The notes under the pieces are model-generated. The model saw only the letters and a list, made by a program, of their open reading frames with translations. It ran no database searches and was not told the origin of the DNA. 64,000 nt of DNA from Quercus robur (Eukaryota > Streptophyta > Magnoliopsida > Fagales > Fagaceae), in contig NC_065544.1 of NCBI RefSeq assembly GCF_932294415.1, forward strand, positions 37,318,310 through 37,382,309. Direction: 5' to 3'. The translations under genes and the position numbers were made by a program. Shown here piece by piece: positions 1 through 64,000 of this stretch (within the stretch, counting starts at the first letter, position 1; every line of letters starts with the position of its first letter).

Positions 1-60
1 CTATCACTCCTAGGAAACAACCACCTCAGTGCTCATCTAAGGATCATTCTGACCCTATCA

Positions 61-740
61 AAGACGAGGTGATGAAGCTTTAGCAGGTTGAGGCTATTAA
101 AGAAGTGTTTTACCCTGAATGGTTAGCCAACACTGTGGTTGTGAAGAAGAAAAATGGAAAGTGGCGGGTATGTGTGAACTTCACAGATCTAAACAAGGGC
201 TGCCCAAAAAACCATTTCCCCATGCCTTGGATAGATTAGCTAGTGGATGCCACTGTAGGTCATCCTCGAATGAGCTTTTTGGACGCTTTTGAAGGCTACC
301 ACCAAATAGCTTTGGTTTTGGATGACCAAGAGAGGATAGCTTTTGTTACTTCTATAAGGAAGTATCATTATAAGGTGATGCCTTTTGGCTTAAAGAATGC
401 AGGGGCTACCTATAAGAGGATGATGACCAGGATGTTTAAGTCACAGTTAGGAAAAAACATTGAGATTTATATAGTTGATATGGTGATAAAAAGTAAGGTA
501 GAATCCGAGCATGTTAATGACCTCAAGAATATCTTTGGGATATTGAGAAAACACAAGTTGTATCATAACGCTTCTAAGTGTTCTTTTGGTGTTGGATCAG
601 GAAAGTTCTTGGGGTACATGGTTACACACCGCGAAATTGAAGTTAAGCCTGAGCAAATCAAAGCAATCAATAATCTACAACCACCTCAAAATCCTAAAGA
701 GGTCTAGAAGCTAACTGGGATAATCGCTGCTCTAAACTGA
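61..740 (+). pseudogene. Gypsy reverse transcriptase remnant
   Basis: Encodes the palm/fingers of a Ty3/Gypsy RT: KWRVCVNFTDLNKGCPKN, then FPMPWID followed by an in-frame stop, then a long open stretch 243-707 with FLDAFEGYHQI, FVTSIRKYHYKVMPFGLKNA and a polymerase-site region reading YIVDM. The usual motif is YVDDM, so the first of the paired catalytic aspartates appears replaced by valine, which would abolish polymerisation even without the stops. The downstream thumb region (KFLGYMV, HREIEVKPEQIKAI) is recognisable before a further stop near 705. It is continuous with the RNase H and integrase remnants that follow, and is inactive. Confidence 0.85.
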
Positions 741-839
741 ATTATCTCTCGGTCAGCAGACAAGTGTAGACCTTTCTTTCAATTGTTGAACAAGTGGAAG
801 GGATTTGAATGGACCGAGGAATGTGTCTTGGCTTTCTAG

Positions 840-1295
840 TAGTTGAAGGAATATCTTTCTTGACCACCCATTATGTCCAGACTGGAGATGGATGAGGTTT
901 TGTTTGCCTATATTGCCATTGCTTCCCATGCAGTAAGCCTAGTACTTATACAGGTTGACAGTGGTGTACAGAGGCTAGTTTATTATGTGAACAAGTCATT
1001 GCATGAGGTCGAGATTCGTCACTTACCATTGGAAAAGGCCATTTTAGCTGTAATGCATGCTACGCATAAACTCCCCCACTACTTCCAATCACACAAAATT
1101 GTGGTCTTAACCCAGCTCTCGCTCAGATCTGTACTTCGGAGTGTTGATTACACAAGGAGAATTGTAAAGTGGGGTATGATCCTAGGGGTTCTTTATATCA
1201 AGTACATGCCTCGCACCACTGTCAAGGGTCAGGTCCTCGCCGATCTGGTAGTTAAATTTACTGAAACCCCATTTGAAGAGAGAGTAGAGAAGTAG
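840..1295 (+). pseudogene. Gypsy RNase H (RT-associated) remnant
   Basis: This segment matches the RNase H-like domain that directly follows Gypsy RTs. It reads LFAYIAIASHAVSLVLIQVD, then VYYVNKSLHEVEIRHLPLEK and LPHYFQSHKIVVLT, ending with LADLVVKFTE. The order (a 'living-off' helper domain with conserved E..Y..LEK) is typical, but the segment begins after stops and lacks a clean junction with RT. It precedes a second, different RNase H, as expected for a Tat-lineage element. Confidence 0.75.
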
Positions 1296-1340
1296 AACAT
1301 GGATGAAAAATCAGTTGGTGCAATCTCTCTGTAAGAACCT

Positions 1341-2130
1341 TTGTCCTGGAGGGTATACGTTGATGGTGCTGCGAATTACAGAGGATCTAGAGTAGGGCTA
1401 GTTCTAATATCTCCAGAGAGGATCAAAATTGAGAAATCCTTGAGATTGGACTTCTCGGCCACAAACAATGAGGCTGAGTATAAAGCTCTGCTGGTAAGGA
1501 TGACCATGGTTCAGAAAATAGGTGGAGAGGTAGTGGAAATCTTCTCTGATTCAAGGCTAGTTGTGGGCTAAGTTCAAGGAGAGTTGGAAGCTAGAGATCT
1601 CAGAATACAGAAATATTTGAACCAGGTTAGACACTTACAGTCTGGATTTGAGTCTTTTAATTTGTCACAAATTCCCAGAAGTAGAAATGCACATGCCAAC
1701 TCTCTTGCCACGCTGGCAATATCCTTGACACAAAGTTTACCTCGAGTGATCCTTGTAGAAGACTTGTGTAAACCTGCTAAGGAAGGGGGAGATGGGGTTC
1801 ATATTCATCAAATAAGAGTAGGTCCAAGCTGGATGGAATTTATTATGCTATTTCTTAAGGAAGATATCTTGCTCGAGAGTAAGTCTGAGGCCAATAAGGT
1901 ACAAAGGAAGGCTCCTCAGTTTTGGCTGTCCGAGGACCAAAAGTTGTACAAGAGATCTTTTTCTGGCCCATATCTGCTATGCATACATCTTGAAGCAATT
2001 GAGTTACTCCTAGAAGAATTACATGAAGGGATTTGTGGAAGCCACACAGGGGCAGATCTTTGTCTCATAGGGCCTTCACACAAGGCTATTGGTGGCCAAA
2101 TATGCAGAGAGAGGCATAAGAGTATGTGAA
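1341..2130 (+). pseudogene. second (archaeal-type) RNase H and linker remnant
   Basis: A canonical RNase H fold is visible: WRVYVDGAANYRGSRVGLVL (first Asp), then SATNNEAEYKALL (Glu), EIFSDSRLVV (Asp), an in-frame stop at about 1569-1571, and SRNAHANSLATLA (final acidic region shifted to Asn). After it a linker runs to the integrase zinc region (ELHEGICGSHTG). The extra RNase H is a defining character of the Tat lineage of plant Gypsy elements. The stop and substitutions mean it is not functional. Confidence 0.75.
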
Positions 2131-3060
2131 GAAGTGTGACCAATGCCAAAGATTTGCACCCAACATTCATCAACCGAGAGGAGTTCTTAATCCTCTGTCT
2201 AACCTTAGGCCTTTCACTCAATGGGCCTTGGACATTGTAAGTCCTTTCCTTAAGGTAGCAGGGACCAAGAGGTATTTGTTGGTTGGCACGGGTTACTTCA
2301 CCAAATGGGTTGAAACTGAACCGTTGGCAAATATCAAGGATGTGGATGCCAAGAGATTTGTTTGGAAAAATATTGTCACTTGGTTTGGATTCCCTTGTAG
2401 CCTCATCTTGGACAACAGTCTTCAGTTCCATAGTAAGGCCTTCTGGAGGTATTGCTGTGACCTGGGCATAACGAATAGATATTCCACCTCGGCATATCCA
2501 TAGGAGAATGGACAGGCTGAGGCTGTTAACAAGGTCATAGCGAGCAGACTTAAAAAGAGGTTGGACAATGCAAAGGAAAAATTGGTGGAAGAGTTGCCAC
2601 ACGTTCTTTGGACGTACCAGACCACACCTCGTAGATCCATTGGGGAAACCCCATTTTTAATGACTTATGGAGCTAATGTTGTTATTCCTTTAGAAACTAA
2701 ATTCCCAATACTGAGAACAAGTTCTTTTACTCCAAGCAACAATGAGGAGTTGCTAGAAAAGAGCCTAGACTTAATTGAAGAGTGAAGAGAAAATGGCATG
2801 GTCTAATTAGCCTATTATCAACACAAGCTCAAGCAAGGATATGATGCCAACGTGAAGTTAAGGCCACTGGCGACTGGAGACTTGGTGTTAAGAAATGTTT
2901 TAGGTACTGCAAAGAACCCAGCATGGGGAAAATTGGGACCTAATTGGGAATAACCATATCGCATTACATCAGTGGTAGGAATATGTGCATATTACCTAGA
3001 AGATCTAGATGAAAAATATTATACTCTGTCCCTGGAATGTAAACAACCTAAGAAGGTATT
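2050..3060 (+). pseudogene. Gypsy integrase remnant
   Basis: The core opens with KCDQCQRFAPNIHQP. Catalytic residues can be placed as Asp in WALDIVSPF, Asp in LILDNSLQF (family consensus has DNGTQF) and Glu in ENGQAEAVN, which lies just after an in-frame TAG near 2500. The C-terminal part continues as LVEELPHVLWTYQTTPRRS and TPFLMTYGANVVIPLE, then in broken frames as LVLRNVLGTAKNPAWGKLGP and the final PYRIT, the usual end of pol. Several stops and shifts make it a pseudogene. Confidence 0.8.
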
Positions 3061-3104
3061 ATTATTAATGAAAGTAGTCTTTACCATATTTCTTGTTAAT
3101 CATG

Positions 3105-3965
3105 TTATATGTCATCTGTTCCACTACTTGTCAAATGTTAAACAAAACCTTAGTCATGTCTGGCTTCTCGGATCACATGCTTTGGGTAAATTAACATTCT
3201 ATGACATCTTTTTAAGTGTTAAATAGAACCTTAGTCATGCCTGGCTTCTCGGATCACATGTTTTGGATAAATTAACATTTTATGACATCTTTCTAAGTAT
3301 TAAATAGAATCCTAGTCATGCCTAACTCCTCAGACCACATGCTTTGAGTAAATTAATACTTAATGACATCTATCTAAGTGTTAAACAGAACTTTAGTCAT
3401 GCCTGACTCTTCGGACCACATGCTTTGGGTAAATTAATACTCTATGACATCTTTCTAAGTATTAAGCAGAACCTTAGTCATGCCTAGCTTCTCGGACCAC
3501 ATGCTTTGGGTAAATTAATACTTAATGACATCTTCCTGAATATTAAATAGAATCTTATTCATGCCTAGCTTCTCAGACCACATGCTTTGGGTAAATTAAC
3601 ACTTTATGACATCTTTCTAAGTATTAAGTAAAACCTTAGTCATGCCTGGCTTCTCGGACCATATGCTTTCGGTAAATTAATACTTGATGACATCTTCTTG
3701 AATGTTAAACAGAACCTTAATCATGCCTGGCTCCTCGGACCATATGCTTTGGATAAATTGATACTCTATAACATCTTTCCAAATGTTGGACAGAACCTTG
3801 GGTATGTCTGACTCCTCAGACTGAGCACCTTGGGTAAATTAACACAACCTATTTATTTTCCTAAGTATTAGAATAGATCCCAGGTTATACCCAACTCCTC
3901 GGATCAGTGGCTTTAAGTAAATTAATGTTCTTCAATATTTATATAAGTGTTGAGCAGAATAAGGG
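3105..3965 (+). repeat. 81-bp tandem array in the 3' non-coding region of the Gypsy element
   Basis: The marker TAGTCATGCCTGGCTTCTCG and its variants recur at 3151, 3232, 3313, 3394, 3475, 3556, 3637, 3718 and about 3799 and 3880. That is an exact 81-bp spacing over roughly ten copies, with units diverging toward both ends. It lies between the end of integrase and the antisense ORF. Although 81 is a multiple of three, reading frames are not kept open through the array, so it is non-coding. Confidence 0.9.
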
Positions 3966-4075
3966 TTGTCTGCCCTGTTTATTTTTTACAAGATATATTA
4001 TTCATCTCCAGAAAATTCAACCTTCCTTACAAAAGGCCCAACTCTCAGTATAAGTATGTGATAATTCTCAGTATA

Positions 4076-4225
4076 AATATTTTTTTAACCGTTAGATTTT
4101 TTAGAAATTTACGGTGTAAGAAAGGTGTAACTTTACAAGAGTTACACTAGGTTTAACTTGAATTTATCTCATATATAAAAAGAAACCTTTTGATCATATA
4201 TTGATTTGAACAACTTTATGACCAT
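4076..4225 (+). repeat. 150-bp copy of a MULE-end/Copia-LTR junction
   Basis: This stretch aligns without gaps to 12421-12570, with two C/T differences seen by eye. The matching segment spans the right end of the MULE-like element (to 12515) and the adjoining Copia LTR sequence. It is therefore a copy of a junction, sitting inside the Gypsy 3' non-coding region. Confidence 0.85.
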
Positions 4226-4498
4226 ACAAGAAATTATCAAATATATTGATTTGATCATTTGAATTAGCAGTAATATAACACTATTAGCTTTTGTTAAAGT
4301 ATGAGTAATAACAATCCACTATTGTTAGCAATCTTGGTTAACACCGATAAGAGAGTAAAGGTTACAAGGAAAAAGAAAGATTTATGAAGCAAAAGGTAAA
4401 GTTTTTTTATTGATCAAAATAAGAGTCTATTACAAACAGTGGTGAAATACCACAACAAAAAACATATATACAGAAAGATAAAAAAGAAAATCCTCTAT

Positions 4499-6358
4499 TT
4501 ATGCCTTTACTTGATGAGGGTCTTCTTTAGGATCAGTTGTCTTGGACCTAGACTCTGCATCTTTAGCCTTGGAGACCACATTCCTGATTGTGAGTGCGTC
4601 CTCAGAGTGTTTGGCCTTGATCGAAGGCTGAACCTCTTTACCCTTTTCAGCCCCTATTGAGACTTCAACATCAGCAGCAGGGGCTTGGATGGTGGAGAGT
4701 TGCTCAGGAGGAGGGAGAGGATCAGCAATAGAAGGAGGGAGCGTCGTTGGAACTTCCCGGATGTCCTCCAGGAAGAAAATGTTCTCAGCCTTCCTCAGCT
4801 CAGAGTCAGGAGGGACTCCCGCCCGATTGAGCACTTTTGCCCATGTCTCGGCACAATAGTCCTTCCACACTCCTACCACCTTTTCTACCAATGGAGTCTC
4901 CGTTTCCAACACCCCACGTTCATAGGATGCCGTTTCTGTGGCCTCAGAAACTTCCCTAGCCACCCAAGCTACATCTTTAGCTTTTTGCAGCTCAGCCTTA
5001 AGATCCAGGATTAGTTGTCTCTGGGTGGCCAACTCTATCTTAGTCATGTGAAGCTGTTTACATTAGTCCTCGGCATGCATCTCCACATTCTTCAAACCTG
5101 CCTTGGCACTCAAACGTGCCCTATTTATGGCAATCAACTTGTTAGCCAACTCCATTTGCTCTTACTTTAGGGCTCTTAGGGACTTCTTAATCTTAGCGCG
5201 AGAGTGGGCCTCAACCCTAGCCTCATTACAGGGGTCTCGAACCTACTCTTCGTCCACAAAAACTTACTGAGTAACCTGTATAAAGATAACAAAAGAATCC
5301 CATGTATAAAAAAAAAAGAGGATGAAAGTGTAGCTTAGCATTTAATTCAAAGATTTGTTGGTTAACTTACCATGACAAGGTCCCTTTTCAGGGACAAAAA
5401 GAGGTCAGGCTGCCTCATGTGCCTGAGAGCTTCCATGTCTTTGGGGAGGAGAAGAGGCTATTCTAGGGCTTCAGCAATGTAGGCTGAATGCCCTCTCTAG
5501 AACTCTCGAATTGTAGCGTCCCTTGGGATGGCAGCGCCATCCAGCTCTAGCCGAGGAGCCTAGTTGTGCTGCTATCAGTGCCCTTTGCCCCAACGGGCTC
5601 CTCCTTGCTATCCACAGAGGAAGCCCGTTTATCTTTGGCGCTTTTTGGTTGCTTTGCCCCCTTCGGAGGAACCACCTCGCCCTCCTCCACTTCTTACACT
5701 TTCCTTTTCTTCTTCACGTCAAGACAAGGGAGCACTCCGACTGTAGTTACAGGGAGAGGAGGAGGGGGGGGGAGATTGGTAGGAACTTAGGACTTGGGGA
5801 CCTCCTTGGACGATGCCCCTTTGTTCCACCCAGTAAGGAGGCCCTTCAGTCCTCTCCTTGGGTTGATGTCCGTCTCCTCATCTTCCTCGGAATTACAGTC
5901 TATGCGAGTGACTATGAGCCTAGAGAGTGGGTAGCGGAGTGCCTGTCTAACTCGTCCTTGGAATCTGGGAGTTGGATTATAGGATCTACTCGTTCCTCCT
6001 TGTCCTCCTCGAAGTGAAATTGATCAATCTCAACCTCAAACAATAAGTGCGAAGAGGCAATCTCCTCCCTCGGGACTGCTGCTTCAAGCAGAGCACGTTG
6101 GAGGGGTAGTTTGATCGGAGGAAGGTCTTCTCGGGCTAGGAAACCGGGCAGTGATACGTCAATCCAGGCTAGCTGAGGGTCACCTACTTTTATCGCGTTG
6201 CCTACTTCTTAAAATGCGTCCAAGAGTGGCATAAAGTACAAGATCAGATGGACGGCTCGTAACTGTTTGTCTTCACTCACAAAGATCTCAACCTTAGCAC
6301 CTTGTTGAGACCCGAACCGTTGACGAGGCTGAGTCTGGGAGCGGGAGCAATGTGCCAT
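4499..6358 (-). pseudogene. antisense additional ORF of the Tat element, with an intron
   Basis: On the minus strand a protein-like reading runs from an ATG at 6358 (MAHCSRSQTQPRQRF) to a stop at 4499, broken by several stops (near 6208, 5500 and 5070) and at least one frameshift. Clear segments are PLLLPKDMEALRHMRQ and a coiled-coil-like stretch with ATQRQLILDLKAELQKAKD; the last 182 codons (5047-4499) are open. A phase-0 intron is predicted at 5370-5276: donor ATG|GTAAGT and acceptor TATACAG|GTT, with the protein register continuing across it (DLVM then VTQ). Antisense extra ORFs between pol and the 3' LTR are known in Tat elements. I do not recognise a function. Confidence 0.7.
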
Positions 6359-7015
6359 TTATCTACAAAGACATCCAAGGAGAAAAACCCTAATCAGTAT
6401 AATGTAATCACCATTGAAAGTGAACGGAATACAAAAAGGATGGAGGAACATGAAGTCAAGGGGTACTGCCCATGCTTCAAGAGAACAAAAAGAATAGACT
6501 TACAAGAATGAATATGATAGTTGCTTTTGGTACTTCTTAAAGGTTTCAATTTTTCAGAGAAAAAGACTTGGAGACTTTAGAAATTTGGGAAGCTTTGAAG
6601 GTTTGAGAGTTATGAATTTCTTGAGAGCTCAAAGATTTGTAAGATGAGGAAAAATGATTTTCCTGGGTGCTTTATATAGAAGGAGAAATTTAGTGGGAGT
6701 TATTTTGCTCAAATTCCAAAGGGAAATACCAGCCGTAGGATTTATCTCTCACCATAGGATACAAGGAACAGAGCGCTGCCTAGAGCATAAAATGAGGCAT
6801 TTATCTCTCACCATAGGATACAAGGAACAGAGCACTGCCTAGAGCATTAAATGAGGCATTGCAGGCTTTGAAGCGTCAAGAGCAGTTATGGGGCACATGA
6901 AGCAATGTTTTCACATATGTAAATCAAAGAAATAAATGGTCTTAACTCTTAAAAATCAAAACCCACTTTTTCTCCTCGGATAAGAGGGAAAAAAACCGGA
7001 GTTTTGAGGGGCCAT

Positions 7016-7793
7016 TATAGGAATAAAGACTCAAAATTATATATTGGGCCTTGGGCCTTAACCGAGGACGTTGGTTGGTCCGAGGACGAATAAATAGTAG
7101 TAAGGGTGTTAAGTTCAGAGTCTCATGAGTAGATTGCAAATAGAAAGGTTGGGGAAGGAAGGCCAAGGAGGAATGTCTTCTCCGATAAACAAAGCATAAA
7201 TCAAACATATATCCTACCATTCAAGGTGACCTTCCAGGAAGTTCCACTAATAAGAACTTGCTTTGTAAACGTACAAGAGGGATGTGAGCTTAGGAATATC
7301 TAAAAGAAAAGCCGCTACCACCGCATTGAATGCTTTGTAGCTAATTCTCTGACCGCATTAATGAGGAAGTGATCTCTGAACAATGTTTTTCAGCTTTACA
7401 GCTACCCCCAAAGATTTTAGGAGGGTGCTAATGGGATAAGGATCAACATAAGCAATCTACTATCCACGTGTAGGGTAAAGATGAGAAAGAAGAGATAGTA
7501 TAAATTAGAGTGAAGACCCTAAGAGAGAAAGCACTGTAGCAATCAAAATTTCATTTGTAACCTTTTTTAGTTGATTTATAGAAGAACTGACCTCTTCGGA
7601 CTAGGCCGAGGATGAATTTACTTAAACAGATCCTTCCTACTTTTGCTTGATTGTCTTTTAAATTCATTCTAACTGTTATCCAACTCGTTAGGGCCTAATT
7701 TTCCAACCCACTTTCTACAAATTCATTGTATTGGGCTTGCTAGACCTGGATCCATTTACATTTTAGGCTTGGGTTCCAAAGTGCGTCCTTACA
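7016..7793 (+). repeat. 3' LTR of the Gypsy element (start approximate)
   Basis: The right edge is firm: TCCTTACA at 7786-7793 directly abuts Copia LTR sequence. The left edge is inferred from a purine tract (GAGGGG, 7006-7011) followed by TATAGGAATAAAG, which pairs imperfectly with the terminal TCCTTACA. The LTR contains many copies of the CCGAGGA(C/T) word typical of these families. The matching 5' LTR is outside the window, so length (about 778 bp) cannot be confirmed. Confidence 0.6.
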
Positions 7794-8253
7794 CTCATTT
7801 ATGTGAATTGATGAAATCAATTACCCCTTAATGTCAGGTACGTTGATTGCTAGAATTTGAAATTCAAACATAATTCAAAATTTGAATAGCTATTGTCAAT
7901 GGTTTTAGTTAGGAAAATTCCTGAAAATTAATGTGATTTTTAATTCCATATATTAACAACTTTTAGTATACTTTCCTTTATAAAATTTTTCTTTAAAACA
8001 TTTTTTTTAGTATATTTAATAGTAACATTATAGATGGAAAGTATCAGAAAAATTATACAACTATACATTTATATAATTTACCGCTAATGGTTTATAGCAT
8101 TACAATTTGCTTTCCATTCTTGGTTGTAATTATTGTGTATAATCAAAGTTTCAAAGGAGAATATTAGTTGATATCTAAAAGTTAGTCACGTTATAGGCTG
8201 TTATTTTGTTTTCAATAGCATTATGACACTAAAAGACAAACTTGATTTTGGCT

Positions 8254-11200
8254 TTTTTTTTTTTTTTTTTTTTTTGGAAAGCGATCATTCATTCATATAA
8301 TCATAATAACAAAACATCTTGTATCAAGGCCTCCATAGCTGGAGGAGGAGAGTTCTCCATCCAATACACATCATTATCTAAAGAACTCCTAGCATGTTGA
8401 GCAAGAGCATGTGCAACCTTATTCCCACCCCTTCTTGTAATACTAATTCTAGCCCACTCTAAACAATGAACCAAGTGACGAATGCCATCCACCACATAGC
8501 CTAGTAGAGAGCAATTAATCCGCGACGATGAAACGGCTTGCATAACATTTACATTATCTCCCTCTATGATCAGCTTGGTGAATCTAGCATCCACAGAAAA
8601 TTCCATTAATCTTCTACATGCCAGTTGTTCTGCTTCCTCACTAGAACTCACCTTTGGACTAGTTGCTATCATTGCTGCCATAACCTGACCTTCCTCATTT
8701 CGAATAATTGCTCCCACTCTAGTTCTATCCAGGACTACAAAAATAGCTGCATCAAAGTTTGATTTGTAAGCTGATGATGGTGGAGGCTGCCAAGTTTTGT
8801 TGCACTATTGCTCCGTCTGTGTCACAGTCGGTTGCACCTGGGCTTATCTGTAATCTGTCAAATACTCCTCTACTCTATTATTTAGGTTCCTTGGGTCCAT
8901 TAGATTACCACCAAACACCACAGGGTTTCGCTGGTTCCATGCAAGCCAAGCATGAACCCAAAATAGCTCCAACTCCTCTCTTGTCAACCTGTCACTGAGA
9001 TACTCCATGAGTTGCATCACGTCAACTACACCTGAACATCTTTTCTACAATTTTTGACAGTTTCTAAACCAAATATCTTGCACGGCAGCAAACTCTCAAA
9101 TTGCATGGTTTGTATTCTCGGACTCCCTTAGACAGATTGGACATTTATCATCAGTTAGTACTCTTCTCCACACCAAATTAGCTCTTGTGGGCAATATGTC
9201 AGTGCAAGCCCTCCAACCAAAAACGTTAATTTTGTTAGGAATTTTGAGATTCCACAAAGCATGCCATATCTTCGTACCTGAACTATTAGCTAATGATTCG
9301 GCCCTATCCTCCCCTTGTATCCTCCTTGTCACCTTGTAGGCCGACTTAATAGAAAAGTTCCCATTTTTATTATAGCTCCAGATGATAGAATCTTCCACAT
9401 GTCTTCTGCTAAGCTGAATTCTACATATTGCTTTAGCATTATCCTGATGGAAAATTGAATGAATCAATTCACTCCTCCACATATGTATCTCTAGGTTAAT
9501 TAAATCTGAAATAGCCATCTCACCCAATAAATCATGGTTAGGATGTAATACCTTATTTGTAGGATGATTCGGGATCCACCTATCTCGAAGCACCCTAATT
9601 GAGCTCCTATTGCCGACCCTTCAACAATAACCAGCCTTTAGAATAGGCAAGGCAGCCACCAAACTCCTCCAAACATGAGAGCAACCCGGTGATTCCTTGG
9701 CATCAAGGAAAGAGGATCGAGGAAAATACCACGCTTTGAAACACTTATGTAGTAAGGAATCATTACCTTGAATCATCCTCCACCCTTGTTTAGCCAACAT
9801 AGCTAAATTGAATGCCCTTAGAAGTTGATAATTTATCCCAACTCTTCCAATGAATTTTTCTTTCATTGCCTACTTGTCCCCACCAAAACTTAGCACACAA
9901 ATTATTCAATTCATCACATAGTTTCAAAGGGAGTAGAAATACACTCATCGTATATGTAGGTATAGATTGAGCTACAACCTTTATAAGAATTTCTTTGCCA
10001 GCTGTGGATAACAGTATACCTTTCCATCCTTGCAGTTTTTTCTATACTCTATCCTTCAAATAAGCAAAAGTGTGATATTTATCCCTTCCAATCAAAGTTG
10101 GCAGCCCTAGATAGGATTCAAACTTCACCACCTCCTTGACCCCCAATATCTGAAATATTTGTTGTTTTTGAGTATCTGTAGTATTGTTACTGAAGAAAGC
10201 TGAAGACTTCTTCGGATTAATACTTTGACTTGAAGCTCGTTCATAAGTTTGAAGAATTTTTGCTACCACTTCCCTTTCCTTCGGTGTTGCTTGACAAAAC
10301 AACAAAGAGTCATCTGCAAATAATAAATTAGTAACTCTGGGAGCTCCACTACAAATTGACACACCTGTAATCCTCCCTTCTAGTTCAACTTTAGCCAACA
10401 GAGCAGTGAAGCCTTCTGCACATAAGAGAAACAAATATGGTGACAATGGATCTCCTTGACGTATTCCTCTAGACGGATGTATCATGCCATGAGGTTTTTG
10501 TTCATCAAAATAGAAAAAGATGTAGTAACACATCTCATCACTCTTTCTATCCACCTTGTTTGGAAACCCAACCTGTCCATAATTTTTTGCAAGAAAGGCC
10601 ATTCAACCTGGTTATATACCTTGCTAATGTCTAGCTTCAATGTCATAGTCCCTTTCTTGCCCTTCTTCCTCACATGCATGGTATGTATAGTGTCATAAGC
10701 CACCAAAACGTTATCTATGATCAATCTACCTAGAACAAAAGCACTCTGGGTGGGGGAGATAATATATAGAAGTGCCTGTTTCAATCTGTTTGCCAGCACT
10801 TTAGAAATAATTTTATAAATCACATTACATAGACTAATAGTCCTAAATTTAGACATTTTCTATGGATTTTTCACTTTAGGAATAAGTACAATGTTTGTGT
10901 GATTTATCTCAGGTAGCATATTTCCATTATTTAAAAAATCCAAAACAGCAGAAACTACATCATCACCCACTATATGCCAAAATTTCTGATAGAATAGAGC
11001 ATTCATACCATCAGGTTTTGAAGCCTTTGTAGGCTCCATTTGGAACAGAGCCACCTTAACCTCCTCAGCAATAAACTCACCCAACAAGACCTCTTGCATG
11101 TTGTCAGTCACTTTATTTGGAATTGCATTCAGACATTCCTCCATTTGATCAGTTGCACCTGCACTAAAAAGATTGTCAAAATAATCTAAAGCTACTTCAA

Positions 11201-11457
11201 CAACCTCCTCTAACTCCTCCACCCACTGTCCATGTGCATTTTGTATACTACTAATGTGATTTTTCTTCCTCCTTTGTGTTGCTTTAGAGTGGAAAAACTT
11301 CATATTCCTATCCCCATGCTTCATCCATGAAATTATAAACCTTTGTGCCTAGTAAATTTCTTGTTTCTGTAACAGATCATCCATTTGTTTGCTCACCTCT
11401 AGGAATTTAGTTTTATATTCTTAAGTATTTTTGGCTTCATTCAACCTGTCTAGCCAT
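8254..11457 (-). mobile_element. 5'-truncated L1-type LINE
   Basis: A minus-strand LINE shown by a poly(T) run at 8253-8275 (its poly(A) tail) and an 8-bp target duplication TTTTGGCT at 8246-8253 and 11458-11465. The uninterrupted site is seen once in the 3' LTR at 22160-22167. Only ORF2 from just before the reverse transcriptase to the terminal RNase H is present; the endonuclease and ORF1 are missing, as usual for truncated target-primed insertions. Confidence 0.92.
8301..11324 (-). pseudogene. LINE ORF2 (RT, zf-RVT, RNase H) remnant
   Basis: Reading the minus strand from 11324: an N-terminal linker (MKHGDRNMKFFHSKATQRR), fingers (KASKPDGMNALFYQKFW), RT core (FRTISLCNVIYKIISKVLAN, then TLKLDISKVYNQVEW), the GIRQGDPLSPYLFLLCAEGF block, the catalytic box as LLFADDSLLFC (plant LINEs commonly have FADD), then thumb. 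After frame breaks come the zf-RVT domain (WHALWNLKIPNKINVFGWR and DKCPICLRESENTNHA) and a C-terminal RNase H (8717-8301) with EEAEQLACRRLMEF and IIEGDN. Frameshifts and stops between segments make it inactive. Confidence 0.88.
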
Positions 11458-11548
11458 TTTTGGCTATTAACTTGCCTCAACATATATACATTGGCCAAAA
11501 AATTTTTATATATATATATATATATATGTATGTATATATATATATATA

Positions 11549-12515
11549 GATGGGTTCAAGTTAAACTCAGTGTAACTCTTGTAAAGTTACACTTTTTTTA
11601 CACCGTAGATTTCTAAAAAATCTAATGGTTAAACAAGATACCATTAAATGTTATTGTTTTCCACTTTTGTCTCTCTCCTTATTTATTGTTTTTCACTTGA
11701 TTAAAGGGCACTTGCCATTTTCAACAGCCCACTCTTCAAATGAGTCATTAAACTCTCTCCACCAAACCCACTTGATTTGGTCATGGTTTTTTTTTATTTT
11801 TTATTTTTTATTTTTTTTATAAAGATAACAAAGGCACGAGGACAAATCCTTCCAAAAATGATAATACAATAATTCTACACAACTTTAACTAAATTTAAAT
11901 CCTCACAATGCTGAATCACAAAGATGAGAAAAGTCTTTATTAAAATTTAAAAGTAGAAACTAATTTCTAATTTTATATCCTATCACCATAGCGAGGCAAC
12001 TTCCTAAAACATATATTGGTAGAACAATTGCACTCACCCACAGCCACAAGAATCTCTAGTAAAAAAACACTTCCAAATTAATAGCAATAAGCCACACAAC
12101 GACAACTGCAACCACCCAAAAGAATGTGCTCTCTTAGTTTCAGTTAGCTCTGGACTGACCAACTCAGGAAGAAAGGATGATGCTAACAATGAGACCATAG
12201 AGAGCCAGTGCTTCGGCAAAAATAAGAATAAGAATCATCCCAACAAAAAGCTTTGGCTATTGTGCATTGGCTCTAAAGTAGATTAGTATGGTTTCTAGGT
12301 TGTTGAAAATGGTGTGTGTCTTTAATCAAGTGAAAAATAATAAAACATTAAATAAGGAGAGAGAGAAAAAAAAATTGCTAGTATTAATTAGGAATGAGGT
12401 GGAAAGTTATAGCATTTAATAATATTTTTTTAACCGTTAGATTTTTTAGAAATTTACGGTGTAAGAAAGGTGTAACTTTACAAGAGTTACACCAGGTTTA
12501 ACTTGAATTCATCTC
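11549..12515. mobile_element. long-TIR MULE-like element carrying a host gene fragment (Pack-MULE type)
   Basis: The ends are inverted copies: GATGGGTTCAAGTTAAAC at 11549 versus GTTTAACTTGAATTCATC ending at 12513. Similarity continues inward for at least 95 bp and on to about 11705 and 12313. It sits in a TA-rich stretch of the Copia 5' LTR, so the target duplication is ambiguous; the 3' LTR (near 22245) lacks it. No transposase is encoded. The middle contains part of a V-ATPase gene in the minus direction. Long TIRs and captured host exon fit a non-autonomous Mutator-like element; the superfamily is inferred. Confidence 0.75.
12140..12274 (-). pseudogene. V-type proton ATPase 16-kDa proteolipid (subunit c), C-terminal fragment
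   Basis: Forty-five minus-strand codons match the end of V-ATPase subunit c, the membrane rotor subunit of the vacuolar proton pump: RANAQ, stop, then [20 protein letters not shown] and [10 protein letters not shown], stop, VGQSRAN, stop. The fourth membrane helix with its ion-binding glutamate (in FAEALALYG) is readable. Both internal stops are C-to-T type changes of CAG and CGA codons, and a conserved Gly is Ser. The match begins sharply at Arg, where an exon or capture boundary is likely. The sequence following the native stop probably derives from the parent 3' UTR. Confidence 0.88.
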
Positions 12516-12654
12516 ATATATAAAAAGAAACCTTTTGATCATATATTGATTTGAACAACTTTATGACCATTTAAAGTTAGCAAACATTTTTATTCTCTGG
12601 CTAAGGACAAGCTACATGTTCGGCTCTATATATATGAAAAGACACTACAACAAA

Positions 12655-13365
12655 ATGTATTTTTAGCGACGAAAATTAGTGAGGAAATATTTTTCGTCGC
12701 TAAAAATACAGCTTTAGCGACGAAATATGCATTTCGTCACTAATAATGAAAAAAAATTATAACATTTAGTGACGAAAAATAAATTTCGTCGCTATTGTGA
12801 TCTGAAAAATGGGCGCTAGCGGGGGAAATTTTGGCGGGAGCTTAATTAATCTATAGCGACGAAATATTTCGTCGCTAAAAGTTGAAATTTTTAGTGACGA
12901 AATATTTCGTCACTGTAGTTATTGCCATGGATAGTATTAGTGACGAAACTCCTTTCGTCGCTATAAGCAAGAATTAGCGACGAAAAATAATTGTCACTAA
13001 AAATAATAATAGTTTTGCACTTACATGTTTTAGCGACGAAATTATATTTCCTCACTAAAAGTATGCTATAGCGGCGAAATATGAATTTCGTCTCTAAAAA
13101 TATTTAGTAAATCTTGGTTCTTTAGTGACGAAATTTGCCTTCGTCGCTAAAAACTTAAAAGCTTAATACTTTTAGCGACGAAAATAGTCGTCACTAAAAA
13201 TAATAATAGAATTGTTGTAATATGTTTTAGCGACGAAATCACATTACGTCACTAAAAGTATACTATAGCGACGAAATCATATTTCGTCTCTAAAAACTTT
13301 AAAGCCTAAAACCTTTTGCAATGAAGTGGAAGCAATAGCGACAGAAAAATTCGTCGCTAAAGAGT
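12655..13365. repeat. CACTA left subterminal repeats
   Basis: A word of the form TTTAG(C/T)GACGAAA occurs in both orientations more than twenty times, often as back-to-back pairs that form hairpins. In En/Spm elements such subterminal motifs are the transposase-binding sites. Copies vary at GCGACG versus GTGACG, a CpG-decay pattern. Confidence 0.9.
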
Positions 13366-13369
13366 TCAC

Positions 13370-13377
13370 TATAAATA
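13370..13377 (+). promoter_or_regulatory. TATA box inside the CACTA element
   Basis: TATAAATA followed by CCCC and, about 30 bp downstream, a CT-rich leader. It lies immediately inside the subterminal repeats and upstream of an exon-like open stretch (13481-13826) ending in a splice-donor-like CG|GTAAGG. It looks like a promoter serving the carried gene fragment. Confidence 0.55.
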
Positions 13378-13480
13378 CCCCTTCCCCTGTGTTATTTCAC
13401 TCTTCAGCTCCTAAATAACACAGCGCCCTCAGTAAAAAAAAAAAACACAGCTCCCAAACAAAATCCCATTCTCGACGATA

Positions 13481-13830
13481 TTGAACAAACAACCATCGCC
13501 GATATTGAACAAAGAACTGTCGCCGTCGCCGATAGAGCCAACCGTCGCCGTTGCCGTCGCAGATAAGAGCCTACCGTCGTTGATTCAAACCCATTCTCGA
13601 CGATTCGAACCCAGTTGTCACCGATTCGGAGCCATTCTCGACGATTCGAACCCAGCCGTTGCCGATAGAGCCAACCGTCGCCGTCACCGTCGCAGATAAG
13701 AGCCTACCGTCGCCGATTCAAACCCATTCTCGACGATTCGAACCCAGTCGTCACCGATTCGGAGCCATTCTCGACGATTCAAACCCAGTCGTCGTCGATT
13801 CGGACCATTCGCGACGATTTGGATTCGGTA
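13481..13830 (+). repeat. 133-bp duplicated GC-rich minisatellite in a candidate first exon
   Basis: GATAGAGCCAACCGTCGCC starts at 13531 and again at 13664, with the following ~130 bp closely repeated, built from smaller units of the GATTCGAACCCAG / GACGATTC kind. The period of 133 shifts the reading frame between copies, so two overlapping ORFs result. It ends at a candidate splice donor near 13829. Likely 5' leader or exon 1 of the carried chimeric gene; no domain is recognisable. Confidence 0.6.
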
Positions 13831-14047
13831 AGGTTTTTTTTTTAAATTAATTAATTTATTTTTATTTTTATTTTTGCTGTGAATTACTTCTATTTCGATT
13901 TTTAGCTTAAGTGCTTTGTTAGCTTTGGTTCTTATGAATCGGATTTCCTTTTTATTTTTTTTTTATTTTTTACATGTGATCTAATTAATATTAATATTAA
14001 TATTAATATTCATTCATTAATTAGATTCATTCATTAATATTAATTAG

Positions 14048-14312
14048 ATTCCAAGCGCTTCTGATTTGCCTAAGGCCAACGATCTCAGCTCCATTGTACA
14101 CAACACCGTCCATGAGTAAGCTTATTTTCTGAATTTTGATTTATTTGGTTGAATTGAATTGAATTGAATTGAATTGGAATGGAATGGAAATTCGGTAATT
14201 ATTGCGATTTGTTTGTGTCATTTTTCTTAGTGTTGTAGAGGAAGGGAGACCAGAGCAGTGGGTTGAAGTGATCTCTTAGGAGCCTGGAGCTTTTGTTTAC
14301 CACAATTTCTTG
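14048..14312 (+). pseudogene. prolyl 4-hydroxylase gene fragment (two exons) in CACTA
   Basis: Exon 14048-14115 (after TTAG, ending GA|GTAAG) encodes IPSASDLPKANDLSSIVHNT. Exon 14231-14312 (after TTCTTAG, ending TTG|GTGAGC) encodes VVEEGRPEQWVEVIS, a stop, then EPGAFVYHNFL. Joined at phase 2 they match the segment before the catalytic domain of plant prolyl 4-hydroxylases, which hydroxylate cell-wall and secreted proteins in the ER/Golgi; the family has WVEVISWEPRAFVYHNFL. The stop replaces the conserved Trp (TGG to TAG). The catalytic exons are absent. Both introns keep consensus splice sites. Assignment rests on recognised family sequence. Confidence 0.85.
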
Positions 14313-14821
14313 GTGAGCTTTTTATTTTATTTTATTTTTGGTGTAATTGAATTGTGTGTGAATGAATAAGAAAAGATTAAGCTGTTAATGTTGATTAATT
14401 TTGTTTATATTAATGTTGCATTGTTTATCTTGATTATAGTAACTAAGATATGCATCTTTCATGTGAATTGAATTTGAATCTCCAAAATGTTCATGTTCAT
14501 GTAGTGTAATTTCTGTTTGATTGGGGAAATTGATTCAATTATTCTGTGTTCGATGGCGTTATCTGCATTATATATTAAGGAAGAGGAAAAATATTTGCTA
14601 GAAATGCGGTAAAAACTACAACTAAAAAGGTCAAACTTAGCTACAGATCTATAGGTGTTGTATGCTATTTGTTGTATTGACCAATAAGAAATACAAACCG
14701 TGTTATCTTCTCTTAATGACAATTAAATTCAACCATATGACCTATTGGCAATGGCAATGCAACGACATGGGTGAATTTAATTGAGGAACCTAATGTATAG
14801 AAACTAAGAAACTGTACTATT

Positions 14822-15012
14822 TGGTTGGCTGTCCCACATTGTTTGATGTGGTGCATTTGGCGGGAGAGAAATAACCGGACCTTTGAGGATTCTGAAAAAA
14901 AACAGTTTCAGATCTTATACTTTTCTTCTTTAAGACTCTTTTGGATTGGGTTGCAGTGTGAGGATATCGTTCTTTTATATTTTTTTTTATTTTTTTTTCA
15001 GTTCATGATTTA
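14822..15012 (+). pseudogene. LINE ORF2 C-terminal scrap inside CACTA
   Basis: Encodes VPHCLMWCIWRERNNRTFED followed by a short region ending at 15010. LMWCIWRERN.RTFED is characteristic of the zf-RVT tail of plant L1-like LINEs. Nothing upstream continues the match, so it is a fragment. Confidence 0.65.
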
Positions 15013-16029
15013 ATGGACTCTTGTAATTTTTGCACTTGATTGTATTTTAAATTTGGGTCTACTTAACCGTTCACTAAGAGTTAGCTTTCTTTTATTTCCA
15101 GCTTTCTCTCTTTTGTGGCTGAAGAAATTGTGAGGAACAAGGTGAAGAACACAAGTTAACTTTGAATTTTTTCTGAAAGTTGTAAACTTAGCTTGAGCAA
15201 AGTAAGTATATTCTAGATAAAAACTTATAAAACTCTATATATACTTGTGATTGGTTTTGTGGTGAGTTGTTGTGTTGGAGCGAGCAGGTGGCTTGCATGG
15301 TGTTATAAGATGGTTTAAATACATATTGAGAGTGTTTTTCAATTCTTGCAAATGTGAATGAATATTGTTAATTAGATGTGATGAATATTACTTTATTCGA
15401 TTTCAATACTTGTAAGCTTTGTACTTGTGATGTTTGTGATTGGTTTTGAGTGTGCAATGTATATTTGCTTAAGTATTAATATAGACTTGTGCATTCATGA
15501 ATGTACTTTATCTTTAAGTTAAAACACTTCATTTTTTATGTATCATTTGAAACTAATTGTATTATATTACACTTGAAAATTTATATTTGCTTTCTACAAC
15601 TTATACATTAAGAGTTGTAATTTTAATTTATTGGTGTGGCTACTCTTAATTCATTGTTAGAAATGTTTTTTATAACATAGTTAATGTTTTTACTTTACGA
15701 TTTTAATATAGTAGTGTTTTTATATTTGTGCAGATTTCTTATTGGTGGCTTTAGGGGATTTCCTTTAGGCATTATTTGAAGACATATGAGGACATCTTCC
15801 GTTGGTTTTAATTATATTATGCTACATTTTTTGTATTGTTATAAAACATCTTAAGTTATTGTATTTGTTGCAAACAATTATTGTATGGAAGGAGTTTGAA
15901 TTGAATACTTGTTTTAATTTTAACTTGTGAAATGTATAGATCAGTTTTTTATAAATGTGTTAATCATGTGAGGTTTTAATAATGTAATGACAGGTTACAG
16001 GTTAATATCAACGCCATGAAAATAATAAA

Positions 16030-16745
16030 AACAGAAAATAAGTTTTAGTGATGAATTTTTTCGTCACAAATATGGCAACAAAAAATTGTTTTAGTGACGA
16101 AATATTTCGTCACCATGGTTTTAAAAACCGAACCGGTCAAAGAACCGTTTTTTTTTTTTAATTTCCGGTTCAACCCCGGTTTTTGGCCGGTTTTCCGGTT
16201 ATTGACCGGTTAACCGGACCGGATTGGCCTCCGGTTCCCGGTTGAACCGGTCGGACCGGCCGGTTCGGTCCGGTTTTTAAAACAGTGTTCGTCACTAAAT
16301 GCAGCGGAATTTTGTAAGAAATGGTTTTAGTGACGAAAATTTTCGTCACTATATGTGTCTGGATTTTCTTAAAAATAGTTTTAGTGACGAATTTTTTCGT
16401 CACTATATGTACCCAAAAATAGTTTTAGTGACGAAATTATTCGTCACTAAATATGATTTAATAAACTGAAATGGTTTTAGTGACGAAATATTTTCGTCAC
16501 TAAATATTGTTTTTAGCAAGGAAAACATTTAGCGACGAAATGTTTTCGTCGCTAAAAGTTTTTAAAAAAAAAAACAAATCAAACTTTTAGTGACGAAATT
16601 TTTCATCGCCAGGACTTTTAGCGACGGGGCTACAGCGACGAAACGAATTTCGTCACTAAAAGTCCAATTTCGTCACTAAAGGTTCTTAGTGACGAAAAAC
16701 AGGACTTTTAGTGATGAATTTTTTCGTCACTAAAAATACATTTTC
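16030..16745. repeat. CACTA right subterminal repeats
   Basis: Same TTTAGTGACGAAA-type motif as at the left end, in both orientations, densely spaced up to the right TIR. The block is interrupted by the hAT-type MITE at 16114-16287, whose target duplication TTCGTCAC is itself part of one of these motifs. Confidence 0.9.
16114..16287. mobile_element. hAT-type MITE (CCGGTT-rich), copy 1
   Basis: A 174-bp GC-rich, palindromic element: CATGGTTTTAAAAACCG at one end and CGGTTTTTAAAACAGTG at the other. It has a perfect 8-bp target duplication TTCGTCAC (16106-16113 and 16288-16295). The 8-bp duplication is the hAT signature. A second copy lies at 37898-38090 in opposite orientation. Confidence 0.9.
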
Positions 16746-17160
16746 TTGTAGTGAGAAATAAAAGTTTCTAGGACACATTATTCTTGAATTACAAAAGCTA
16801 CAGATTTTCAAAAAAAAAAATTATTATTGTTCTAAACACTTACCATCTATTGCTTCTTATTATTCACAAAATATATTTTTTACTAAATTTTCTGGGAAAA
16901 GAAAGTACTATAGAGAGCTTATATCCTACGAGCAGTGTAGGCTTGCGAGGATAATCAGCAAAGGTGGCTAAACTGTTGTATCATGGGGATAATGTGCAAA
17001 AACTATTTGTCTAATTACATCGAATATACCTTAGACGACACGATTTGTCTCAAGACAGTGACCTGGTCCATGCCTCATCTCCACCACCTCTTTTGTTAAA
17101 ATCATATTGTGTAATTTCCAAGGAAAAATCTAGTAATATCTCTCCTTTATTTCCAACAAT

Positions 17161-17173
17161 TTGAGACAAATCG
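17161..17173 (+). promoter_or_regulatory. candidate self-priming primer-binding site of the Copia
   Basis: TTGAGACAAATCG starts two bases after the 5' LTR ends (17158), the normal position of a PBS. It lacks the TGG expected for pairing with a tRNA 3' CCA end. It is the exact 13-nt reverse complement of CGATTTGTCTCAA at 17041-17053 inside the LTR. In the 3' LTR (22652-22664) the partner differs by one base that would still form a G:U pair. Confidence 0.5.
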
Positions 17174-17175
17174 AT

Positions 17176-18130
17176 ATGGAGAACACAAAACCATCCTTGG
17201 AAAATGGTAATGTTATGTCTAATTCCTCTGGAGTGGGTGATCTTAATAAGACATTCCCCGTCTGTGGTGTTAACTTTAAGAGGTGGAGACAAAAGACTTT
17301 ATTTTATCTTACTCTCTTGAATTTGGCTTATGTGTTAATTGAGAAAAAACCAAAGAAAAAGAAATCTGAATAATTGATTGAAGAACTTTCTCAACATGAA
17401 AAAGATGTTAAGAAATGGGATAAGGATCATCTTTACTGTAGAAATTATTTACTTAAATGTCTTTCTGATGATTTGTATGATAATTACAATCAAGCTTACA
17501 AATCAACCAAAAAGATATGGAATGCATTAAATCAAAAATATGATACAGAGGAAGCTAGATCCAAGAAATATGCATGTAGTCGATTTTTCAGGTTTCGGAT
17601 GGTTGAAGGCAAGTCTGTGGTGGAACAATCCTATGAACTCCAAATGATTTCACAAGATGTTCAATCTGAAGGCATTCTAGTAGATGAACAAATGCAAGTT
17701 TCAGCCATCATTGACAAGCTGCTTGAGTCTTTGAAGGAGTTTGCCAAAGTCCTAAGACACAGGCAAAATGAACTCTCTATTGAATCCCTTATCACTCGTT
17801 TGAGAGTGGAGGAAGAGGCAAGGAACCAAGACAAAGTTGTTGAACTCCATGGAACAAATGGTCCTAAGGTAAATTTTATCTCTTCAAATGAAATCATGCC
17901 AAAAGCCAATGCAAAAAATAATGACTATGTAAGGCCTAAGAAAAGGAACTTCAAATGTAGGCCAAATGGAAATTAGCCTCAACATAAGACCCACTCTAAT
18001 GAAAGAAAGAACCAAGCACACCATCCTAAGCATACTCCAAATAATGGCAGCCACACTAATAATAGCAATTATGCATGTTTTGTATGTGGAAAGCCTAGAC
18101 ATTAGGCTAGAAATTGTCGTTTTCGAAAAC
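17176..18130 (+). pseudogene. Copia gag remnant
   Basis: The ATG at 17176 lies only 18 bp after the LTR. The protein opens [13 protein letters not shown] and reads [21 protein letters not shown], the typical start of plant Copia gag; a stop at 17371 interrupts it, then a 200-codon stretch (17374-17976) contains the gag-polypeptide core with KKIWNALNQKYDTEEARSKK. A CCHC zinc knuckle follows (CFVCGKPRH, stop, ARNC), its Gln codon changed to TAG. The missing leader, stops and frame changes indicate decay. Confidence 0.8.
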
Positions 18131-18138
18131 ATGGGCCT

Positions 18139-21059
18139 ATGGCTCAAGCCAATGTCATTGAAGAGCCTTTTGTGGCTATGGTTACTGAGATTAACATTCT
18201 CAAAGGCTTAGGAGGGTGGTGGATTTATTTTGGGGCAACGAGACATGTTTGCTATGGTAAAATTTGGTTCAAGACCTACACCATCCTGGATGAGAAAAAG
18301 AAAATTATGCTTGGTGAGATGTCTTTCATGTTCCCGACATTAGAAAGAATTTAGTTTCTAGTTTTTTGGTTCCATATGGCTTGTTTCAAACAAGTCTTTG
18401 AGGCTAATCAATATATACTCTCTAAAAAGGGCATGTTTGTTAGCAAAGGCTATGCTTGTGATGACATGTTTAAACTTAATGTTGAGATGAATGAAAATTC
18501 AAGTTTTGCTTATATTGTTTCTTGTGTGAATGTTTGGCATGGTAGATTATGTCATATTAATAATAAATATATGAAACATATGAGTGGTTTAGGTTTAATT
18601 CCTAAACTTGAAAAATGTGAAATATGTAGCATGACTAAAATTACTAGAAAGCCTCATAAATTAGTTGAAAGAAATACTGAATTACTAGAACTTATCTATA
18701 GTGATATTTGTGAATTTGAAGGACATTTGACACATGGAGGTAATCGGTATTTTATAAACTTTATAGATGATTTTTCAAAATATTCATATGTCTATCTTAT
18801 AAAAAAACAAAAGTGATGCTTTTGAAAAATTATCAATTTTCTTAAAAGAAGTTGAGAATACTTTTGATAAAAAGGTCAAAAGGTTTAGAACTGATAGAGG
18901 AAAAGAATATGATACTCTTGGTCTTTATAATTATATTCAATCTCTTGGTATTCATGAGACTACTACCCCTTATTCTCCATCTTCAAATGGAGTAGTTGAA
19001 CATAAAAATAGGACTCTTATAAATTTAACTAATGCTATGTTTGTTAGTTATAAGGCTCCTAAATATTTTTGGGGTGAAGTTGTTTTGAATAGAGTACTTC
19101 CTAAAAAGATTTTTTTTAACTCCTTTTGAATTATGGAAAAAATATAAACCAAATCTGAATTTTTTTTAAAGTTTTGGGTTGTTTAGCATATGTAAGGCTA
19201 CCTGACCCTAAAAGACCTAAACTTGGGGTAAAGGCTTTTACATGTGTATTTTTGGGTTATTCTTTAAATAGTACAACTTATAGATTTTTTGATATTGATA
19301 ATAATACAATAATCGAATCTAGAGATGCAATTTTTCATGAAAATAAATTTCCATTTAAATATAAAAATAGTGGGGGTTTTGAACAACAAGAGAAATTTGA
19401 ATGTTCAACATCTAAGTCAAAAGATGTTAATGAATATGAGATTGAACCTAGGAGGAGTAAAAGACCTAGAATTGAAAAGGTTTTTGGTCCTGAATATTAT
19501 GTGTATAATTTACAAGATGACCCTAATTCTTTAGAAGAAGCTTTATCTTCTCCTGATTCAAGTTTTTGGAAAGAAGCCATCAATAATGAGATGGATTCTA
19601 TTATTTCTAATAATACTTGGAAACTTGTAGATGTAAACCTCTAGGTTTTAAAACAATTGGATGTAAATGGGTACTTAGAAGAAAATTAAAACCTGATGGA
19701 TCTATTGAAAAATTCAAAGCAAGGCTTGTTACTAAAGGTTTTAAACAAAAAGAAGATATTGATTTTTTTCGATACTTTTTCTCCTGTTACTAAAGTTTCG
19801 TCTATTAGATTATTGATTGCTATAGCAGCGATTCATAATTTGATGATACATCAAGTTGATGTAAAGACGGTATTTCTAAATAGAGATTTAGAAGAAGAAA
19901 TTTACATGAACCAACCAGAAGGTTTTACAATGCCAGGTAATGAGCACAAGGTATGTATTATTAAAATCTTTATATGGTTTAAAACGAGCACCTAGACAAT
20001 GGCATGAGAAATTTGATCAATGTTTGCTTTCAAAACAAATGAAAGTGACAAATGTATATATTATAAAACTTTTGATGATGCTCATGTTATAATTTGTTTA
20101 TATGTTGATGATCTTCTAATTTTTGGTCCCAATATGGATATTATAATTGCTACCAAAATGCTTCTTAAAAAAACTTTGATATGAAAGATTTAGGAGAAGC
20201 TAATGTGATTCTTGGCATGAAAATTTCTAGAACTTCAGATGCCATATTTGTAGATCAATCTCATTATATAGAAAAAATTTTGAAAAAATATAATTACTTT
20301 GATTGTAAACCTGCAAGTATTCCTTTTGACTCTAATGTGCATCTTTTTCCTACTAAAGATGAAAATGATATTTACAATCATAAGGAATATGCTAGTATTA
20401 TTGGAAGTCTTAGATATGCTACTAATTGTACTAGACCTAATATTGCTTACGCCATAAGAGTTCTAGCAAGATTTACTAGCAAACCTAATTTTGAGCATTG
20501 GAATGCCATGACTCAATTAATGAGATATTTAAAAAGAACTGCGCACTATGGTTTGCTATATCAAAGATATCCTGCTGTTCTTGAAGGATATCATGATGCT
20601 AGTTGGAACACCTTATCAGGTGATTCTTTGTCTACCATGGGCTATGTATTTACAATAGGTGGTGGAGCAATAAGTTGGAAATCTAAAAAATAATAGATTA
20701 TTGCTAAATCCACCATGGAGGCAGAATTAATTGCCTTATCTTCAGCTAGTGAAGAAGCGAGTTGGTTACGAGATTTATTATTTGAAATTCCCATGTGGGA
20801 GAAACCTATTTCAACTATCTTAATTCATTGTGATAGTACTACCACTATTGGTAGAGTGCGCAATAAATACTCTAATGGTAAATCTAGATCTATTAGAAGA
20901 AAACACAGTACTGTGAGATCATACATAAACAATGGTACCATAAATGTTGATTATATTAGTACAAATGATAATATTGCAGATCCATTAACTAAAGCTCTAG
21001 CTAGAGAAAAGATTTGGATAGCATCGAGGGGGATGGGAGTTAAGCCCAAAGAAGAATAA
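18139..21059 (+). pseudogene. Copia pol remnant (integrase, RT, RNase H)
   Basis: Segments in order: a protease-like WWIYFGATRHVC (the usual DSGA is altered), the integrase HHCC domain (WHGRLCHINNKYMKHM with KCEICSMTKITRKPH) and first Asp (LIYSDICEFEG), later integrase pieces with YSPSSNGVVEHKNRTL, the RT with TVFLNRDLEEEIYMNQPEGF and YVDDLLIFG, and RNase H (KKIIAKSTMEAELIAL without the two stops, ending LADPLTKAL-like IADPLTKALAREKI). Stops and single-base shifts separate the pieces. Order INT-RT-RH is diagnostic of Ty1/Copia. Confidence 0.88.
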
Positions 21060-21652
21060 ACTATCTATGAGGATGCCCTACCTAGGGATTGGAGATCCCA
21101 GGAACTAGGTTCAAAGGAAAAAACTAATCATAGAATAGTTTGATTAACATGCACTAAATATATGTATGAGTACTAATACTCATCTCTCTCCCTATGGTGT
21201 GCGTGCATGTATCTTGCAACGTTATATAGGATGAGTTTTTATTTATTAAAAAAAAAAACTCTTAATGTGGACTATAGCTCTTATGAGTGGGATGTTAGAG
21301 TTACAAGAACATCCTTGATAGCTACACGGAAGTGAGCATGGAAGTGAGGCCACTTCCTTTGAGAATGGGGCTAGTTCTCTAAATAGCTGATGGATGCTAG
21401 GATTAAGCACAAGGCTGTAATGTGCTGGCTTAAAAGCTCGTAGTAGAGTACTGAAATATTATGTGTGTGATGTAATTTTTTGTATCCATACAAAAAGTTA
21501 TAGTTCAAGACTTAGATCACTATTTACTTTGGAACAATGTTGCTAAAACACTAAATGAGGGTTCAAGCCATTGGCGCTCCTACTGTACATAATGTTCTAC
21601 TTAACCCAGAAATTTTTTTCTTATATATATTTACCTATTTATTTTTTATAAA

Positions 21653-21666
21653 AATAAGTGGGGGAT
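21653..21666 (+). promoter_or_regulatory. Copia polypurine tract
   Basis: AATAAGTGGGGGAT immediately precedes the 3' LTR start TGTTGGA, the position and composition of a plus-strand primer site. Confidence 0.85.
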
Positions 21667-22217
21667 TGTTGGATATTTTTATAGAAAATATCATATTTAT
21701 TTTAATACTCATTTATGTGAATTGATGAAATCAATTACCCCTTAATGTCAGATACGTTGATTACTAAATTTTGAAATTCAAATATAATTCAAAATTTGAA
21801 TAGCTATAGTCAATGGGTTTAGTTAGGAAAATTCCTGAAAATTAATGTGATTTTTAATATCATATATTGACAGCTTTTAGTATACTTTATTTTATAAACT
21901 TTTGCTGTAAAACATTTCTTTTAATATATATAATAGTAACATCATAGATGGAAAGTATTAGAAAAATTATACAACTATACATTTATATAATTTACCGTTG
22001 ATGGTTTATAGCATTACAATTTGGTTTCCATTCTTAGTTGTAATTATTGTGTATAGTCAAAGTTTCAAAGGAGAATATTAATTGATATCTAAAAGTCAGT
22101 CACGTTATGGGCTGTTATTTTGTTTTCAATAGCATTATAACACTAAAATACAAACTTGATTTTGGCTATTAACTTTCCTCAATGTATATACATTGGCAAA
22201 AAAGCTTTTGACCGGTT

Positions 22218-22249
<32 letters not shown>

Positions 22250-22767
22250 TAGAAACCTTTTGATCATATATTGATTTGAACAACTTTAAGATCATTTAAA
22301 GTTAGCAAACATTTTTATTCTTTGGCTAAGGACAAGCTACATGTCGGGCTCTATATATATGAAAATAAATAAAAGTTTCTAGGACACATTATTTTTGAAT
22401 TACAAAAGCTACAGATTTTCAAAAACAATTTTTATTATTGTTCTAAATACTTACCATCTACTACTTCTTACTATTCACAAAATATATCTTCTACTAAATT
22501 TTCTGGGAAAAGAAAGTACTATAGAGAGCTTATATCCTATGAGCAGTGTAGGCTCGCAAAGGTAATCAGCAAAGGTAGCTAAGCTGTTGTATCCTGTGGA
22601 TAACATGTAGAAACTATTTGTCTAATTACATCGGATATACTGTAGATGACACGATTTGTCTTAAGATAGTGACTTTGTCCACGTCTCATCTCCACCACCT
22701 CTTTTGGTAAAATCATATTGTGTAATTTTCAAGGAAAAATAAGGTAATCTCTCATTTATTTCCAACA
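21667..22767 (+). repeat. intact 3' LTR of the old Copia
   Basis: A 1101-bp LTR bounded by TGTTGGA and TCCAACA. It matches the four pieces of the 5' LTR and shows the uninterrupted sites for the LINE (22160-22167), the MULE (near 22245) and the CACTA element (near 22360), giving independent proof of those insertions. Confidence 0.93.
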
Positions 22768-23037
22768 AACACAATATTGGCAATGTTTAGTATCCTACTA
22801 GTTATTGGCAAGCAAACCTTCAAATCCAATCTCTCTCGCTCTCTCTCTCTCTCTCTCGGAAAAATAAATTGCCGTCTGAAAGTTGAAGACTTCTCAAATC
22901 TCATAACTATAGTCTATAATAGATGATTTCCTGAGAGTGATCAAGTGCCCACAAAGCAACAAGTCAATGTACATAATTAACTTGCCTCATGTTTTTTCCA
23001 CGTTCAAATCCTTTAAAATGACGATCCAAATGGTAGA
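22768..23037. other. left part of segmental duplication unit A
   Basis: Non-coding sequence matching 39946-40010 and 40573-40698 (for example CTAGTTATTGGCA and GAGTGATCAAGTGCCCACAA). It includes a (CT)n run at 22832-22857. The match resumes after the inserted gag-only retroelement at 31118. No gene seen. Confidence 0.75.
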
Positions 23038-24145
23038 TGAAAGTTCAAAAACGTGTACAAAACACCTTTGAACGTTTAGACCCCCAAAATACAACTTAAC
23101 CAATACAAGCAATATGTCAAACAACTAGTGTGCGGAAACTTAACACATGCTATAATACGAAATTGGTTAAAGACTATCTAAGCCATATCAAAATAAAACC
23201 ACAGCAGATAATATAAAGGCAAAGATAGAGAGGAAGGAAGATGCAAACACAAAGACAACACGCGATGTGTTATCGAAGAGGAAACCGAAGTCCTCGGCGA
23301 AAAACCTCTCCGCCGCCCTCCAAGCGGTAATCAATCCACTAGAAAATACAGTTGGGATACAAGGACAGCAATAGACCCTCCAAGCCTAATCTACCCAGTG
23401 CACCTAAGCCCTCCAAGCTTCTTTCTCCAACGAGGTTGCGCCGAACCTTTTTCTTTTCTAGCTTCCTGGATTCCGCTACTAGACCGTAGCATCAACCAAT
23501 GAAGATTGGCTCCTTCCTAACTGCTTCCCAGAAATCCAAACAACTGTCTCACAGTGATGATGATGGTGAGAACCAGGTTTGGTATAATGCCTCTCAAGGA
23601 TTTGACAATGGAGAGGAAGAGAGTTGAGGAATTTGAAGAGACTCTAAGGTAGAGATTGTGGGTGAAACAATCTGGTTTTTCTTTAGGGTTTCTCTCTCAA
23701 AATTCTCTCTGGAAGCTCTCTTTCAATCGTGGGTAAAAGGGGTATTTATACTGGAGTGGGAGAGGAATGTGAAACGTCAGGTTTTACAAAACAGGGGTGG
23801 CTCGCAGCTTGACCTCGCGGCTTGACTAAGTCGCGAGATCCAGTCGCGAGTTAACCGTATGGCCAGTTGTCCTGTTTTGTCTTGTAGTGCTCCAGCTAGC
23901 ATGACTGTTCGTCTTCCAGCATGCTTGGCACGTGTGCTGCTTCTGGCGGCTTGCAGCCGCGAGTCACCCGCGAGTCCCAGTCGCGAGTCTCTGTTTTCTT
24001 GCACACTCTTGAGCAATCTTCACTCTATCTCACTCACTACCCTTACAACAAACCCACCTAAATACAGGGTTACTAAATGCTGAATTACAAGCAAATTTGG
24101 CATGTAATAAAGCCAATTAGATGGTTGAATAAATTCAACCTTACA
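23038..24145 (-). repeat. LTR of the gag-only element (3' in element direction)
   Basis: Starts TGAAAGTTC, ends CCTTACA on the plus strand. It contains CGCGA-rich words around 23815-23990 (such as AGTCGCGAGATC). Length is identical to the partner LTR. Confidence 0.95.
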
Positions 24146-24160
24146 ATCTCCCCCTTTAGC
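24146..24160 (-). promoter_or_regulatory. polypurine tract of the gag-only element
   Basis: Minus strand GCTAAAGGGGGAGAT directly adjoins the LTR, as expected for plus-strand priming. Confidence 0.9.
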
Positions 24161-24929
24161 TATTCCGTGACAAAACCCTAAAACAGACTCTAGACTTAAC
24201 ATGTGATTTGGGAACAGTTGAACAAAACTCACTCACACCTAACTCTAGAAGCTGTGAAGCACTTGAAACATATGAACATAATACTCCTGAAACACAACAA
24301 TACATCATGATCATTGTAAGCAGAAAATTATAAATGCATATGAAACAGGCAATATGTGATCAAGCAAAGATGGAGTTAATAAACAAACCATGGCTTGATC
24401 AACCAAGTGAACACTACAAGGTAGTGATCACAGTGCTCATTCACACTTGGAATGAACACAAGGACATACAAGTTAACAAGCACAAGGCAAGACACTTGTA
24501 TGCACAACACTCAACTAATGCATAACACACAAGGCATATGCATCTAGGAACAATCCTACAAGGGCACAAGAGTGACAGTACATAAACCAAAATGCAGAAC
24601 ATTTAGATTAAAGTACTGATTTCAACAAAGCATAAAGGCTGCATTAAGCAAGGTACATGCCATAAAGCCTACAAACTATGCATAAAACATTAACCCTAAA
24701 AGCTTACAAAAGCACATGGGTACAAACACAAAAATATCCTGAATAACATCATCAAAATATATTAAAGATTAAACCAAGAGTATAAGTAAAGAGTTAGAAA
24801 CAACTATACACCAAAACACAACTCCCCCTCAACTCATTACTCCCCCTTAAGAGCTGCTTTTCTGCTTCTCAATCATCAATGAACTTCTCCCCCTTTTTGA
24901 CAGGAATGGCCAAAGGGTCACTGTTCAGG

Positions 24930-25994
24930 CTAAGTTGTGAAGCTGTCAAGTTTTGCAGACAAGACATCAATCTGGTCTTGCATGGCTCTCATCCTGTCAG
25001 AGTGCTCAGTTTGGACTGCCCTGATCCCATCAAGTCTTTCCAGAATGATTTGGAAAGCATCTAGAGGTGTATCTGCAGAAGTTGAAGCTCTGGGTCTTTT
25101 GCCACTCCTCCTAGGTGTTGAGGTTGATGCATGCCCTGCTGCCTCTGCTTCAGTCTCCATTGGGACACCCTCTCCTTCATCACCTTCATCTTCTTCTCCC
25201 GGAAGCCTAACACTTATCCTTTTGCAGGTAAGCTTGTTAATTGTAGAGGGTGTGGACATGGGACTGATGTCTTGAGGGATTGGAACACCCTTCCTTCTAA
25301 AAATCCTCATTAGCAAACTGGGAAAGATCAATTTAGGCCTAGAGGTTGTTCTTGTCTCATCCACAATGGTGTCATATATGTGGGAACTTATGTCTATGAA
25401 ATTCTTTTCTTTGAGATCCATCAGAAAAACTGCTCTAGCACAATTGATTGTAGTCAATTTCTTAATGGGATAGAGGTTAAACATCATGATTATTGTTAGG
25501 CACCTCATGTCCACTGGAAAGGCAGTGGTATTCAAACATTTCCCTTCTCTCTGCCCACCTATCCTTTGTTGAACTGTTTCAATAGAAACACTTCTATCCT
25601 TATAATTGATAAATTCCTCATCATCTAATCCTTCAAGCCCTAGTACATCATCTATGACATGAGCATCCAAAACGAATTCTTTACCTCTAACCCAGCAACT
25701 TAATTCATTCTCCTTTATCACAGCATTTGAGTAAAATTCCCTAATCAGGGGTTCACACACAACAGGGAAATCGCTCAGAAGCTTTTCCCATCCTCTTCCT
25801 TCAAAACAGTTGGGAATAAAGGTTTGTCTTAAGTCCTCCAAATCTACAAATCTTTCTTGAATAATTCCTGCATTCAAGAAGTTATCCTTGTATCTCTCAA
25901 AGTGATGAACTGACCTAAACAGTTTAGAATCCATCTTTAATCTTTTGTCAGCCTTCTTTGCAGTAGATTTCTTCTTCTGAGGTGAGGGAGCCAT
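24930..25994 (-). CDS. extra ORF in pol position, plant transposon-like protein
   Basis: An open 354-codon frame from MAPSPQKKKSTAKKADKRLK to LDSFTT. I prefer this start to the upstream ATG at 26060 because TTGTTCACAG just before it looks like a splice acceptor. The N-terminus is a basic, Lys-rich tract (possible nuclear signal). The middle has FEGRGWEKLLSDFP, IREFYSNAVIKENELSCWVR and DDVLGLEGLDDEEF, resembling the 'putative plant transposon protein' domain found in LTR-element extra ORFs. The C-terminal third is acidic, then RRSGKRPRAS, then a coiled-coil-like helix (RLDGIRAVQTEHSDRMRAMQ). Function unknown. It shares strand with gag but is separated from it by 2 kb. Confidence 0.75.
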   Translation of the reverse strand: MAPSPQKKKSTAKKADKRLKMDSKLFRSVHHFERYKDNFLNAGIIQERFVDLEDLRQTFIPNCFEGRGWEKLLSDFPVVCEPLIREFYSNAVIKENELSCWVRGKEFVLDAHVIDDVLGLEGLDDEEFINYKDRSVSIETVQQRIGGQREGKCLNTTAFPVDMRCLTIIMMFNLYPIKKLTTINCARAVFLMDLKEKNFIDISSHIYDTIVDETRTTSRPKLIFPSLLMRIFRRKGVPIPQDISPMSTPSTINKLTCKRISVRLPGEEDEGDEGEGVPMETEAEAAGHASTSTPRRSGKRPRASTSADTPLDAFQIILERLDGIRAVQTEHSDRMRAMQDQIDVLSAKLDSFTT

Positions 25995-26508
25995 CTGTGA
26001 ACAATCAGAAAAGGCCACAACAACATAGAACAATATATGTGCATAACCAGTCAGTACCATGTAATTAACAAAGAGATATCATCCATACAAATGAACTTTG
26101 AACACTTAAACAATAAGCTACTTAGATCAATCACATGGATAAACCAAGCCTAGGATAGGAAACACATGAACAACATGGAGAAACTATCCTAAAGGTAGAT
26201 ATATGTCATTGAGACAGATAATGGAAAAATGATATGACACACAATCAGTATTTTGAGGCTAACAGAAACTCCCAACAGATTAACACAATAGAACATGCAT
26301 ATTTAGGACAGCAAAACTCACAGCCTCAAAAGGAACAATTTGAAACAACACAACAGCTCAAGATCAGATAAAAGACACACTAAGCTAAGCATGAACAAGG
26401 AGCAAAAACCGAAACACAAACCCATTTCAAAAACCCAAACATATGCGAAAAATCAAAGGGGCAAAGCACAAAATCAAGTAGAGAAGAGTACAAAACTGAA
26501 AACCCATA
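25995..26508 (-). other. candidate 5'-UTR intron of the extra gene
   Basis: Minus strand CACAG|GTATGG at 26508 (donor) and TTGTTCACAG|ATGG at 25995 (acceptor) would remove a 514-bp leader intron and place the ATG at the start of the next exon. Inferred from splice consensus only. Confidence 0.45.
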
Positions 26509-26684
26509 CCTGTGACTTGAAGATTTTGAGCTACAAAAATGCAACAGTGGAGATTGGAAATGGGAGCACGGAGTGTTTGGAAAGGAGATAGTTTAGAGAG
26601 AAGATGAACAGTCACAAAAGTTCGAGGGAAAACTGAAAAAGATTTAAAAATTGCTCCTGTTTCTGCAAAACACGCGTTTTTCGC

Positions 26685-26940
26685 GACTTGATTAAGTCGC
26701 TACACAGTCGCCAGCTCAAGCCGCCAAAGCACTCAAGAACAAAAAATTTGAAAAATTTTTCTAAGTGTTTTTCGCGACTGAAAGGTCTACCCGCGAGTGA
26801 GTCGCGAGCTGAGCCGCGAAAATCTCTGAGTGAACCTCGCGACTGGACCTTCCACTCGCGAACAAGTCGCCAAAAATGACCAGCGAAGATGCGACTGAAA
26901 CTCGCGACTTGACATACCCGCGACTGAGCCGCCAAAACAG
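26685..26940. promoter_or_regulatory. cluster of CGCGA motifs upstream of the extra gene
   Basis: About ten copies of words like (A/C)TCGCGA(C/G)T, CCGCGA and GTCGCGAG occur within 256 bp in otherwise AT-rich DNA. The cluster lies just upstream of the candidate first exon of the extra gene. The same words occur in the LTRs (23815-23990, 30785-30960). It has the look of a promoter region or of an LTR-derived segment. Confidence 0.5.
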
Positions 26941-27970
26941 GGCAAAACTGGATTTTTGAAATTTTCAGATTTTTCAACAAAATACTTTCCAAAAACACCT
27001 AAAACACTCAAAAATCTTTTTGTGCTTGAATTAACAAGGATTGAGCATGTGAAAACATATTTCATCAAGTACAATCACACAAATGAATATGACATTTATT
27101 GAACATAAACTTGTGTGTTGTGTGTGGATATCAACAATGAGATAGTCCTTTGTCTAATGTGAAGCTTCAATGATCAATTCAACCAAAGCATACACAATTA
27201 GCACTAGATTATGTGACCCATCTCAATTATAGAAATATGTATATATGACTTCCCACACAACTTGATAACATAACTTGGAGCTTATCATTTGACTCCACTT
27301 TCAATCATAACATTTGATCTTTTTGATCTTTTGAGGCAATCATCTCTCATTGTGAGAGTGATATATGACATTTCACTTTAAAGAACAGGCCTTTGGCCTT
27401 TTTGAATAAACATTCACTTTAATATAAGGTCGCTTACTCTTTTTCCTAGTCAAATACTAGAATGTGCGACAGGCTTTTGCAGCTCAATATCTCTTTTCAT
27501 TTGGAGATTTACATTTGGTGAGCTCTTTATAGCAAAACAAAAATAAAGAGTGGGAAGATATATAGACACAAGTCTATGCATGTCTCAAGATCAACAAAAC
27601 CATTCACTAATCATTCATGACAAGTTTGAAGATCTATTTACAACAATCACAAAGATTTCAAGATTTTTCCCACAGTGATATAAGTGCATGAAAACAAGCA
27701 ATGCTCGAAAATGCACAAAGCCATTAGCACAAAGGTACAAGGCAAAACAAGTTTTGAGACAAAACTCAACAAAGTCAATCAAGCTTTTTGATTTTCTAAT
27801 TTTTATGTGATTTTTGGATTTTTGACACAAGAAACAAAAAGATTGATAAAACAAAATTAAAAATATTCACAAGTAGACAAGCAAACAACCAACATCAACA
27901 ACAGCAAACAAACCAAACAAACAATGTCGCAAAGCATAGGAAGTATTAATGCATGGACATGTTGTAATGC
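26941..27970. other. non-coding spacer between gag and extra gene
   Basis: AT-rich, no ORF with family resemblance on either strand. Pol domains would be expected here; none are visible. Confidence 0.7.
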
Positions 27971-29956
27971 TTATGCATGAGTACCCTTTTTCACCCACAC
28001 GTCACTTGCGTTTGGGGTGATTTCCTTATAGGATTGGGTACGGGAGTTAGGGCTTTCAAACCTTCGTGAGAAGCTTTCCAAGCAGTTGGTGAATGCACCA
28101 ATCATCTTCATCACGTTCATCATTCCGGGATCTCCATTTTGATCTCTAGATTGATCACCTGCCCAAATTCTCCTATCATTTCTGGGTCCTCCTGACCTTT
28201 GAGGAGTTGCACTGTTCTTTGCTCTTAGCTTTTGGCAATTTGGTCGAGTATGCCCTTGAAGTCCGCAATAATGGCACACATAAGTTCCTCTAGGACCTCT
28301 TTGTGGTCGTGGACGTGACTTAGCACGAGATTCAGACCTGCCCACAGACTGATTACGGGGATTCAGCATCCGTTGGTTCACCACATTCTTCTTCTCCTCC
28401 ACCTCGAGCTTCTCACCAGTAAGGTCAGCTACAACTGGATCTTTGGCCTTTACAAACTGCACTTCTTTAGTGACATTTCCAGATGAACTACTTCCTCCGG
28501 TATATCCCAATCCGGATTTGTCTGAAAAGCTCTTTTGAGATGATATAACATCATCTAGCTTCTTGGTGGTGACCCTCTCTATTTTAGCATTCGCTTGCAC
28601 AACCTCACTCTCAAGAAATCTCACTTTTGTGTAAGTTTCGGACAACTCACCATTCAGTGTTTCTATCTCACATTTGGCCTCCCTATATCGAATTAGGAGA
28701 CTTTTGTAGTCCTCCTCAGCCTTCTTCATTTTTCTCACAGCAGCATTGGCCACCCTTGTGTACTCACCCGACTTCTCCAAGAGTGAGTTATAATTCTCTT
28801 GAAGATTTGCTGTGCTTTCATCTTCTTCAACATCTGATTCTTCAACAATTCCTAGTGATTCATCATCACTATGTTCTCCAAGGTCTCGTACAAGCAGATT
28901 TAACTCATCCGAAGACTCAACATGAGCAATAGTCATAAAAGCTGAAAAGTTCCCCTCTCCATCACAGCTCTCTTCAGATTCTGAGTCAGACGAATCCGAG
29001 TCACTTAAGGTCGTGGCATACACTTTACCTTTCGATTTCAGATAATTCGGACATTCCTTCTTAAAGTTTCCATGCCCGTTACATTCGAGACAAGTGACAC
29101 CTTGTGTGGGTTGGGATTCTTTTCCATCTTTCTTTTTGAAATCCCTCTTCTCCCTTCCAGAACTTTGGAATTTTCTTTTATCATCAAATTTGCCATTATT
29201 TTTGAATTTCAAAAACTTTCTGAAATTTTTGACAAGGTAGGCTACATCTTTGTCAACCACATCTTCTCCCGATGAGTCTTGATCTTCCACCTTCTCATTA
29301 ATGGTCTTTAGAGCAAGGGATTTACTCTTCCGTTGATTGGGCAGCGACATCTCATAAGTCTGCAGAGAACCAACCAGCTCCTGTACTTTGATGTCATCAA
29401 GATCCTTGCTCTCTTCAATTGCTGTTACTTTAGCACGAAAACTTTCCGGCAATGATCGAAGGATCTTCCTTACAATCTTTGAGTCCTCCGTTTTCTCCCC
29501 CAAGTTGAACTTACTGACAACCACGTCGTTTAGCGTCCTATAGAAAGAGTCAAAAGACTCATCCTCACTCATTTTGAGCTCCTCAAACCGAGTGGTCAGC
29601 ATTTGTAACTTGGTGTCTTTCACTTTCTTCGTGCCTTCATAAGTGGTTTCCAGAATCTCCCATGCTTCTTTGGCAATGGTAATGTGAGAAATCCTGTGAA
29701 ATTCATCTGGAGACACACCACAGAAAATAGCATTGAGTGTTTTACTGTTAGCATTAGATGCAGCAAGTGCTGCCTTATCCCATGTGGATTTGGCTGCCTC
29801 AGGTTTGGTCCAACCAATCTCAACAGCATCCCAAACGGATTCATCAATAGAACACAGAAAAGCTCTCATACGAACCTTCCAAAAAGCATAATTACTACCA
29901 TCAAAATATGGAGGTGCATTTAGGGATTGAGACCTATCCATCTCAAAAGAGGTCAA
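27971..29956 (-). CDS. Copia-type Gag, intact
   Basis: A continuous 661-codon Gag. The N-terminus (LNAPPYFDGSNYAFWKVRM) and residues to about 230 form the UBN2/gag-polypeptide capsid-like domain. A basic region precedes a first zinc knuckle at about residue 290, CLECNGHGNFKKEC, in which the position normally held by His is Asn (CCNC). A Ser/Asp/Glu-rich acidic stretch follows, then a predicted coiled coil (about 395-475). A canonical second knuckle CHYCGLQGHTRPNC lies near residue 565, followed by an Arg-rich tail. Start chosen at the ATG 40 bp after the PBS. Gag would form the particle that packages the RNA; enzymes must come in trans. Confidence 0.92.
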   Translation of the reverse strand: MTSFEMDRSQSLNAPPYFDGSNYAFWKVRMRAFLCSIDESVWDAVEIGWTKPEAAKSTWDKAALAASNANSKTLNAIFCGVSPDEFHRISHITIAKEAWEILETTYEGTKKVKDTKLQMLTTRFEELKMSEDESFDSFYRTLNDVVVSKFNLGEKTEDSKIVRKILRSLPESFRAKVTAIEESKDLDDIKVQELVGSLQTYEMSLPNQRKSKSLALKTINEKVEDQDSSGEDVVDKDVAYLVKNFRKFLKFKNNGKFDDKRKFQSSGREKRDFKKKDGKESQPTQGVTCLECNGHGNFKKECPNYLKSKGKVYATTLSDSDSSDSESEESCDGEGNFSAFMTIAHVESSDELNLLVRDLGEHSDDESLGIVEESDVEEDESTANLQENYNSLLEKSGEYTRVANAAVRKMKKAEEDYKSLLIRYREAKCEIETLNGELSETYTKVRFLESEVVQANAKIERVTTKKLDDVISSQKSFSDKSGLGYTGGSSSSGNVTKEVQFVKAKDPVVADLTGEKLEVEEKKNVVNQRMLNPRNQSVGRSESRAKSRPRPQRGPRGTYVCHYCGLQGHTRPNCQKLRAKNSATPQRSGGPRNDRRIWAGDQSRDQNGDPGMMNVMKMIGAFTNCLESFSRRFESPNSRTQSYKEITPNASDVWVKKGTHA

Positions 29957-29995
29957 GGATCATACAATGGTAATGAAACCAATAGCAGTGTACCC

Positions 29996-30007
29996 GCTCT
30001 GATACCA
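29996..30007 (-). promoter_or_regulatory. primer-binding site, initiator tRNA-Met
   Basis: Minus strand TGGTATCAGAGC, complementary to the 3' end of plant initiator tRNA-Met, two bases from the LTR edge. This is the standard Copia PBS and contrasts with the older Copia in this window. Confidence 0.97.
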
Positions 30008-30009
30008 AT

Positions 30010-31117
30010 TGAAAGTTCAAAAACGTGTACAAAACACCTTTGAACGTTTAGACCCCCAAAATACAACTTAACCAATACAAGCAATATGTCAAACAACTAG
30101 TGTGCGGAAACTTAACACATGCTATAATACGAAATTGATTAAAGACTATCTAAGCCATATCAAAATAAAACCACAGCAGATAATATAAAGGCAAAGATAG
30201 AGAGGAAGGAAGATGCAAACACAAAGACAACACGCGATGTGTTATCGAAGAGGAAACCGAAATCCTCGGCGAAAAACCTCTCCGCCGCCCTCCAAGCGGT
30301 AATCAATCCACTAGAAAATACAGTTGGGATACAAGGACAGCAATAGACCCTCCAAGCCTAATCTACCCAGTGCACCTAAGCCCTCCAAGCTTCTTGCTCC
30401 AACGAGGTTGCGCCGAACCTTTTTCTTTTCTAGCTTCCCGGATTCCGCTACTAGACCGTAGCATCAACCAATGAAGATTGGCTCCTTCCTAACTGCTTCC
30501 CAGAAATCCAAACAACTGTCTCACAGTGATGATGATGGTGAGAACCAGGTTTGGTATAATGCCTCTCAAGGATTTGACAATGAAGAGGAAGAGAGTTGAG
30601 GAATTTGAAGAGACTCTAAGGTAGAGATTGTGGGTGAAACAATCTGGTTTTTCTTTAGGGTTTCTCTCTCAAAATTCTCTCTGGAAGCTCTCTTTCAATC
30701 GTGGGTAAAAGGGGTATTTATACTGGAGTGGGAGAGGAATGTGAAACGTCAGGTTTTACAAAACAGGGGTGGCTCGCAGCTTGACCTCGCGGCTTGACTA
30801 AGTCGCGAGATCCAGTCGCGAGTTAACCGTATGGCCAGTTGTCCTGTTTTGTCCTATAGTGCTCCAGCTAGCATGACTGTTCATCTTCCAGCATGCTTGG
30901 CACATGTGCTACTTCTGGCGGCTTGCAGCCGCGAGTCACCCGCGAGTCCCAGCCGCGAGTCTCTGTTTTCTTGCACACTTTTGAGCAATCTTCACTCTAT
31001 CTCACTCACTACCCTTACAACAAACCCACCTAAATACAGGGTTACTAAATGCTAAATTACAAGCAAATTTGGCACGGAATAAAGCCAATTAGATGGTTGA
31101 ATAAATTCAACCTTACA
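30010..31117 (-). repeat. LTR of the gag-only element (5' in element direction)
   Basis: 1108 bp, same ends as the partner. Differences from the other copy are almost all C/T or G/A, several at CpG or CpHpG sites. Confidence 0.95.
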
Positions 31118-32245
31118 GTAGAGTTTATATAATCCTACCATTTACATCCCATCAACTACTATTTTATTTGTTTAGCCAAAAAAAAAAAAAAATTGTATTT
31201 TAAGTTCAAAATTTATTGTTGGTTTCTAAAATTTAGTTCCAGAAATTTAAAATGATCGCCTTTTAGTCCCTTCAAATTTCATCTGATTGCTTTTAATTTC
31301 TAAAACACTCAAAATGACTGAATTTAGTCCCTTACCAACTCTAAGTTCACTTTTTTTTCCTAACGTGTCTAGTATAGTCATAACATATCAATTTTTAGTT
31401 TAGCTTTGTCATGCAAAAGTAATCACCGACTAATTAAAATCACTCATGGACTAAACAATATAAATCAACAAAATATCGAAGCCAAAAGACAAAACAAAGG
31501 ATGACATTGGAGGACTTTCTCTTCAATTGCTCAAATGAGATTCTTGTCATGCGTCTGAGTAAGGGATTTTTAGGTAGAATTTGCGGCCTGATAGAATTTA
31601 AAATTATGTGGAAATGATTTCTTTGTTTGGATGAAGGATGGGGAGGAACTTCAAAATTTAAGGGAGGAATTTTAGCTAGAATTTGAGAGCTTAAAACTAC
31701 ACCACAAATTGATCTGCCCATTCACATACATTATTTCTAAATTTCCTCCAAGCTCTTTTGCTAATTAACAAACACAGATTCACAGCCAAGAAAATTGTCG
31801 AATTCGTAACTCTTCGAACTTAGCAGAAACACTGCCTTCGAGGTCGACATGTTGCTTGATGAAGTGGTGGAGGTCACAGCCACCATATATAGTAGCTAAT
31901 CCTTTTATTAAAGTTTGAGCATCTTAGATCATAATATCTCTAACACTTAGTAACTTCATCTCAAATTCTAGGTGGCTTTCTCGCCAACGGCAAAGCGGAA
32001 AACTGGTCATCTTTTTTTATAAAGTGATTCCTAACAAAAAAAAGCATTCCCACTTTCTCGATATAAAGTTAGCAAACCGCCATACTGATGTAGGAAAATG
32101 AAAAAAAAAAATTCCTAATATACTATAAAGTTTAAAGAATCATCCTCACACTTAGAAAAAAGTCACCACACTCAATTTATTTCAGCCACTATATCACACG
32201 TTTTCACCGCACAATTATTCACACCAATGTTTTTTTCCCTCTTTA
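31118..32245. other. segmental duplication unit A, continued
   Basis: Matches 40705-42120 in order, with shared stretches such as ATAATCCTACCATTTACATC and GGCAAAGCGGAAAAC. Non-coding; no gene visible. Divergence is moderate, with indels. Confidence 0.75.
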
Positions 32246-32254
32246 TTCCAATTA

Positions 32255-34788
32255 GGGTAAATTACAAATTTGGTTTTTATTCTTTATACTATATGTCAAT
32301 TTGGTTCCTTTACCTTTTGATTGTGTCAATTTGATCCTTAACATTTTTAATGTTATATTAATTATCTGCCATTACATTTTAGATAGAAAAATCTGAAATG
32401 TCAAACGAAATTATAAAAAATTACTTTATATGCCACGTCAACCAAGGTTTTCAGACCCGGACCGTTTATTGAACTGTAAAAGGGAGAGGTTCAAGGTTTT
32501 TAAGGTCGAACCGAGGTTGAACCGGGGTCGAACCGTGATGACGTCATAATTAATTTAATAATTATTTAAATATAAATAAATATATTAAATTAGTATAAAT
32601 AGAAAAATTAAATTAAATAACCCAATTAAATATAAAAATCTATATTTAAATGTATTTTTTCATATCATAATTTTCACAAAACAAATAAAAAATATTATAT
32701 CCTAAACACACATAGATATAATATTTCTTTATTTATTTATATGTTGTTTAGTTAAATTCGTGATAGTAATATTGTAATAATATAGATATTAGAAGGACAC
32801 TTAATAAAATTGTAGTGAGGTTGGTTTATTATTATATTTATATATTTGGTACTTATATAATTAGTCCATTTGTTTTTTTTCTTTTTTGGTTCAAATCCGG
32901 TGCCAGTGTTGTGGTTTTCTAGGATTAGCATGCAAACATATGAGCTGTAAAGTAACGTGGGTATCTAGGTCTAGGAAGTACAAAGAAATAAAAATATTAA
33001 TTAATAAATACACTCCCAATTAAATATCACACCGACCTCACCTAACCTCACTAATTTACACTTCAGTTTTTTCCTTTTATCCTTTAGTCCGATCCTTTAG
33101 TCTCTCTCTTTGCAACAAAAAGTAAAACAGAGAGAAGTGTGAGAAACTCAGAAACCACAGCAGTGGAGACGGAAAGAAGAAAGAGAAGAAGGAGAAAAAG
33201 AAGAAAGAGAAGCTGAAGACGAAGATGAAGACCGTAACTGACGATCTGTGCTGGGTTGCTAGCTTACTGCTTCAACTTTGCATAGTCCGTACTTTGTAAT
33301 CTTATTCTTCTCAGTTTGTTTTTTTTCCCTCACTGGTTCCAGATCTGAAAAAAGTCCAAAGTGCATTTCAGCTGGTATTTGATGAAAAAAAAAAAAAGGA
33401 ACCGTGAGAACCGCGAGAACCGTTCACGGTTCTCAGAACCGTGAGGTCTAACCGCGGTTCGCACGGGTCCCTGTTTTTTTCTATAGAACGGTTCTTGAAG
33501 CTTAAAGAACCGTAAAAATGAGCGGTTTGAGGGTTTTCCGGTCGGACCGTACGGTCCGGTCCGGGTTTCAAACTGTATTGCCAAGTCATATTAAAAAAAA
33601 AAAAAAAAACTAAAATTAAAAAATTTACGCATTTACTTTTGGGGCGGCTATGCCTGGTTGTCGCTGTTGTTGGATTTTTTACAATAATCATCGTCACGCA
33701 GATATGAGATACCCCACACACTCAAAGATGCCTCTCCGCCCTTTATTTTTTTCTCCTCACAAATTCAGAATTGAATTAAAATAACTTTCGTTTTTCTTCT
33801 TTAATAATGGTCTATGCTACGGAGTTGCCGGATGCAATACACAGACAAAATGAAGTCAAGATATGAAGTTGCAGACGGCGGAGTGGACGGCGGCGGCTAT
33901 AGGTTCGTTTCTCTCTATCTCGCGATTTCTCTCTCTCGTCTCTCTCTTCGGCGGCGCGTTTTCTCTCTCAAGTGGGTTACGGGTTGTGGGTCGTTGCTCT
34001 CATTGAACGAGAACCCGAATAGCTTGTTGGTGCTACCATGCCGCTTGATTTTTTTGTAGGTCACAGTCTTGATCGCCATCAGATCCGTCCTCAATGACCA
34101 CGGCGGAGGAGCTTGATTTTGACACCTATACGACCCGTTTGCCCTTGTCATCGTCTCCATCAAAAGAAGTCTTTTCGGAGGAGCAACCTTCAGATTCATC
34201 ATCTCTTTGTTGATCAGGCGAGTCATTTAGATCCCACATTTTTTGTTTCGGTCTGTGAAAGACATGTTTGTTATTTTAGGGGCAAGATGAACCTTTAGTG
34301 TTTTGTTGTGGTACAAATTCTGATCATTAGTCATTCTTTAGTCTCACTCTCATATAAACACCAGAATATATGTTTGTCTTTGGTACAAAAATTTATTAAA
34401 AAAAGATCTTTGTTTCTGGGTAAATAAGAGGAGATGTTTAAGGAAGACAATAGTGAAGTCAAGTGTGAAGAAGGTAAGACAATTATATTCAAAAAAAAAA
34501 AAGTAAGATAATTACCAAAAAGAAGGAATGCTGACTCACCTGTGTGAAGATTTTAATTTGTGTTTTTTTTAAGATGATGTGGCAATATTGTTGGGAGATG
34601 ACGTGACTTAGAAAGTAATTTTATATTATTCTGTTTGACACATCAGTTTTTTCCATCCAATAGATAATAGAATGGACTAAATTGACAAGACATTAAAAAA
34701 ATTAAGGACCAAATTGACACAATTGAAATGTTAGAGACCAAATTGACATATAATGTAAAGGATAGGGACCAAATCTGTAGTTTACCCT
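32255..34788. mobile_element. MULE-like element with long TIRs
   Basis: Ends GGGTAAA and TTTACCC, with inverted similarity for about 100 bp (GTCAATTTGGTTCC at one end, its complement GGGACCAAAT at the other). A 9-bp target duplication is present with one mismatch: TTCCAATTA (32246-32254) and TCCCAATTA (34789-34797). The 9-bp duplication and long TIRs indicate Mutator type. It has no transposase. The interior has gene-like GC-richer segments near 33100-33300 and 33815-34230 and CCGGACC-rich patches at 32450-32530 and 33400-33590 related to the hAT MITE family. Confidence 0.85.
33800..34215 (+). pseudogene. possible captured exon segments in the MULE
   Basis: A higher-GC stretch: after TTTTTTGTAG at 34060 a frame reads MTTAEELDFDTYTTRLPLSS and continues to a stop at 34213, with a CT-rich leader-like segment before it (33910-33975). 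It looks exon-like, preceded by a splice-acceptor-like sequence, but I do not recognise the protein. Could be a captured host gene piece or chance. Confidence 0.3.
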
Positions 34789-34797
34789 CCCAATTAT

Positions 34798-35733
34798 TTC
34801 TCGTCTCGCGACAACTCATTCATCCATATTTAATATTTTACATAAAAATAATTAATAAATTTTTAATGTTCTTGTACAATACTAAAACCCTAAAAGCCTA
34901 AAACCCTATACTATCTTTCTTTCTTTTTTTCTTTCTTTTTCCTTCTTTTACTTTTTCACCATTGTGAAGAATAGACTAAAAATAGGGTTGAATACTATAG
35001 CTTTTATAAAAGTAATTGAGGCAATGAAATTATACAACTTTGCAGACATATAACACTTTTAAATTGATTTATTTTCTCAACTGATCTTGAAAAATCATAT
35101 TAGATTATAAACTTTATGTATTTAGATGAATCTCATACTTTGATTGTTTATTGATGATTTTTTTAGAGGAAACAATATCAAACTTTATTCATTTAATATC
35201 ATACTGTACTTTGATTGTTTATAACTATGATTTTTTTTGTTTTTGTTTATTTATTTTAATGATATGAAAATTCTATTTGTAGTTAATTGAGATTATGAAA
35301 AATTCTAAGCATAGTAATAGGTTCGGATTAAATTCTAAATGAACTTGTATCAAGGTAGATTTTACAATTACAATTGCTTACAATTGTCTATTTGTTTTAC
35401 AATTAATATCGATCAATATTTTTTAGCCTTTTAAATTTTTAACATTATCTTTTAATCTTGTTCCCACTAAATTAAAATTCTAACTCTACCACTACTTCGT
35501 GGCTTGATCCACTAACAAGAACATGTGGAAACCATTATCAAAGAATTGTCAAATACTTATAATTAATTACCATCACTTCTAAAGAATCATAATGATTATG
35601 AAGATTTGTATCCACTAACAATAGAAAGAGTATGTAAAATATTGGCTTCATGTTATATATAATATGCAAAAACTACCATAAAACAAGGATCAGAGTTCTT
35701 TAATTAATCCATCTCTCTTTCTTCCTTATCAGA
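34798..35733. other. AT-rich intergenic, upstream of LRR pseudogene
   Basis: No coding signal. The last ~250 bp resemble the upstream region of the intact LRR gene (42840-43104), including TTCGTGG...GATCCACTAA and an (AT)-rich TATA-like stretch near 35656. Confidence 0.6.
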
Positions 35734-36631
35734 ATGGGGATCATTTCTCTACTTATCAGACAATTTATCTACACCTCCCTCGTCTTGCTTCCATGTCTTC
35801 TCTGCGTAAACTCCACAGACTCACCATCACCACCATCTCCTTCACCGGACTTTAATTTAACTTTTGGAGACCAAAAACTCGCCGTGGCCTACCCAATAAT
35901 CCAAAGATTCAGAAACACAATCACTGCAGACCCCTTTAAAATAACCAAGACTTGGGTTGGCCCTGACATATGTAACAAGTACAAGGGCTTCTTCTGTGAT
36001 ACCCCACCAGATAATAGTTCTGCCAAGGCCCTCGTCGCCATTGATTTCAATGGCTTTCAGCTTGCAGCCCCTACTCTTGACGGTTTCATAGACCAACTTC
36101 CTGACCTTGCAATCTTCCATGCCAATACCAACAACTTTTCGGCACTATTTCACTAAAAATTTCAAATCTCCCATATTTCTACGAGCTTGATATAGGTAAC
36201 AACTGAATTTTTGGGGTATTTCCACAAGCATTGTTGGGCAACAGTCTCACTGGGTGCTTGCCATGGGAAATTGGGTTATTAAAAAATGCCACAGTTTTTG
36301 ATGTGAGCTTCAACCAGTTCATAGGTCCAATACCACAATCATTTCAGTGCTTGTTCAACATAGGACTGCTCAACCTGGCTCGAAACCAGTTCTATGGGGA
36401 GGTTCCTGAAGCTGTTTGCAAGTTCCCTAATCTGTATAACTTCTCCTTATCATATAACTACTTCACTCAGGTTGGTCCTATATGCAGGAAGTTGATCGAA
36501 TAAAAGATACTTGATGTAAGGATGAATTGCAATAATATTCTAGGCCTTTCTCATCAGAGATCAAAGGCTGAATGTTTTGCATTTTTCTCTAAGTACAAGT
36601 ACTACACTTGCCCCAATCTGCAATCCTTGAA
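35734..36631 (+). pseudogene. LRR extensin-like gene, broken copy
   Basis: Closely related to the open gene at 43105. It starts [20 protein letters not shown] (signal peptide) and follows the same protein ([35 protein letters not shown]). Near 36140 one base is missing after AACTTTTC, shifting the frame. At 36235 about 246 bp present in the other copy (43621-43866) are deleted, removing several repeats. A further stop interrupts LIE at 36501. The 3' end is cut by a hAT-type insertion at 36634. Frame, deletion and stop leave no functional product. Confidence 0.9.
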
Positions 36632-36633
36632 GA

Positions 36634-37212
36634 CAGGGATGGAACCAGGACTAAGAGTTAGGGGGGGTGACTCTGCTGCTAGCTGTATGCGGCGGCTCTG
36701 ACCTTTGAATCTACTGTTTTACTACTAAGGATTTTTGTTTAAAATTTTTTAAATGACCAAGTTGTTTGTTTTGGGTAAAATAAATTCATTGGGCTTAATT
36801 TTTTAGTTTTATTATTTGTAACTTTTGTTTTTGGTTTAATTTTTTTGGGCTTATATATTTTGTTTTAGATTTAATCTATTTATTTTTTGTATTCTTTAAA
36901 AGGTGAAAAATGCTAAAACTACAAATTTTTTACAAATTACTAATGTAGTGGTAGTTATTGATAAGTAAAAAGTTATGCAAGTATACGATCTAATAAGAAT
37001 TTGCTACTTTAATAGTTTGTATAAATATTGTAAAAACATTTGTGGCTATGACATTACACTCAAAAGAATTGATGACCTTATTAAGGGGGGCAAAGTATAA
37101 TTTTATTGAACAAAATTACTAAAATTAGTACCTATTAATATAGTAATATGTTTTTTAAAAAAAATTAGGGGGTGCCATTGCCCCCCCTAGTCTAATAACA
37201 GCTCCGTCCATG
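36634..37212. mobile_element. hAT-type non-autonomous element
   Basis: Ends CAGGGATGGAACCAGGACT and AGCTCCGTCCATG are imperfect inverted repeats of the CAGGGACGGAGCC family. The 8-bp target duplication has one mismatch: CTTGAAGA (36626-36633) and CTTCAAGA (37213-37220). No transposase. Inserted in the 3' end of the LRR pseudogene. Confidence 0.8.
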
Positions 37213-37326
37213 CTTCAAGAAAGTAATTCCATGTAATTGATAATCAACCAATGGCTGTAGCTGCTTCACCAAGATCCTATGATACTCTTATAGGTTGTGA
37301 TTTTCCTGCTTCATCTGTACTATTTT

Positions 37327-37468
37327 TTGTGTACCACTTTATGTTCCACCAATCACAACTTGCTATGTATTGATTTTTTTTTTTTTTTTAAACTTTAGTT
37401 ATTTTATAAGAAAAGTAAAACCAATATATGATAAGTTGTAATTGGTGGAACATAAAGTAGTACACAAC
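37327..37468. mobile_element. hairpin MITE
   Basis: TTGTGTACCACTTTATGTTC is mirrored by GAACATAAAGTAGTACACAA. The inverted arms are about 45 bp with a T-rich loop. Target duplication not resolved. Confidence 0.65.
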
Positions 37469-37897
37469 AAATGGTACATAGGATATGTATTCTAAGTCAT
37501 GAAGGGCCTTTGTATTATATTAGTAAGTTGCCTATGTGCTGCATAGATGATGTTTCATGTAAGATGATTTTGGAGAATGTTGTACATAAATTATAGCATA
37601 ATTATTATAGAATTTTGTTAGTAATGAGTTCATCATAAGAAGTAATAATTATTAATTACACACGTATGTCCATTATAATTATTCAGTTTAAGTAATAAGA
37701 AATATTAATAAAAAACAATTATGGAGGAATATTATAGAATAAAAGTTGATATAGAATGCGCATTTTTCTTTCTCCACAATTATAAAACAAAACACATCCC
37801 AAACGCTTATAGTCAATCACAGTTTTTACAAAACCCACAAATTCACAACGTCAAGCTTTACAAAGGCCCCTTCTTGGTTGTAGCCAACTCATACGAG

Positions 37898-38090
37898 CAC
37901 TGTTTTAAAAACCGGACCGGACCGGCCGGTCCGATCGGTTCAACGGGAACCGGAAGTCAATCCGGTCCGGTTAAAAGCTCCAAAACCGGTCAACAACCGG
38001 AAAACTGGCCAAAAATCGATCAAAAATCGGGGTTGAACCGGAAATTTTTAAAAAAACGGTTCTTTAACTGGTTCGGTTTTTAAAACCATG
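37898..38090. mobile_element. hAT-type MITE (CCGGTT-rich), copy 2
   Basis: 193 bp, CACTGTTTTAAAAACCGG to GGTTTTTAAAACCATG, with a perfect 8-bp target duplication CATACGAG (37890-37897 and 38091-38098). Same family as 16114-16287, reversed. Confidence 0.93.
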
Positions 38091-38098
38091 CATACGAG

Positions 38099-38491
38099 TT
38101 AAGATTAGATGATACAACAATGTTGGAGCTAGGTAGGTATCTTTGAAAGATTGAAGGTAAATGACATCTTTTTTAGTATGCATGTATTTGATATGAGATG
38201 TCATGAAGTGCTATGGGTAGGTATATATAAAGGAGTAGAAGTGCAAGAGGTGAAAATGCTAAATTGAAATGCGAAGAGTTTTGTGTATATATGCAAGGGA
38301 GGAAAAGTTTTAAAACATTGAACCAAATGAAATAAAGAATATCTATTTTTTTAAATTAAAAAAATATTGAAACATTGAACAAAAAAAAAAAGAGTCAATA
38401 TTTAATTTATTCTTATATCTAATGTAAAGCTTGAGAGTATTTCAATTTTCTTTACAAAATATGTGCCACATGACAGAATCTCATGTGTGCA

Positions 38492-38522
<31 letters not shown>

Positions 38523-39465
38523 TGATTGATTGATTGATTTGCATATGCATGTTATTCTCTTCATATTTGTTAAGTTATGAATAAGCAATGGGCATTAAAG
38601 AATACTTTTCTTGGGAATTAACTTAGGTTGGGTTTGGATTTAGAATTAGATTTGGATTTAAATTTTAGAGTGGTGTATTTTAAATGTCTTAATTCTAAAT
38701 TTATAAATATTGAAGTATGTCTTATGAGTTTCTAAAATTCTATAGGTTTATAAGTTATTTCAAATTCAAGAACTTTAAGATTTAAAATTCTTGGTGGATT
38801 GTCAAATCTAAATCCTTGACTTTTTGTTGGTGCAAACACAATAATAATGAAAATAATACAAAGAGAAATTGAATAACACTTCTGAATATTATTAATTTGA
38901 GATTAGAAAATATATAACATTATTTGGATTGAGGCATGACACTCGCTTTCTTTAAGCAGATTTAAGTTTTGGTTGACTAAACTTTGTAACCAGTGCAAGC
39001 TCAATATTTGAATCAATACATATTAGCTCATTAATCACTACAATTAAAAGGAATAAAATAATCTCTTTCATTTTCAATATGGAATTATATATTTTCACTA
39101 ATTTCTCGTATTCCATATTAACTCCCATATTTTTTACATTTATGTTGTAATATAAATCAATTTTAATTAATTAATATTAAAATGCTCAAACACTTTTTTT
39201 AAACTATCCAAACAAGATACTTAAATTTTAATCATCTAAATCCAAATTCATGTGTCAAAATCCTGCTATCCAAACACGAGTATTCAATATGTTACTTTTG
39301 TTATGGTATGAAAATCCATTAATAACTTTATATTGAATTTTGAAGGTATACATTTTAACTGAGAGTCTTTGGTGTGATAGTTAGAATTACTTTTCCGACT
39401 TTTTTTGATTGGTAGTTGAAGTTAAGGTTCAATTAATGAATGCCAAAGTGAATCGGTTAATGTTT

Positions 39466-39507
<42 letters not shown>

Positions 39508-39945
39508 AATCAATCAGTTATTTTAAGAATTCAATTAAAGAGGTTGTTTGTTTATTACATTTTTTACTACTTAATACAACGAGACCTGCTTGATTCTTCC
39601 TTGTAACATATGCACTTCTACACCCATTAACAAAAAGCTTGAAAAGCTATTAGAGTTATCTCATGTTTATTAAATGTTTATAATCTTAGGTGTATCTTGT
39701 GGGGTTGGATTGGTATGAATCTAAGGCCCAATTAAAGACCTTGAATTGAGTACGTTGTTTACTCATGTCACAAATTCAATTTCGTTAAAATGAATTTCCA
39801 CAACTACTATTCAATGATTAGAATTTAGAAAGACTATAATAAATAGTTAAAGGTATAGTAAATTCAAAGATTAGCTTAGAATGACGTGAGAATGATGAAG
39901 TGGAGTTAAGCTACAAACATAATAAATTGGTGATGTGGCATCCCA
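38099..39945. other. AT-rich intergenic with simple repeats
   Basis: Contains (TA)n near 38500, a (TTGA)n run (38521-38538) and a T-tract at 39470-39505. Sequences GGTTTGGATTTAGAATTAG (38635) and CTATCCAAACACGAG (39268) could be ends of another TIR element, but no duplication is clear. No gene. Confidence 0.5.
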
Positions 39946-41844
39946 CTAGTTATTGGCACACCCACCTTTAAATCCAATCTCTCTAGTGCTTGGAAAATTG
40001 CCAGTGAGTAATGTGAGGACTTCTCAAATCTCAACTAAGTGCAGCGTAAAGCGCCTTGCTGGGGACAATTACATTGAACACCATGAATTATTCGATCTTG
40101 CAAACATGTGTGGACAATACCTGTGAACCAAAGAAGTTTAAGTGCACTACTCCTCAAAATTCTTATATACAATTACTATATAAGATGATAATTAGAGATG
40201 CAGAGCTTTTAACTCTGGATATCTCCGTTAGAAACACCTATAAATACCAATTAATCAAATAAAAACCTTCTAAAGGATACTTTATATTTGTGGTTAGGAT
40301 CTAAATTTTAAGACATCAAACTTCTAAATTTTAAAGTAGAAAATTCCATATACTTGAGATACAAGCCTAACACAAGAAATTTTGCTATTTGTTAAGGCCA
40401 AATGACATTACAGATTGTCAAACTCCGTCACAAAAATTGTATTTGCAAATTGCAATATCCTAAATTCATGTGGTTTTTAGAATCTTTAATTGTGCCAACC
40501 CTTTCCATTCTGTTTCATAGAGTCAAGGCATCATCATTATGATCTATAACAATACTCTATGCCTACCTGTGAGTGATCAAGTGCCCACAAAGCACCAACT
40601 ACGCAATTGTGAGGGCCAGTAGAGTCAAGTCAATCTACTTAAGTTGCCTCATTCCTTTTTTCCAACTTCAAATCCTTTAAAATGATGCTGCAAATGACAA
40701 AATTTATATAATCCTACCATTTACATCCCATCAAATACTATTTTTATTTTTGGATATTATATACGCAAACAGAAATTTTCGATTCATTAAAAACTATAAA
40801 AATTCCATAGATAGTAACCAAAATTGAGTGATGAAGCTCAACCATTAAACTCATGCCCATTCATAAATTGAATACTTTCTTTCCCTAATTCAATACCTAC
40901 AAAAAAAAAGCCAAAATTTATTATTGGTCTCTAAACTTTAGTTCATGACAATTCTAATCCCCTGAAATTTAATATGATCATCTTTTAGTCCCTACAAACT
41001 TATGCTGATTGCTTTTAGTTTCTAAAAAACTTAAAATGATTGAATTTAGTTTCTAACCAACTCTAAGTTTGCTTTTAGTCCCCGGTGTGTCTAATAGAAT
41101 AGAGTGATAACATGTCATTTTTTAGTTTGCCAATGTCATGTATCAACAATATATTTCTTTTTTAAAATCACTAAAAGTAATCACTAATTAAAATCACTTA
41201 TGGACTAAACTATAGGTATCAACAATATATTGAAGCCAAAAGACAAAGCAAAGAATAATATGGAAGATTTTCTCTTGAATTACTCAAATGAGATTCTTGT
41301 AGTGCGTTTGGATAAGGGATTTTTAGGTGGAATTTGCCGCATGATAGAATTTGAAATTGTGTCGAAAAAAATTTCTTTGTTTGGATGAAGAATAGGGAGG
41401 AACTTCAAAATTTAAGGGGGGAATTTTAGATAGAATTTGAGAGCTTAAAATTATGCCACAAATTGATCTGCCCATTGACACATTATTTCTAAATTTCCTC
41501 CAAGCTCTTTTGCTAATTAACTATCACAGATTCACAGCCAAGAACCAATCATCATTTCTAAAATATCCACCAGAGTCATCAACCTTGAAATTGTGATAAA
41601 ATGGGGAGGGTACCACCCATCCACCGAGTCAACAAACTCGAAAGTGTCCAATTTGTTACTCTCCAGACTTAGCACAAAGCCACAAACATTGCCTCGCTCA
41701 ACCCTTTGAGGTGGACATCTTGCTTGATGAAGTCGACACAGCCAGGTACAGTGGTAATAATGGTCTAATCTCTAATCCTATATTAACTTTAGGGTTGTAT
41801 ATTGCATTACAAGTGTATTAGTGCTATTATAAGAAGAAAAATGC

Positions 41845-42010
41845 TAAAGTTACAAACTATTTTTACATCTTTTTTTTTTTTTTTTTTTTTGCAAATTATT
41901 GATATAGTGAATGGTTATTAATAAGTGAAAAAACGATATTAATAATAGACCCAAATAAGAATGGGTGAAAATTGGATATACGAGTCTATAATAAGTTCGA
42001 GCCTCCTATG
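41845..42010. mobile_element. MITE relic (AATGCTAAAG family)
   Basis: AAATGCTAAAGTTACAAAC and GATATAGTGAATGGTTATTAAT match the elements at 36905-37090 and 49155-49343. Right end uncertain; a poly(T) run interrupts it at 41871-41890. Confidence 0.5.
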
Positions 42011-42159
42011 CATCATACTATCTCTAACACTTGGTAACTTTATCTCAGATTCTAAGTGGCTTCCTTGCCTAAGGCAAAGCGGAAAACCGATCATCTGTTT
42101 TGATAAACTTCAAACGGAAAAAATAAAATAAAAAAAATAAATAAGAAATTTGATTAATT

Positions 42160-42415
42160 GGTACTCTTCTGGATAGAACTTATTTTGCTAAAATTGAAAC
42201 TGAAAACACTGTAGTAAAATAATTTTTAAATATGTAAATAGTATCGTGGGACCCATTTTTAATGAAAAAGTTGATAAAAAGTGAAGTTTGTGGAATTCAA
42301 AACAGTGCATTTATGCACTGTTCACAAAAGACCTGTCAACAGTTGCGGCTGAAAAAGAAAAAGAAAAAACAAAAACAGCACGTTTAAGTGCTATCCAAAC
42401 ATACACTCAGCCCAA
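42160..42415. mobile_element. hAT-type MITE (TGGATAGAACTT family), copy 1
   Basis: Shares TGGATAGAACTTATTTTGCT, AACACTGTAG, GTGGGACCCATTTTTAATG and the terminal CTATCCAAAC with 60623-60924 in reverse orientation. The ends are eroded and no clean duplication is seen. Confidence 0.65.
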
Positions 42416-43104
42416 GAATACAAAGTTGGATATCATATCACAGTGATGACGTCGAGCCAAACGCAACAAAACATTGTCGTCTGTATAGCACCCCAAGTGA
42501 CTGATATATATTTGGAATTTGCGTAAATATAGAAAAGTTGATTGATGTGCTAATTCACATAGCTTTCTCAAATCATTGTTAAACGTGGTTTATGGGTGAT
42601 TATGCGTATCATAACAAATAAAAAGTACTCCATTTTATTTAAATGATTCTCAAGACGTGATATACTCTTTAGACCTTCACGTAGAAGACTGGTTGTTTTG
42701 AGTTTTAACTATGATTTTATAACATATGTCAATTGTGAAATTGATGACTTAGAATTTAGTAATAAATGCGATAGTATTTAGATTGAGAACCTTATTATTC
42801 TCAACACATACATCTATACTTTCTAAAAACTTTAATTTATACGCTTGTTATTACTTCGTGGTCCGATCCACTAATAATGTGGAAACATGCTCACTATGGG
42901 ACTTCACAACGACCTCAAACCACTATCAAAGAATTGTCAAAATACTTTCTAATCTCCATCACTAAAGAATCCACTAACAAGAGGAAGAGTGTATAAAATA
43001 TTGGCTTCATATTTTATATAATATATAACAACTACTACAAAACAAGAATCAAAGTTCTCTGATCTCACCATTGCTTCTAATCCATCTCTTTCTTCCTCAT
43101 CAAA

Positions 43105-44361
43105 ATGGCAAGCATTTCTCTACTTATTAGACAATTTATCTACACCTCCCTCATCTTCCTTCCATGCCTTCTCTGCGTAAACTCCACATGCTCATGCTCA
43201 CCATCACCACCTCCACCTCCTTCACTGGACTTTAATTTAACCTTCGTAGACATAAGGCTCGCCGTTGTCTACCCAATAATCCAAAGTTTCAAGAAGACAA
43301 TCACTGCAGACCCCTTTAACAAAACCAAAACGTGGGTTGGTTCAGACATATGCAACAAGTACGAGGGCTTCTTCTGTGATATCCCACCGGACAATAGATC
43401 CGCCAAGGCCCTCGCCGCCATTGATTTCAATGGATTTCAGCTTGCAGCCCCTACTCTTGAAGGTTTCATAGACCAACTTCCTGACCTTGCAATCTTCCAT
43501 GCCAACACCAACAACTTTTCTGGTATTATTTCACCAAATATCTCAAACCTCCCATATTTCTACGAGCTTGATATAAGTAACAACAGATTTTTTGGGGAAT
43601 TTCCACAAGCAGTGTTGGGCATGAACAATATATCATTCTTGGACATCCGGTACAATTTCTTTACTGGGACAGTGCCACAACAAGTTTTCATGCAAACCCT
43701 AGATGTACTTTTCATTAACAACAACAATTTCAAAAGGCAGCTACTCCCTCAGAACCTTGGCTTCACCTCTGCACTCTACCTCACATTTGCAAACAACAAA
43801 TTCACCGGTCCAATCCCACGAAGCATAGGAAATGCTTCATCAACATTGCTCGAAGTGTTATTCTTGAACAATCAATTAACCGGTTGTATTCCCTACGAAA
43901 TTGGATTGTTACAAAAGGCCACAGTCTTTGATGCCGGAAACAACTTTCTGACTGGGCCTTTGCCGTGGTCGCTAGGCTGCTTGGATAGTATTGAGCAGCT
44001 GAACTTTGCTGGAAACTCTCTCTATGGAGAGGTGCCTGAGGTGGTGTGTCTACTAGGGAACCTGTTGAATCTTTCACTGTCAGATAACTATTTTACTCAT
44101 GTTGGACCTGTGTGTAGGAAGCTGATAAAAAAAGGGGTTCTTGATGTAAGGGACAATTGCATTTATGGTCTCCCTGATCAGAAATCTTTGGGGGAGTGCT
44201 GGTGGTTCTTCTTCTACTCTAGATTCTGGCACTGCCAATACCCTTGGTGGTTGAGTACTTATGTTCCTTGTAAAACTTATACTCACTTTAAAAAAGCTCC
44301 TCCAGTGGGGTCCAAGAGAAGATTGATGTCTTATGCTGCTCTTGGAAGAGAGAGATTGTGA
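43105..44361 (+). CDS. secreted leucine-rich-repeat (extensin-like) protein
   Basis: A single 418-codon exon. Residues 1-27 form a signal peptide ([20 protein letters not shown]). A short Ser/Pro linker (SPPPPPS) precedes an LRR N-terminal cap with paired Cys ([16 protein letters not shown]). About eight to nine plant-type LRRs follow between residues 100 and 340 ([50 protein letters not shown]). A C-terminal Cys-bearing cap ([18 protein letters not shown]) ends the protein. No membrane helix or kinase follows, so it is likely a cell-wall or apoplastic protein related to LRR-extensins and At4g06744-type proteins. The last ~55 residues look unusual for the family, perhaps a frameshifted tail. 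Partner not known. Confidence 0.82.
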
Positions 44362-44420
44362 GGATCAAATGGATTTTGGTTAGAAATTCCTGATTCACCA
44401 ACCAAAAAGTACTACAAGTT

Positions 44421-44429
44421 TGTTTGTTT

Positions 44430-44471
<42 letters not shown>

Positions 44472-44477
44472 AGAAAG
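44421..44477 (-). mobile_element. tail-only retroposon
   Basis: A 57-bp insert made of TGTTTGTTTG, 40 T and GAGAAAG, flanked by a perfect 17-bp direct repeat AAAAAGTACTACAAGTT (44404-44420 and 44478-44494). On the minus strand it is 7 bases of body plus a poly(A) tail, i.e. a target-primed insertion truncated almost completely. Confidence 0.8.
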
Positions 44478-45099
44478 AAAAAGTACTACAAGTTAATCGT
44501 ATACACTACAGATTATAGATAAATAATTGTAATACTAGATAAATAAATTGTGGAGCCAACTAATAGGTGCTTATTGACTTGCTGCCTGAAGTGAAATGGG
44601 CTAATTCTCTTGTTATTTTTGATGAGCTATCAGATCGCTTGGATCCTGTGCTCATGTTTGATTTTTTTAATGCGGTAATCTTTATACTTTTTAAAATGTT
44701 ACAAGCATATCTATGAAAAATATATAATTATATATATAGTTTCTCATGATCATTAGCATATTCATGAAAGTTGACGGAAAGATTTTTGTTAATAAATAAT
44801 TTAAGGGCACAAGTTAATATTTATTTAATAGTCAATTAAATAATTATTTTATATTTTTAAATGAATAAAGTCAAATGGTGCATATGTAAAAATCCTTCTT
44901 TTTAATAAAAAAATGGATCTAAGTTCGAATCCTGCTTACATAACAAAAAAATTCATTGATATTTTGAGTTAATAATAAAAAGTAATTATTATTAAACTCC
45001 TGCCAAATCCTATAGTATCTATAATAACAACAATAATGGAAATTACAATTGAAACAATACTATAATTTAAGAGTGAAACAAATTAGAGGGTTCTAGACT

Positions 45100-45266
45100 T
45101 TTAGTTAATTTAACCGGTAAAATTTTTTGTTTCCAATAAGAAATTTGAGTTCGAATCATGTTAATAATAAAACAAAAAAACTAATTGGTCTATTGATGTG
45201 ATAATAAAAATTAATTATCATGAAGTGGATATCATAATTTCAAATCCTATCTTATAAAAAAAAAAG
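45100..45266 (+). mobile_element. SINE-like relic
   Basis: A-box-like TTAGTTAATTTAACCGGTAA, B-box-like GAGTTCGAATCATG, a body shared with 44930-45010 and 63860-63960 (TTGATGTGATAATAAAAATT; ATCATAATTTCAAATC), and an A-rich tail at 45256-45265. Confidence 0.5.
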
Positions 45267-45378
45267 GAATTTAACAAATTAAATCTTATTGTGTTAAAAG
45301 TAACCAATTAAATTAATTGTAAGATTTGAAAACATAATAAACTAAATGTTCAACCATGAACAAAAGAATGGAACATGA

Positions 45379-45381
45379 TTT

Positions 45382-45412
<31 letters not shown>

Positions 45413-45417
45413 GGGGG
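45379..45417 (+). repeat. T13-G26 homopolymer junction
   Basis: Thirteen T followed directly by 26 G, then TGG. Could form G-quadruplexes on the plus strand. Assembly or sequencing length here is unreliable. Confidence 0.85.
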
Positions 45418-46939
45418 TGGTGCTTGAATGAAAGAAACGACATCTAGGATCACATTTCATGGACATGAAATACGTAGAGCAAGCCCCCATAATATGAACC
45501 ATTAGATTAGTGGAGAAGTCTCAAAGTGCAAGTAGTGCACAACCACGATAACATAAATATATATTAACCGATTTTTTTACCCTCTTGGGATAATGCTGAC
45601 CACATTCGAAACTCATGCTAGAATTTGACAAAAACAAAACGAGGGAAAAGGGGAAAAGAGAGAGATTTCTATAAACAACAAAATGGACCATGAAGCAAAA
45701 ACATAGGATTTAGGATTATTAGTGGTCCACTAAAATGTCCCAAGTAACTTAACTAAATCCACTTTTCATGAAAAATTAGTACTTTTAAGTGTAATTTATT
45801 AGGTTTTCTGATTAAATTTAAATATATAATTATTTTAAATTTAATTATATTTGAAAAAGAAAACATTGTTTGTATTTCATTAGTCAATACAATCATGTGT
45901 TTGATAAACTATATAAAAAAATTTCCAATTCATTTAATTTCAATATCTGTGAATTTCATTTCTGGTACCGAAGGGGTGTTATTTTCTATCTACAATACTT
46001 GTCACAAGATCTCTTCCTTTATAAATTCATTTCTTAACCAAATTGGCCAAAATCGTAAATAGAAATCGCAACAGGGCTATACACAGCTACATTATCGTTC
46101 AAAATTTTGCACACAACTATCAATTATTTTAAAAGTTTAAATAGTTAGAAATAATAAATATAATCATTTAATCATTATTCTAACACAATAATTGATATTG
46201 TTATTACTTTTTTATAAGCACTCAATTAAAAAATATTTTAATAGGCGCACATTTAGTAAACTGTAATAGATACTATAATGTAATAAATATTCTTATGGCA
46301 TAACTATTCAGTTGTTTAGTTATGTTTTTATTACAATGAATAGTTATTCCTTATAAATAGTTATTCTTTAAAATAAAGAATAAATATTCTTTATCAAAAG
46401 TACTGAATATCTATTCCTTCACCTTATGTAATAACTTTTAAAAAAAAATTTCCTAAAAAGCTATTAGTTGCCACATTTTCAAAATGAAAGAAAATAAATT
46501 TTCCTTCTTGTTAATTATTAGCTCTATTTTGAACACCCTAAAATACACTTTGACTTAAAATGATTTAATTACACATTCTTTTTATACTCTACTAAATTGT
46601 AAATGCATATTCAGAATTTTATTCCTAAATGGTCACCAAACTAATAAATAATAATACTTATTACATTCTAACTTAATGCATTCTTTGTAATACTTATTCA
46701 TATTCCCATGTAATAATTATTACAATGTACCAAACATGTCTTAGATGTATTGTAAATGATGTAAGTTGGATTTGAAAAGTAGACAACTAAAATAATAAAT
46801 TAAAAAAAAAAATAGTTTTTTACTTTAAATTGAGAACAAAGTTTACAAAAGCGGATGACACCTGCAAAGATGGCTTTTGGGCCCAGTCCACTTTTCATTA
46901 GGCCTTATCCCCTCCCCCTCACTACACCACCCAACCTCC

Positions 46940-46977
<38 letters not shown>

Positions 46978-47051
46978 CCTCACAAAATTAATTCCATTTG
47001 GACTCTAATTTCGTATCAAATTAAAAATTCTAATAAAGTCTTGTATAATAT

Positions 47052-47235
47052 GAAAGAGAAATGCTAATGGATATCCTTAGGATAATAGTTAATAATCCAT
47101 TTAAAGAAAATTTTTATGAGAAAAGAAAGAAAAAAACAATTAATATTTTGATAATTTTTTTTTCATTTCCCATAAAAATAGTGCTAAAACTTTTTAAAAA
47201 TAAATTGTTAACCATTACCCTAATGACACCCATTT
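47052..47235. mobile_element. MITE (GCTAATGGATATCCT family)
   Basis: GCTAATGGATATCCTTAGG and TACCCTAATGACACCCATT are imperfect inverted ends; the middle (ATTAATATTTTGATAATTTTTT, CCCATAAAAATAGTG) matches 48937-49125. Confidence 0.65.
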
Positions 47236-47809
47236 GCATGACACAATATAAAATCAAACAACTTTAATTATTATATGATCAGGTTAAAAAGCTGCCATTT
47301 ATCCTCAAAAGTTAAATAATTAGAAAATGGTGAACTTAATCATTTAATCATTATTCCATTATTTTAACAATCTTCATAACATGTGTTTGAACTTAAAACT
47401 ACCTACTATGATATCATGGTTAATTAATAATTACTCCAAAAACTTAAGATATTACAAAATAATGAATTTAACCATTTGACTATGATTCTAACATACCATA
47501 ACTTCTTTTTAAAGCAATCAAGTGTTAAGACACATAAATTTCATTTTTAGATATTATGTTGTCATACTTTTAAAACTTCTATGATTAGTTATTTTTTTTT
47601 CTATAAATTTTAATTATATATGTGTGCGCACGTAATTAAATAAGATTCTAAGAAATTTTGGGCATAATAATAATTCGCTATTGAGTTTTGAATGAAGTCC
47701 TATCAAGCTAAATATAATCAATCTTCATGTAATTTTCTATAGGAAAATTTATTATTTGTACCACAATGAGGACTGTGTCAACTACAACTAGTTAGTCATA
47801 ATTTTGTAG

Positions 47810-47966
47810 GTTCCAGTTAGTTCAACTAGTATAATCTTTGATGGTTGTATAAGAGATCTGGAGTTTAATCTCCGCCTACACCAAAAACTGATTGGTATCT
47901 TGGTTTAATGATAAAGAGCTATCATTAGGAGCAGACACTATAGGTTAAAATTCTCTCAAAAAAAAA
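47810..47966 (+). mobile_element. tRNA-derived SINE
   Basis: 157 bp with A-box-like GTTAGTTCAACTAGTA, B-box-like GGAGTTTAATCTCC, body GATAAAGAGCTATCATTAGG and an A9 tail. A near-perfect 18-19-bp target duplication flanks it: GTTAGTCATAATTTTGTAG (47791-47809) and GTTAGTCATAATTTTTAG (47967-47984). Confidence 0.88.
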
Positions 47967-48793
47967 GTTAGTCATAATTTTTAGAAACTATATGACAAAA
48001 TATGGCGTCACTTAAAATCAGCATAGCTCAAAAAACATGCTAGTTGATTAAATATGTTAGGATTCATAGATTAGTTGGTAAAACCTAGTGCCAAACATAG
48101 CCCACATTTGGCTTGTATATCAATATCAATATAATTTTGCTATGGTTGAATCTACTTCAAAATTTGCTCAAAGACTATGAGTTTATCATCTTTTGCCCAT
48201 ATACATCTTTTTACATGCATAATGAGTTTCTAAGAGAAACTTGTTTTATTGGAAAGTAGAAATTTATAGCTTCAAAATGAACACAAATTTGATACAATTT
48301 GAATTTTAATAAATGAGGTATAGCCATTTGAAGTTAGCAGAACTATGTCATCTCAAGCGACAAGTTTAATAACCAGATTAAAACTTTGCTCGACCTTCAC
48401 TATTCCCTCGCTTGAGCGAATGTACAGCATTTTTTTCCCTTATTTATTTATTCCCTATTAAGCCGAACCTACTAAGAGAAGTCTTACTTTGCATGTTTTC
48501 AAAATATAGTATTTTTTTTATATTTTAATTATCCAGAAACCATTATGCATTTCTATTTAATTGTTTACTATTTTTTTTAATAATTTTTTATTGCTGTTGT
48601 CTTTTAATCTTACATCTCAGCTAAAATCTTTGCTATTGTTAAGATGGGCTAAAACAGATACTATTGAGTCCTTGGACCAGACTCGATCTAATGTATAGAG
48701 TGAAGAAATGGGGCTTTGGTCATGGAGAATAGAACCTCATAACAGGCCGAAGAAATGACTTTACATTGCCTGTGAGTATGAGACCAAGTTTTT

Positions 48794-48814
48794 TTTTTTT
48801 TTTTTTTTTGAAAT
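48794..48814 (-). mobile_element. second tail-only insertion (poly(T))
   Basis: A T-run plus GAAAT, between direct repeats GACCAAGTTTTT (48782-48793 and 48815-48826). Same pattern as 44421-44477, less certain because the repeat ends in T. Confidence 0.5.
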
Positions 48815-48936
48815 GACCAAGTTTTTATTCATTTCTAGGATGATTGGGCAATGAGTATGAAGTGTCAAATTTACCCTAGATTAACCTAAAATCTCCAAAA
48901 TAAATAAATAAATAAATAAAAATTTAAACTAAGGGA

Positions 48937-49125
48937 AGTGTTAATAAATGTTCTAAGAGCACTTGTTAATGAACTATTTTAAGAAAGTTTTTATAGAAAA
49001 ATAAAATGAGTAATTAATATTTTGATAATTTTTTCTATTTCCTATAAAAATAGTGTCAAATCTTTCCTAAAATAGTTTGTTAATAATTGTCCTAAAAGTA
49101 TCCGTTAATATAACTTTTAAACTAA
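48937..49125. mobile_element. MITE, same family as 47052
   Basis: GTGTTAATAAATGTTCTAAG and CCTAAAAGTATCCGTTAATA form the ends; the middle is shared with 47052-47235. Confidence 0.65.
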
Positions 49126-49154
49126 AATATCCCTACAAGGTTTATTATTTAGGG

Positions 49155-49343
49155 AATAATGCTAAAGATATAAATTATTTAATTTACAAAAAAATTTACA
49201 AACTGCTGATGTGGTGAATGATTATTGATAAATGAAAAAGTGATATTAATCGTGGGTCTAAATGAAAACCAATAAAAGGTTGGTCATATCAACATTTTGT
49301 AAAAATATTATAAAATAATTTATAACTATAACATTACTCTTAT
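49155..49343. mobile_element. MITE (AATGCTAAAG family)
   Basis: AATGCTAAAGATATAAATTA mirrored by TAATTTATAACTATAACATT. Internal CTGATGTGGTGAATGATTAT matches 36950 and 41895. Confidence 0.65.
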
Positions 49344-49375
49344 TTAGGACCCCAACTTAATATAGGTATATAGAA

Positions 49376-49584
49376 ATGAGTTTAAGTTACACAGGGTGTA
49401 ACTCCAAATTTTGCTACGAGAAATCAATGATTGTAATAAATAAGGGGAGAGAAATCAATTGTTGTAATAAAAAAGAAGAAAAAAAAAAACCCAAAAATAT
49501 ATTTTGGTGATGTATTATTTGTCTATTTTTAACTATTAGATCTAATAGAAATCAATAGTCTAAAAAATGTGTAATTTGAACTCA

Positions 49585-49585
<1 letters not shown>
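49376..49585. mobile_element. MULE-type MITE (GTTCAAGTTACAC family)
   Basis: ATGAGTTTAAGTTACAC versus GTGTAATTTGAACTCAT at the ends. Related in its termini to the Pack-MULE at 11549. Confidence 0.65.
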
Positions 49586-49622
<37 letters not shown>

Positions 49623-49623
<1 letters not shown>

Positions 49624-50010
49624 GGTTAAGTTCAAGTTACACTTGGTATAATTCTAAGTAATATTACACCACTCAATATTTTTTAATCGGATGCAAATAT
49701 TGACAAATTTACCATTAGATTACATTATCTTCGTATATTCTTCATGCTTGCAAAATTTCGAGGTGATTAAAAATTAATAGCCATGTCATCAATCAATTGT
49801 TAAAATTAAAATTTTTATAATTTAAAATAATACATAAAAGATGAGTTTATAGATCAAATGGTAAATAGCATCCGATTGATATGAAAATTGGCATGCATGT
49901 TAAGAACATGTAATTCAACGGTTAGATTTTCAAAATATTAATTCAATAAGAAATTATTGGGTTGTGTAACATTACTTAGAGTTACATCAAATGTAACTTG
50001 AACCCAACCC
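49623..50010. mobile_element. MULE-type MITE (GTTCAAGTTACAC family), second copy
   Basis: GGGTTAAGTTCAAGTTACAC versus GTAACTTGAACCCAACCC, with inverted similarity extending to AAGTAATATTACAC. Flanked by TA repeats on both sides. Confidence 0.75.
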
Positions 50011-50163
50011 ATATATATATATATATATATATTAAGAGTTATACATTTTTAAGGCCATAGATTTCTAATAAATCTAATAGTTAAAAAAACATTAAATGCT
50101 AATTGCTTTACACCTATAATAACATTTTTATTTCTCTCTCCTTATTTATTATTTATTTAAAAC

Positions 50164-51309
50164 TACAGGTGTCAAATGGGCAGGTTTGGGGTGGGCATAA
50201 TTGGGTTGGGTATATAAAACTCATTTACCCATCAAAATCCATTTAACTAATTGTTTATAACCCAAATCCAATCCAACCTAATTATTATGGATAAACCCCA
50301 ACCCACCCAATTACCAAAATTACCAAAATGTCACTAAAGTGAAAATGACCAAAGTACTCTAAAAATATTAAACATATTTCTTGTACTTTCCCACACTTTC
50401 TCACCTACCAAACAGTTGAAATCTACCAAAAATAAGAAAAATACAGAAAAGCCCTAAAAAATCTTACCTCAAATCAAAGAAATACAGAGAAGCCTAACAA
50501 ATCTAACGCCAATAGAAGCCATACTAAATTTCACAAAAAAAAAAAAATGTAGGATTCTTGGAATCGATGGCTTGGGATCTAAGATATGAGATCATCTCCA
50601 GTAATGTAGCCACCATGAGTGGACAACCACCACGAAGCCACCTCCAACTTAGACGAGTTAGAGCCACCGCTTACCTACGATCAACCCCTAAAGAATGACC
50701 TGGACGCCGATTATTACAAGACACACTCATTAGCCACGATTTTTCCTCATTTTCCATCATTTTCTCGCCAACCAAACATAGCACCACCAAACTAATCGTG
50801 GCTGGAAATGATGTTGACAAGGATGCAAGTGTACTTGCTGATCTTGATAGAATCGCCGTTGGAGAGATCGTGAGGCATGTTTGGTTGTAGCTTGGTTCCG
50901 TTGAGGATAGTACCATCTAAGGAGTCGAGGTTGCAAAGGATCCATTTGGGCGACCCAGATCCAGATGAATAATTGATAGAGAGGTGGTTGGAAGAGATGT
51001 TAGAGTCTTTGAAGTTGCTGAAGCTATTGGGTTTCCAATTAAAACATGATTGGAGGCCAAGAAAATGAGGGAAAATGAAACGTCTGAGGGCTGGGTTTTT
51101 TTTTTTTTTTTTTTTAAAATGAAAAGGGCTAGGTTAAATTTGGGTTTATTCTTTTTGGGTTAAATGGGGCTCAATGGGTTTTTAGTTAAAACCCAATAAT
51201 CATTGGGTTTAATTGGGTTGATGCCCATTTAATCCAATTAATAATTGGGTGGGTTTGGGTTTAATTAGAATGGGTGGATTTAGGATTTGGACTTACTTTG
51301 TCACCCCTA
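50164..51309. mobile_element. hAT element carrying an FHA-domain fragment
   Basis: TACAGGTGTCAAA at the left end and TTTGTCACCCCTA at the right are imperfect TIRs of the TAGGGGTGTCAA hAT family. The 8-bp target duplication TTTAAAAC is perfect (50156-50163 and 51310-51317). Both sub-ends are rich in GGGTTTAATTGGG-type repeats. No transposase. The interior carries an open fragment of a host gene. Confidence 0.9.
50792..51040 (-). pseudogene. captured FHA-domain gene fragment
   Basis: Eighty-two open minus-strand codons ending in TAG. They show the FHA phosphothreonine-binding core: DSNISSNHLSI (the conserved Ser and His of the binding face), KWILCNLDSLDGTILNGTKL (family D.SLNGT.LNG, with Asp for Asn in one place) and NGDSIKI. 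Upstream and downstream gene parts are missing. FHA proteins act in phospho-signalling, but this is a fragment with no start or full domain. It resembles small plant FHA proteins. Confidence 0.8.
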
Positions 51310-51980
51310 TTTAAAACCTCATTAAATTTAAACAACACCCGGCCATTTTTTTTGGGGTTAATATATACTACTAGTCTACTATAGTTTAGTATTTTATAAG
51401 AAGCCAGAGCATAACTCTATTTACAATTGAAAGTATTACTGGCTAAAAAAAAGATGAGTATTATACTGACTCACAGTTATTCTTAAGATAAATACTAGGA
51501 TATTTATATTTGATTTGAACTTGTATTTATTTAGTGTTTATCACGTTGTAATTTAATTTATATAGAATAGAACTCATCAGTAACAATATATATACGGTAA
51601 ATACTAAATACATATCACTTTGATAAGGTCTTGAAATCAAAATTTTTTATTTATTTTTTCACTACACGGTCCAGAGCTCGCCAAGCAAGTTTTTCTTATT
51701 CTTTCAATGATACCACAGAAGAGATCATAGAGTAATTATCGGTGTTTGCCAAGTGCCATGGAGATCAACTGAGGTGGGGAGATATATGTTTATGTTGGCA
51801 AAAAGGGACAAAATTAATTATAAGAAAATTTGGTGGGAAAAATATAGTAAAGAAAGGAAAGTTTTTGAATTTTCTATAAGTTAACAAAACATTTAATAAG
51901 ATGTTGGAGAGAGTTAATGACACTTTCTATCTACCTTTAGATTTAATAGTAATCAACGGTTTAAAAATAGTACGTAACTC

Positions 51981-52274
51981 TTGTAAAGTTATAACAAGTG
52001 TAATTTGAACCCATTTTATATATATATTCCATTTAATCAAAGAATGAACCTATTGTAGCTGCCTCAATAAGGCCTATCCCTGCACATAAATTGGTGGTAC
52101 TGGTACCATATATTTATTTTGACTATTTTGTAAAGTTATAACAAGTGTAATTTGAACCCATTTTATATATATATTCCATTTAATCAAAGAATGAACCTAT
52201 TGTAGCTGCCTCAATAAGGCCTATCCCTGCACATAAATTGGTGGTACTGGTACCATATATTTATTTTGACTATT
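51981..52274 (+). repeat. perfect 147-bp tandem duplication
   Basis: TTGTAAAGTTATAACAAGTG begins at 51981 and again at 52128; the 147-bp units appear identical. The unit includes the right terminus of the MULE-type relic. Confidence 0.92.
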
Positions 52275-53232
52275 TGACATAACTCTAATGTATACCAAAT
52301 TTCATCAATATGCCGATTAGTAACGAAAATTCTTTTTTGTTGTAGTTTTCATTCTTGTTCTTGTTGTTCTTAAGCTATGCATACTTTAATTTTCGATGAT
52401 TTTGAGTGATCTCAATGACCTGGCCTTTTAAATGAATTAATTATGATGACAGCTTTCTCTATCTCAACTAGATTCTTGTATCCTATTGTTAGTTTGTTAC
52501 ATCAGGCCCTTAAATTTGTTAACTGGCAATGAATTATTATGACCAACTTTAAATATCCCACGCACAGCAAAAAGCGAGACCCAAAAAACAAAAATCAAAA
52601 ACCAAAAAGAAGAAGAAAGAGCTCGTCAAACATCCAAAGTTTAGAAAATTTTGTTCAAATTTATTAATTGACTTTATCTATTCTCCCAAACTAGTTGAGA
52701 CTTCACAATTCACATCACAAGACCATTAGTCTCTGATGAGTAGTGTAAAATGGTTATAAAGTAACCATCATTACTAAGAACGATCGTAAGCAAACATTAA
52801 TACTCAGATCTGCAAGTCATTATCTACTTAGTGTTTTCTCTTACACATAATCTGTAAGTCGTCCATCGTATTGATGAGAACATACTGATGAGGCAAAAAC
52901 GTGCTTTATCAGTGACAATTTGATATAAGTTGTTGAATAAAATTTCAAGAACCTTGTTTTCATATCTATTCTATGTATAATAAAAAAATTAAAAAAAATT
53001 AAAAAAACTAATAAATTAATAGTAAGAAAAAAAGTTAACATAAATAACACTAGTCCAACAATTCATGTCAACAGGATATGTAGATTATTTTGACATTGAT
53101 ATTTTTTGGAAAATAAATAATTTTTCACAAAGTGTTTTATAAAAAATTATCTCATTTTCCTATATTTGATAATGACTTTAAAATGAGTTAGAAAATTATA
53201 TTTTAATTCTTTTTATTAGTTTTGAGTGAGAT

Positions 53233-53270
<38 letters not shown>

Positions 53271-53807
53271 AAATTTTAGCAAAAAACAGCTTATCTCAAG
53301 TAAAGCTAAATAAAAGCTAAGCATTCTAGTGTTTTCTATAAAATTTTAGCAAAAAAGTAGCTTATCTCACGTAAATATAAATAAAAGAAGTTAAGAAATT
53401 GTTATATAAACAAGAGAAGGCCACAACCTTTAGGTAATAAGAGTCTAAAATTTTATTCTTCAAATTGACATCTCATATTTTTAATAGAAATGTTTACGAT
53501 ACAAATTCCCATTTCTTTCTATTATTGAATTATACAAGGAAAAAAAGAAAAGAAAAAAGAAGAAGATAAATGTAACAAGCGAGGGAAGAGAAGGAATTGG
53601 CGAACAAGATACCTGTAATCATTGAGGCATCGTCGTGTTCCCCCACGTATTTCCTCAATCTAAATAACTTTATTTTAGCAATGTCATTGACCTCGCTGAG
53701 TCCATAGAAATAAAATTTAATATACCTATCCTGAGTCTGTGTTGTCTGCATGTTTCAATTTGTTAAATACCATGTGATTGTGAATCCCCTGACTATTTTG
53801 AGGGGGG
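52275..53807. other. AT-rich intergenic
   Basis: No gene. A ~69-bp imperfect direct repeat (AAATTTTAGCAAAAAA...CAGCTTATCTCA at 53271 and 53340) and a T-run at 53229-53265 are the only notable items. Confidence 0.5.
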
Positions 53808-53825
53808 AAAATTATTTTTGCAATA

Positions 53826-55344
53826 TAAACATAAAGTGTACATTTTAGGGTTACAGTCAATTTGGTCTTTACATTTTAGTAACAATCAATTTGGTCTCTG
53901 TTATTTTTAATTTGCAATCAATTTGGTCTCTACCGTTAACTCACTAACAGAAAATGCTTACGTAGCAAATGATATGCACAGTTGGCACAATTAAAGCTAA
54001 TGTGGCTTATAAAATAATAAAGAATTTAATTGAAATTAAAAAAATGCCATTTCAGCATAGAAAAAAAATTTTAATTTCTCAAATTTTAAAGAAAAAAATA
54101 CTTGATTTTTCTTTTCTTTTCTTTTCTCTGTTGTTCTTGTAGTTTCTTGACAAACAAACACAACAAAACTGAATTTAAAAAAAAAAAAAAATAAAAATTC
54201 CCTCTCACCAAAATCACACCCCAAAAAATTCCATCAACCAAAAGTAACCAAAAGTAATATCAACAAACTAAAACCATCACAGAGATGTTTCAATTATTTT
54301 CTAAATACAATTTCATTTCTTAGCAACCAAACTGAAAAAGAATATATAATAAATATCATAGAGTCATTTCAACAAACACAAGAGCTTAGTGCAGTAAAAC
54401 CTAGGCAAAACGTAAATAAGAACAAAATGAAATGAAACTATAATACAAAGCCCATAAGAAGTAGTAGATGGATTTTTGTTTTTCCCACTACATTTTCCTC
54501 TTTGTTTTTCTCGAGAACCAAACAAAAAACAAAAGGAAATATTACAGATCGGAACTTTACTACCCACTCCAACAACCCACCCTTGGCAATGTCCTCCACC
54601 ACGCAATTGTAAGCAGAAATCCCAACCCAAATTGACCATTATCTCCCTCCTCCATCTGCCGATAAAACCATCAAGGGTTATACCGGTTTGGCCAAACATG
54701 CTCACTGATTCAAGGGTTGAAGAAAGCCATTGCCATGTCGTTGCCATCCACCGGACATGGTTGTGCCTTTTGCGAACCATTTCCATGTTGTCAACATCCA
54801 TTGAGGACTCTCTCCCCCTCTTCAAGTACAACCCAAATTTGGGTTTTATGTTGTTGACATAATAGATTGATTATGCATAAATCCACTTCAAGGACCCCGA
54901 AAGAAAAACCCAACCACTATCCAATCTCCACCAAACCTCTCTCATCCGATGTCCTACCCACGGGTCGAGATGTACTTTATCTTGAATCTTCCATGTGATT
55001 TTTTTCTTAAGTTTTTAGTTTTTACATATTTGGTTGTCCAGAAAAGATTTTTGGATGTTTTAATTTTTTTAAAAATATATATTTTTTGTTGATTTGGATT
55101 TTTTTAATAATTAAAATGCTGATTTTTCCTTTTTTAATATTATTTTTACAAGCCACATCAGCTTTAATTGTGCCAACTGTGCACATAATTTGCCACGTAG
55201 GTATTTTCCGTTAGTGAGTTAAATGTAGGAGACCAAATTGATTGCAAATTGAAAATAACGGAGATTAAATTGACTGCTATTAAAATGTAGGGACCATATT
55301 GACTGTGACTCTAAAATGTAAGGACCAAAATGGTGTTTTCGCCA
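53826..55344. mobile_element. MULE-like element with ~200-bp TIRs
   Basis: TACATTTTAGGGTTACAGTC with CAATTTGGTCTCTACCGTTA and GTTGGCACAATTAAAGCT on the left are mirrored on the right (AGCTTTAATTGTGCCAAC; GGGACCATATTGACTGTG). A perfect 18-nt direct repeat AAAATTATTTTTGCAATA flanks it (53808-53825 and 55345-55362); part of it may be the true 9-bp duplication. No transposase; small ORFs inside look spurious. Confidence 0.8.
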
Positions 55345-55396
55345 AAAATTATTTTTGCAATAAAAAAAATTAGTCACATTTTTACTTATATTATAT

Positions 55397-55562
55397 GGGT
55401 CCGGTTAATGTGTGCCCTTAGGGTACACATTAAACCATATATTTTTTGAAATATTTTCTCAAAAATTGAAAAAATTGTCAATACTTTTTTCAATTCTCAA
55501 AAAAAAAAATTTCAAAAATAGTTAATTATTATGTGCCTTTAGGGCATATATTAGCAAAATCC
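55397..55562. mobile_element. MULE-type MITE
   Basis: 166 bp: GGGTCCGGTTAATGTGTGCC mirrored by GGGCATATATTAGCAAAATCC (imperfect), flanked by a perfect 9-bp duplication ATATTATAT (55388-55396 and 55563-55571). Confidence 0.88.
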
Positions 55563-55571
55563 ATATTATAT

Positions 55572-57715
55572 TCATGTAAACTAATAGACTGTACATAGTA
55601 TATACTAAATCATCCTGAACATGGTGAGTTTCAATTAATTCAACTCACTCTAACCAAAAAAGAAAAAAAGAAAGAAAAAAAAAAGGGGGACACAAACTAT
55701 CTCAAAATAGAAGTTGACACAGGTACTCACCGACACATCACCGGGTTCTCAAATCTATGATTCTCAACCTCTTTTTCACTCTTGCGTAACGTAAGCTTTA
55801 ATCACGTGCATCACGTGACCAGGTAGTAAAAGTTAAAAAAGAAAAAAAGAAAAAAGAAAAACAGTTACAACGTCAGAAAAACAGTTATGTGAACAAGTGG
55901 TTGTCGAAATAGCTTCAGCAATCCCACAAAATGCTTCGAAGGTTCTTAAAGTACACGCGCCTATTAAAGCCATTCAAAATCTACGTTGTCAATCTTAGAG
56001 AATTGGCGCGTGAACATGTTAGCCTTAAATAATGTTGTTGTTGTTGTTTTTATTTTTTATTTTTTTGATGTTGTTAAAGATACGAAAATCTTAAAATAGA
56101 GTAACTGTTATACCCACCGAGGGTGTCACCTTCAAAAGTTAATACTTCCCCCAGCTACCATCACCGACAATTTGTATGACATGTTTTTTTTTTTTTTTTT
56201 TTTTTTTAAATAAACTTTTGATTGAATATATGAACCTTTTCTTTTAATTAGATATATAGACTTTTGTGAATAAGAAATGATATGTTTATAACATTTTTAC
56301 AATATTTTTACAATAAATCTTAAATGACAGGTTGTTATTGATTGTTATTGTTAAAAAAAAAAAAAAGTAATCTTAATGTTAGTTTCAAATTTGAACCAAT
56401 AACTACTAACCACCTATGATTTATTGTAAAAATATTGTAGTCAGAGCATCTCTCTTTGTGAATTTAAGTTAAAGGGATTCGAAAATATTACTTTATTTAA
56501 AACATTATACAAGAATTAATGAATTATTTTAGAAAAATTTTGATAACAGTCTTAAGAAAAATATAATAAATTGTCAAAAAAATCAGTTTTTTTTTCTTAT
56601 TAGTTAAAAAATTTTATATTTAATTATTTTAAATGTCAAAAAATCAGTTTTCCTTTCTTTCTCATAAATTAAAAAAACTATATTTAATTATTTTAAAATC
56701 ACATATTTACAAAGTTAAATGCATTTAGTCAAAAACCTGTTATTTAAACAGTACATACCACAGGGCCTGCTGGCCAAGTGATACCCAGTTAAGTCTTGTG
56801 ACCTTCAACTCAGGAATTCTAGCTCATGCATAAACAATTACCTAGCAAAATAATAATAATAATAATAATAATAGTACTTTAAAAAAACAAGATATTCAGA
56901 GATCAAATATTGTTTACTCTAATTATTGAAATATCAAAAAATAATCATTAATAACTTTCATCACTAAAAAAATTCCTTATTTTTACAACTTTATTTAACT
57001 CATTTTATTAATTTTTTTTTAAAAAAAGTTGAAATCCAAATCTTTGTATAACTTCTCCTAAGAACAAATAGATAAAACCAAAAACGGAGCAATGCTCTAC
57101 TAATAAAATTTTATCATAGCCTTTTGGTAAAAATAAAGCATTGTTCTCTCATATCACGACACTGCTTATGAAAACCAAAAAAAAAGTGAAAATTTTTGAA
57201 TATTCAAATTTATTATACCCGAGTTTTCACGTTTTCAATTTATGAAAAAGAAACACCGGCCATTGTTTTTTTTTTTTAAGGTTTCCGCTGAGCTTCGTGT
57301 TGTTTTGGCTTTAATGAGCTAAAATCTAACGTAATTACACGTCTTTGTCTTAATTAGGTACAATGTTCTTCTCGTATCGGTTATTTCCTACTCTTTAATT
57401 CAAACTTTAAATCTTGTTTTTTGGTCAAACTCACCTGCCAATTGCCAAGTCAAAAACGGTTCCCGTTGTAGATTAAAATTCTATCAAATTCTGTTCATTT
57501 CTCAACGTTTCTCACCAACCAAACAGACCCAAAAAGAAAAGAAAAAAAAAGACACTAATATTAACAAACTTTTCAGATACCCAAAACTTGATCCTTCATC
57601 ATTGTTTTGGGAACACTTGAAACAGTTTACACCTATAAAATATTACACTTTCTATTGAAAAAGAAAACCCCTAAAGTTGTAGTAATAATATGGCCATTAA
57701 TCACAAAACCCCATC
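55572..57715. other. intergenic, 3' of the IRX15-like gene
   Basis: No gene. Holds a hairpin MITE at about 56279-56450 (ACAATATTTTTACAATAAATC and its inverse), a T-run (56184-56206), a (TAA)n run (56852-56871) and a possible SINE relic near 56760. 57600-57715 is likely 3' UTR or terminator of the gene at 57716. Confidence 0.5.
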
Positions 57716-58708
57716 TCAATCATCATCCCCTGATGATAAAGAAACTGAATTTGATGATGGCAATGATGTAGACAAAGAAGAAGTTGAATTCTTACAAAAC
57801 TCAAACCTGTTCTCTTCCATTCTCTCCAACACAAAATGCGCCAACAATTCCACAGTCTCAACCAAATTCTCTTCGCACAAGAACTCATCACTGCAAATCC
57901 TCTCAACCTCTCTTTCAAAATCGTGAACAAAAACATGGGTCTTGGAGTTGGAGTTGGAGTTGGACCCACCGACCTTCTTGCTCCTCGCCAAAACGCTCGC
58001 CGTAAATATCGCCGACATTCTCCCCGGTGCATTGGCGAAATACCCACGTGGCCCATCGACCAGAATCACGTCCCACGGCACGTCGTACAAGTGGTTCGGC
58101 ATGTCGTTGATCCCCAGCTTACATTCCGAGAACAAGAGATTCTGCACCGGTCGGCAGTCGTTTTTGACTGCCGATTTCGTGACAGAGATGAGTTCGCTCA
58201 TGTCGGAGACTTTGGTTGTGTACGACACGTCGTAGGCTTCGATTCCAGGGTGCGACTGCTCGAATTTCGAGACCAAGAACTCGTTCTCGTCTAAGTAAAC
58301 GGTTCTGCCATTAAAGTTGAGAGCTTGCCAGAGTAGAGACTCGTGGGTGAGGCCGAAGATTAAGAAGTTACAAGTTGGGGAGCAGTGGGTGAGAGTGGTG
58401 GCTATGGAGGTGAGTTCAGAAGAGGACATGTGGATAGTGGTGGCGTTTGATGTGGCGGCGTAGTGGAGGAGAGCGTCGGAGATGGAAGGTGGGATTGGAG
58501 CTGTAAAGGCCGAAGCTTGGCTTGTGGGACTGATTGAGGATGGCATGGTTGAGTTAAGGAGAGTGATGGTGAAAGCTAAGGTGAAGACTGTGACTATAAA
58601 CACCAGCCACAACCGGTGTGTGGAGGAGAAGGAGGAGGAGACGGCGCCGCTTTGCTTGTGGATTGATGGGTGGAGGAGTATTACTTTTGTGTTGGTGTTG
58701 CTCTTCAT
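57716..58708 (-). CDS. IRX15/IRX15-LIKE-type xylan protein (DUF579)
   Basis: A single 330-codon exon. The start at 58708 gives [19 protein letters not shown], the family N-terminus; an upstream in-frame ATG (58861) would add 51 atypical residues. A short cytosolic tail precedes one membrane helix ([19 protein letters not shown]), making a type II Golgi protein. The DUF579 domain follows: [84 protein letters not shown]. Family members methylate glucuronic acid on xylan or, for IRX15, affect xylan chain length in secondary walls. The Asp/Ser-rich tail is typical. IRX15 versus IRX15-L cannot be settled. Confidence 0.93.
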
Positions 58709-58712
58709 TTTT

Positions 58713-58734
58713 GGAGAGAGAGAGAGAGAGAGGG
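58713..58734 (-). repeat. (GA/CT)n microsatellite in the 5' UTR
   Basis: An uninterrupted (GA)n run on the plus strand, i.e. (CT)n four bases before the ATG on the gene strand. CT-rich leaders are common in plant genes. Confidence 0.85.
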
Positions 58735-59437
58735 AAATTGCTTTTGATATTTGCTTGGAAGTGAGCGAGGGACAAGAGAAATCACGGAGGAAATTTGAGT
58801 TTAGAGAGATTAAGGGCACGAATCCCAAATGGGTGAAAGTGATGGACCTGGTAAAGATCAAATGTGGGGCCTGAGTTTTTGGAAGAGAGGGGTGAGGTGG
58901 GGGACGAGTGGGAGCAGGTCATAAAAGGAGGGAGTGAAGGGCTTACATGTGTACGACTGAGTGAAGTGAAAGAGACCAGGTATCTATCTATTGATGAGGT
59001 CGTCGGTGGTTTTGTTGTGGGTTTTTTGAAAATTTTGAAGGGATACTACGAAATTTGGAGTCCCTCTTGTAAGGGGAAATGAATAACCTTATAAAAACAA
59101 AATAATACAAAGTCACGGGAAATTGGGCATAAATTGAGGTTGTGGTGGTAGGAACAAGCAAAGGATTTGTGGAAATTAACTTTTGGCAAAGATGGAAGCT
59201 TGTTGGCCTCACTTTTTTTTTTTTTTTTTTTAATAAAATAAATGGTTAAAGGAGGGTGATCAATGTAGTTTTCCTATTATTAATGTAGTTTTCCTACTTA
59301 GGTGCATTCTAACTATTTTTGAATTAAGATCTCACACTACAGCTAATGGTATTGGAGTTGCAACACACTACTAGTTGGGGAACTCGGACCTATGTCTTAA
59401 GGCATGTTGGCCTCATTTTTTACTAGCTTAGCTTAGC
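58735..59437. other. upstream region of the IRX15-like gene
   Basis: Presumed promoter and 5' UTR on the minus strand. A TATA-like TTTTTATAAGG lies near 59085 (minus). No other gene; small ORFs on both strands have no family resemblance. Confidence 0.4.
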
Positions 59438-59497
59438 TCAAAGTGTGTTGACAAACACAGTACCAATTAAGCATATAGCTAAATAAATGGCCGTTGA
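59438..59497 (+). repeat. left arm of a perfect 60-bp inverted repeat
   Basis: Exact reverse complement of 61395-61454. Bordered by TTAGCTTAGC and GCTAAGCATT, themselves a short inverted pair, suggesting insertion into a small palindromic site. Confidence 0.92.
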
Positions 59498-60622
59498 GCT
59501 AAGCATTAGAAAGACCATGCCTTAAGACCATTAGAAAATAGAAAGACCATGCTTTCAAAAAAAAGAAAATAGAAAGACCATGGATTTTTTTTTAGGACCA
59601 TGGAAATTAATTTGTCGTACTTTCTAAATAATTTTTTCATGTGAAAGACCGAAAGGAGAGAGCATTGCCACTAGTGTACCTAAGATGAACTTGAGGGGGA
59701 AAGAATGCTAAATTTTAGGAGTTCTTTTAGTTTTTAATTTTTTAAATAGGGGTTTTTTACTTTTATTCAGATGAAAAAAGAATAAAAATGCTAAATTTTA
59801 GACAGTAAAAAGATGAACGTGAATGAAAAAAATCCTAAATTTTAGGAATTCTCTTTTTGAATTTAAAATGAAATTTTTTTATTTGACATTTATAACCTTA
59901 TTTCTAAGAAAAGTTATCATTCATTATTGAGAGTATTTTTGAACCACATTTTTTTAGGGTCAAAGAGGAGATTCCTCTTTATATATAGTATAAATAATTA
60001 AAATTTCCATTTTTTGATGTTAAAATTAAATTTAAAAAGGAAATAGATATTTTGAATTTTATTAATGTCTTTTAGAATTAAAAATATTGGAAAGGAAAAG
60101 AAAAAAAGATATTTTATTTTTGCCTTTAAAAAATGATAAAATTGAGTGTGTGGCTTTAAATTAAATTAATTGTAATATCATCAACCTTTTAGGTGATCAT
60201 TTATGAAATAATTTGGAGTACGACTATAGAATTGACAATAAAATGTACGTTTTGTTTATTTGATTTGCAAGTATACAAATTACTTTAAAAATGAGTTTGA
60301 AATTGATCCTCCCTCCAAACTCAATAGTTAATTAGTTGTTAGTAATTTATATTGTTATTTTTTTTTTTTGACAGTAACGATAGAAATTTATATTGTTATT
60401 TTTTAAGTAGGTATAACTTCTATTATTATAAAACATATTTAATTTATAATTGAGTATTAAAATCCAAAGATATATTAAAAAAATTACAAAAAAATAAAGC
60501 ATTCATTCATCACCTACTTTATCTTGCATCTTTATTATCAATATAGCCAAATTCTTATCAATGCGGATTGTTGCCTTTGGCTAATTTAATTTATAGAAGG
60601 TACATATAAAAACAACACTATG
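59498..60622. other. AT-rich intergenic
   Basis: No gene. Contains a short threefold repeat of AGAAAGACCATG between 59507 and 59580. Confidence 0.5.
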
Positions 60623-60924
60623 GGTGTGTTTGGATCCACGGCTGCGTTTTTGGATCTGCGTTTTTGTTCTTTTTTTTTTTTTTTTTTTTTGGTTTTCACG
60701 CGTTTTTGGAGTAGTGCGGTTACTGTTCATTGAACAGTAACTGCAAATCTTGCCTTTCTGCAGTGAACAGTGCACATGTGCACTGTTTACGGACCCACAA
60801 ATTTCATTTTTTATCAATTTTTTCATTAAAAATGGGTCCCACAGCACTATTCACACATTTAAAAATTATTTTGCTACAGTGTTTTCAGTTTTCAGTTTCA
60901 GCAAAATAAGTTCTATCCAAACGC
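60623..60924. mobile_element. hAT-type MITE (TGGATAGAACTT family), copy 2
   Basis: 302 bp from GGTGTGTTTGGATCC to CTATCCAAACGC, with 8-bp target duplication ACACTATG (60615-60622 and 60925-60932). The interior has the CACTGTTCA/TGAACAGTG hairpin words and GGGTCCCACAG, shared with 42160-42415. Confidence 0.85.
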
Positions 60925-60932
60925 ACACTATG

Positions 60933-63900
60933 TCTTAAGTTTGTTGGAGACTTCTTAAAAAGACAAAAATGAAAGTTTGTAGGAGATTCGTATTCGGTAT
61001 TCAATACCAATATCTGTCTCAAAATACTGCTCAAGTTCAAAATAAAATATCGACAAATAGAAGTTGGCTATCTAGCTTTTGCCTTTATCTATCAAACAGT
61101 GAGAGTTAATAGTTTTTTTCCCTCTCTCTTTGAAGTTTGAACTAACAGTGCATCAAAGGCGAACTAGCTTCTTTGATATTTAGATTCATATCTGTGTTCA
61201 TCCAACAAAGTTGGGTTGGGTGTGGAAACTTTAACATGAAATAGTGAAAATAAAGAAGCAAAGTTACCCGAATTTATGAGACTGGATAGACATAAAAGTG
61301 TCAATTTTTCAATCAATGTTGGATTGGAATGGAAAAGAAAGTACCTAACAAGAGCGCCAAGGTTGTTAGGAAATGACAAGCACCAATTCCGCATTCAACG
61401 GCCATTTATTTAGCTATATGCTTAATTGGTACTGTGTTTGTCAACACACTTTGAACTTTGAAGAAGTTCTGGGAATTTTTTGAACCAAACGAGGAATTTA
61501 GCTTCCACGTGGGTACGTACACATGCTTTTCATGATTATGGATAAAATTTGATTCTTTATACATCATATGGCTCTATGATGCTGTTCAGCTTGATAGTTC
61601 ATCTATAAAATACAATTTCACTTTTACTAATGACATGAAGGTTATTTACAAATCAGGGAACATTACTTGATTTTATAATTAAGGAGAGATTGGAATAGAC
61701 CCGATAGAACGTAGTTAAAAGATTAATGTGTTTCTATAGTTTGTATAATTGTTATGTGAAATAGTGATTTTTTATTGGATTTGTTTGTAAATTTGGATGT
61801 GAAATACTGTTAGGCATGTGAGTGGTAGATTTTTGTGTGAAATTGGAATTGAAAGTGTTTCACGGACGTGCTTAATCCTGCACTGATTCAGATGTTGACA
61901 TGGTTTAAATAAAACCGTAATTATAATTTTTCATTAATCTTTTTTTAGGTATATCATAGATAAGATTATTGTGACAAATATAATGAGTAAGTTTTACAAA
62001 AGTATGATGAATTTGGTTAAGAGGATATTTACAGTTGTGTTGAGATTTTTGTTTTTTAATATTCTTGCCCACTTAGTCTAACGTCCACGTATCAATGATT
62101 CAATATACATAAAAAGAAAAGGTTAAGAATTTATGATTTCATATTCAAACTCCTGTTATTATTCCATCATTAGGTTTCTACTTTTAACCATGATATCTTT
62201 TTGGTATTTGATTGCTAAAGCAACCATGATTTCGTTTTGTTGGGTTATTTTCTTGCACCCCTTAATGGGCCATTAACATGTCATCCTTCTGTTCGGAATA
62301 CCATTGTAGGCCATAAACTAGCTGGTATAGTTCCCCACCCACACCCTCTCAAAAAATAAAAGTTACACATAGTAAAGAAAGGGTGTTCACCAAACTGTAA
62401 AAACTATACTAAAACCACTTGTAAAATGATATAACCACATTGCATTGCAAGTAATGTAGTATGGTTTGCGGTTTTATAATAAGAAAACCGCACAAACCGC
62501 ACTACACATGCTCTATATATTAATATATTTATTTATTTATTTTTAATATTAAATATATTATTAATAGTTCAATAACTCTATTTAAAAAATAAAAAAATAA
62601 AAAGTTCGATAAACCTAGCAAGTGTTGACTAGGAAAGCTAGCCCAAAATAAAGAAAAATTAGCTCAATAGTTTAAAACTTGACTCAAAATAAAGAAAAAA
62701 AATTAGTTTTGAACTGAATAAGAAAAATTCAAAATTTAAAAAATATGCCGACAGCGTAGAGTCTGAGACACACAGCTAAATTGATTTTGACGGGATTTCA
62801 GGTGCATTATATACGGTAGTATTAAAAGTTACGCATTATAAGTTCGAGGCACACAGCACATTTCAACTATAGCATATACAGAAGTACATAAGTCATAATG
62901 TACAACAATAATTAGTGATTGAATAACTTGTTCAAAAAATTTTCCGTTTGTTCTGCACAGTAAAAGGATAAAACTACAGTGCAGCAATTCTACACTTTCT
63001 GGCCAAATGGCAATTATTATGAAGCAACCTCCATTCTCCGTAGGTGGAATTATTTAGACTTAAAGAGTGTAGGGTCGAGGACTCCGGGCCCGGCGGCCAA
63101 ACCTCTAAGATAATGGGGTTCACGGACATTATTGTTCAGAAGATATTATAGTTCAATGGTTCCATGTACATTGTTGTAACTTGTTATATCCCCATCATAT
63201 TTATGTCTGTAAATTTTCTCTCTCCACTTTCCCTTGTGTAATGTGGCTCTTATTACCTTTTTAAATTTTTATTTTTTAACATGTAACCTAGATTTATGGT
63301 CGTATAATGTCAATTTTTTTAGAAAAAAAAATTTTTGAATGAGTGAGTTTTCAAATGAGGTTAATAATTATGAGAAAAGAATAGCTTAGGGAAAAAATGA
63401 TAAAAGAATCAAAATCTTTCAATTATTTTCAAGGTAAATATCCGGTCCTTACTCCTTTAGAGAGGGAGAGATAGTTTAATTTTGTTAGAGATTTCAAGAT
63501 TCAAGACTCAAATCTCTTATATTATTAGTCAATTTTTATTGTATTATTATCATAGTAAAAGTTCATTTTGCAAAGTATCTTCAACTACAACTTATAGTGC
63601 AAGTAATCCTACTTATCCTAACTATAATACAAGTATGTAATCTAAGGTTAATTGAGTGTTATCCTAGTCTTATCAACTATATATTTTTCAATTAGTTAAC
63701 TATAACATAGAGTTCAATAACATAAATATATAGGGATTTAAAGTTTTAGTTGTATATATAGGCGGTGAAGATAAAATTAAATTAACCCTTGTAAAATGAT
63801 ACATTTATTATTAGAGAGTCTTTAATAAAATCATTTGTCGTCCAATAAAATATTTAAGTTTGAATTTTGCTTAAACAAAAAATTAATTAATATCTTAAAT

Positions 63901-64000
63901 AGATCATAAATATTAATCATTTTGAACCTGACAACATAATTTCAAATCTAACATTTACATAATAAATAAGTAAATAAAAAAACCCTTTGCATTTTTGGGG
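60933..64000. other. AT-rich intergenic to the window end
   Basis: No gene supported. It holds the right arm of the inverted repeat (61395-61454), a fragment of a GCGGTTTGCGGTTTT-type repeat (62460-62505) and a SINE-like relic at 63830-63980 related to 45100-45266. Confidence 0.5.
61395..61454 (-). repeat. right arm of the 60-bp inverted repeat
   Basis: Exact inverse of 59438-59497; about 1.9 kb apart. Flanking sequence shows no similarity between arms. Confidence 0.92.

Follow-up and report, generated by a model that had tools for sequence, protein, structure and literature searches.

A 13-nt sequence lying beside the 5′ LTR of a Ty1/copia element from Quercus robur is likely the primer-binding site (PBS) of a self-priming element, most likely of the TAR lineage, of which an old and dead copy is preserved here. 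It is located in a stretch of 64,000 nt (contig NC_065544.1, positions 37,318,310 to 37,382,309 of the forward strand), hereafter called the window; all coordinates below refer to it. The putative PBS, TTGAGACAAATCG, is separated by two bases, A and T, from the end of the 5′ LTR at 17158 (terminal sequence TTTCCAACA). It can pair over its whole length with a segment of this LTR, and the pairing is lengthened by one G:U (17054/17160). For the duplex formed by the putative PBS, the calculated energy amounts to −19.4 kcal/mol against the 5′ LTR piece, and to −17.2 kcal/mol against the 3′ LTR (Table 1). A previous sequence-only reading of the window had given the coordinates of the LTR end and of both 13-nt stretches, their exact complementarity, and the G:U through which the 3′ LTR partner pairs; all of this is confirmed on the sequence. 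The gag start codon, reported to lie 18 bp past the LTR, is however separated from it by 17 nt. The primer segment is repeated imperfectly at 17003-17014 (CTATTTGTCTAA); this repeat is common to both LTRs and is taken as a chance occurrence.

Table 1. Features of the element, of its insertions and of the second Copia gag ORF of the window.
Feature	Position	Strand	Remarks
Putative self-priming PBS TTGAGACAAATCG	17161..17173	+	2 nt past the 5′ LTR end; LTR complement
Putative self-primer segment CGATTTGTCTCAA in 5′ LTR	17041..17053	+	Exact reverse complement of 17161-17173
3′ LTR counterpart of primer segment CGATTTGTCTTAA	22652..22664	+	Single C-to-T; pairing kept as G:U
5′ LTR piece 1 (LTR positions 41-504)	7793..8256	+	93.1% identity to 3′ LTR
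LINE-like insertion in 5′ LTR	8257..11457	-	T-run at left edge; RT-type ORFs
5′ LTR piece 2 (LTR positions 494-587)	11458..11550	+	84.0% identity to 3′ LTR
965-bp MITE-like insertion in 5′ LTR	11551..12515	.	Inverted ends GATGGGTTCAAGTTAAAC...
5′ LTR piece 3 (LTR positions 575-699)	12516..12640	+	93.6% identity to 3′ LTR; TATA-like CTCTATATATATG near 12627
CACTA-type DNA transposon in 5′ LTR	12643..16753	.	Ends CACTACAA/TTGTAGTG
5′ LTR piece 4 (LTR positions 701-1101)	16756..17158	+	89.6% identity to 3′ LTR
gag	17176..17973	+	ATG 17176; in-frame stop 17371-17373; Retrotran_gag_2 E 5.3e-22 on 17374-17973
pol remnant	17977..21056	+	Separate stop-free pieces, frameshifts, stops; integrase-side domains before RT, as in Copia
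3′ LTR, 1101 bp, TGTTGGA...TCCAACA	21667..22767	+	Purine-rich AAGTGGGGGAT just before
Other Copia gag ORF, 661 aa	27971..29956	-	Retrotran_gag_2 E 2.8e-28; adjoins perfect tRNA-Met PBS 29996-30007

The element belongs to the Ty1/copia superfamily, as shown by the Pfam domains Retrotran_gag_2, gag_pre-integrs, SH3_retrovirus and RVT_2, found in that order and each above its curated cut-off in at least one piece. Matches were obtained for seven of the 10 scanned pieces, four of them above the cut-offs. In pol, these are gag_pre-integrs, SH3_retrovirus and one RVT_2 piece; Pol_BBD and two more RVT_2 pieces fall below. No Pfam match was obtained for the first 65 residues of gag or for the two pieces assumed to hold the integrase core (18803-19126) and RNase H (20697-21056). 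Without its insertions, the element measures 6710 bp (2 × 1101 + 4508). Comparison of the two LTRs over the 16756-17158 piece gives 40 differences in 401 sites (K2P 0.108). The copy is old, frameshifted and dead; what can be proposed about priming concerns its ancestor.

The 5′ LTR extends beyond 16756-17158. This region is the last of four pieces that begin at about 7793 and are interrupted by three insertions; of the 5′ LTR, the first 40 or so LTR positions were not found. The LINE-like insertion (8257-11457) has the same 11 LTR positions on either side, and its ORFs match zf-RVT (9096-9593) and RVT_1 (10042-10602) in Pfam, with no match for 10860-11324. The insertion at 12643-16753, which from its ends we take to be a CACTA transposon, is bordered by a 3-bp duplication, AGA (12640-12642 and 16754-16756), and its insertion point is directly downstream of the TATA-like site CTCTATATATATG. 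Many repeats of the type TTTTAGTGACGAAA...TTCGTCACTAAAA are found toward one end of this transposon (16031-16739).

The sequence-only reading had stated that the expected PBS position is unable to pair with the CCA end of a tRNA, and this is borne out. TGG is absent from the first 18 nt past the LTR and first occurs at offset 18, inside the start of gag. Near the junction, the best match to the tRNA-Met-type site TGGTATCAGAGC has 6/12 mismatches. On these two grounds, a primer of the tRNA-Met 3′-end type was rejected. A control is provided by the only exact TGGTATCAGAGC site of the window, which lies on the minus strand (29996-30007) beside the other Copia gag ORF; this ORF is presumably of SIRE type by resemblance. 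The fact that this other ORF adjoins a perfect Met-type site, whereas the element studied here has none, argues in favor of self-priming. So does the counterpart of the primer segment in the 3′ LTR, which still pairs despite the divergence of the LTRs. Self-priming appears to be the best explanation, and the most economical one, for the place of the site, its complementarity to the LTR and the lack of a tRNA site. When the ancestor was active, RNA from 17041-17053, within the portion of the transcript derived from the 5′ LTR, would fold onto the PBS at 17161-17173. A nuclease, probably the RNase H of the element itself, would cut after about 17053/17054. The 3′ end freed in this way would then prime minus-strand synthesis back through U5.

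Alternatively, the junction may be a decayed leader, where the original tRNA site was mutated or deleted and where the complementarity to the LTR is a functionless chance match. The copy is indeed old and broken, with stops and frameshifts in addition to its LTR divergence. Nevertheless, at least 6/12 mismatches to a Met site are more than a substitution of about 5% per lineage would be expected to produce, an argument that covers substitution and not deletion. Moreover, with the 25 nt following the 5′ LTR as target, dinucleotide shuffling of the 403-nt 5′ LTR piece never gave a 13-nt run in 5000 trials (a 12-nt run in 4/5000), and shuffling of the 1101-nt 3′ LTR gave a run of 13 nt or longer once in 5000. 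In the real 3′ LTR, the longest exact run is limited to 10 nt because of the C-to-T change in its copy, and 81/5000 shuffles attain that value. Among 16-nt windows compared with the 403-nt piece, a run of at least 13 nt was found in 0/1492 internal windows and in 6/9108 windows from 23000-64000; 7/1492 and 23/9108, respectively, are as good or better by energy. Looser controls give a less favorable picture. Outside 16000-23000, 100 of 11398 25-nt windows, which take in displaced 5′ LTR pieces and TA runs, match the 3′ LTR over at least 13 nt. Of 117 stretches taken from the window, each 545 nt long, 14 contain an inverted repeat of at least 13 nt. The 13-mer with up to two mismatches has five occurrences in the window versus 2.07 expected (7/100 shuffles reach five). 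The commonness of such inverted repeats and the 10-nt exact run in the 3′ LTR weaken the case for self-priming. In view of these looser controls, this case stands on position and not on length alone: by itself, a length of 13 nt is not extraordinary, but its position at the place of a PBS is. Overall, we consider a decayed leader unlikely.

Two further explanations keep a function for the junction and assign it differently. A half tRNA, or an internal region of a tRNA, may have served as primer, as in Bianca or Osser, the LTR complement being coincidental. Neumann et al. (2019; PMC6317226) did predict such primers in certain plant Copia lineages, and the absence of a tRNA-Met 3′-end site here is in line with this idea. 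However, whereas Bianca, Osser and Bryco have a half tRNA-Ile or tRNA-Met PBS, the longest exact complement found here is only 4 nt for tRNA-Ile-AAU and 5 nt for initiator tRNA-Met, the two tRNAs compared. A half-tRNA Met/Ile primer was rejected on this basis, and the explanation as a whole seems very improbable. The stem could also be a structure of the leader RNA involved in packaging, dimerisation or translation control, with no role as a primer. In four of seven sequence contexts, RNA folding predicts the 13-bp stem (mean pair probabilities between 0.49 and 0.97), accompanied there by a short U5 stem (probability 0.31 to 0.62). Yet, the element would then be left without a recognised primer site, and the place of the stem is exactly that of a PBS; a purely structural role is thus quite unlikely. 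It should be noted that the stem is near zero in the three other contexts (16960-17300, 16770-17300 and 17000-17300), where local alternatives win. The stability of the whole fold is ordinary (z −0.85 and −0.61), 37/200 and 29/100 shuffles folding equally well. Because the fold varies with the context, the predicted hairpin was not accepted as a proof. Self-priming is weakened by this ordinary stability and context dependence, and also by a predicted RNA start that differs from that of Tf1.

Concerning this start, 15 TATA-like sites were detected in the 3′ LTR by a simple pattern search, and each of them precedes the primer segment. The two sites closest to the segment, at LTR positions 686 and 688, overlap one another; the primer segment begins at position 986. 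If transcription starts, as is usual, about 30 nt after the TATA site, the RNA would begin about 270 nt before the primer segment. In Tf1, it is the 5′-terminal 11 nt of the RNA that pair with the PBS (PMC7175516), so that a strict likeness to Tf1 is doubtful. Hence, of the Tf1-like self-priming put forward by the sequence-only reading, self-priming remains the best reading, and the use of the RNA's own 5′ end as primer finds no support in the position of the nearest TATA-like site. Either transcription begins at a TATA-less start nearer 17041, or the primer is internal to the transcript. An internal primer, about 270 nt from the 5′ end, would represent a variant of the Tf1 mechanism, perhaps common to TAR elements; we put this forward tentatively, as the less probable side of the question. 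If the RNA start at the TATA-like site is real, an internal cut would be needed to free the 3′ end of the primer. Strong-stop DNA would in that case contain only the last 105 or so bases of the LTR. The resemblance to Tf1/sushi elements lies in a PBS located beside the LTR and complementary to the element's own LTR-derived RNA, over 11 nt in Tf1 versus 13 nt here. These elements are of a different superfamily, with Ty3/gypsy chromovirus proteins; gag and RVT_2 are of Copia type in the present element according to Pfam.

In a survey that covered 5410 Ty1/copia and 8453 Ty3/gypsy elements of plants, 12% of the elements were predicted to be self-priming, a property assigned to the TAR (Ty1/copia) and Tcn1 (Ty3/gypsy) lineages; among the remaining Ty1/copia groups, the predicted primer is a complete tRNA-Met for most elements and a half-tRNA for a few (Neumann et al., 2019; PMC6317226). 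The same paper credits Capy 2005 with an earlier proposal of self-priming for Houba and Osr-1. Thus, the oak element looks like a self-priming type already described for one plant Copia lineage, and the statement of the sequence-only reading that no established plant Copia case was known was incorrect, because the TAR prediction was already in print. Like the TAR lineage (Houba, Osr-1, Fourf; PMC6317226), the element has the Copia domain order, no tRNA-Met-type PBS and a PBS complementary to its own 5′ LTR, here as an exact 13-nt complement. Sizes are also similar, with an LTR of 1101 bp in an element of 6710 bp versus 968/6437 for Houba and 965/6400 for Osr1 (PMC1940013), two rice elements that Neumann et al. 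(2019) place in TAR. The copy studied here differs in being dead, with a 5′ LTR split by three insertions. For SM-Tcn1, one plant Tcn1 element, neither tRNA priming nor self-priming was found (PMC2864245). This result contrasts with the prediction of self-priming for most Tcn1 elements (PMC6317226) and leaves Copia elements untouched. The fungal GalEa elements, also Copia, have no tRNA PBS and carry an inverted repeat at the place of the PBS; this is however a conserved local palindrome or hairpin, for which the authors found no complement in U5 (PMC5445492). In the accessible text of PMC4659654 and PMC2206039, the term "self-priming" appears solely within a reference title. The literature searched, in its accessible portions and with few subscription-journal papers, yielded no experimental test of TAR self-priming and no mapping that places the self-primer of TAR elements, Houba included, with respect to the 5′ end of the RNA. 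The oak element offers a clear single-copy illustration of apparent tRNA-free priming in a plant Copia element, of a type that methods based on the tRNA-Met site would miss.

Searches with protein pieces, two against genome contigs and three against viral contigs, gave no relatives. In the viral contigs, one match to the junction pattern (L001), presumably phage-like from its appearance, is without an upstream partner and was judged to be due to chance. The stem pattern gave 12 stretches (L002-L013). When part of gag and the RT/RNase H piece P0001 were used as tblastn queries against these 13 loci, and not against whole contigs, two weak gag matches were obtained (E 0.20 and 0.22), which are also taken as chance. 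Other features were observed in the window. Fragments of RT type are found at 243-2129, with RVT_1 in 243-707 and a weak RVT_3 in 1584-2129; we assume them to be Ty3/gypsy-like. An ORF of 376 aa on the minus strand (24930-26060) matches Pfam Transposase_32, a putative plant transposon protein (E 1.2e-21). The ORF at 43105-44361 (418 aa) contains leucine-rich repeats (Pfam LRR_1), and we take it to resemble an extensin-like LRR protein. Finally, a minus-strand ORF of 381 aa (57716-58861) belongs, by its Pfam match (E 3.3e-78), to the xylan-related IRX15/IRX15L/GXM family of plant proteins.
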